Assembly (NCBI GenBank): GCA_949372805.1
Contig: CASIBH010000021.1
Coordinates: 1 to 36,186, forward strand
Source of the DNA: an uncultured Flavobacteriales bacterium
Lineage (GTDB): Bacteria > Bacteroidota > Bacteroidia > Flavobacteriales > BACL11
Direction of reading: 5' to 3'
DNA length: 36,186 nt
Part shown: one piece after another, positions 1 through 36,186 of the stretch
Numbering within the stretch: the first letter of the stretch is position 1
Layout of the letters: each line of letters starts with the position of its first letter
Translations under genes and position numbers: made by a program
The notes under the pieces: generated by a model
Seen by the model: the letters and a program-made list of their open reading frames with translations, nothing else
Databases searched by the model: none
Told to the model about the DNA's origin: nothing

Positions 1-103
1 AAATGCCTGTTATCAAAGCTACTGTGCCTCCAGAAACCCCGGGAATAACATTGGCAATCCCCATGCCCATTCCTTTAAGAAAAAGAATAAAATAGTGCTT
101 CAT
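1..103 (-). CDS. DUF368 family membrane protein (N-terminal fragment)
   Basis: Only the first 34 codons are in the window; the gene runs off the left edge. The translation begins MKHYFILFLKGMGMGIANVI and continues with PGVSGGTVALITGI, which is the typical N-terminus of DUF368 polytopic inner-membrane proteins. Members of this family have been implicated in recycling of the lipid carrier undecaprenyl phosphate; that role is knowledge of the family and cannot be tested on this fragment. The ATG lies 3 bases after the stop of the upstream comA-like gene, so the two are probably cotranscribed. Confidence 0.8.
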   Translation of the reverse strand, partial: MKHYFILFLKGMGMGIANVIPGVSGGTVALITGI

Positions 104-106
104 TTT

Positions 107-868
107 TCAATGTATTAGAAAGATATTAAAAGTATCTCCTCTTAAACCTATCCTTAATGTTTCTAAAGGAATTATCTCATCCCAAGCTATATTTCCTAAA
201 TTTACATTAGCTCCTAAAAGTTTTACAAACCAAACTTGTTGTGGTTTTTTAGGCGCTTCCCAAAGAATATCTTCACTAGCTATTTTTGTTAAAATTTCAT
301 CAATTAAATCTGAACGCACATCACCTGTTTTGTTAAAAATACCAACATTTCCACCTTCTCTTGCTTCAGCAATAACTTTCCATGCTCCAGCTTCTAATTC
401 TTTTTGCATAAGCTCTATCCATTTATAAGGAGCAATTAATACATTTTCATCTTTCGACCTACTTCAGAAACTACAGTAAACTCTTTAGCTAGATCAGTAA
501 TATATTTACATTTTTCTTCATGAGATATATCAATACTACCATCAGAAACTTCACACATCGTTATATTCCATTTTTTAAGTAATTCTATATATTCTTCTAG
601 CATTCCTCTAATAATAAAGGCTTCAAATAAAGTTCCTCCCAGATATACCATTAAACCTGCATCTTGGTAAAGTTTTATTTTTGTTTCAATATTGGGTGAT
701 ATAGCTGAAGTTCCAAAACCTAACTTAATGATATCAGTATGAGGTCCACACATTTCAATAAAAGTTCTTAGTATCATTGATACTTAATCCTTTATCCATC
801 ATCATAGTTAATCCATTTTCTCTGGGCTTTTTTGTTCTTTCAGGAATGTCTGTTAAAAACAAGTTCAT
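107..868 (-). pseudogene. comA: ComA-like phosphosulfolactate synthase, broken by two indels
   Basis: Family reaction: sulfite plus phosphoenolpyruvate gives (R)-2-phospho-3-sulfolactate. Three reading-frame segments join into one protein of about 253 residues, near the usual ComA length. Segment 1 starts at the ATG at 868 and contains TKKPRENGLTMMMDKGLS. Segment 2 (777-436) contains DIIKLGFGTSA. Segment 3 (409-107) contains AREGGNVGIF and ends with the stop. Removing one T from the TTTT run near 764 joins segments 1 and 2 as NFIEMCGPHTDIIKLGFG. Adding one A to the AAA run near 453 joins segments 2 and 3 as EVGRKDENVLIAPYKW. Every restored junction gives family-like sequence, so sequencing error is more likely than true loss. 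The physiological role of ComA homologues in flavobacteria is uncertain. It precedes the DUF368 gene by 3 bases and is divergent from glmM. Confidence 0.8.
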
Positions 869-891
869 ATTATATCGGTTATTAATTTTTG

Positions 892-899
892 CAAAGATA
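892..899 (-). promoter_or_regulatory. -7 box TATCTTTG of the comA-DUF368 transcript
   Basis: On the minus strand the sequence matches the Bacteroidota -7 consensus TAnnTTTG, 23 bases before the comA ATG at 868. I see no TTG -33 element at the usual 17-23 base spacing. Confidence 0.45.
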
Positions 900-919
900 G
901 AAATATAAGATTATTGTTT

Positions 920-927
920 TAGTTTTG
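920..927 (+). promoter_or_regulatory. -7 box TAGTTTTG of the glmM transcript
   Basis: Matches TAnnTTTG and lies 22 bases before the glmM ATG at 950. It sits back to back with the minus-strand box at 892-899, so this 80-base gap holds two divergent promoters. The nearest TTG (889-891) is 28 bases upstream, longer than usual. Confidence 0.45.
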
Positions 928-949
928 TATAATAAATATAGAATAGATT

Positions 950-2355
950 ATGACATTAATTAAATCAATTTCAGGAATTAGAGGTACTATTGGAGGCGAA
1001 GAAGGTAATGCGCTAACACCTATTGGATATTGTGCAGTTTTACGGCTGCATATGCTAGCTTTATATAAGATCAAGAAATTAGAAGCTCCAAGACTATAGT
1101 AATAGGACGGGATGCTCGTATTTCAGGAATTATGGTATCAGTAACATTGTTTCAGGCACTTTAATCGGATGTGGTTTTGACGTTCTTGGATGTAGGACTT
1201 GACAACCACACCTACTAGTTGAGGTTGCTGTTCGATTGAAATAAAAGCTGCGGGAGGCATCATACTTAACAGCTAGTCACAATCCAAAAGCAATGGAATG
1301 CTTTGAAATTATTGAATGCTAAGGGAGAATTTATTATCAGCAGCAGATGGAGAGAATGATTTTAGCTTCTTCAGCTGAAAATGATGATTTTAAATTTACA
1401 TGAAGTAGATGATATAGGTAAATATACATATGATGATAGTTCTCTAAATGACACACATATTGAAGAAGTTTTGAAATTTAGACTTAGTGGATGTTGCTTT
1501 AGTAAAATCTAGCAAGATATAAGGTTGTAGTTAGATGCAGTAAATTCAACAGGAGGGACTATTATTCCTAAGTTATTAAAAAAATTAGGAGTTGAATGTA
1601 TTGAGTTATATTGTAATCCTAACGGAGATTTTCCACATAATCCCGAACCGTTACCAGAGAACTTAAAAGATATATCTAATTTAGTTATTAAAGAAAAAGC
1701 AGATTTTGGAATTGTAGTAGATCCTGATGTTGATAGGCTAGCTTTTGTTTGTGAAGATGGTACAATGTTTGGAGAAGAATATACTTTAGTTTCTGTTGCA
1801 GATTTTGTTTTATCTAAATTAGGTGGTAATGCAGTCTCTAATCTTTCTTCAACTAGGGCTCTTTCTGATGTGACTGTGAAATATGGGGGTAAATATTTTG
1901 CATCTGCTGTGGGAGAGGTGAATGTAGTTGAAAAAATGAAAGAGAAAAGTGCCGTTATTGGAGGAGAAGGTAATGGTGGTATTATTTTTCCAGCTTTGCA
2001 CTATGGAAGAGATGCTTTAGTTGGAATTGCATTATTTCTTACTTATTTATCAGAAAAAGATTTAGCTATTTCAAAGTTAAGGTCTACTTATACTAATTAT
2101 TTTATTTCAAAGAATAAAATTCAATTAACAAACTCTACAGATATATCTTCTATTATTTCTGAGTTAGCAAAAAAATATAATAAAGAAAAAATAAATTTAG
2201 TTGATGGATTAAAAATAGATTTTGATGAAGGATGGATTCATCTTAGAAAATCAAATACAGAACCAATTATTAGAATTTATTCTGAAAGTTTAAGCAAAGA
2301 AAAGGCAGATAACTTAGCAAGTATGTTTATAAAGGAAATTAAATCATTAATATAA
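950..2355 (+). pseudogene. glmM: phosphoglucosamine mutase GlmM, 5' third disrupted by many indels
   Basis: GlmM converts glucosamine-6-P to glucosamine-1-P for peptidoglycan and LPS precursors and is normally essential. The gene starts MTLIKSISGIRGTIGGEEGN at ATG 950. From about 1025 to 1540 the frame changes every 20-40 bases. Correcting single bases recovers family sequence: IGRDARISG near 1106-1132, the active-site TASHNP at 1269-1285, and KQWNALKLLNAKGEFLSAADGE near 1287-1350. From about 1540 onward one frame is intact, with DAVNSTGG, the metal-binding DPDVDR near 1723-1740, a GGEGNGG sugar-binding loop, and the phosphate-binding RKSNTEPIIRIYS near the C-terminus. Corrected length would be about 460 residues, normal for the family. 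Its TAA shares a base with the next ATG. I favour sequencing error over a real pseudogene. Confidence 0.9.
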
Positions 2356-3485
2356 TGAAAGTATACTTTGACAATGCAGCAACCACAGCTATTGATAATC
2401 GAGTTATTGAATGCATGAATAATGTCATGAAAAATAATTATGCTAATCCTTCATCTATTCATGAGGGTGGGAGAAAATCTAAGACAATTATTGAAAATGC
2501 TAGAAAAAAAATTGCATCAATTCTGAATACTTCTCCAGGCAGTATTTTTTTTACATCTGGAGGTACAGAAGCAGATAATATGGCTATTAGATGTGGGATA
2601 TTAGATAATAAGATAACTCATGCAATAACATCAAAAATTTCTCATCATGCTGTTTTATATCCACTTCAAGATCTAGAAATTAAAGGTAACATTAAGCTTT
2701 CATACGTAAAACTAAATGAGTTTGGCGGTATAGATATTAATCATCTTGAAGATATTTTAAAAAATAATCCCAAATCATTTGTTTCCATAATGCATGCAAA
2801 TAATGAAGTTGGTACAATTCAGCCAATCAAAGAAATTGGAGAGCTTTGTAAAAAATATAATGCAATTTTTCATTCTGATACTGTTCAGACTATGGGGCAT
2901 TTTAAATTTGACATGAAAGAGCTTAATATTGATTTTCTAGTTGCTTCAGCTCATAAATTTCATGGTCCTAAAGGTATTGGTTTCATTTATATTAATGAGA
3001 ATATCTCTATCAAACCTCTAATTCTAGGTGGCTCTCAAGAAAGAAATATGAGAGCTGGTACTGAAAATATTTATTCTATTGTTGGTCTTGTTGAAGCATT
3101 AGAAATTTCTCATAAAGAAATGGAAGCTGATGTTATTCATGTTAAGAAAATAAAAAAATATTTTATTGATTTATTAGAAAAAAATTTCGATGATATTAAA
3201 TACAATGGCGAGTCAAATAATATGGACTCTAGTTTATTTAAGATATTAAGTGTTAGTTTTCCTAAAAATCCAATCTCAGAGATGTTACTTTTTCAATTAG
3301 ATATAATGGGTATTTCTTGTTCTGGAGGAAGTGCCTGTTCTTCTGGCAGTGATCAAGGGTCACATGTAATATCAGGAATTAATCCATCTAATGATCGCCC
3401 TGTTGTGAGATTCTCTTTCAGTAAGTACAATACAAAAGAAGAGATTGATTACACTATTGAAAAATTAATTGAAATATTTAATTAG
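2355..3485 (+). CDS. cysteine desulfurase (NifS/IscS family)
   Basis: PLP enzyme that removes sulfur from cysteine as an enzyme-bound persulfide for Fe-S clusters and thio-modified RNA. It is 376 residues, a normal length. Visible signatures are the N-terminal YFDNAATT, the PLP lysine in SAHKFHGPKG (Lys201), and the mobile catalytic Cys328 in SGGSACSSGS. The start ATG overlaps the glmM stop (TAATG), so it is translationally coupled to glmM. It ends convergent with nhaC, with an 8-base overlap of the coding regions. No IscU or SufE partner is adjacent, so I do not assign it to the Isc or Suf system. Confidence 0.92.
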   Translation: MKVYFDNAATTAIDNRVIECMNNVMKNNYANPSSIHEGGRKSKTIIENARKKIASILNTSPGSIFFTSGGTEADNMAIRCGILDNKITHAITSKISHHAVLYPLQDLEIKGNIKLSYVKLNEFGGIDINHLEDILKNNPKSFVSIMHANNEVGTIQPIKEIGELCKKYNAIFHSDTVQTMGHFKFDMKELNIDFLVASAHKFHGPKGIGFIYINENISIKPLILGGSQERNMRAGTENIYSIVGLVEALEISHKEMEADVIHVKKIKKYFIDLLEKNFDDIKYNGESNNMDSSLFKILSVSFPKNPISEMLLFQLDIMGISCSGGSACSSGSDQGSHVISGINPSNDRPVVRFSFSKYNTKEEIDYTIEKLIEIFN

Positions 3486-4908
3486 TTTTTTTAATTTTTA
3501 AATTTAAATACCCATACATAATTGTCATTATTGGACTAATTAAATTAAAAAAACAAAATGGTAAATAAGCTATAGTAGCCACTCCTAAAACAGCGGACTG
3601 CGCTGCCCCACATGTATTCCATGGAATTAGGACAGAGGTAACAGTTCCACTATCTTCTATTGTTCTGCTTAAATTTTCAGGAGCTAATCCTTTTTCTTTA
3701 TAACTTTCTGTAAACATCCTTCCGGGTACAACTATGCTTAGGTACTGATCTGATGTAGTTAGATTAAAGAAAATACATGCTGAAGAAGTAGTTGCAATTA
3801 AGGATCCGGTACTTTTAGCGTATTTTATTATTGGAGAACTAATTCTATTTAATAAACCTCCGGCCTCCATTGCGCCACCAAAAGACATAGCGCAAACAAC
3901 TAACCATACTGTATTCATCATTCCTTGCATACCACTTGAAGATAAAAGGTCACTAATAAGTATATTTTTTGATGAAATACTAATATTACTACCCATAGAA
4001 TTAATTGCTGCTAAATAATAAGATTTAATAGATAAATTATTCATCTGAGACACCTCAAGAATAATTTGAGGTTGAAATATAAAAGCGCAAACTAATGCAA
4101 GTAAAGTACCAGCAAGTAAAGCAGGTATAGCGGGAGTTTTTTTAACTATTAATAAGATAACAATCATTGGAACAATAAATAAATATAGATTTATATTAAA
4201 TGTGCTTTCTAATGTGCTTAGTAATGCATTTATATTTTCTGAACTTTCAACATTAATATTAAATCCTATAAATAAAAAAATAATTAATGTAATTACGAAA
4301 GAAGGAATAGTTGTGTACATCATATATTTAATATGAGAAAATAATTCAGTTTCAGCAACTGCAGCAGCTAAATTTGTGGTGTCAGATAATGGTGACATTT
4401 TGTCTCCAAAATATGCTCCAGATATTATAGATCCAGCAATAATTCCATCAGAAAACCCCATTGATTTTCCAATGCCTAAAAGGGCAATACCAATAGTTGC
4501 TATTGTTGACCATGAACTTCCAGAAGCAATGGATACAATCGCACAAATAATACATGATGCTAATAAGAAAATCTCAGGGTTTAAAATTTTTAATCCATAA
4601 TAAATCATGGCTGGGACAATACCACTAATTAACCATGTTCCTGATAATGCTCCAATAATAAGTAATATAATTATTGCAGATGTTGTTGAACTAATACTTT
4701 TGCTGATGTTAGAAATAATATCTGTCCATTTTGTTCCAAAATATACACTAACGATTGTAGCAACAGCTGCAGCAAGAAGTAGAGCTAGTTGGTTGGGGCC
4801 AGACAATGAATTATCACCATAAATAGCAACATTAATTGCTAATAAAAGTATTAATATAGCTAATGGAAAAACAGCAGCAAAAAATGGGATGTTTGTTTTA
4901 GATAAAAT
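3478..4908 (-). CDS. nhaC: NhaC-type Na+/H+ antiporter
   Basis: Polytopic inner-membrane protein with about eleven hydrophobic segments. GSSWSTIATIGIALLGIGKS followed by SGAYFGDKMSPLSDTTNLA is the hallmark of the NhaC family, and TSDQYLSIVVPGRMF lies in the second half. These proteins exchange Na+ for H+, although some relatives carry organic acids or malate/lactate. The start is a problem: the frame is open to ATT at 4908, which adds the expected first membrane helix (FFAAVFPLAILILLLAINVA), but there is no ATG or GTG in that stretch. The first standard initiator is TTG at 4806, which would delete helix 1 and give 442 residues. I prefer an ATT or ATC start (about 476 residues) 2 bases after the wzc stop. 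It is last in the minus-strand operon. Confidence 0.85.
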   Translation of the reverse strand: MLSKTNIPFFAAVFPLAILILLLAINVAIYGDNSLSGPNQLALLLAAAVATIVSVYFGTKWTDIISNISKSISSTTSAIIILLIIGALSGTWLISGIVPAMIYYGLKILNPEIFLLASCIICAIVSIASGSSWSTIATIGIALLGIGKSMGFSDGIIAGSIISGAYFGDKMSPLSDTTNLAAAVAETELFSHIKYMMYTTIPSFVITLIIFLFIGFNINVESSENINALLSTLESTFNINLYLFIVPMIVILLIVKKTPAIPALLAGTLLALVCAFIFQPQIILEVSQMNNLSIKSYYLAAINSMGSNISISSKNILISDLLSSSGMQGMMNTVWLVVCAMSFGGAMEAGGLLNRISSPIIKYAKSTGSLIATTSSACIFFNLTTSDQYLSIVVPGRMFTESYKEKGLAPENLSRTIEDSGTVTSVLIPWNTCGAAQSAVLGVATIAYLPFCFFNLISPIMTIMYGYLNLKIKKTN

Positions 4909-4910
4909 GA

Positions 4911-7328
4911 TTATTTTTTTTCTATGTTATCTTCCTCATAATAACCATATCCTCCACCATAACCATAACCATAACCATAACCATAACCATAACCATAACC
5001 ATAATTACCAACATTATGCTGAAAATCATTTATAATAATCTGAATATTATTAACATGTTTATTGTTGTGAAGATTGTTAACAGTTGTTAACGCTTGATAT
5101 TTTGTATAATTATGCCTAACCACATATAAATTTACATCTGCATTTTTCATTAAAATAACCCCATCGGTTACAAGTCCAATTGGGGGAGTGTCAATTATTA
5201 CATAATCATATTCTTTATGTAATTGATTTATTAAATCTTTCATTTTTTTACTATCTAATAATTCTGCCGGATTTGGAGGAGTTGGTCCAGAAAGAATAAT
5301 TTCTAAATGTTCAACTTGCGTTGGCTTTATTACTTCTTTTAAAGATGCTTTGTTTATTAAATAGTTACTTAATCCAAGTTTGTTATCAGTATCAAATTCT
5401 AGATCTAATTTTGGTTTTCTTAAATCTGCCCCAATTAATACAGTTTTTTTTCCAGAAAGAGCAAATATAGATGCAATATTCATAGAGCAGAAGGTTTTTC
5501 CTTCACCTCCTATAGAGGATGAAATTGTAATTACTTTTTTTTCTTTATCAACTGCTAAATATTGAATATTTGTTCTTAATGATCTAAATGATTCAGAAAT
5601 AACAGATTTAGAGCTATTAGCGACAATTAATCCAGAATCCCTATCGTTATGACCAATTAGTCCAAGTATTGGGATATTTGTGTGCTTTAGCAAATCCTGC
5701 TTACTTTTTATTGTAGTACTAAAGAACTCCTTAAGTGAAATAAATAACACTGGACAAAGTATTCCAAATAATAAAGCAAAGAAATATGTAACTGTTTTTT
5801 TAGGAGATACCGGTTTTTCACTATCTAGTCTAGCATAGTCTATCACTTTATGATCTGATTCTGTTCCAGCTTTTGCTAGTGAAGCTTCATATTTTTTTCC
5901 TTGTAAATACGTGAGAGTCTGCTCACTGTAAGCGAATTTTCTTTTTAGTATGATAAATTCTTTTTCATATTCTGCTAAAGAATTTATTTTTTTATTAAAG
6001 GTATTTTGTCTTTTAAATAAATCTTGCTCATAAATTTTTGATGAAGCAATTAAATTCTGAATATTTTCTATCAAATTTCTTTTTGTATTTAATATTTGAG
6101 ATATGACAGAAATATAGCTTGGGCTTTTAGCAGTATTAGTGAGTTCTAAATCATTTTTCTTGGCATATAAATTTAATAATTGATTAATTAAAGTATTAAG
6201 TTCAGGATTTAGTATGCCCATTGATGTTGGTGATACAATATTATTAACATCTTTATTTTCTTGTAAATATTTTAAAATTGATCTGTAGTATCTTATTTTA
6301 GTTTCTTGTTCAGCAAGAGTATTGTCAATTTTTTGTTTTTGGAAGAATGCGCCATACTCTTCTTCAATTGTTGCTAATTGTGGGTGTTTGTTTTTAAATG
6401 TTTCAAGTTTGTTTTCAATTAAATCTAATGAATCTTTAATGATATTAAGTTGCTCATCAATAAAGTTAATAGTATTAACAGCCATTATATTTTTGTCTTT
6501 TAATCCATTTTTAATATAAAGTTCTGTTAGTTTATTTAAGAAACTAATATTTTTGCTAGGGCTTTCTCCAGTAGTCTTTAGTTTTAATACAGATGTTTCC
6601 TTGTTTATGGGGTTAATTGCAACCTCTTCAATGTACTTGCTGACAATTTTAGATCTTTGGTGTAATTTAAAAGTAAATTCTTTATCATTTTCTATTATTT
6701 TTTCTAAAGAAAAACTTGGACTTTTATTTATTAAGAAAGAGAAATTATCTGATTTAATTAGAGTGTTAAATTTAAAATCTTGACTCAAATCAAAATTTAT
6801 CTCTACATTTCTGTTAAGTTGATCTTTTTTGACATTGTAGGGGTTTTGATCATCAATTGATGATGAAAGATTAAATGTTTGATTATCTAAAATTTTCACT
6901 CTAAATTCGTTTCCAGTAATCTGTAAATGATTTGAGTCAATTAAGACTTCAAATGGTTTATTTAAGAATATTTCATTACTTTGTAGCAAGCCATGTTGAA
7001 AATAAGAAACGCCAAATTTTAGATCTTCAATTGCCTGATTAGTTAAACTAAATGATTTTAATACAACAATTTCATTATTGATATTAGTTTTTCCACTAAA
7101 CAGCTCCATTCCTTCAAGAATATTTTCAGCTCCTAGCTGAGTATTATTGTCATCTCTTATTAGTAATGTACTGGAAACACTAAAAGTTGGTTTAGTATAC
7201 CTGTTGTAAACAAATGCTATTAGAAAAAATAAAATAATTGAAAAAATAAAATAATGCCAATACTGAAGATATCGATATAGCAATTGTTTTGTGTCAATTG
7301 TTTCTTCTTTAAATTCTTCTTCCTTCAT
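4911..7328 (-). CDS. Wzc-type polysaccharide co-polymerase / tyrosine autokinase
   Basis: Inner-membrane protein controlling chain length and export of surface polysaccharide. Order: an N-terminal membrane helix (residues 28-46), a long periplasmic Wzz/GumC-like region with coiled coil, a second helix near 525-545, then a cytoplasmic BY-kinase domain. Walker A is GGEGKT at 605-610, Walker A' is LIGADLRKP near 629-637, and Walker B is YVIIDTPP at 707-714. The C-terminus (774-797) is the Tyr cluster: eight YG pairs followed by GGYGYYEE, giving 11 tyrosines that are expected trans-autophosphorylation sites. The YG pairs are encoded by a perfect 6-bp tandem repeat (see 4957-5004). It is 805 residues, usual for Bacteroidota. 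It follows the Wza-like gene by 2 bases, so the pair forms the export machinery. The rest of the capsule cluster is not in this window. Confidence 0.93.
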   Translation of the reverse strand: MKEEEFKEETIDTKQLLYRYLQYWHYFIFSIILFFLIAFVYNRYTKPTFSVSSTLLIRDDNNTQLGAENILEGMELFSGKTNINNEIVVLKSFSLTNQAIEDLKFGVSYFQHGLLQSNEIFLNKPFEVLIDSNHLQITGNEFRVKILDNQTFNLSSSIDDQNPYNVKKDQLNRNVEINFDLSQDFKFNTLIKSDNFSFLINKSPSFSLEKIIENDKEFTFKLHQRSKIVSKYIEEVAINPINKETSVLKLKTTGESPSKNISFLNKLTELYIKNGLKDKNIMAVNTINFIDEQLNIIKDSLDLIENKLETFKNKHPQLATIEEEYGAFFQKQKIDNTLAEQETKIRYYRSILKYLQENKDVNNIVSPTSMGILNPELNTLINQLLNLYAKKNDLELTNTAKSPSYISVISQILNTKRNLIENIQNLIASSKIYEQDLFKRQNTFNKKINSLAEYEKEFIILKRKFAYSEQTLTYLQGKKYEASLAKAGTESDHKVIDYARLDSEKPVSPKKTVTYFFALLFGILCPVLFISLKEFFSTTIKSKQDLLKHTNIPILGLIGHNDRDSGLIVANSSKSVISESFRSLRTNIQYLAVDKEKKVITISSSIGGEGKTFCSMNIASIFALSGKKTVLIGADLRKPKLDLEFDTDNKLGLSNYLINKASLKEVIKPTQVEHLEIILSGPTPPNPAELLDSKKMKDLINQLHKEYDYVIIDTPPIGLVTDGVILMKNADVNLYVVRHNYTKYQALTTVNNLHNNKHVNNIQIIINDFQHNVGNYGYGYGYGYGYGYGYGGGYGYYEEDNIEKK
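4957..5004 (-). repeat. hexanucleotide microsatellite encoding the Wzc Tyr tail
   Basis: Eight perfect copies of CCATAA on the plus strand (TTATGG on the coding strand), encoding (Tyr-Gly)8. Because the unit is 6 bases, slippage changes tail length by two residues without breaking the frame. Confidence 0.95.
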
Positions 7329-7330
7329 AT

Positions 7331-8110
7331 TTAATCTTTATTAAAGTTTAGATAAGCATTGAAAAGTACTGCAAAAGTTGTTAAACTAGAAAGGAAAAGT
7401 TGAGATTGAGATTTTTTCAAACCTTTGAATTTAAGTGGCTGTACATATACTAAATCCTTATTATTTAAATAATAGAAATTAGAAGAGAGTATTTTACTGT
7501 CAGTTAAATCAATAAAACTTACTTCTTTTTTATTATTTTTTGATCTAACTATTTTTACTTTTCTTAGATTTCCGTAATCATTTATGTCTCCAGCCATAGC
7601 TAGGGCATCAAATATTGTTAGATTTTCTTTGTAAACAGGATAGGTTCCTGCAAGATTAACTTCCCCAAGAACTGTTACCTCAAAGTTTGCAAGCTTAACA
7701 ATGACGTATGGATCAATCAAGTATTCTACAGCAGCTTTCATGATTTTTTCTTTTGCTTGCTCAAGAGTAAGATTTAATAAAACAACTTTACCAACCTTTG
7801 GGAGGTCTATACTTCCTTCTTGATTAACTGTAAAACCGTTAAGGTAAAGATTTGCTGCAGTTGTTGTACTTGAATTATTAGTATTAGTTTCAAGGTTAAA
7901 AATTTTATTTGATTCATCATTTCTACTAATTACTTTAACCATTAAAATATCTCCAATTTCAATATGATGTTTTGGAGGTAATGGAGACATATCCCAAGCA
8001 GCTTGGGTGTTATTGTTGATATATGTAATCTTATTAACTGGAGTACAAGAGAAAATTAAGCATGATAGGATACTTAAAAAGAAACAATATTTTGCTTGTA
8101 AATTTGTCAT
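7331..8110 (-). CDS. polysaccharide export lipoprotein (Wza-like, SLBB)
   Basis: Outer-membrane polysaccharide exporter partner of the Wzc-like kinase, which follows after 2 bases. The ATG at 8110 begins MTNLQAKYCFFLSILSCLIF followed by SC; the lipobox Cys22 makes it a lipoprotein. An upstream TTG at 8146 would add 12 residues in front of the signal peptide and is not preferred. The Poly_export domain covers about residues 40-135 (IGDILMVKVISR; VNQEGSIDLPKVGKV; LIDPYVIVKL). An SLBB-type repeat follows (VTVLGEVNLAGTYPVYKEN and DALAMAGDINDYGN). A C-terminal hydrophobic helix (LFLSSLTTFAVLFNAYL) is typical of the short Bacteroidota version at about 259 residues. The gap to maf is 39 bases. Confidence 0.9.
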   Translation of the reverse strand: MTNLQAKYCFFLSILSCLIFSCTPVNKITYINNNTQAAWDMSPLPPKHHIEIGDILMVKVISRNDESNKIFNLETNTNNSSTTTAANLYLNGFTVNQEGSIDLPKVGKVVLLNLTLEQAKEKIMKAAVEYLIDPYVIVKLANFEVTVLGEVNLAGTYPVYKENLTIFDALAMAGDINDYGNLRKVKIVRSKNNKKEVSFIDLTDSKILSSNFYYLNNKDLVYVQPLKFKGLKKSQSQLFLSSLTTFAVLFNAYLNFNKD

Positions 8111-8149
8111 GCTTAAAAAATTAGTCCACAAAGATAATAAAAACAAGGG

Positions 8150-8731
8150 CTAAATAAATTTATTAAGTTCATTATAGAGTCTTGACGAAGGGAGTCCAAC
8201 AACATTTGTATAAGATCCTTTTATATAATCAATACCAATTAGCCCAATCCATTCTTGAATTCCATAAGAACCAGCCTTGTCAAAAGGATGGTGTTTTTTT
8301 ATATAAAATTTAATCTCTTGTTCACTTAATCTTTGAAATTTGACCTTTGTTTTTTCTGCGAAAATAATTTGTTTATTAATATTTGATAGGCAAACCCCTG
8401 TAAGAACAATATGCTCTTTTCCTGAAATTTTATTTAGTATTTCGAAAGCATCTTCAGAGTTTAATGGTTTATTTAGAACAATATCACCTAATACAACAGT
8501 TGTATCAGCGGTTATTAATATTTCATTTTTATTTAAATTTATTTTGAGTGCATCACTTTTCTTTTTCGCTAAAAAGGTACAGTGATCTGTAGCTATTATA
8601 TTCTTAGGAACTTGTTCATCCGCATTTGAGCTCATTGTTGTGAACTTTATTCCCATGTCAAGTAAAATCTGTTTTCTTCTTGGGGAGTTAGAGCCCAGTA
8701 TAATATTGTAATTATTAATTTGATCTATCAT
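8150..8731 (-). CDS. maf: Maf family nucleoside triphosphate pyrophosphatase
   Basis: Housecleaning enzyme that hydrolyses non-canonical or modified NTPs (dTTP/UTP type in the YhdE subfamily) to the monophosphate plus pyrophosphate. It is 193 residues, normal for Maf. The N-terminal signature is LGSNSPRRKQIL (residues 12-23), ITADTTVVLG carries the catalytic Asp, and DKAGSYGIQEW is the conserved Lys-containing loop. The start ATG overlaps the stop of the upstream prenyltransferase gene by one base (TAATG), so it is coupled to it. I cannot tell from sequence alone whether the substrate is dTTP/UTP or m7GTP. Confidence 0.92.
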   Translation of the reverse strand: MIDQINNYNIILGSNSPRRKQILLDMGIKFTTMSSNADEQVPKNIIATDHCTFLAKKKSDALKINLNKNEILITADTTVVLGDIVLNKPLNSEDAFEILNKISGKEHIVLTGVCLSNINKQIIFAEKTKVKFQRLSEQEIKFYIKKHHPFDKAGSYGIQEWIGLIGIDYIKGSYTNVVGLPSSRLYNELNKFI

Positions 8732-9702
8732 TATATGAAATAGCTTATTGAAAAAATTGGAATTGCTAAAATGCCAATCATCATAATAATCTTTGCAATT
8801 TGACTTAATTTTATGTAATCTTTTTTAATATTGGCAGAAAGACAAAGAAAAAGAAAAATAAATAGTAATATTTGAATTGAAAAAACATAAAAAATTGAAA
8901 AACTATCTGTTCCCCAGATAACTATTTGATTTATGTCTTCACCAAAACTACTTAAATCAAAAAAAGTTTTATTTACACTATATTGAAAGTATTGCCAAAA
9001 ACTAATAATTAATATAAGTACTGTATTTAAAAATATTATTATTTTTTTTGTTGATTTGACACCAAGTTTTATTGGTAAAGTATTGGCATCAATAGATCTG
9101 TCTCCATTAATATCAATTACATCTTTAATTATTTCTCTTTTAAGATTAGTGATAAATGCAAATAATGAAAAAACAATAATTATTTTTAGTATAATTCCTG
9201 AGGATGGATTTAAATTATAAACCGGTAAAATATCAAAGAAATAAATATTAGTAATACTAAGTGCAATTATTCCACTTACTAGAAGGTTACCTAAAAGAAA
9301 TGTGCTCTTAAGTGATTTTGAGTAAAACCACAGCATTATAATTGTCAAAATAAAAATTAGTGCTAAAGTTATTTTTCCAATAAAGTATGACACATAAACA
9401 ATAATAATTATTGATAATAAATTAAGAATATAATACCAATTTAATGCACTTTTTTTACTTATATTTTTGCCAATGATTAATTTTTTATCATTTACTGAGT
9501 CTGTTTTTACATCATAGATATCATTGATGATATATCCTGCGGCTGTAATTAAAATTGTTGCGCTGACAAATAGAAAATAATTAAAGTTATTTAGAGCAGG
9601 GTTTTGAATGAAAAGATTTATTAATCCTAATTTAAAAATGTACATAGTTACTAGTATTATCAATAAATTTAATGGTCTAATAATTATGATATTTGCAGTC
9701 AT
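8731..9702 (-). CDS. UbiA-superfamily prenyltransferase (geranylgeranylglycerol-phosphate type)
   Basis: Integral membrane prenyltransferase with about eight hydrophobic helices. The first Asp-rich motif is NDIYDVKTDSVND (Asn60, Asp61, Asp64, Asp68) and the second is DVIDINGDRSIDANTLPIKLG, both used for Mg-diphosphate binding. Flavobacterial homologues next to maf and the DUF2520 gene are commonly named geranylgeranylglycerol-phosphate geranylgeranyltransferase. The true acceptor and prenyl donor are not established by the sequence, so I keep the call at superfamily level. It is 323 residues. ATG 9702 overlaps the stop of the DUF2520 gene, and its own stop overlaps the maf ATG, a tightly coupled trio. 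This window has a second UbiA protein at 24829-25677 with a different motif set. Confidence 0.85.
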   Translation of the reverse strand: MTANIIIIRPLNLLIILVTMYIFKLGLINLFIQNPALNNFNYFLFVSATILITAAGYIINDIYDVKTDSVNDKKLIIGKNISKKSALNWYYILNLLSIIIIVYVSYFIGKITLALIFILTIIMLWFYSKSLKSTFLLGNLLVSGIIALSITNIYFFDILPVYNLNPSSGIILKIIIVFSLFAFITNLKREIIKDVIDINGDRSIDANTLPIKLGVKSTKKIIIFLNTVLILIISFWQYFQYSVNKTFFDLSSFGEDINQIVIWGTDSFSIFYVFSIQILLFIFLFLCLSANIKKDYIKLSQIAKIIMMIGILAIPIFSISYFI

Positions 9703-10456
9703 TATTCTTCTAAATTCATAATATCTTTACTAATTAACTGATAGATTTTTTTGTGATCAGAGTTTTGAATTAATTTAAGGTGATTCTGAATAGTTTGAAC
9801 ATCTTTTCTCTTTGCAGGACCAGTTAATAATTGATTTGGATCTCCCTCGCTTATTTTTTTCATTGTTTGCTTAATAAGAGGTTGTATTAATGAAAAATCT
9901 AAATTGTTAATTTCCATAATTTCTTTGGCAATACCAATCATTCTATTGCTAAAGTTACATGCATAAACTGCAGCTAAATGAATTTTTTTTCTTTGTTCAG
10001 ATTTATTTTAATAACATTTGAAGAAAGAGAGTGTGCTAACTTTATAATAGTTTTTTCAAATTCTTTATTGCTACATTCTATAAGAAAGGGAGTTTCACTT
10101 AGGTCAATATTTATTTTTTTATTAAATGTTTGAATAGGGTAGAGTGATCCAAAATTCTTCACTTTTGTGCCAAAAACATTAAGATCTTTAAAGCCACTAG
10201 TATGAACAATATTTTCGAAATGATGTAATTTTAAGACATCTTCAATAATATCATCTTTAATTGATAAGATAATAATATCAGCTGTCTTAATTTTAGATAA
10301 ATCATTTGTAGCATTAGCATTTACTTTATCTGCAAGTATTTTTGCATTTACTAATGATTTGCTAAAAATTTGAATAATTTGGTAATTATTTTTTCCTAAA
10401 TTAATGGCTAAATTAGTCGCAATATTACCAGCTCCAATAAAAATAATTTTCTTCAT
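9702..10456 (-). pseudogene. Rossmann-like DUF2520 protein, one frameshift
   Basis: The N-terminal part (10456 to about 10003) begins MKKIIFIGAGNIATNLA, a GxGxxxxxL dinucleotide-binding loop like those of pyrroline-5-carboxylate reductases, and includes GSLYPIQTFNK. The C-terminal part, in another frame, contains SEQRKKIHLAAVYACNFSNR then MIGIAKEIMEINN and ends at 9702 with SKDIMNLEE. SEQRKKIHLAAVYACNF is the conserved DUF2520 helix. Adding one T around 10001 (reading AATTCTGAACAA) makes the frame continuous, for about 251 residues. An in-frame ATG 8 codons upstream (10480) is less likely because the -7 box would lie inside it. The reaction of this NAD(P)-binding family is unknown. It heads the operon with ubiA, maf, wza, wzc and nhaC. 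Sequencing error is likely but not proven. Confidence 0.82.
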
Positions 10457-10477
10457 TTTATTAAAATGATTGTTATA

Positions 10478-10485
10478 CAAATTTA
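10478..10485 (-). promoter_or_regulatory. -7 box TAAATTTG for the DUF2520-to-nhaC operon
   Basis: Exact TAnnTTTG match on the minus strand, 21 bases before the ATG at 10456. It lies 12 bases from the plus-strand box for ccsBA, so RNA polymerase binding to the two should be mutually exclusive. Confidence 0.5.
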
Positions 10486-10497
10486 CTAAACAAATTG

Positions 10498-10505
10498 TAA
10501 ATTTG
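10498..10505 (+). promoter_or_regulatory. -7 box TAAATTTG for ccsBA
   Basis: Exact TAnnTTTG match 16 bases before ATG 10522, leaving a leader of roughly 10 bases. A TTG at 10470-10472 is 25 bases upstream, slightly beyond the usual 17-23. Confidence 0.5.
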
Positions 10506-10521
10506 CACTTTAATTTTTCCT

Positions 10522-13500
10522 ATGATAAAACGTTTCTTTTTATTTTTACTATCTGTAAAATTAGCTACTGCACTTATTTTATTATTTGCTGCCGTAATTG
10601 GTTATGCGACATTTATTGAAAATGATTTTGGAAGAGATACTGCTAAAGCTCTAATATTTACAAAATGGTGGTTTGAATTAATTTTATTTATGCTAACAGT
10701 TAATTTAATCTATAATCTTAGGAGATATAATCTATTTAGAAAAGAAAAGTTAGCTGTACTTATGTTTCATTTAGCATTTATTGTTATATTGATAGGTTCT
10801 GGTGTCACGAGGTATTATGGCTTTGAAGGAATGATGCATATTAGAGAAAATGAACAATCAAATCTTATTATTTCAGATGATGTTTTCCTGCAAATAAAAG
10901 TCGATAATAGAAACTTGCAATATGAAAGAGATAAAAAGTTATTTCTTTCGGCAATTTCAAATAATAATTTCTCAATTCCTGTTAATTTTTTAAAGAATGA
11001 TATTACTATTTCATACAAAGATTTCTTTCCTAATGTTAGGGATACTTTTTTAAACTCTGTAGAAGGTACCCAAACACTTCATCTTGTAGTTCCAGGAGAT
11101 AATGGGATGCAATCTGAATATTTGAAGAAAAATGAACAAAGAAGAATTGATAAGTATATTTTTACATTTGATAATCCTAAAAATGGTGCTGTAAATTTCT
11201 TTTTTGAAGATAGTGTTTTATTCTGTAATGCTCCATTTGATATTCAATCTATGAAGATGAGTGACAGGTCTACTGGAGAGTTTTTAGCAAATAAAAAATT
11301 TATTTTAGAAAGGAAAACTCTATATTCTCTGGAGAGCCTTAATCTAGTTTTAAAAGATATCATGGATAGTGGTGCTAATCAACTTTATAGTACTTCAGAT
11401 GTCATGAAAGATGGTGGAGATAATGCTCTAGTATTAGATGTTAAATGCAATGGAGAATCAAAAGAAGTACGTTTAAAAGGAGGCAAGGGGTTTATCCCCA
11501 ATAGTGAGAAATTTACTTTGGGTGGTCTTTACTTTGATCTATCTTATGGATCAAAGGCATATCAAACTCCATTTGTTATTCAATTAAGAGATTTTCAACT
11601 AGAACGTTATCCAGGCTCACAAAGTCCTGCATCATTTGCTGCAGAGGTAACTGTTGTGGATAAAAACTTTAATCAAGATTCCAGAATATATATGAACAAT
11701 GTATTAGATTATAGAGGTTACAGGTTTTTTCAATCTTCTTATGATCAAGATGAAAAAGGAACGATACTTTCTGTTAACCATGATAGATGGGGGACATATA
11801 TTAGCTATTTAGGCTATTTTTTATTATCCCTTGGTATGATATTAGTGTTCTTCAGCGATAAAACAAGATTTTCTTTTTTAAGTAGAAAGTTAAACAAACT
11901 TAAGAAAAAGTTGATTCTCACATTATTAATTTTATTTTCATCTCTAAATTATTTAAGTGCAGAAAATTTAGATAGTTTGATTAATTCTAATGAGATCTCT
12001 TCAAAACATATAAAAGTATTTGAAACTTTATTAGTTCAGGATAATGGAGGAAGAGTTAAACCTGTTAACACTCTTTTCTCTGAATATTTACGAAAAATAT
12101 CCAGAAAGAACATAATTGTAGATCAATCTGCTTCCCAAGTTATTTTAGGAATGATGAATAATCCTATAATTTGGAGTAAAGTTCCAATGATTAAGATAAG
12201 TCATGATAAGTTAAAGCAGTTTCTTAATACAAAAGAAAGTAGAGTTCCATTTAAAATATTTTTTGATCAAGAAGGAAATTATGTTTTAAAAGAAGAAGTA
12301 GAAATTGCATACTCAAAAAAACCAATTGATAGGGGTAAGTATGAAAAAGACATTATTACTGTTGATGAAAGAGTAAATATTTGTTTTACAATTTACAATG
12401 GTGGTATTTTAAGATTTTTCCCTCTTCCAAATGATTCTAATAGTACTTGGTTTTCGTCAGCTAATAGTCAAGTTTTTTCATCAAATGATTCACTTTTTGT
12501 ATCTAATATAATGAAGATGTATTTTACTTCATTAAATAGTGCAATTAATGATTCTGATTGGGCCACTTGTGATAGTGTTGTTTCCTATATTTCAAAATTT
12601 CAAAATAGATATGGCTATGATGTTATGCCAGATGGTTATAAAATTGACCTGGAAGTTTTATATAATAAAGTGAATATTTTTTCTAATCTATTTATGTTTT
12701 ATTTCATAATTGGTTTAGTCTTTCTCATATTGCTTTTGTATCAAATTTTTAACTCCAATGTTATTGTCGAGAAAATAATTCTAATAGTTAAATGGTTTAT
12801 TTTTCTCGGTTTTCTCTCACAAACTTTGGGACTGGTTTCGAGGTGGATTATTTCTGGTCATGCCCCTTGGAGTAATGGATACGAGTCTATGATTTATATT
12901 GCATGGGCAACAATGCTTTCTGGAGTTATTTTCAGCAGAAGATCATATATGACTTTAGCTGCAACCTCTATTGTTGCTTCCTTATTATTAATGGTAGCAC
13001 ATTTGAACTGGCTTGATCCTGAAATTACAAATTTAGTTCCCGTGTTAAATTCATATTGGTTGATGATTCATGTAGCTATCATAACTGCTAGCTATGGATT
13101 TCTTGCTCTTAGTGCTATTTTAGGCTTATTTTCTTTGTGGTTAATAATTTTTACAACTCAAAATAAAAAGAAAAGAATTTCAGATATTTTGAGTGAGCTA
13201 ACATTAATAAATGAAAGATCAATTACTATTGGATTGTTTATGCTGACAATTGGAACTTTTTTAGGTGGAGTATGGGCAAATGAATCTTGGGGTAGATATT
13301 GGGGATGGGACCCAAAAGAAACATGGGCTTTAGTTAGTGTCTTAGTTTATGTATTTATTTTACATATGAGGCTTATACCTGCTCTAGCTGGATTTTATAT
13401 TTTTAATTTAGCATCTCTTATTGGAATTTGGTCGATTATTATGACATATTTTGGAGTAAATTATTACCTGTCTGGATTACATTCCTATGCAGCTGGTGAC

Positions 13501-13596
13501 CCAATGCCAATTCCTTCATTTGTTTACTACTTAATAGCCATAACATTTCTAAGTGCTATATTAGCTAAATTTAAATTTAATAAATTCTACAAATGA
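10522..13596 (+). CDS. ccsBA: cytochrome c biogenesis protein CcsBA (ResB-CcsA fusion)
   Basis: System II cytochrome c synthase: it carries heme across the inner membrane and attaches it to apocytochrome CXXCH motifs. It is 1024 residues. The N-terminal third is ResB/CcsB-like, with helices near 5-25 and 45-60 and a large periplasmic domain (residues 110-430) followed by a helix near 430-445. A second periplasmic stretch reaches to about 700. The C-terminal part is CcsA/ResC, with SGHAPWSNGYESMIYIAW and the heme-handling tryptophan-rich WWD motif WGRYWGWDPKETWALV (923-938). Conserved membrane histidines are visible, e.g. in WLMIHVAIITASYGF and SGLHSYAAGD. The fusion is the usual form in Bacteroidota. 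The stop overlaps the bshB1 ATG by 4 bases (ATGA). Confidence 0.94.
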   Translation: MIKRFFLFLLSVKLATALILLFAAVIGYATFIENDFGRDTAKALIFTKWWFELILFMLTVNLIYNLRRYNLFRKEKLAVLMFHLAFIVILIGSGVTRYYGFEGMMHIRENEQSNLIISDDVFLQIKVDNRNLQYERDKKLFLSAISNNNFSIPVNFLKNDITISYKDFFPNVRDTFLNSVEGTQTLHLVVPGDNGMQSEYLKKNEQRRIDKYIFTFDNPKNGAVNFFFEDSVLFCNAPFDIQSMKMSDRSTGEFLANKKFILERKTLYSLESLNLVLKDIMDSGANQLYSTSDVMKDGGDNALVLDVKCNGESKEVRLKGGKGFIPNSEKFTLGGLYFDLSYGSKAYQTPFVIQLRDFQLERYPGSQSPASFAAEVTVVDKNFNQDSRIYMNNVLDYRGYRFFQSSYDQDEKGTILSVNHDRWGTYISYLGYFLLSLGMILVFFSDKTRFSFLSRKLNKLKKKLILTLLILFSSLNYLSAENLDSLINSNEISSKHIKVFETLLVQDNGGRVKPVNTLFSEYLRKISRKNIIVDQSASQVILGMMNNPIIWSKVPMIKISHDKLKQFLNTKESRVPFKIFFDQEGNYVLKEEVEIAYSKKPIDRGKYEKDIITVDERVNICFTIYNGGILRFFPLPNDSNSTWFSSANSQVFSSNDSLFVSNIMKMYFTSLNSAINDSDWATCDSVVSYISKFQNRYGYDVMPDGYKIDLEVLYNKVNIFSNLFMFYFIIGLVFLILLLYQIFNSNVIVEKIILIVKWFIFLGFLSQTLGLVSRWIISGHAPWSNGYESMIYIAWATMLSGVIFSRRSYMTLAATSIVASLLLMVAHLNWLDPEITNLVPVLNSYWLMIHVAIITASYGFLALSAILGLFSLWLIIFTTQNKKKRISDILSELTLINERSITIGLFMLTIGTFLGGVWANESWGRYWGWDPKETWALVSVLVYVFILHMRLIPALAGFYIFNLASLIGIWSIIMTYFGVNYYLSGLHSYAAGDPMPIPSFVYYLIAITFLSAILAKFKFNKFYK

Positions 13597-14294
13597 AACT
13601 AGATATTTTAGTTTTTGCAGCTCATCCCGATGATATTGAACTTAGCTGCTCAGGAACCATAATTAAACACATTAGAAATGGCTTTAAGGTTGGTATAATT
13701 GATTTAACCCAAGGTGAGTTAGGTACAAGAGGAGATGCTGAAACAAGATCTGCAGAAGCATTAGAGGCCTCTAAAATTATGGGAGTTCATCTTAGAGAAA
13801 ATCTAAAGTTTGACGATGGTTTTTTTGCTAATGATAAAAATCATCAGTTATGTATGATAAAAAAAATCAGAGAATATCAGCCTGAAATTATCATTACAAA
13901 TGCTCCTTCTGACAGACATCCTGACCATGCAAGAGCATCTGAATTAACAATTGATTCTGCATTTCTTTCTGGACTTGAAAAAATTAACACAAATCAGCCA
14001 ATTTGGAGACCAAACTTTATTTATCACTATATTCAGTTTAATAGCCTTGAGCCAAATATTTTTGTAGATATAAGTGATAGCTTTGAAGATAAATTAAATG
14101 CAGTTAAAGCTTATAAAAGTCAATTTTATGACCCCAAATCAAATGAATCTCAAACTGTTATTTCTTCTAAAGATTTTTTAGATAGTATTGAGTATAGAGC
14201 AAAAGACTTAGGTCGTCAAGCCTTCTGTAAGTATGCTGAAGGTTTTATTAGTCATCAAATTCCAAAAGTTAATTTACTTACCGATATAAAATAA
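13593..14294 (+). CDS. bshB1: bacillithiol biosynthesis deacetylase BshB1
   Basis: Zn-dependent PIG-L/LmbE-family hydrolase that deacetylates GlcNAc-malate to GlcN-malate, the second step of bacillithiol synthesis. It is 233 residues. Metal-binding motifs are AAHPDDIE (His11, Asp13, Asp14) and HPDHARAS (His109, His112). LTQGELGTRGDAETR matches the BshB1 subgroup and distinguishes it from general LmbE proteins. It overlaps the ccsBA stop (ATGA), so the thiol enzyme is translationally coupled to cytochrome c assembly. The transcript ends at the hairpin at 14298-14324. BshA and BshC are not in the window. Confidence 0.93.
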   Translation: MKLDILVFAAHPDDIELSCSGTIIKHIRNGFKVGIIDLTQGELGTRGDAETRSAEALEASKIMGVHLRENLKFDDGFFANDKNHQLCMIKKIREYQPEIIITNAPSDRHPDHARASELTIDSAFLSGLEKINTNQPIWRPNFIYHYIQFNSLEPNIFVDISDSFEDKLNAVKAYKSQFYDPKSNESQTVISSKDFLDSIEYRAKDLGRQAFCKYAEGFISHQIPKVNLLTDIK

Positions 14295-14297
14295 AAA

Positions 14298-14324
14298 AGC
14301 CGAACATATTATGCTCGGCTTTTC
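14298..14324. terminator. intrinsic terminator between convergent bshB1 and T9SS gene
   Basis: A 10-base stem (AGCCGAACAT / ATGCTCGGCT, one mismatch) with an ATT loop, followed by TTTT on the plus strand and preceded by AAAAAA, so it can work on both strands. It is one of only two GC-rich hairpins I see at gene ends in the window. Confidence 0.85.
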
Positions 14325-14339
14325 TTTGTTTACAATTAA

Positions 14340-16256
14340 TTATTTGGATATAATTAATTTTATTGATTTACTTTCATTTATTGATTCTGAATTAATAAAA
14401 TAAATTCCGTTCTTAAGATTTGATACATCAAGGTTTATGTTATTATTGCCCGATACTACATGGATGTTAACTTCACTTACAATTTTTCCTATAATATTTG
14501 TTAGTCTTAAAATTATATTTTTATTAACTGAAGAATATAAGTTTACATTTGTAAAGCTTGCTGTAGGGTTAGGATATATTGAAATAGTATTTAAACTTGA
14601 AATTTCAGAAATATTTGTTGAAGTATTACTTAATTCAGTAGTGTCTATTTCAAGATAAATTATTTCATTAATATCAATTATATCTTCATCTCCTCTAACT
14701 GCAAGTCCTGGCTCAAAATCTTTCTGATAAATTAATCTAATTTTATCATCAACATTTCTATCTATAGTTGCAAAGACACATTCTTGTGCTCCAGACCATG
14801 CATTGTGAGGTGTGACATCTGTAGGGGCGCTCCAGTTTACACCACCATCCATACTTTTAATAACATTTACATGTCTAAAGTTTTGAGAGCCATTATCGAT
14901 ATTTTCCATTAACTCAGAGTATGATACAAATATATTTCCATTTGCATCTATACCAGCATTAGGCATACAAGTTAATGACATGTAATAGGTTGGGTAATCA
15001 ACATAGTTTAAAAGATTATCTCCGTCTGTATCTTGTGCGCTTGCAATCATTTGACCTAAATTGGAAAACCATAGTGAAGGAGAAGAAATTGGATTACTAG
15101 CATAATCATCAGCTCCCATATTTTCATTCCAGTACATTAAACCGTTTGTAGAGGCAAAGTATGATGTGTTTCCGTCCGTTAAATCAGCATCTAGTAAAAG
15201 CATATTTCCATAGAAAACATGTGCCATATTATTATCATCTAATAAAAGTGCTCCTGTACCATCAGTAGAATAAAGACTGTCCATTAGACCGTCATTATCA
15301 AGATCTATACCTGCATCTGGAGCATACTTATCAACTGGAAAATCAAGAAATGATGTTGCATTCCAAGTATTTCCATTATCAGTAGACTTTATAATAGCTG
15401 AGTCATCTAAGCCACCAAAGTAAGCAACAACAACAGTTTCACCATTGCTAGCAATTGCATAACTATCACCAGAAAACCCTAAATATTTAGTTGAATCTAA
15501 TGTTGGTAACTGTAGATCTTTAATGTCCCATGTTGAGCCACCATCTTGAGATCTGTAATAAACTAGAGCTCCATCAAGCCCGTTGTATATTGTTCCACCA
15601 AGTGCTGTGTTGGCAATAACACCTACCATATGAATTGTTTGTTGATTTGCTCCTCCAATAACGGCTCTATTCCATATTATGTCTCTGTATAGACCATTAC
15701 TATCTATAGAAGATACAATATCTTCATTCCAAGATCCACTACCGATAGAAGTTCGATGAGTCATAAGTAAATATCCATTATCTGTGTTGTGCGTAATAGC
15801 AATTTCTTTTCCAGAACCTGTTGCAAGAATTGAAGGCCAACCACCTCTTGAAGATTCTAATCTTGCATTTGGATATGAATCCCATGTAGATCCATCATAA
15901 AAATTATAGCCTGTTCCTCTATCAGAATAGGAAGTAGAAAATTGAGCACTCATTGTCCAAGCTGCAGATATGGTTCCGTCTGCATGTCTAATTAATCTAT
16001 TATCAACACAAGCATTAGATTGAAGGTCATAAGTTGTTGAGCCAAGCATTTCTTCATTACTAGAAACTGTCTTTAAAGCAATTGTGTTCGGATTGGGGTT
16101 AACCATTAAATGAGACAAAGATTCACTTCCGCTCATTATTACTTTATCATTTATTTTTGCTTGATTATTACCATTTTTTAATTTATATGGAGAAATTTGA
16201 GCAATAATAATAGTTGAAAATAATAAAGAAACTAGTGTGGTAAAAGTTTTTTTCAT
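14340..16256 (-). CDS. secreted BNR/Asp-box repeat protein with T9SS sorting domain
   Basis: 638 residues. The signal peptide is residues 1-20 (MKKTFTTLVSLLFSTIIIAQ). The body has at least three Asp-box (BNR) motifs, S-x-D-G-G/N-x-T/N-W: SQDGGSTWDIK, STDNGNTWNAT and SMDGGVNWSAP. These mark sialidase-like beta-propellers. Two Asp-rich calcium-type loops follow the pattern DxDxDG (DLDNDGLMDS, DTDGDNLLNY). The last ~80 residues (IYPNPTASFTNVNL to the terminal KSIKLIISK) are a type A T9SS C-terminal domain, so the protein should be exported across the outer membrane and released or anchored. I see no convincing catalytic set of a sialidase (no FRIP motif), so a substrate cannot be named. It lies 37 bases after copA, with no box matching TAnnTTTG. 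Confidence 0.85.
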   Translation of the reverse strand: MKKTFTTLVSLLFSTIIIAQISPYKLKNGNNQAKINDKVIMSGSESLSHLMVNPNPNTIALKTVSSNEEMLGSTTYDLQSNACVDNRLIRHADGTISAAWTMSAQFSTSYSDRGTGYNFYDGSTWDSYPNARLESSRGGWPSILATGSGKEIAITHNTDNGYLLMTHRTSIGSGSWNEDIVSSIDSNGLYRDIIWNRAVIGGANQQTIHMVGVIANTALGGTIYNGLDGALVYYRSQDGGSTWDIKDLQLPTLDSTKYLGFSGDSYAIASNGETVVVAYFGGLDDSAIIKSTDNGNTWNATSFLDFPVDKYAPDAGIDLDNDGLMDSLYSTDGTGALLLDDNNMAHVFYGNMLLLDADLTDGNTSYFASTNGLMYWNENMGADDYASNPISSPSLWFSNLGQMIASAQDTDGDNLLNYVDYPTYYMSLTCMPNAGIDANGNIFVSYSELMENIDNGSQNFRHVNVIKSMDGGVNWSAPTDVTPHNAWSGAQECVFATIDRNVDDKIRLIYQKDFEPGLAVRGDEDIIDINEIIYLEIDTTELSNTSTNISEISSLNTISIYPNPTASFTNVNLYSSVNKNIILRLTNIIGKIVSEVNIHVVSGNNNINLDVSNLKNGIYFINSESINESKSIKLIISK

Positions 16257-16293
16257 AATTTTTGTTTTTGTTAAAGATTCTATTGTAATAATA

Positions 16294-18396
16294 CTAAAAA
16301 ATTTTTTTAAATTTTAACCTTACAGAATTACCTACTACTACAACATCTGAAAAAGCCATAAAAAGTGCTGCCCACATTGGATTTAGATATCCAAGGCAAG
16401 CAATTGGAATAGCAATCAAATTATAAGAAAAGGCCCAGAATAAATTTTGTTTAATTGTTCTTAATGTATATCTACTTATTTTAAGTGCTTTGTTAAGTTG
16501 ATTAAGGTTATTTTTATTTAATAAGATCACGTCTGAGGATTGAATAGCAATTTGGCTAGCACTTGCAAGAGAAATACCAATAAATGCTCTAGAGAGTGCT
16601 GGAGCATCATTAATTCCGTCTCCTAACATTGCAGTTGGATTTAAATTATTTAACTCTTCTATTTTTTTAAGCTTATTTTCAGGTTTTTGCTCATAGAAGA
16701 AATCACTAAATTTTAATTTTTCATTTACATATTTACATTTTTCATAACTATCACCACTTATCAAAAACGTATTATATCCATTAGTATTTAGTTGCTTAAT
16801 TATTTCTTGTGTATTATTTTTAATCTCATCTTCTAATTTTATTTCAGCAATAATTATATCATTTTTAGTTACTTTAATGTCATAAAGTTTTGAGTTTTCA
16901 AGGTTAGCTCCTACCAAATAATTATCTTGCTCATAAGTACAAGAGATTCCTACACCTTCTTTTTCTTCAATATTTTTTAATGCAATTTCTGTTGAATATT
17001 TTTCTAATTCTTTGACTAAGGAAATGGCAATTGGATGTGATGAATGTTTTTCTAAGTTGTAAATAATTTGTTTAACCTTTTTAATATTCTCCTTTTCACA
17101 TTTAAATGATGTGATTTTAAATTTCCCAGTTGTTATTGTTCCTGTTTTATCAAAGGCTATATTTTTAATTTTTGCCATTTTTTCTAAAGTATCTCCTCCT
17201 TTAATAAGAATTCCTTGCTCTGCTGCTTTTCCTATTCCAACCATGACTGCTGTTGGGGTAGCAAGACCCATAGCGCAAGGGCAAGAAATAACTAAAACTG
17301 CAACAGCTCTAAGGAACGAATCATTAATAGTAATATTTAAATAAAAAAAGCAAATAAAAAATGTTGAAATAGATATTAATAAAACAACTGGTACAAATAT
17401 TGCACTTACTTTATCACCAATTTTCTGAATATTTGGTTTATTAGATTGAGCATTTTTCACCATTTCAATTATATTAGATATGGTAGTTTCCTTACCTACT
17501 TTAACTGCCACCATTTTAATACTTCCATTGGATAAAATTGTACCACTGATTACTTCACCATTTATATTTTTTGAAACAGGAAGACTTTCTCCAGTAATCA
17601 TGGATTCATCCACAGAACAAGAGCCCCATAAAATCTTTCCATCAACAGGAATTTGATCTCCTTTATTAACTAAAAGAATATCTCCTTTTTTAATTTCATC
17701 ATAATTTACATCAACAACTTCTTCTCCAAATTCTTTTTTTGCAATTGAATTTTTTATTTTACTAAGTTCCTTAATTGATGTTGTTGTTTGTTTTACAGAT
17801 CTATGCTCAAGAACATTTCCAAGAAGCACAAGAGTTATAATTGTTGCAGTAGTTTCAAAAAAAAGATAATTTCTGACTAGATCAGTATCTTGAAATAACC
17901 ACCATCCATACAAGCTGTAAAAAAATGCTGAAGTACTTCCTATAAAAATTAAAACATCCATATTAGGAACCTTACTCTTAATTGAGTAGTATGCACTTTT
18001 ACCAAAAAATATTATTCCAATGAAATAGACAGGTAAACAAAGAAATAATTGAATTAATGGTTGCTTTAATATATTTGTTTCTGATACAAACATATGGCAG
18101 AAAAGGGGAGTAGTAAAAATTAGAGAAACAAGAAAATAAATTTCACTTTTAGAAAATTTTTTATCTTTTTCAAACTTTATTTCTTTAACGCTAAAGCCTA
18201 TACCCTCAATTAATGAAATTATATCGTTTTTACTACTTTTTTCATTAGTAAAACAATTCACTTCACCTATTGAAAAGTTTACATTAACTTCACTATTTAA
18301 ACTCTTTTCAAGATGCTTTTTTATGCCTGCTGCACAATTATTACAGGTCATTCCTTCTACCTTTAAAATAATTTTATTTTCAGCATTATCTTTCAT
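16294..18396 (-). CDS. copA: Cu+-exporting P1B-type ATPase (CopA-like)
   Basis: 700 residues, full length for a one-HMA CopA. The N-terminal heavy-metal domain carries GMTCNNC (15-21). Membrane helices lie near 88-103, 112-132, 147-167 and 176-195. The actuator TGES is at 268-271, the transmembrane metal site CPC at 372-374, the phosphorylated DKTGT at 416-420, the P1B HP motif at 454-455, and GDGINDAP at 592-599. The last helices carry YN (658-659) and MAFSD (680-684), where classical CopA has MxxSS; this Asp variant may be a lineage feature. CPC with YN supports Cu+ rather than Zn2+. It pumps copper out of the cytosol. No copper regulator or CopZ is adjacent. Confidence 0.92.
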   Translation of the reverse strand: MKDNAENKIILKVEGMTCNNCAAGIKKHLEKSLNSEVNVNFSIGEVNCFTNEKSSKNDIISLIEGIGFSVKEIKFEKDKKFSKSEIYFLVSLIFTTPLFCHMFVSETNILKQPLIQLFLCLPVYFIGIIFFGKSAYYSIKSKVPNMDVLIFIGSTSAFFYSLYGWWLFQDTDLVRNYLFFETTATIITLVLLGNVLEHRSVKQTTTSIKELSKIKNSIAKKEFGEEVVDVNYDEIKKGDILLVNKGDQIPVDGKILWGSCSVDESMITGESLPVSKNINGEVISGTILSNGSIKMVAVKVGKETTISNIIEMVKNAQSNKPNIQKIGDKVSAIFVPVVLLISISTFFICFFYLNITINDSFLRAVAVLVISCPCAMGLATPTAVMVGIGKAAEQGILIKGGDTLEKMAKIKNIAFDKTGTITTGKFKITSFKCEKENIKKVKQIIYNLEKHSSHPIAISLVKELEKYSTEIALKNIEEKEGVGISCTYEQDNYLVGANLENSKLYDIKVTKNDIIIAEIKLEDEIKNNTQEIIKQLNTNGYNTFLISGDSYEKCKYVNEKLKFSDFFYEQKPENKLKKIEELNNLNPTAMLGDGINDAPALSRAFIGISLASASQIAIQSSDVILLNKNNLNQLNKALKISRYTLRTIKQNLFWAFSYNLIAIPIACLGYLNPMWAALFMAFSDVVVVGNSVRLKFKKIF

Positions 18397-18400
18397 CTAA

Positions 18401-18408
18401 CAAATATA
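18401..18408 (-). promoter_or_regulatory. -7 box TATATTTG of copA
   Basis: Exact TAnnTTTG on the minus strand ending only 4 bases before the copA ATG (TATATTTG-TTAG-ATG). If this is the real promoter, the mRNA would be leaderless or nearly so. Confidence 0.4.
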
Positions 18409-18439
18409 AAGAGAAATTTCAATTTAAAGATTAAAAATA

Positions 18440-18447
18440 TATATTTG
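18440..18447 (+). promoter_or_regulatory. -7 box TATATTTG of tRNA-His
   Basis: TAnnTTTG match ending 12 bases before the tRNA 5' end. No clear TTG is present upstream, so this is a weaker call. Confidence 0.4.
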
Positions 18448-18459
18448 CAGACCTAAAAT

Positions 18460-18534
18460 GGTGATTGTAGCTCAGTTGGTTAGAGCACTGGTTTGTGGTG
18501 CCGGGGGTCGTGGGTTCGAATCCCATCAGTCACC
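18460..18534 (+). tRNA. tRNA-His (GTG)
   Basis: Cloverleaf: acceptor stem GTGATTG/CAGTCAC, D arm GCTC-AGTTGGTTA-GAGC, anticodon stem CTGGT/GCCGG with loop TTGTGGT (anticodon GTG), and T arm GTGGG-TTCGAAT-CCCAT. G at 18460 (position -1) opposite C at 18534 (position 73) is the identity element unique to tRNA-His. The last two bases of a CCA follow (18535-18536). It is a single gene flanked by its own promoter box and terminator. Confidence 0.97.
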
Positions 18535-18540
18535 CATAAA

Positions 18541-18570
18541 AAAAGAGAGTTATTTAACTCTCTTTTTTTT
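18541..18570. terminator. bidirectional terminator after tRNA-His and thioredoxin gene
   Basis: Stem AAAAGAGAGTT / AACTCTCTTTT with loop ATTT and a run of T on the plus strand (A-run on the other side). It lies between convergent transcripts, and its 3' T-run contains the first two bases of the stop codon of the minus-strand thioredoxin-fold gene. Confidence 0.85.
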
Positions 18571-19054
18571 ATAAAAATCTTTTTAAGTTTCGCATCAATA
18601 ATGGCTTAGATTGAAAGCCTGGAAACTGAGCTCTTTTTTCAAGCTTATTATTTAGAATGACAATATTAGGCCAATAAAAATTTCCGTTTGTTGGACTAAC
18701 GAGTTCGAAAAACAGGTTATGTCTCCAAGGAGCATCTTCTTCAAAAGGATGATCATTTACATATTCTTTCCCATTAAATACTATAGGTTGTTTACTTTTT
18801 CCATCTATCATTACAGGAAGGAAATTTTCATTTATAGTTTTTATAACTTGTGGGTCAGTTAGAACCTCTTTTTTCATTTTTTCACAATAATCACATCCTT
18901 TTCTAAAGAAAAAAATTAAAACTTCTCTATCATATTTTGCTGACCATTTTTCTGCGGAAGCTAAAGGAATCCAGTCAATAGCTGCTTTTTTTTGACCTTG
19001 AGAAAAGATTAAGCTTGGAATAATTAATAGTATTAAAAAAAATATTTTTTTCAT
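18569..19054 (-). CDS. exported thioredoxin-fold protein (thioredoxin_7-like), CDYC
   Basis: 161 residues with a signal peptide (MKKIFFLILLIIPSLIFSQG). The redox motif is Cys54-Asp-Tyr-Cys57 in FFFRKGCDYCEKMKKEV, followed by a helix and the thioredoxin-like strand LPVMIDGKSKQPIVF. The cell-envelope location is inferred from the signal peptide. It resembles small DUF255/thioredoxin_7 proteins that act as reductases or chaperones for periplasmic thiols. It sits 12 bases downstream of a paralogous gene with a CGWC motif, and together they end the peptidase-transporter operon. The physiological partner is unknown. No cis-Pro loop typical of classical thioredoxin could be placed confidently; WPNIVIL is the best candidate. 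Confidence 0.82.
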   Translation of the reverse strand: MKKIFFLILLIIPSLIFSQGQKKAAIDWIPLASAEKWSAKYDREVLIFFFRKGCDYCEKMKKEVLTDPQVIKTINENFLPVMIDGKSKQPIVFNGKEYVNDHPFEEDAPWRHNLFFELVSPTNGNFYWPNIVILNNKLEKRAQFPGFQSKPLLMRNLKRFL

Positions 19055-19066
19055 TGATCTTATATT

Positions 19067-19534
19067 TTATTTATTTTTTGATAAGATTTTATTACCTCCA
19101 GCAATCCATTTTTCTGGACCACCAGCAACGTATCCTTGTGATCCAAGCTTATTGAAATTAACTTTGCCATCTGTGATTTCTGGAATAACAAACCATCCTG
19201 TTGGGTAGCCTCTTACTCCAAACATTTTTCCTAGTTCTCTGTTTTGTGTTTGTAATTCTTCGGATAATTTAGTTCTTCTTGGAAAATCAAGTTCTACTAA
19301 AGTTAGATTTTTTTCAGCCCATTTTTCAAACTCAGGTTTAAAAAAAACTTCTTTTTGCAATCTAATACACCATCCGCACCAATCGCTTCCTGTAAAAAAG
19401 AAGAATAAAGGTTTCTCATTTTCTATAGAGATTTCAATAGCTTTATTAACGTCTGTATGCCAAACAAGATTGCTTTCTTGTCCAAAGCTATTTATTGATA
19501 CTAGTAAACAAAGTGATAATAATATTTTTTTCAT
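19067..19534 (-). CDS. exported thioredoxin-fold protein (thioredoxin_7-like), CGWC
   Basis: 155 residues. The signal peptide is MKKILLSLCLLVSINSFGQ. The motif Cys53-Gly-Trp-Cys56 lies in FFTGSDWCGWCIRLQKEVF, and the GVRGYPTGWFV segment carries the cis-proline. This is a recognisable thioredoxin_7 protein; the family in Bacteroidota is usually annotated only as 'thioredoxin family protein'. It lies 21 bases after the POT transporter gene and 12 bases before the CDYC paralogue, on the same strand. A role in reducing disulfides of exported proteins or peptides is plausible but inferred from location only. Confidence 0.85.
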   Translation of the reverse strand: MKKILLSLCLLVSINSFGQESNLVWHTDVNKAIEISIENEKPLFFFFTGSDWCGWCIRLQKEVFFKPEFEKWAEKNLTLVELDFPRRTKLSEELQTQNRELGKMFGVRGYPTGWFVIPEITDGKVNFNKLGSQGYVAGGPEKWIAGGNKILSKNK

Positions 19535-19555
19535 TTTTTTGATTTTTTAATTTTT

Positions 19556-21172
19556 TTAGTGAACGTTATGCATCCATTTTTTAATAAGTGGAGATAAAGC
19601 AAAAGATATAATTGCTGTAATAATGGCAATAATACCAACTTGAGTAAATACTGTTGTGTAATTTACTAAACTTTGAACTCCTTCAACTGTTGATTCTGAA
19701 TATCCTCCAGCAAATCCAGTTACCTTCTCCACTATACTTGTCATTAAACCGGGTTCAGGAATTACTCCTTCTTTTCCTGAAGTTAATTGTGCAATTGCTC
19801 CTGAAATATAATGGGCATAAGATGAAGATAAAAAATATACCCCCATCATGAAAGCAGTCATGCTTTTAGGTGATAATTCAGTTACTTTAGAAAGTCCTAT
19901 TGGGGATATAAATAACTCTCCCGTAGTTAAAAGTAAATAACCAATCATTAGAAACATAAAAGGTGTTCTTCCAGCATCATCCATGAATTGCGCACTCATT
20001 GCAAAAACTAAAAACCCTATTCCTAATTGAAGTATTCCTAATGCAAATTTAATAGGTGTTGTAGGGTTTCTTTGTGTTTTAGATAAATATACCCACATCA
20101 TAGAAAAGGGAATTGCTAAGAAAATAATATAACCTGGATTAATTGCATTAGTTTGTGAAGCATTCAATAATGTAAGATTTACATTTCTCTCAGCAAAAAG
20201 TGTAATTGCAGTTCCAGCCAATTCAAAGAAAGACCAGAAAACGGTAATAAATAAAGTCAAAATCAAAATACTTAGTAAACGGAATACTTCTATTCTTGAA
20301 AGTTCATTCATTTTTTTAACTAAAATTCCCAAGATAATTATACCTAACACTAAAAGAAGAGAAGAATGTAGTTTCATACCACCTAAAAGTTCCATGGCAT
20401 TATTTTTAACTAAAAACGCTGATATAGGAACCATTAATAATGCAATGAAATAGAAGAAGTAATCTGTTCTCATTCCATACATTTTCTTCTCTATAAATTC
20501 TTCTGGTTGATTTCCATTATCTCCAAACACACCTAAACTCATTCCTCTCATAAAAACAATTAAACCAGCTATCATACCTATTCCTGCTGCCCCAAAGCCA
20601 TAATGCCATCCATATTCATATCCAAGGTAACCACATGCTAAAGGAGCAATGAAAGCACCTGCATTAATACCCATATAGAAAATTGTGAAACCTGAATCTC
20701 TTCTGTCGTCTCCCTCTGGGTATAAACGACCAACCATTGTTGAGATATTTGGTTTAAAAAATCCATTTCCTACAATTAGTAAAGCTAAAGCTGTATAAAA
20801 AAAGAAATTATTTATTTCAGAAACTTCAAAGCCAGCAAATCCACTCTCAAAGTAAAATGCCATGAAAAAATGACCTAGAGCCATTAATATACCTCCTAAC
20901 ATAATAGATTTTTTGAAACCAATAAATTTATCAGCAATCATACCTCCAAGTACTGGTGTGGCATATACTAATGACCCATATGCTGCAAAAATTCCAAATG
21001 ACATTTCTTCTCTGTAAGCTTCATCAGTAATATATGTGAAAAACTCATTTACCATATAAAGAGTTAAAAGAGCTCGCATACCATAATAAGAGAAGCGTTC
21101 CCAAAGTTCAGCAAAGAATAAATAGAATAATCCTTTAGGATGTCCAAATAATTGTTTCTCTTGATTTGTCAT
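19556..21172 (-). CDS. proton-coupled oligopeptide transporter (POT/PTR2 family)
   Basis: 538 residues and about 14 membrane helices. The N-terminal ELWERFSYYGMRALLTLYM (residues 22-40) contains the ExxERFxYY proton-coupling motif. The PTR2 signature FYMGINAGAFIAPLACGYLG lies around 165-185, and SPIGLSKVTELSPKSMTAFM is in the C-terminal bundle. It imports di- and tripeptides by proton symport across the inner membrane. The start ATG is 45 bases after the stop of the DPP4-like peptidase, which releases dipeptides, so the pair forms a likely peptide-scavenging unit. No separate promoter box is visible in the 45-base gap. Confidence 0.93.
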   Translation of the reverse strand: MTNQEKQLFGHPKGLFYLFFAELWERFSYYGMRALLTLYMVNEFFTYITDEAYREEMSFGIFAAYGSLVYATPVLGGMIADKFIGFKKSIMLGGILMALGHFFMAFYFESGFAGFEVSEINNFFFYTALALLIVGNGFFKPNISTMVGRLYPEGDDRRDSGFTIFYMGINAGAFIAPLACGYLGYEYGWHYGFGAAGIGMIAGLIVFMRGMSLGVFGDNGNQPEEFIEKKMYGMRTDYFFYFIALLMVPISAFLVKNNAMELLGGMKLHSSLLLVLGIIILGILVKKMNELSRIEVFRLLSILILTLFITVFWSFFELAGTAITLFAERNVNLTLLNASQTNAINPGYIIFLAIPFSMMWVYLSKTQRNPTTPIKFALGILQLGIGFLVFAMSAQFMDDAGRTPFMFLMIGYLLLTTGELFISPIGLSKVTELSPKSMTAFMMGVYFLSSSYAHYISGAIAQLTSGKEGVIPEPGLMTSIVEKVTGFAGGYSESTVEGVQSLVNYTTVFTQVGIIAIITAIISFALSPLIKKWMHNVH

Positions 21173-21217
21173 GTTTTTATAATAAAATTAGGATTTCGAA
21201 AATAGTAAAAATTTCTG

Positions 21218-23371
21218 TTATAAATTATCAAATATAAAATCTGTCATTTTCTTATACAAATGATATCTTGTTTTACCTCCATATATACCATGATTTTTAT
21301 CTGGATATATAAATAAATCAAATTGTTTATTAGCTTTAACTAGTGCTTTAGCCATTTCATAAGTGTTTTGAACATGCACATTATCATCAGCTGTACCGTG
21401 AATAAGTAAATATTTTCCTTTAAGTTTTTCAACATGATTTATAGGTGAGTTTTCATCATAACCTGAAGCGTTTTCTTGTGGTGTTTGCATATATCTTTCT
21501 GTATAAATATTGTCATAGTATCTCCAGTTTGTAACTGGTGCAACTGCAATAGCTAATTTAAAAGTTTCAGCTCCTTTAGTAATAGCTAAAGAGGACATAT
21601 ACCCCCCATAGCTCCATCCTTGAATACCAATTCTATTACTGTCAATGTAACTTAATTTTCCAAAGTATTTTGCTGCATCGATTTGATCAATTGTTTCATA
21701 TTTTCCAAGTTCTTTATAAGTCATTTTTTTAAATTCAGCACCTTTCCCGCCTGTTCCTCTATTATCAACACAAGCTACAACATATCCATTTTGAGCTAAC
21801 ATTTGATGCCAGAAATAGTTCCCACTATCAAACTGATTAAGTACTTTTTGTGACCCAGGACCGCCATATAAGAACATAAATAGTGGATACTGTTTATTTT
21901 CATCAAAATTAGGTGGCCTCATTACCCAAGCGTTAAGGTCAGCATTATCAGTATATATAGTTATAAATTCTTTGTTGCTTAAATTATAATTATTCATTTT
22001 ATTTATAAAATCAATATTATCTTCTAAAACTTTTATGAGAGTACCATCTGCTTTAAATAGTTTATATTTTGGAGGAGTATTACCATCTGAAAAAGTATTT
22101 ATATAATATTTCATTCCCTTGCTAAAATTGACAGAGTTACTTCCTAATTCTTTACTTAATTTTTTAGTAACTCTACTTTCTAAATCTAAAACATATAAAC
22201 TTCTATTTATTGATCCTTCTTCAGTTGATCTATAAAAAACCTGCATCTTATCGCTGTCAATCCCATCAAAAGATGTAATCTCCCAAGAGCCTTTTGTTAA
22301 TTGTTCCTCACTACCATCTAATCCTTTTAAGTATAAATGATTGTATCCACTCTTTTCTGAAGTCCAGATAAAATAATTGTTAGGTAGAAAAGTCAAATTA
22401 TCATTAATATCAATATAGTATTTGTCTTTTTCACTAAATAAAATTTTATTTGTTCCATCTTTTGCATTCACTAAAATAAAGTCAAGCTCATTTTGATGCC
22501 TGTTTAATCCAATTATAGACAGAATATTAGGGTCATTCGTCCATTTTATTCTAGGTATATATTCATAATCTTTTTCAGTATAAACAAGAGTATTCTTACT
22601 TTTATTAATGTCGAATAAATAAATATTCACTGTTGAGTTTTGTTCTCCAGCTTTAGGATATTTAAATACCTGTTGAGTTGGGTATAGTGCAGATGTAAAA
22701 CGGTCCATAGAGAATTCTTTCACATGAGATTCATCAAATTTATAATAGGCAATAGATTTTCCATCAGATGACCATTCAAACCCTTGAACTAATTTAAATT
22801 CTTCTTCGTAAACCCAATCAGAAGCACCATTTATAATATGATTCTCCCTTCCGTCATTTGAGACCTGAATTGTTTTACCATTTTTAATGTTTTTAATAAA
22901 TAAATTATTATTAAGAATGTATGCTATTTGAGTTCCATCAGGGGAAAAACTTGGATACCTGATTTTCTCTTGATGAACTTCTTTGATTTTATTATTATGA
23001 ACATTAAAAACAAAATACTTTGCTCTTTTAGAATATCTATATATAGACTCGGTTTCAGTGGCAAGTAAAATAAGTTTTTCATTTTTACTAAATGAATAAT
23101 TAGAAACTCTTTTTATTTTAAAATCGGAGCTATTAAAAATTGTTCTTTCAGCTAAGCCATCTTTAAATTTGTACTTTATTATTTCTTGATGGTCATCAAT
23201 TCTTTTTAAAATTGAATAATGCTCCCCACTATTCATAGATTTTAAATTGCTAAATCCTTTAGGATATAAAGAGTACTCTAGTAAAATCTCTTCTAAAGAA
23301 ATATCTTTTTTTTGAGCATTTGTTAGTAGGCAAATAAATATGCTTAGAATTATTAAAGTAATCTTTCTCAT
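21218..23371 (-). CDS. S9B dipeptidyl peptidase IV-like peptidase
   Basis: 717 residues with a signal peptide (MRKITLIILSIFICLLTNAQ). Residues ~40-480 form a beta-propeller (DPP IV N-terminal) domain with the double-Glu anchor DWVYEEE (185-191) that binds the substrate N-terminus. The C-terminal alpha/beta hydrolase domain has the nucleophile Ser587 in GWSYGGY, an Asp pair at 662-663 in HGTADDNVH, and His694 in PDKNHGIYGG. The family cleaves X-Pro or X-Ala dipeptides from peptide N-termini; the exact specificity is inferred. Location: periplasm or outer surface. It leads the operon with the POT transporter. Its start overlaps the theoretical upstream extension of the divergent FAD-enzyme gene, so the shorter start of that neighbour is preferred. 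Confidence 0.93.
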   Translation of the reverse strand: MRKITLIILSIFICLLTNAQKKDISLEEILLEYSLYPKGFSNLKSMNSGEHYSILKRIDDHQEIIKYKFKDGLAERTIFNSSDFKIKRVSNYSFSKNEKLILLATETESIYRYSKRAKYFVFNVHNNKIKEVHQEKIRYPSFSPDGTQIAYILNNNLFIKNIKNGKTIQVSNDGRENHIINGASDWVYEEEFKLVQGFEWSSDGKSIAYYKFDESHVKEFSMDRFTSALYPTQQVFKYPKAGEQNSTVNIYLFDINKSKNTLVYTEKDYEYIPRIKWTNDPNILSIIGLNRHQNELDFILVNAKDGTNKILFSEKDKYYIDINDNLTFLPNNYFIWTSEKSGYNHLYLKGLDGSEEQLTKGSWEITSFDGIDSDKMQVFYRSTEEGSINRSLYVLDLESRVTKKLSKELGSNSVNFSKGMKYYINTFSDGNTPPKYKLFKADGTLIKVLEDNIDFINKMNNYNLSNKEFITIYTDNADLNAWVMRPPNFDENKQYPLFMFLYGGPGSQKVLNQFDSGNYFWHQMLAQNGYVVACVDNRGTGGKGAEFKKMTYKELGKYETIDQIDAAKYFGKLSYIDSNRIGIQGWSYGGYMSSLAITKGAETFKLAIAVAPVTNWRYYDNIYTERYMQTPQENASGYDENSPINHVEKLKGKYLLIHGTADDNVHVQNTYEMAKALVKANKQFDLFIYPDKNHGIYGGKTRYHLYKKMTDFIFDNL

Positions 23372-23376
23372 TATTC

Positions 23377-23409
23377 TTGTTTTAGGATTTGCTAATTTAC
23401 TTAAATTTG
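23377..23409 (+). promoter_or_regulatory. promoter of the GlcD-like gene
   Basis: TTG at 23377-23379 (-33), a 22-base spacer, then TAAATTTG at 23402-23409 (-7, exact TAnnTTTG). The box ends 17 bases before the ATG at 23427 and therefore argues for that start. It lies immediately upstream of the divergent peptidase start. Confidence 0.6.
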
Positions 23410-23426
23410 ATAAAATTATTTCTTAT

Positions 23427-24827
23427 ATGAAATATCCCAAAATATCTAAAAAAAACATTAATTACTTTATTGAGAATTTAGGTGTTGCCAATGTCTTATA
23501 TGATCATGATAGTATAGAATCATATTCTAAAGATCAAACTGAGGATTTAGTTTTTCCTCCTGAGGTTGTTTTAAAACCTTCTAAAACAGAAGAGGTGTCT
23601 AATATTCTTTCATATTGTAATAATAATTCTATTCCAGTTACTGCTTGTGGAGCTAGAACTGGCCTAAGTGGAGGTTCCTTACCAGTTTTTGGTGGCGTAG
23701 CTTTGAGTTTAGAAAAATTTAATTCTATCATTGAAATTGATGAAAGAAACTTACAAGCTACAGTAGAGCCTGGTGTTATTAATCAAGATTTTAGAGATGC
23801 TGTTGAAAGTAAAAATTTATTTTACCCACCAGACCCTGCAAGCAAAGGAAGTTCTTTTCTTGGCGGAAATGTCTCCGAGAATGCTGGTGGTCCAAAAGCA
23901 CTCAAATATGGTGTAACAAAAGATTATGTTTTAAATCTTCAAGTTGTTTTAGCCTCTGGGGAAATAATATGGACTGGAGCTAATGTCTTAAAAAATGCCA
24001 CAGGATATAATTTAACTCAATTACTTGTTGGTAGTGAAGGGACATTGGGAGTGATAACCAAAATAGTATTTAAGTTAATTTCACTGCCAAAAAAAGATAT
24101 TACTATTCTTGTTCCTTTTAATTCGGCCGAAAATGCTTGTAAAGCTGTTTCAGCAGTTTTTCGAGCTGGAATAACTCCTTCAGCACTTGAGTTTATTGAA
24201 AGAGATGCAATTGATTGGGCTATAAAATTTACTGAAGTTTCAATAGATATTCAAGAAGAAACTAAAGCTCATTTACTTATTGAGGTTGATGGGGAGAGTC
24301 TTGAAGCATTATATTTAGACTGTGAGAAAATATCTTCTGTAATGCAAGAATTTAATTGTGGAGATATTTTATTAGCTGATAATCAAAGTCAAAAAGATAG
24401 AATTTGGAAACTTAGAAGATCAATAGGAGAGGCAGTTAAATTAAATTCCATTTATAAAGAAGAGGATACGGTTGTCCCCAGAGCAGAGTTGCCAAAATTA
24501 TTATCAGGTGTAAAAGAAATTGGGAAAAAATATGGTTTTTCTTCTGTTTGTTATGGGCATGCAGGCGATGGAAACTTACACATCAATATTATTAAAGGGT
24601 CAATGCCAGATGATAAATGGGATAATGATTTAGATTATGGAATTAGAGAAATATTTAATCTTACTAAAAAATTAGGGGGGACTATTAGTGGAGAACACGG
24701 TATTGGTTTTGTACAAAAAAAATATATGGATATTGCATTTTCATCTAAAGCAATTTCTCTGCAAAAAGAAATTAAAAAAGTTTTTGATCCAAAAAATATA
24801 TTAAATCCTGGAAAGATTTTTTTATAG
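23427..24827 (+). CDS. FAD-linked oxidase/dehydrogenase of the GlcD / D-lactate dehydrogenase family
   Basis: 466 residues from ATG 23427. The PCMH-type FAD-binding domain (residues ~25-205) carries VTACGARTGLSGGSLPVFGG and GGNVSENAGGPKALKYGVT, then GSEGTLGVITKIVFKL. The C-terminal FAD-oxidase domain has VCYGHAGDGNLHINI, with its substrate/metal-binding His, and ISGEHGIGFVQKKYM. These mark 2-hydroxyacid dehydrogenases: glycolate, D-lactate or D-2-hydroxyglutarate. Sequence does not decide among them. Electrons probably pass to the respiratory chain. An in-frame ATG 29 codons upstream would add a hydrophobic leader overlapping the divergent peptidase, but the promoter lies inside that stretch. 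No GlcE/GlcF subunit genes are next to it. Confidence 0.9.
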   Translation: MKYPKISKKNINYFIENLGVANVLYDHDSIESYSKDQTEDLVFPPEVVLKPSKTEEVSNILSYCNNNSIPVTACGARTGLSGGSLPVFGGVALSLEKFNSIIEIDERNLQATVEPGVINQDFRDAVESKNLFYPPDPASKGSSFLGGNVSENAGGPKALKYGVTKDYVLNLQVVLASGEIIWTGANVLKNATGYNLTQLLVGSEGTLGVITKIVFKLISLPKKDITILVPFNSAENACKAVSAVFRAGITPSALEFIERDAIDWAIKFTEVSIDIQEETKAHLLIEVDGESLEALYLDCEKISSVMQEFNCGDILLADNQSQKDRIWKLRRSIGEAVKLNSIYKEEDTVVPRAELPKLLSGVKEIGKKYGFSSVCYGHAGDGNLHINIIKGSMPDDKWDNDLDYGIREIFNLTKKLGGTISGEHGIGFVQKKYMDIAFSSKAISLQKEIKKVFDPKNILNPGKIFL

Positions 24828-24828
24828 A

Positions 24829-25677
24829 TTAATTAATATAAATATCTAGTAAAAAAAATACACAAAATACAATAGAGGCTATTCCATTAGTTTTAAAAAA
24901 AGCAATATTAATTTTAGAAAAATCATTTTCTTTAATAATACTGTGTTGAAAAAACAATAGTGCAATGAAAAATAAAGATCCTATCCAATAGAAATATTGA
25001 AAATTATTCTGAATGCCAATTGTAATAATTAGAATAATTGCTATTGTATGTAGCGCTCTTGAAAACCATAATCCGTTTTTTACTCCTATGCTAACTGGAA
25101 TTGATTTTAAATTATTTTTTTCATCAAATTCTTTGTCTTGAAGAGAATAAATAATATCAAAACCACTTACCCAAAACAAAACTAAAAATGAAATTAATAT
25201 TGCTGTAAGATCAAATTTTCCTGCAACTGCTAAATAAGCTCCAATTGGAGATAATGAAAGACCTAAACCAAGTATTAAGTGACATAGAGAAGTAAATCTT
25301 TTTGTATAACTATATCCAAGAATTATTATTAGCGCAATTGGAGATAAATAAAAACAGATACTATTAATAAAATATGTAATAAATAAAAAAAATATAGAAT
25401 TAATAATTACAAAAATAAGAGCATTTTTTGCTTTAATAGTGCCATTAGGAATTTCTCTTATTTTTGATGTTCTAATATTTTTTTTATCAATTTCTCTATC
25501 AATATATCTATTAAATGCCATTGCAGCTGAACGAGCAAAAATCATACACATTACAACATAAAAAAATTTTATTACTTCAAATTCAAAATTTTTGCATGCA
25601 AGAAAAAAACCTATCATAGCAAATGGCATTGCAAAAATTGTATGACTAAATTTAATTAATGATAAATAGTTTTTCAT
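24829..25677 (-). CDS. UbiA-family 4-hydroxybenzoate-type polyprenyltransferase (UbiA/MqnP-like)
   Basis: 282 residues, about eight membrane helices. The start LIKFSHTIFAMPFAMIGFFL is typical of the 4-hydroxybenzoate-like prenyltransferase group that includes MqnP. Asp-rich motif 1 is NRYIDREIDKKN (Asn56, Asp60, Asp64) and motif 2 is YSLQDKEFDEKNNLKSIPVSIG. It attaches a polyprenyl chain to an aromatic acid in quinone synthesis. Whether it serves the futalosine menaquinone route or another pathway cannot be decided because no other mqn or men genes are present. ATG 25677 overlaps the stop of the NTF2-like lipoprotein gene (ATGA), so the two are coupled. The 3' end abuts the convergent GlcD-like gene. 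Confidence 0.87.
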   Translation of the reverse strand: MKNYLSLIKFSHTIFAMPFAMIGFFLACKNFEFEVIKFFYVVMCMIFARSAAMAFNRYIDREIDKKNIRTSKIREIPNGTIKAKNALIFVIINSIFFLFITYFINSICFYLSPIALIIILGYSYTKRFTSLCHLILGLGLSLSPIGAYLAVAGKFDLTAILISFLVLFWVSGFDIIYSLQDKEFDEKNNLKSIPVSIGVKNGLWFSRALHTIAIILIITIGIQNNFQYFYWIGSLFFIALLFFQHSIIKENDFSKINIAFFKTNGIASIVFCVFFLLDIYIN

Positions 25678-26132
25678 AGCTCATTTGAAATAGTAGAATC
25701 TTTTGTTATTAGCCAATTTTCGTCAAATTTTTCTAGCTCTAACCAAAAAAGGCCATTTGGGTGGTCTTCTTCTCTAATAAGCTCCCATTTCCCTTTAAGT
25801 TTAGCCTTTCTCTCAGAAGTTAAACTTGTATTTAAAATTTCAAATTTTAATTTTCCCATATTAGAAATTGTTGGATAACTGTTTTTATACCTCTCAAGTG
25901 TTGCTTTCCATCCATATGCTGGTTTGTGTTTTAATGAAGTGAAAATTAAATCTTCTGAATTCCAATAGCCTTTCATGAAGCCATCTATATCACCATTGTT
26001 CCAGCACTCTTGTTGTTTAGTTAATATTTTTTGGATTGCTTCTAGCTCAAGAAGATTTTTTTTTACTGTATTATCTGAATTTTTCATATTGCATGATGAA
26101 AAAATAATTAAAATAACCATGATTATTCTCAT
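25674..26132 (-). CDS. NTF2-like (SnoaL/DUF4440-type) lipoprotein
   Basis: 152 residues. The short lipoprotein signal MRIIMVILIIFSSC has its lipobox Cys at 14. The mature part resembles small NTF2-fold proteins: a helix with QECWNNGDIDGFMKGYWNSE, then KHKPAYGWKATLERYKNSYP and a C-terminal strand FWLELEKFDENWLITKDST. The Trp/Asp-rich WNxGDxDGF motif is characteristic of DUF4440-like proteins. Its role is unknown; it could bind or convert a small ligand. It overlaps the prenyltransferase gene by 4 bases and is divergent from hisS. A second ATG at codon 5 (26120) would place a normal-length leader after the promoter box but remove the charged Arg2 of the signal. Confidence 0.83.
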   Translation of the reverse strand: MRIIMVILIIFSSCNMKNSDNTVKKNLLELEAIQKILTKQQECWNNGDIDGFMKGYWNSEDLIFTSLKHKPAYGWKATLERYKNSYPTISNMGKLKFEILNTSLTSERKAKLKGKWELIREEDHPNGLFWLELEKFDENWLITKDSTISNEL

Positions 26133-26136
26133 AAGA

Positions 26137-26144
26137 CAAATCTA
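26137..26144 (-). promoter_or_regulatory. -7 box TAGATTTG upstream of the NTF2-like lipoprotein gene
   Basis: Exact TAnnTTTG on the minus strand, ending 4 bases before ATG 26132. Either the mRNA is leaderless or the real start is ATG 26120, which would be 16 bases from the box. Confidence 0.4.
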
Positions 26145-26185
26145 CCAATTTTTATCAATTATATTTTACGATATTTGCATTTGTT

Positions 26186-27532
26186 ATGAGAATAAAACCA
26201 TCAATTCCTAAAGGAACCAGAGACTTTACACCAGATATTATGTTTAGGAGAGAATTTATTTTTAAAAATGTTAAAAGTATTTTTAAAAACTACGGTTATT
26301 CACAAATTGAAACTCCTGCAATGGAGAATATTCAAACACTTACTGGTAAATATGGAGATGAAGGTGATAGGTTAATTTTTAAAGTTTTAAATTCAGGAGA
26401 TTATCTCAAAGATATTGAAATTGATGAAAATTTTTCATCTAAAACATTAGCTAGTAAAATTACAAGTAAGGCGCTTAGGTATGATTTAACAGTTCCTTTT
26501 GCAAGATTTGTTGTGCAAAACCAAGAAAAGTTGACATTTCCTTTTAAGAGATATCAAATGCAAAATGTTTGGAGAGCAGATAAGCCACAAAAAGGAAGGT
26601 TTAGAGAGTTTTTTCAGTGTGATGTTGATATCGTAGGATCTAATTCTCTTTTGAGTGAAGTTGAGTTAATTCAACTAACTGATGATGTTTTTACTTCATT
26701 ATGTATTCCTAACGTCAAAATATTTATTAATAATAGAAAAGTATTAGTTGCAATGATTGATAAGATGCAGTCTAGTGAATATTTTAGTGATATTGTTATT
26801 GCCTTAGATAAGATTGATAAAATTGGAATTGATAATGTTAAAAAAGAAATAATGTCTAAAGGAGTTACTTTAGAATCTTGTGATGTTCTTAATGATTTTA
26901 TTAAATGTAATAGCATTGCTGATCTAGAGAATCTTTTGTCTGATAGTGATTCTTCAAGTAATGGCTTAGATGAATTGAAATTTATTTTTGATAGTATTAG
27001 TAAACTTGAGCTGAAATCTTGTGAAATTGTTTTTAATATCACTCTAGCTAGAGGCCTTGATTATTATACAGGATGTATTTTTGAAGTTGTTACTAAAGAT
27101 TTAAATATTGGTAGTATAGCTGGAGGAGGAAGATATGATGATTTAACTAGTGTATTTGGTAATAATCAATTATCTGGACTTGGTATTTCATTTGGAATAG
27201 ATAGAATATATTTAGTAATGGAAGAGCTTGGATTGTTTGATATTCAAATTGATAAAGATCCCAGCGTAATGTTTATTAATTTTGGTAATGTGGAAGCCCT
27301 TGAGTGTCTTCCTATTTTACAAGAACTAAGAACATCTGGTATTATTTCAGAAATTTATCCTGACCCCACAAAGATTAAAAAACAAATGTCTTATGCAAAT
27401 AACAAAAGTTTTGATTTTGTTGTCATGTATGGTGAAAATGAAAGAAAGCGAGGCCTCATTAGTGTTAAGAATATGGCAACTGGTCAACAAGAAGATCTCT
27501 CCGTTAATGATTTTATTAAAAAGTTAAATTAA
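26186..27532 (+). CDS. hisS: histidine--tRNA ligase
   Basis: 448 residues, class II aminoacyl-tRNA synthetase charging tRNA-His; cytosolic. PSIPKGTRDFTPD at the N-terminus. ALRYDLTVPFARFVVQN (96-112) lies in the histidine/ATP site. Motif 2 is KRYQMQNVWRADKPQKGRFR (121-140). Histidine-specific LARGLDYYTG is at 287-296 and IAGGGRYDDL at 311-320. A C-terminal anticodon-binding domain covers roughly 350-448. The start is the first ATG after a possible weak promoter element (ATATTTG at 26171-26177). The stop is directly followed by the ATG of hutH with no gap, so the pair is almost certainly one transcript. Its substrate tRNA-His is encoded 8 kb upstream. Confidence 0.97.
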   Translation: MRIKPSIPKGTRDFTPDIMFRREFIFKNVKSIFKNYGYSQIETPAMENIQTLTGKYGDEGDRLIFKVLNSGDYLKDIEIDENFSSKTLASKITSKALRYDLTVPFARFVVQNQEKLTFPFKRYQMQNVWRADKPQKGRFREFFQCDVDIVGSNSLLSEVELIQLTDDVFTSLCIPNVKIFINNRKVLVAMIDKMQSSEYFSDIVIALDKIDKIGIDNVKKEIMSKGVTLESCDVLNDFIKCNSIADLENLLSDSDSSSNGLDELKFIFDSISKLELKSCEIVFNITLARGLDYYTGCIFEVVTKDLNIGSIAGGGRYDDLTSVFGNNQLSGLGISFGIDRIYLVMEELGLFDIQIDKDPSVMFINFGNVEALECLPILQELRTSGIISEIYPDPTKIKKQMSYANNKSFDFVVMYGENERKRGLISVKNMATGQQEDLSVNDFIKKLN

Positions 27533-29035
27533 ATGTCTGATATGTATAATATAGGAAATAAAGAACTATCTATCTCAGATATTAATAAAATAATTCAAAA
27601 TGATCTTAAATTATCTTTAAGTAATAGTGCAATCAAAAATATTGAAGATTGTAGGTTATTTCTTGACAAAAAGATTTTCAACTCTATTGATCCAATTTAT
27701 GGTATTAATACCGGTTTTGGTTCTTTATGTAATAACATAATTTCTTCTGATAACTTATCTCAACTACAATATAATTTAGTTGTCTCTCATGCATGCGGTG
27801 TAGGAGAGGAAGTTCCTGAAGATATTGTTAAAATAATGATAATATTAAAAATTCAATCATTAGCATATGGTAATTCAGGAGTGCAATTGAAAACTATTAA
27901 TAGACTTCTGGAATTATATAATAATAATATCTTTCCTGTTATTTATGAGCAAGGTTCTTTAGGTGCTTCTGGAGATTTAGCTCCTTTGGCGCATTTGTCA
28001 TTAGCATTGTTAGGATTAGGGCAAGCTAATTTTAATAATACGAAACTTGATGTGAAAGAAATTTATAAGAAATTTGGTTGGGAACCAATTAATTTATTAT
28101 CAAAAGAAGGTTTAGCATTATTAAACGGCACACAATTTATGTCGGCTTACGGAGTTTGGTCAATTATCATATCTAAAAGACTATCTTACTTTGCTGATTT
28201 AATTGGTGCAATTTCTCTTGAGGGTTTTGATGGAAGGGGAGAATGTTTTAATGCATTGATTCATCAAATTAGACCACATCTAGGCCAAATTAAAACCGCT
28301 AAAAATATAAGAGAGTTTTTAAAAGGAAGTAATATACAAGCAAATTTTAAAGAGCATGTTCAAGATCCTTACTCTTTTAGATGTATCCCTCAAGTTCATG
28401 GAGCAACTAAAGATGTATTAGATCACGTTAAGAGTATATTTGAAATTGAAGTTAATTCTGTCACTGATAATCCAATAATTTTTTCAAATGAAGATGAAAT
28501 TATTTCGGGAGGTAATTTTCACGGTCAGCCATTAGCTATGGCCCTTGACTATTTAGCTATTGCAATATCTGAACTAGGCTCTATTTCTGAAAGAAGAACC
28601 TATCAGTTAATTTCTGGGCAGCGAGGTTTACCATCTTTTTTAGTAGCTAATCCTGGTCTTAATTCAGGCTTCATGATTCCTCAATATACAGCTGCAAGTA
28701 TAGTTAGTCAGAACAAACAATTATGTACCCCTGCATCAATAGATTCTATTGTATCATCAAATGGACAAGAAGATCATGTTAGCATGGGAGCAAATGCAGC
28801 AACTAAATTATATACTGTTATAAATAACGTTGAAAAAGTTTTAGCTATTGAATTAATGAATGCTGTTCAGGCAATGGCATTTAGAAAGTATAGTTCTTCT
28901 GAATTTATTGAATCCATAGTTGATCAATATAGAGAAAAAGTTAGTTTTTTAGAAAAGGATAGGATAATGAGTATTGATATTGAAAATTCAATTGCTTTTT
29001 TACAAAATTTAGCAGTCGAGGAAGATCTGCTTTAA
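27533..29035 (+). CDS. hutH: histidine ammonia-lyase
   Basis: 500 residues. Converts L-histidine to urocanate plus ammonia, the first step of histidine catabolism. The cofactor MIO forms from Ala145-Ser146-Gly147 in GSLGASGDLAPLAH. The catalytic Tyr56 lies in YGINTGFGSL. Further HAL motifs are LLNGTQFMSAYG, VTDNPIIF, GGNFHGQPLAMALD and SSNGQEDHVSMG. The sequence is closer to HAL than to tyrosine or phenylalanine ammonia-lyase because His rather than aromatic-lyase residues follow the active Ser region (PLAH), but specificity is an inference. The start abuts the hisS stop. No hutU, hutI or hutG is in the window. The end overlaps the convergent DUF4159 gene by 4 bases. Confidence 0.93.
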   Translation: MSDMYNIGNKELSISDINKIIQNDLKLSLSNSAIKNIEDCRLFLDKKIFNSIDPIYGINTGFGSLCNNIISSDNLSQLQYNLVVSHACGVGEEVPEDIVKIMIILKIQSLAYGNSGVQLKTINRLLELYNNNIFPVIYEQGSLGASGDLAPLAHLSLALLGLGQANFNNTKLDVKEIYKKFGWEPINLLSKEGLALLNGTQFMSAYGVWSIIISKRLSYFADLIGAISLEGFDGRGECFNALIHQIRPHLGQIKTAKNIREFLKGSNIQANFKEHVQDPYSFRCIPQVHGATKDVLDHVKSIFEIEVNSVTDNPIIFSNEDEIISGGNFHGQPLAMALDYLAIAISELGSISERRTYQLISGQRGLPSFLVANPGLNSGFMIPQYTAASIVSQNKQLCTPASIDSIVSSNGQEDHVSMGANAATKLYTVINNVEKVLAIELMNAVQAMAFRKYSSSEFIESIVDQYREKVSFLEKDRIMSIDIENSIAFLQNLAVEEDLL

Positions 29036-29688
29036 TTCTTTCCCTTAAAAATATATTCTAGAATATTAGATCCCATTTTAAGAGCATTTTGTCTAGTTTC
29101 AAAACTATCATTATGAACTTCAGCATCTTCCCATCCATCACTTAAATCAGATTCAAATGTATAAAGACACAATATTCTACCGTTTTTAATTATTGCAAGT
29201 GCTTGAGATGGATTTCCATTGTGCTCATGTATTTTAGGAAGACCATCAGGGAATTTATATGTTTGATTAAATATTTTATGGCTCGAGGGAAGTTCAATTA
29301 AATCAATATCGGGAAAAACTTTTTTAAGTTCTTTTCTAACAAATAGATCCATACCATAATTATCATCAATATGTAAAAAACCTCCGGCTAGAAGATAATT
29401 TCTGAGGTTTTGACTTTCAAAATCATTAAAAAAAACATTACCGTGACCTGTCATATGAATGAAAGGGAAGTTGAAAATTTCAGCACTACCAACATCAACA
29501 GTTCGATACTGATTTTTAATGTTAGTTCCAAGATTTTTATTAGAAAAATTAATTAAGTTTTTTAGTGCTGTTGGATTCCCATACCAATCCCCACCACCAT
29601 TATATTTAAGAACAGCTATGTCATAAGTATTCTGAGCACTTATTATAGTACTCAAAAAAATAAAAATTATTATATATATTCTTTTCAT
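29032..29688 (-). CDS. exported DUF4159 domain protein
   Basis: 218 residues from ATG 29688, starting MKRIYIIIFIFLSTIISAQ, a clear signal peptide. The domain contains VLKYNGGGDWYGNPTALKNL, PFIHMTGHGNVFF, GGFLHIDDNYGMDLFVRKEL and the C-terminal SDGWEDAEVHND. These match DUF4159, a family with a glutamine-amidotransferase-like fold often annotated only as hypothetical. A longer start at 29724 would overlap rsmE by 32 bases and add non-signal residues, so I reject it. The spacing from the rsmE stop is 4 bases, so it is probably translated from the rsmE transcript. Its function is unknown. Confidence 0.87.
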   Translation of the reverse strand: MKRIYIIIFIFLSTIISAQNTYDIAVLKYNGGGDWYGNPTALKNLINFSNKNLGTNIKNQYRTVDVGSAEIFNFPFIHMTGHGNVFFNDFESQNLRNYLLAGGFLHIDDNYGMDLFVRKELKKVFPDIDLIELPSSHKIFNQTYKFPDGLPKIHEHNGNPSQALAIIKNGRILCLYTFESDLSDGWEDAEVHNDSFETRQNALKMGSNILEYIFKGKN

Positions 29689-29692
29689 TAAA

Positions 29693-30385
29693 CTAAAAAT
29701 TGATATTAATAATATTTGTTGCAAAAATAGCGGCTGTTTCTGTTCTTAATCGACTTTTGCCTAGGCTAACATGTATAAAGTTATTATTAACTGCATCTTG
29801 AACTTCAGATTTAGTAAAATCTCCTTCAGGACCAATTAAAATAGTTGATGATTGATAAATTTCTTCGTCTTTTAAAATTTTTCTATTAATTTCATTGCAT
29901 GATGCAATATATTTTTTATCACAATTTTTATTTTTAATGAAATCTTTAAATAATATAGGTTGATTTATTTTGGGTTTATGAAATTTTAATGATTGCTTCA
30001 TTGCTGAAGTAATTATCTTTTCACATCTTTCAATTTTTATTTTTTTTCTTTCTGATTTTTCACAAATTATCGGAGTGATTTCATCAACACCTATTTCAGT
30101 TGCCTTTTCTAAAAACCACTCAAACCTATCCATGTTTTTTGTTGGGGCTATTGCAATGTGAAGACTATAATTATGTTGTTTTTTTTGGCTTTCTTTTTTT
30201 AAAATTTTTAATTGACATTTCTTAAAGTCTTGCAAAATTATTTTTGCGGAAAATAAGTTACCTCTTCCATCTGTTATGAATATTATATCATTAATTTCTT
30301 TTCTTAATACTTTTATTAAGTGTCTACTCTCTTCTTTGGGTAAAGTAATGAAATCTTCAATTTTGTTATGATAGAATAGTTGCAT
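29693..30385 (-). CDS. rsmE: 16S rRNA (uracil(1498)-N(3))-methyltransferase
   Basis: SPOUT-fold, SAM-dependent methylase of U1498 in 16S rRNA. It is 230 residues, standard length. An N-terminal PUA-like domain (SRHLIKVLRKEINDIIFITD) precedes the knotted C-terminal domain. The core carries FEWFLEKATEIGVDEITPI near residues 89-107, GPEGDFTKSEV near 179, and the terminal knot LGKSRLRTETAAIFA. It lies 52 bases downstream of pckA on the same strand and 4 bases upstream of the DUF4159 gene. No specific promoter was found. Confidence 0.95.
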   Translation of the reverse strand: MQLFYHNKIEDFITLPKEESRHLIKVLRKEINDIIFITDGRGNLFSAKIILQDFKKCQLKILKKESQKKQHNYSLHIAIAPTKNMDRFEWFLEKATEIGVDEITPIICEKSERKKIKIERCEKIITSAMKQSLKFHKPKINQPILFKDFIKNKNCDKKYIASCNEINRKILKDEEIYQSSTILIGPEGDFTKSEVQDAVNNNFIHVSLGKSRLRTETAAIFATNIININF

Positions 30386-30437
30386 ATCGTTATAAATGTA
30401 ACCCTTTTTTCCAAAATAAATTGATTAACAATTTTCC

Positions 30438-32036
30438 TTATTTTTTTGGAGCAGCTTCAAGAATTTCATCGCTAGCATTATCAGCAAATTGTTCGAAGTT
30501 TTTATTAAAGGCATTAGCTAATTCTTTAGCTTTTAGATCATAATCACTTTTGTTTTCCCAAGTGTTTTTTGGATTTAATAATTCTGATGGAACATCTGGG
30601 CATGATGTTGGCATATTTAAACCAAATATTTCATGCTTTACGTATGTGACATCGTTGATCTGATTATTTAATATTGCAGTAATCATTGCTCTTGTATGCT
30701 TCAATGGTATTCTTTCACCTGTACCATAAGCACCACCAGACCAGCCAGTATTTATAAGCCAAACGTTGACATCATGTTTTTTCATTTTCTCACCTAGCAT
30801 TTCAGCATATTTTGTTGGGTGTAGTGGCATAAATGGAGCTCCAAAGCAAGCAGAGAAAGTAGTTTGTGGTTCTGTTACCCCTTCTTCAGTTCCCGCAACT
30901 TTTGCTGTATACCCTGAAATAAAATGAAACATTGTCTGTCCAGATGTAAGTTTTGAAACTGGAGGAAGTACACCAAATGCATCAGCAGTAAGAAAAAAGA
31001 TGTTTTTTGGGTTTTTTGCAAATGAAGGTTTAGTTATATTTTTTATGAAATTAATAGGGTAGCTTACTCTAGTATTTTGAGTAATAGAAGCATCTTCATA
31101 ATTAACTTTATTGGTTTCAGGATAGTAACTAATATTTTCTAGTAATGCTCCTTCTCTTACGGCAGCATAAATATCTGGCTCTTTTTTTTCTGATAGATCT
31201 ATACATTTAGCATAACACCCTCCTTCAAAGTTAAATATTGTTTCATCACTCCATCCATGCTCATCATCTCCAATTAGATTTCTATTTGGATCAGCTGATA
31301 GAGTTGTTTTTCCAGTGCCTGATAAACCGAAAAAGATAGCTGTATCACCTTTTTGACCAGTATTTGCACTACAATGCATTGACAGCACATTTTTTTGATG
31401 AGGTAAAATAAAATTTAAAGCCGAAAAAATACCCTTTTTAATCTCACCTGTATATCCTGTACCGCCAATCAAGATAATTTTTTTTGTAAAATTTAAAATA
31501 GCAAAATTGTGTTTTCTTGTTCCATCAATTTCAGGCTTTGCTAAAAATTTAGGAGCATTTAAGATTACCCATTCAGGCTTAAAGTTTTCGATCTCTGAAT
31601 CATTAGGTCTTAAAAACATATTATATGCAAAAAGATTTGACCAGGAATATTCATTAACAACTCTAATATTCATTTTATATTTTTCTTCAGCACAAGCATA
31701 AGCATCTCTTACAAATAATTTTTTTCCCTCTAAATGTTTTAGCATTTTTTTGTGTAGAAAATCAAATTTATTCTCATCAAATGATTGGTTAACATCGCCC
31801 CACCAAACATGATCTTTTGTTAAATCATCTTTAACTATAAACCTGTCTAAAGGAGATCGACCAGTAAATTCTCCTGTGTTAATTGCAATTGCTCCTTGTG
31901 AAGTTACTTTTGCTTGACCATTGTCAACTGCAATTTTAGATAATTCTTCTGGTGATAGATTCCAAAATGCATTAGCATTTTTAATTCCTAAATCAGTGAT
32001 GGTAGCATTTTTTGCTCTCTTGCCTGTCTCAGTCAT
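30438..32036 (-). CDS. pckA: phosphoenolpyruvate carboxykinase (ATP)
   Basis: 532 residues. Interconverts oxaloacetate plus ATP with phosphoenolpyruvate, CO2 and ADP: gluconeogenesis or, in reverse, anaplerosis. GEFTGRSPLDRFIV (55-68) binds substrate. The kinase-1a P-loop is GLSGTGKT at 237-244 and kinase-2/metal site IGDDEHGW is at 255-262. WLINTGWSGGAYGTGERIPL confirms the ATP-dependent class. The start follows a TAnnTTTG box at 32066-32073. PckA fits a heterotroph growing on amino acids and peptides, consistent with neighbours hutH and the DPP4-POT unit. Confidence 0.97.
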   Translation of the reverse strand: MTETGKRAKNATITDLGIKNANAFWNLSPEELSKIAVDNGQAKVTSQGAIAINTGEFTGRSPLDRFIVKDDLTKDHVWWGDVNQSFDENKFDFLHKKMLKHLEGKKLFVRDAYACAEEKYKMNIRVVNEYSWSNLFAYNMFLRPNDSEIENFKPEWVILNAPKFLAKPEIDGTRKHNFAILNFTKKIILIGGTGYTGEIKKGIFSALNFILPHQKNVLSMHCSANTGQKGDTAIFFGLSGTGKTTLSADPNRNLIGDDEHGWSDETIFNFEGGCYAKCIDLSEKKEPDIYAAVREGALLENISYYPETNKVNYEDASITQNTRVSYPINFIKNITKPSFAKNPKNIFFLTADAFGVLPPVSKLTSGQTMFHFISGYTAKVAGTEEGVTEPQTTFSACFGAPFMPLHPTKYAEMLGEKMKKHDVNVWLINTGWSGGAYGTGERIPLKHTRAMITAILNNQINDVTYVKHEIFGLNMPTSCPDVPSELLNPKNTWENKSDYDLKAKELANAFNKNFEQFADNASDEILEAAPKK

Positions 32037-32065
32037 GAATGTTTCTTTTTGTATTTTAAAGCTTA

Positions 32066-32073
32066 CAAAGTTA
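32066..32073 (-). promoter_or_regulatory. -7 box TAACTTTG of pckA
   Basis: Exact TAnnTTTG on the minus strand, 29 bases before ATG 32036. No TTG at -33 is seen. It lies just past the stop of the DUF423 gene (32098), giving pckA its own promoter. Confidence 0.45.
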
Positions 32074-32097
32074 TATTTTAATCTTAAATATTGTTGT

Positions 32098-32481
32098 TTA
32101 TTTTATCTTTTCAGTTGAAAATAATAGAATAATCCAAGAGATACTCAATAATACACCTCCTATTGGAGTTACTGGTCCTAAAAAATTTACATTAATCGAT
32201 AAATAATCTTTAGTTGAAAGTAAGTAAATTGAAAATGAAAAAATAATTGTTCCAACTATCATAATCCATAGTGCTATATTTAAATTTTTATTAAAAAATT
32301 TATGATTCGTTGAGAAAATTAAAATTGCTAGAGCATGATACATTTGATATCTTATTCCCGTTAAAAATGAATTTAGTTGAATTGGACTTAATATATCTTT
32401 TAATGCATGAGCACCAAATGCACCTAGAATTATTGAACTGACAGCAAATAGAATGGCGATTTTTAAAAAAATTATTTTCAT
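32098..32481 (-). CDS. DUF423 small membrane protein
   Basis: 127 residues, four hydrophobic helices. AVSSIILGAFGAHALKDIL with YQMYHALAILIFS and GTIIFSFSIYLLS are the DUF423 signature. GPVTPIGGVLLSISWIILLF closes the protein. It is an inner-membrane protein of unknown function. It is divergent from the saccharopine-dehydrogenase-like gene; the 71-base gap has TTG followed 18 bases later by TTAATTTG (7 of 8 to the -7 consensus) on the minus strand. Confidence 0.9.
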   Translation of the reverse strand: MKIIFLKIAILFAVSSIILGAFGAHALKDILSPIQLNSFLTGIRYQMYHALAILIFSTNHKFFNKNLNIALWIMIVGTIIFSFSIYLLSTKDYLSINVNFLGPVTPIGGVLLSISWIILLFSTEKIK

Positions 32482-32552
32482 TTTTAATTCATATATATTG
32501 TTAGCAAATTAAATAAAATAATAAATTAGCCAACTATAAAAAATTGTTTAAA

Positions 32553-33881
32553 ATGAAGAAAATTTTAATTATTGGCGCAGGAAGGTCTGCAACTACACTT
32601 ATTAATTATTTATTAAATGAAAGTGTAGTTAATGATTGGTTAATAACTATTGCCGATTATAATTTAATTTTAGCTGAAAAAGCTGCAAATAATCATAAAA
32701 ATGCAAACCCTATTCAATTTGATGTTACTAATAATGTAGAAAGAGAGAAACAAATTAGTAAATCAAATATTGTTGTTTCAATGCTGCCAGCCGCAATGCA
32801 TATTCTTGTAGCTAAAGATTGTGTTAAATTTAAAAAGAATTTGGTTACAGCTTCTTATGTCTCAAAGGAAATAAAAGCTTTAAATAATTTAGCAATCGAC
32901 TCAGGTATTATTTTATTAAATGAAATTGGTTTGGATCCGGGCATTGATCATCTGTCTGCTATGAAAGTTATTGATAAAATTAAAGATAATGGTCATACAC
33001 TTACGTCATTCAAATCTTTTTGTGGTGGCTTAATTCATGCAGATTATGATAACAATCCATGGAATTATAAATTTACATGGAATCCAAGAAATGTTATTTT
33101 AGCAGGTCAAGGAACAGCACAGTATATTCTTGATGATAATTATAAATATATTTCATACAGTAATCTTTTTAAGAGAACTGAATCTATGAAAATATTAGAT
33201 GCAGGAGAGTTTGAAGGATATGCTAACAGAGATTCATTGGGTTACCGAAAAGATTATGGTTTAGAAAATATTTCTTCACTTTTCAGAGGTACTCTTAGAA
33301 GAAAAGGTTTTAGTAAATCTTGGGACAAATTTGTACAGTTAGGTATGACAGATGATAGTTATCAAATTAATAACTCTGAAGATCTTTCTATTAAAGAATT
33401 TTTAAATCTTTTTCTTCCAAAAAATGATAGGTTTTCAGTCGAAGAGAATTTTTGTAATTACTTTTCAATATCATCTGATTCAAATGAATTTCATAAATTT
33501 AATTGGTTAGGAATCTTTTCAGATTATAAGCCAGGTCTAAAATTAGCTTCGCCTGCAAAACTCTTACAGCATATAACAGAAAGAAAGTGGTCATTAGAGA
33601 AAAATGATAAAGATATGGTTGTTATGCAGCATCAATTTGAATATTTAGATAATAACTTGATTAAAAAACTTAAATCATCTTTAGTTGTATATGGAGATGA
33701 TGCTATCAATACAGCTATGGCTAAAACTGTTGGCTTACCTGTAGCTATTGCTGTTAAGCTAATACTCTCAAATATCATTAAATTAAAAGGAGTTCAAATT
33801 CCCACAAAAAAAGAAATTTATAATCCTGTACTTGAGGAGCTAGCAAAAAATGGTGTGAATTTTATTGAAGAACTAGTTTAA
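32553..33881 (+). CDS. saccharopine dehydrogenase family protein
   Basis: 442 residues from ATG 32553; an in-frame TTG 3 codons upstream is less likely. The NAD(P)-binding Rossmann motif is ILIIGAGRSATTL, followed by DVTNNVEREKQISKSNIVVSM. The C-terminal catalytic/dimer domain has LNEIGLDPGIDHLSAMKVID and FKSFCGGLIHADYDNNPWNY. These are features of the glutamate-forming (Lys9/AASS C-terminal-like) saccharopine dehydrogenases, which split saccharopine in lysine metabolism. No lysine-ketoglutarate reductase is adjacent, so the substrate may differ. Its end overlaps the convergent rimM gene by 9 bases. Confidence 0.87.
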   Translation: MKKILIIGAGRSATTLINYLLNESVVNDWLITIADYNLILAEKAANNHKNANPIQFDVTNNVEREKQISKSNIVVSMLPAAMHILVAKDCVKFKKNLVTASYVSKEIKALNNLAIDSGIILLNEIGLDPGIDHLSAMKVIDKIKDNGHTLTSFKSFCGGLIHADYDNNPWNYKFTWNPRNVILAGQGTAQYILDDNYKYISYSNLFKRTESMKILDAGEFEGYANRDSLGYRKDYGLENISSLFRGTLRRKGFSKSWDKFVQLGMTDDSYQINNSEDLSIKEFLNLFLPKNDRFSVEENFCNYFSISSDSNEFHKFNWLGIFSDYKPGLKLASPAKLLQHITERKWSLEKNDKDMVVMQHQFEYLDNNLIKKLKSSLVVYGDDAINTAMAKTVGLPVAIAVKLILSNIIKLKGVQIPTKKEIYNPVLEELAKNGVNFIEELV

Positions 33882-34391
33882 ATTTAAAATATCAATAGGT
33901 ATTTCTACTTTTATTTCTTTTTTAACTTTATCTACTGATTTAATGAAAAAATCATTTAGTGGAAAACAAAAATCATATGTTTCATTTCTAACATATAATA
34001 GTTCTTGAGCAGTTTGCTTATTAATTTCATAAATTTCACCTAAATCTCCAAATTTTTTATCGACTACTTTGTAATTCATTAAAGTATTGCTAGATGATTT
34101 TAAATCATTAAAAATTAATAGCTTATTATCAATATAAACATCTTTTTTTAGAAGATGAAGAACCTCATTTTCAGAATTTAGTTCTGAAAACTTAACCAGA
34201 AAATTATTTTTCTTTATTTTCTTTAAGTCTTCAATAAAGAAAGGCACTAATCCGTTATCTATTTTAATAAATAAGTGTGTAGTATTTGAAGTATTAATAG
34301 ATATATTTTCAAAATTGAAAATAATTAATCCACCTTTGTATCCATGAAGTTTAAAAATTGATCCAATTAAGAAACAATCTTTAAGATTCAT
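33873..34391 (-). CDS. rimM: ribosome maturation factor RimM
   Basis: 172 residues; binds S19 and helps mature the 30S head. The N-terminal RimM barrel begins CFLIGSIFKLHGYKGGLIIF. The C-terminal PRC barrel contains LMNYKVVDKKFGDLGEIYEI and ELLYVRNETYDFCFPLNDFF, with a terminal KKEIKVEIPIDIL. It lies directly downstream of rpsP, the usual partner. Its ATG is 3 bases past the in-frame stop of an unshifted rpsP (34395-34397), or overlaps the stop of the frameshifted one (34388). Confidence 0.93.
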   Translation of the reverse strand: MNLKDCFLIGSIFKLHGYKGGLIIFNFENISINTSNTTHLFIKIDNGLVPFFIEDLKKIKKNNFLVKFSELNSENEVLHLLKKDVYIDNKLLIFNDLKSSSNTLMNYKVVDKKFGDLGEIYEINKQTAQELLYVRNETYDFCFPLNDFFIKSVDKVKKEIKVEIPIDILNLN

Positions 34392-35128
34392 TTATTAATC
34401 TTTTTTTGATTTTTCTTCAGCAACAGGAGCTTCTTCAGCAGCAGGAGCTTCTTCAGCAACAGGAGCTTCTTCAGCAGCAGGAGCTTCTTCAGCAGCAGGA
34501 GCTTCTTCAGCAGCAGGAGCTTCTTCAGCAGCAGGAGCTTCTTCAGCAGCAGGAGCTTCTTCAGCAACAGGAGCTTCTTCAGCAGCAGGAGCTTCTTCAG
34601 CAGCAGGAGCTTCTTCAGCACAGGAGCTTCTTCAGCAGCAGGAGCTTCTTCAGCAGCAGGAGCAGTTGCAGCGTTTAATTTATCTGCAATAGATTTTGCT
34701 CTTTCAGAGTTTACTAATTTTTCAGCATCAATTTTAGATTTATGAGCATCCGCATTAGCTTTATCTACATTTGTTTTTTGATCAGTGATTTTTTGTTCTT
34801 TAGAACTCATCCAATCGTTAAATCTTTTTTCAGCCTCTTCTTCATTAAATGCACCTTTTGCAACACCCATAAGTAGATGTTTTTTCATATATACTCCTTT
34901 ATGAGATAGAATTGCTTTAGCGGTATCAGAGGGTTGTGCTCCTTTCATTAGCCAATCAACTGATTGGTCAAAATTAATATCTATGATTGCTGGGCTAACA
35001 TTTGGATTGTAAAGCCCTAATTTTTCAATAAACTTACCATTTCTTGGAGCTCTTTGATCTGCTACTACTAAATGATAAATTGGTTTTCCTTTTTTACCGT
35101 GTCTTTGTAATCTAATTCTTGTTGCCAT
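34388..35128 (-). CDS. rpsP: 30S ribosomal protein S16 with repeat-expanded tail (frameshifted tail as read)
   Basis: Residues 1-85 are a normal bS16 core: MATRIRLQRHGKKGKPIYHL, then VVADQRAPRNGKFIEKLGLYNP. Residues 86-160 are a Lys/Asp/Ala-rich linker typical of Bacteroidota S16. The tail is built of AAEEAP/VAEEAP hexapeptides encoded by 18-bp repeats. Near 34619-34621 one repeat unit has 17 bases, which switches the frame so that the rest reads as repeated LLLLKK and ends at 34388. In the unshifted frame the tail would continue as (A/V)AEEAP and end EEKSKKD at TAA 34395-34397 (about 244 residues). The acidic version is surely ancestral. S16 is a 30S assembly protein. rimM follows immediately. 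Confidence 0.93.
   Translation of the reverse strand: MATRIRLQRHGKKGKPIYHLVVADQRAPRNGKFIEKLGLYNPNVSPAIIDINFDQSVDWLMKGAQPSDTAKAILSHKGVYMKKHLLMGVAKGAFNEEEAEKRFNDWMSSKEQKITDQKTNVDKANADAHKSKIDAEKLVNSERAKSIADKLNAATAPAAEEAPAAEEAPVLKKLLLLKKLLLLKKLLLLKKLLLLKKLLLLKKLLLLKKLLLLKKLLLLKKLLLLKKLLLLKKLLLLKKNQKKINK
34421..34653 (-). repeat. 18-bp tandem repeat array in rpsP tail
   Basis: Thirteen consecutive units of the form CA(G/A)CAGGAGCTTCTTCAG on the plus strand, followed by a partial unit (34654-34671). Most units have CAGCAGG, and the CAACAGG variant occurs at units 1, 3 and 9. Unit 12 (34619-34635) is 17 bases long, reading CACAGG, i.e. a CAACAGG unit that lost one A. All three frames of the coding strand are open across the array. 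Confidence 0.95.
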
Positions 35129-35147
35129 ATTTAATTTAATTTGGTTA

Positions 35148-35180
35148 AACCATCTCTGTGGTTAGTCCTCATTATTGAGG
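35148..35180 (-). promoter_or_regulatory. candidate structured leader of rpsP-rimM
   Basis: The mRNA from about 35180 to the ATG at 35128 begins with hairpin CCTCA-ATAA-TGAGG (35180-35167) and then AACCA-CAGAGA-TGGTT (35163-35148). A further AACCA at 35144-35140 region overlaps the end of the second stem region and could compete for TGGTT. Both stems are short. Autoregulation by S16 is a guess. Confidence 0.35.
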
Positions 35181-35185
35181 GGCTG

Positions 35186-35193
35186 CAAATTTA
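35186..35193 (-). promoter_or_regulatory. -7 box TAAATTTG of rpsP-rimM
   Basis: Exact TAnnTTTG on the minus strand. Transcription would start near 35180, giving a leader of about 52 bases, the longest predicted in this window. Confidence 0.5.
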
Positions 35194-35263
35194 CTAATCT
35201 TTTTTTAAAATAATTGATGTTTTATTTACAATTTTAATAAGAACCCTTTCTATCTATAAAAAA

Positions 35264-35296
35264 TTGTTATTTTCTAATAAATATTTTTTAATTTTG
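35264..35296 (+). promoter_or_regulatory. promoter of the 2-oxoacid dehydrogenase E1 gene
   Basis: TTG at 35264-35266, a 22-base spacer, then TAATTTTG at 35289-35296. Spacing and boxes are the same as those of the GlcD-like gene promoter. The box ends 26 bases before the ATG at 35323. Confidence 0.6.
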
Positions 35297-35322
35297 TCAC
35301 CCCTTATTTTAAAAGTATAGCT

Positions 35323-36186
35323 ATGAGTAAAAATGTTTCAAAAAATGAAAGCAAAGGTTTATCAAAAGATGATTTTAAAAATGTTATTCTTTCTGATTAT
35401 AGATTAGTGTGTGAAGTTAGAGAAGCTGCAGCACTTGGTAGAAGAGATGTGTTGTCAGGAAAAGGAAGTTTTGGAATATTTGGCGATGGAAAGGAGCTTG
35501 CACAAATTGCTCTAGCTAAAGTATTTAAAAATGGAGATTTTAGAGCAGGCTACTATAGAGATCAGGCTTTAATGATGTGTCTTGGCCAGTTAACTACTAA
35601 GCAAATGTTTGCTCATCTTTATGGTAATCCAGAACTTTCTGCGGAGCCAAGTTCAGGCTCTAGACAAATGATGAATCATTTTGGTACAAGGTTATTAAAT
35701 GAAGACGGAACATGGAAAAATTTAATGGAACAAAAAAATTCCACTTCTGATATGGCATGTCTTGCTTCTAATTTTCCAAGATTAGTAGGACTTGCTCAAG
35801 CTTCCAAAGTTTACAGAGATAATAAAGCACTTGCACATAAATCTAAATTTACTAATAATGGTTCTGAAATTGCTTTTGGAACAATTGGGAACTCCTCTTG
35901 TGCTGAAGGTCATTTTTTTGAGGCAGTAAATGCTATTGGAGTTTTACAAGTTCCAGCAATTATTTCTGTTTGGGATGATGGTTACGGTATTTCTGTTGGA
36001 AATGAAGTTCAAATGACAAAGTCAGATGTTTCAGAAGTATTAAAAGGATTTCAAAGAGATGAGAAGGGTGAAGGATTTGAGATTTTTAAGGTAAAAGGAT
36101 GGGATTATCCTGCTCTTATTGAGACATATGAAAAAGCAGAAAAACTTGCTAGAGAAAAACATATTCCTTCTATAATTCATGTTATT
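35323..36186 (+). CDS. 2-oxoacid dehydrogenase E1 component, thiamine-diphosphate dependent (5' part)
   Basis: 288 codons are visible and the frame is open to the window edge. It begins MSKNVSKNESKGLSKDDFKN. The E1-alpha-like domain shows GRRDVLSGKGSFGIFGDGKE, AGYYRDQALMMCLGQLTTK, and the thiamine-diphosphate region GTIGNSSCAEGHFFEAVNAI (from about residue 186) followed by SVWDDGYGISV. These match the alpha half of branched-chain or pyruvate-type E1 enzymes. In Bacteroidota the gene often encodes an alpha-beta fusion of about 650-800 residues; whether that holds here cannot be seen. It oxidatively decarboxylates 2-oxoacids for an E2 acyltransferase. Confidence 0.88.
   Translation, partial: MSKNVSKNESKGLSKDDFKNVILSDYRLVCEVREAAALGRRDVLSGKGSFGIFGDGKELAQIALAKVFKNGDFRAGYYRDQALMMCLGQLTTKQMFAHLYGNPELSAEPSSGSRQMMNHFGTRLLNEDGTWKNLMEQKNSTSDMACLASNFPRLVGLAQASKVYRDNKALAHKSKFTNNGSEIAFGTIGNSSCAEGHFFEAVNAIGVLQVPAIISVWDDGYGISVGNEVQMTKSDVSEVLKGFQRDEKGEGFEIFKVKGWDYPALIETYEKAEKLAREKHIPSIIHVI

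Follow-up and report, generated by a model that had tools for sequence, protein, structure and literature searches.

The closest described counterpart of the locus examined here is Wzc of E. coli, for which passages of PMC11986026 propose that the tyrosine two positions before the active-site tyrosine (i-2) occupies a pocket and is the next to enter. The ratchet proposed in those passages has the tail phosphorylated in C-to-N order until the octamer falls apart. According to excerpts of PMC8285477, no single tyrosine of the Wzc tail is essential, and the share of octamer drops as Y-to-E changes accumulate. In the Porphyromonas gingivalis kinase Ptk1, six tyrosines within 16 aa are autophosphorylated, as summarized in part of a review (PMC8863745). 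A contrasting kind of variation is found in Akkermansia, where a 9G-to-10G frameshift truncates a Wzc-like protein, as given in an excerpt of PMC13055324. Among the open-licence PMC papers listed by our searches, we found no description of kinase tails built from YG repeats.

Here we describe such a tail. The window, meaning the whole 36,186-nt stretch of DNA analysed, is contig C21 of a 1.17-Mb, 25-contig, 64%-complete assembly (G000), and its relevant features are as follows.

4911..7328, minus strand: wzc-like gene of 805 aa, an open reading frame with a Wzz/GNVR-type chain-length part, a BY-kinase domain and a Tyr-rich tail
4914..5006, minus strand: last 31 residues of the 805-aa protein, NYGYGYGYGYGYGYGYGGGYGYYEEDNIEKK, with 11 Tyr
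4956..5003, minus strand: (TATGGT)8 array encoding (YG)8, in codon phase and in frame
7331..8146, minus strand: wza-like gene for polysaccharide export, immediately upstream of wzc, with PF02563, PF22461 and PF10531 above cut-off

The original prediction had read this gene as Wzc-like, with eight perfect repeat units encoding (YG)8 inside the C-terminal tyrosine cluster and each hexamer step gaining or losing one tyrosine in frame, and these points are borne out. Against TIGR01007 (polysaccharide biosynthesis tyrosine autokinase), where the cut-off is 108.05, the 805-aa protein reaches 185.6 bits, and its match in the PDB is E. coli Wzc (7nhr, E=2.5e-47); against the narrower Wzc equivalog NF008568 it reaches 202.1, below the cut-off of 1068. 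Pfam cut-offs are exceeded for PF13614 (AAA_31) and for PF13807 (GNVR), the latter placing a fused chain-length (Wzz/GNVR) part in the kinase, and PF02706 falls just under its cut-off (25.4 vs 25.5 bits). Walker A (GGEGKT), Walker B (VIIDTPP) and EX2RX2R (ESFRSLR) motifs could all be aligned to Wzc. The Walker A' consensus of BY-kinases is DxDxR. The window kinase reads LIGADLRK at this place (residues ~630-638), keeping the second Asp and the Arg and replacing the first Asp with Gly; the same Gly is found in 83 of 112 scanned YG-tail open reading frames, from which duplicates had not been removed and of which 11 had no locatable motif. By these matches, the gene encodes a Bacteroidia-type Wzc (PCP-2a, BY-kinase) with a Tyr-rich YxY tail.

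All 52 genomes of the taxonomic family give a match to the window protein. In G038, G039 and G043 the top match is only weak (E about 1e-8), G039 having in addition a fragment of a tail where a contig ends; in G015, G020 and G023 the top match is to a more distant relative. From this family we took 48 orthologue loci and searched them with a parser for at least (YG)3; 45 of them, the window included, carry (YG)3 or more. The remaining loci are one that ends before the tail (L044) and two from a single genus (L056 and L058) whose Tyr-rich tail, YGYAYGY.YGYYGYY, is without (YG)3. The longest uninterrupted YG run spans 3-10 units, five being the commonest length (20 of 45). Of the three runs with 3 units, one lies at a contig end (L064) and another in a sequence containing undetermined bases (L055).

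The DNA beneath these runs is far less uniform. Synonymous interruptions in relatives had been named beforehand as an observation that would speak against slippage tuning, and we found synonymous codons (TAT/TAC, GGT/GGA/GGC/GGG) mixed in 41 of the 45 arrays, a count in which the window is included. The four single-type arrays have 8, 6, 5 and 3 units, the longest being that of the window, and a genome of the window's own genus (G002) spells the same eight YG with mixed codons. With codons mixed in most arrays and (YG)3 recurring at nearly all loci, it is as protein that the repeat is kept; present in 45 of 48 orthologue loci, it does not arise by chance at the protein level.

Across the wider class, stretches of (TAYGGN)4, which code for (YG)4, are present in 287 of 395 sampled genomes, compared with ~8 for a reversed control pattern. 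By eye, 20 of the 21 loci inspected (out of 30 fetched) are kinase C-termini, the exception being L069; a strict motif test flagged only 5. Judged from these sequences, the YG tail appears to be an ordinary conserved feature of such kinases. We also sought a second genome of the window species, in a search that may leave out records of the window's own genome. The best gene matches in other records were 81% (L095) and 92% (L101) identical, making 92% the closest identity, and the tail DNA of L095 and L101 is that of G002 and G001, respectively, with which they seem to be identical records.

We then considered what within these tails is held constant. Among 67 loci selected by homology without regard to YG, a tail was obtained from 62, and 58 of these tails are distinct. 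All 58 contain at least 4 Tyr, and of their 569 Tyr-Tyr spacings 77% equal exactly 2. A wider set of 101 tails was selected in part for YG, every member being Tyr-rich by construction (6-18 Tyr per tail); in this set 0.767 of 1018 spacings equal 2, vs 0.249 ± 0.012 in shuffled tails. The intervening residue in this wider set is Gly in 726 of 787 YxY, and within a (YG)n tail nearly every Tyr has an i-2 partner. Four more distant kinases from the same family of genomes (L132-L135) have a near-strict YxYxYxY pattern with varied x, running for up to 13 steps; here Gly is often replaced by N, S, K, A, R, D or E with the alternation of Tyr kept. Since tyrosine stays at every second residue where Gly changes, selection seems to act on the YxY register known from the published phosphorylation "ratchet" of Wzc and not on a DNA repeat.

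At the DNA level, the array occupies 4957-5004 in its TTATGG phase, and the perfect period-6 tract reaches 49 bp at its maximum (4956-5004), which makes it the window's longest perfect tract with a period between 5 and 9. Elsewhere in the 64%-complete assembly there is no (TATGGT)3, all six overlapping matches being the window array itself. For an array preselected for purity, the probability of eight identical YG units is 3.9e-4 from the window's Tyr/Gly codon usage and, with the same preselection, p = 0.006 from the kinase gene's own codons. The purity of the array is thus only modestly unusual, and that it is pure in the window lineage suggests that it expanded or was homogenised recently. 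Nine pure TATGGT units are present in the kinase tail of L116 (G115:C43), which belongs to another family of the class.

The window holds a longer tract of period 18 (107 bp) in the gene for ribosomal protein S16 (34388-35128, minus strand), whose EEAPAA-repeat tail is encoded by an array at 34413-34663 of ~14 copies of 18 bp. One unit is short by one base, shifting the remaining tail to LKKLLL repeats; the tail of the closest relative (L145) is in frame, and the change is either an assembly error or a real frameshift. Acidic, repetitive S16 C-terminal tails of variable length are found in L145 and L150-L160. A second S16-like stretch in the assembly (L162, G000:C10:14995-15459), 64% identical and with five internal stops, is either contamination or a decayed copy.

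We looked for traces of unit gain and loss both within arrays and between relatives. In the 42 arrays that have 4 or more units, pairwise unit identity is 0.366, vs 0.244 ± 0.023 from the Tyr/Gly codons of each array's own gene (0 of 3000 simulations), and the excess persists without the window array. With one array per genus, ten draws gave identities of 0.38-0.49 vs about 0.26, reached by 0-8 of 300 simulations. Singly, 4 of the 42 arrays are homogeneous at p<0.05. This excess fits past duplication of units, though local codon bias could also produce it. Identical units are not clustered within arrays (81 identical neighbours observed vs 81.7 in within-array shuffles), which counts against recent local slippage, as this would tend to cluster them.

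Between relatives, we compared unit number with fourfold-site difference for the 39 genes long enough, the resulting pairs not being independent. Unit number differs in 3 of 9 orthologue pairs at <25% difference, 6 of 12 at 25-45%, 82 of 118 at 45-55% and 373 of 514 at 55-65%. In one of the three differing close pairs (L034/L037), the interrupting residues differ and the tyrosine counts are nearly equal (13 and 14). The closest relative of the window (G001) has 7 YG to the window's 8, at 41% fourfold-site difference. Hypermutability of the tract should lead to differences in even the closest pairs, and the equality of six of the nine argues for slow change. The expectation that copy number varies among relatives therefore holds between species (3-10 units), but this variation tracks divergence; unit number changes slowly, on an evolutionary timescale.

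These observations bear on three other readings of the array. One is that selection acts on the protein, the uniformity of the array being due only to skewed Tyr/Gly codon usage, with which the modest, post hoc p-values of the window array, the small number of individually homogeneous arrays (4 of 42) and the lack of clustering of identical units all agree. Against it, unit identity across the family lies above the own-gene expectation in 3000 of 3000 simulations, even when the window array is left out, and we consider this reading unlikely. The YG stretch might also be mainly a flexible or sticky low-complexity linker in which the tyrosines are not the point, as its low complexity and the predominance of Gly among the x residues would allow. 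The retention of alternate tyrosines in L132-L135, where other residues take the place of Gly, argues against such a linker, as does the autophosphorylation of the six clustered tyrosines of P. gingivalis Ptk1 (reviewed in part in PMC8863745), and we give it hardly any credence.

The original prediction went further, in that a pure hexamer array would be hypermutable, so that YG counts would differ between cells of a population and tune polysaccharide length. Whole-unit steps do keep the frame, the window's eight units are the longest of the four single-type arrays, its closest species differs by one YG, and the tail of L116 is pure over nine units; moreover, more phosphates destabilise the E. 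coli Wzc octamer, so tyrosine number could matter (passages of PMC8285477 and PMC11986026). Yet synonymous changes interrupt nearly all arrays of the family, the closest pairs mostly have equal unit numbers, and the one-unit difference to G001 comes with a large fourfold-site difference. A fast slippage dial is not supported by these data and seems to us very unlikely, and the original interpretation as a whole is only partly supported.

The reading we favour, and regard as highly probable, is that the array represents, in DNA, a conserved (YG)n phosphoacceptor tail, working probably as in E. coli Wzc, whose units are occasionally duplicated or lost. In such a scheme, the tail would reach the active site of a neighbouring subunit and be phosphorylated one tyrosine at a time, starting at the C-terminus, with every YxY step bringing up the tyrosine that follows. 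Accumulated phosphates would dissolve the octamer, and a phosphatase would reset the tail. Selection would maintain tyrosine at about every second residue, units would now and then be duplicated or lost, probably through slippage or unequal exchange, and the purity of an array would later be broken up by synonymous mutations. We infer phosphorylation and the ratchet in Bacteroidia, and likewise slippage as the cause of unit change and any effect of tail length.

Two components of this scheme were looked for directly. The pocket residue E675 of K30 Wzc aligns with A746 of the window kinase (counted along the ungapped alignment), and a crude motif-offset rule applied to 102 kinases found Glu or Asp at the equivalent place in 0 of the 85 located; the pocket chemistry must therefore differ or lie elsewhere. 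With Ala in the window and no acidic residue among the kinases located, we dropped E675 as a link to the K30 tyrosine pocket. The Gly that replaces the first Asp of Walker A' also counts against carrying the E. coli model over unchanged. LMW-PTP and CpsB phosphatases were not found in the 64%-complete assembly, and they are present in 49 and 42 of the 52 family genomes, respectively. In both G001 and G002, an LMW-PTP gene with the same orientation as wzc lies ~24 kb past the wzc 3' end, a place whose equivalent in the window is off the contig end. Because these phosphatases are widespread in the family, a kinase-phosphatase cycle is plausible for the window lineage.

A more ambitious extension is that the Wzc tails of Bacteroidia serve as ratchet tracks whose length can evolve. 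Duplication of units would add or remove whole YxY steps, each lineage thereby setting through repeat number how many phosphorylations precede octamer release, and hence polysaccharide length; in pure-array lineages such as that of the window, this setting could also vary within a population. We think this decidedly unlikely. If tail length does set chain length, the Bacteroidia would offer a natural series of ~6 to 18 Tyr, nearly all in YxY, for testing the E. coli Wzc ratchet. If it does not, the locus shows that a repeat kept at the protein level can pass through a stage in which its DNA is a perfect microsatellite, here within a kinase tail.

Set beside known systems, the locus resembles each in part. 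It shares with P. gingivalis Ptk1 a BY-kinase with a C-terminal tyrosine cluster, a likeness by published description. Like simple-sequence contingency loci, it has a perfect short tandem repeat in a polysaccharide gene; unlike them, its hexamer stays in frame, giving no on/off switch of the reading frame, and the pure repeat is not maintained in the window's relatives (41 of 45 arrays mixed). The likeness to E. coli K30 Wzc (7nhr) extends from the chain-length part and kinase, with their Walker A/B and EX2RX2R motifs, to a Tyr-rich C-terminal YxY tail. It differs from K30 Wzc at the pocket residue E675 and the first Asp of Walker A', neither of which is conserved in the window kinase, and in the tail itself: where the aligned part of 7nhr reads YRYGHNHYGYSY, the window kinase has a regular (YG)n tail with 11 Tyr.
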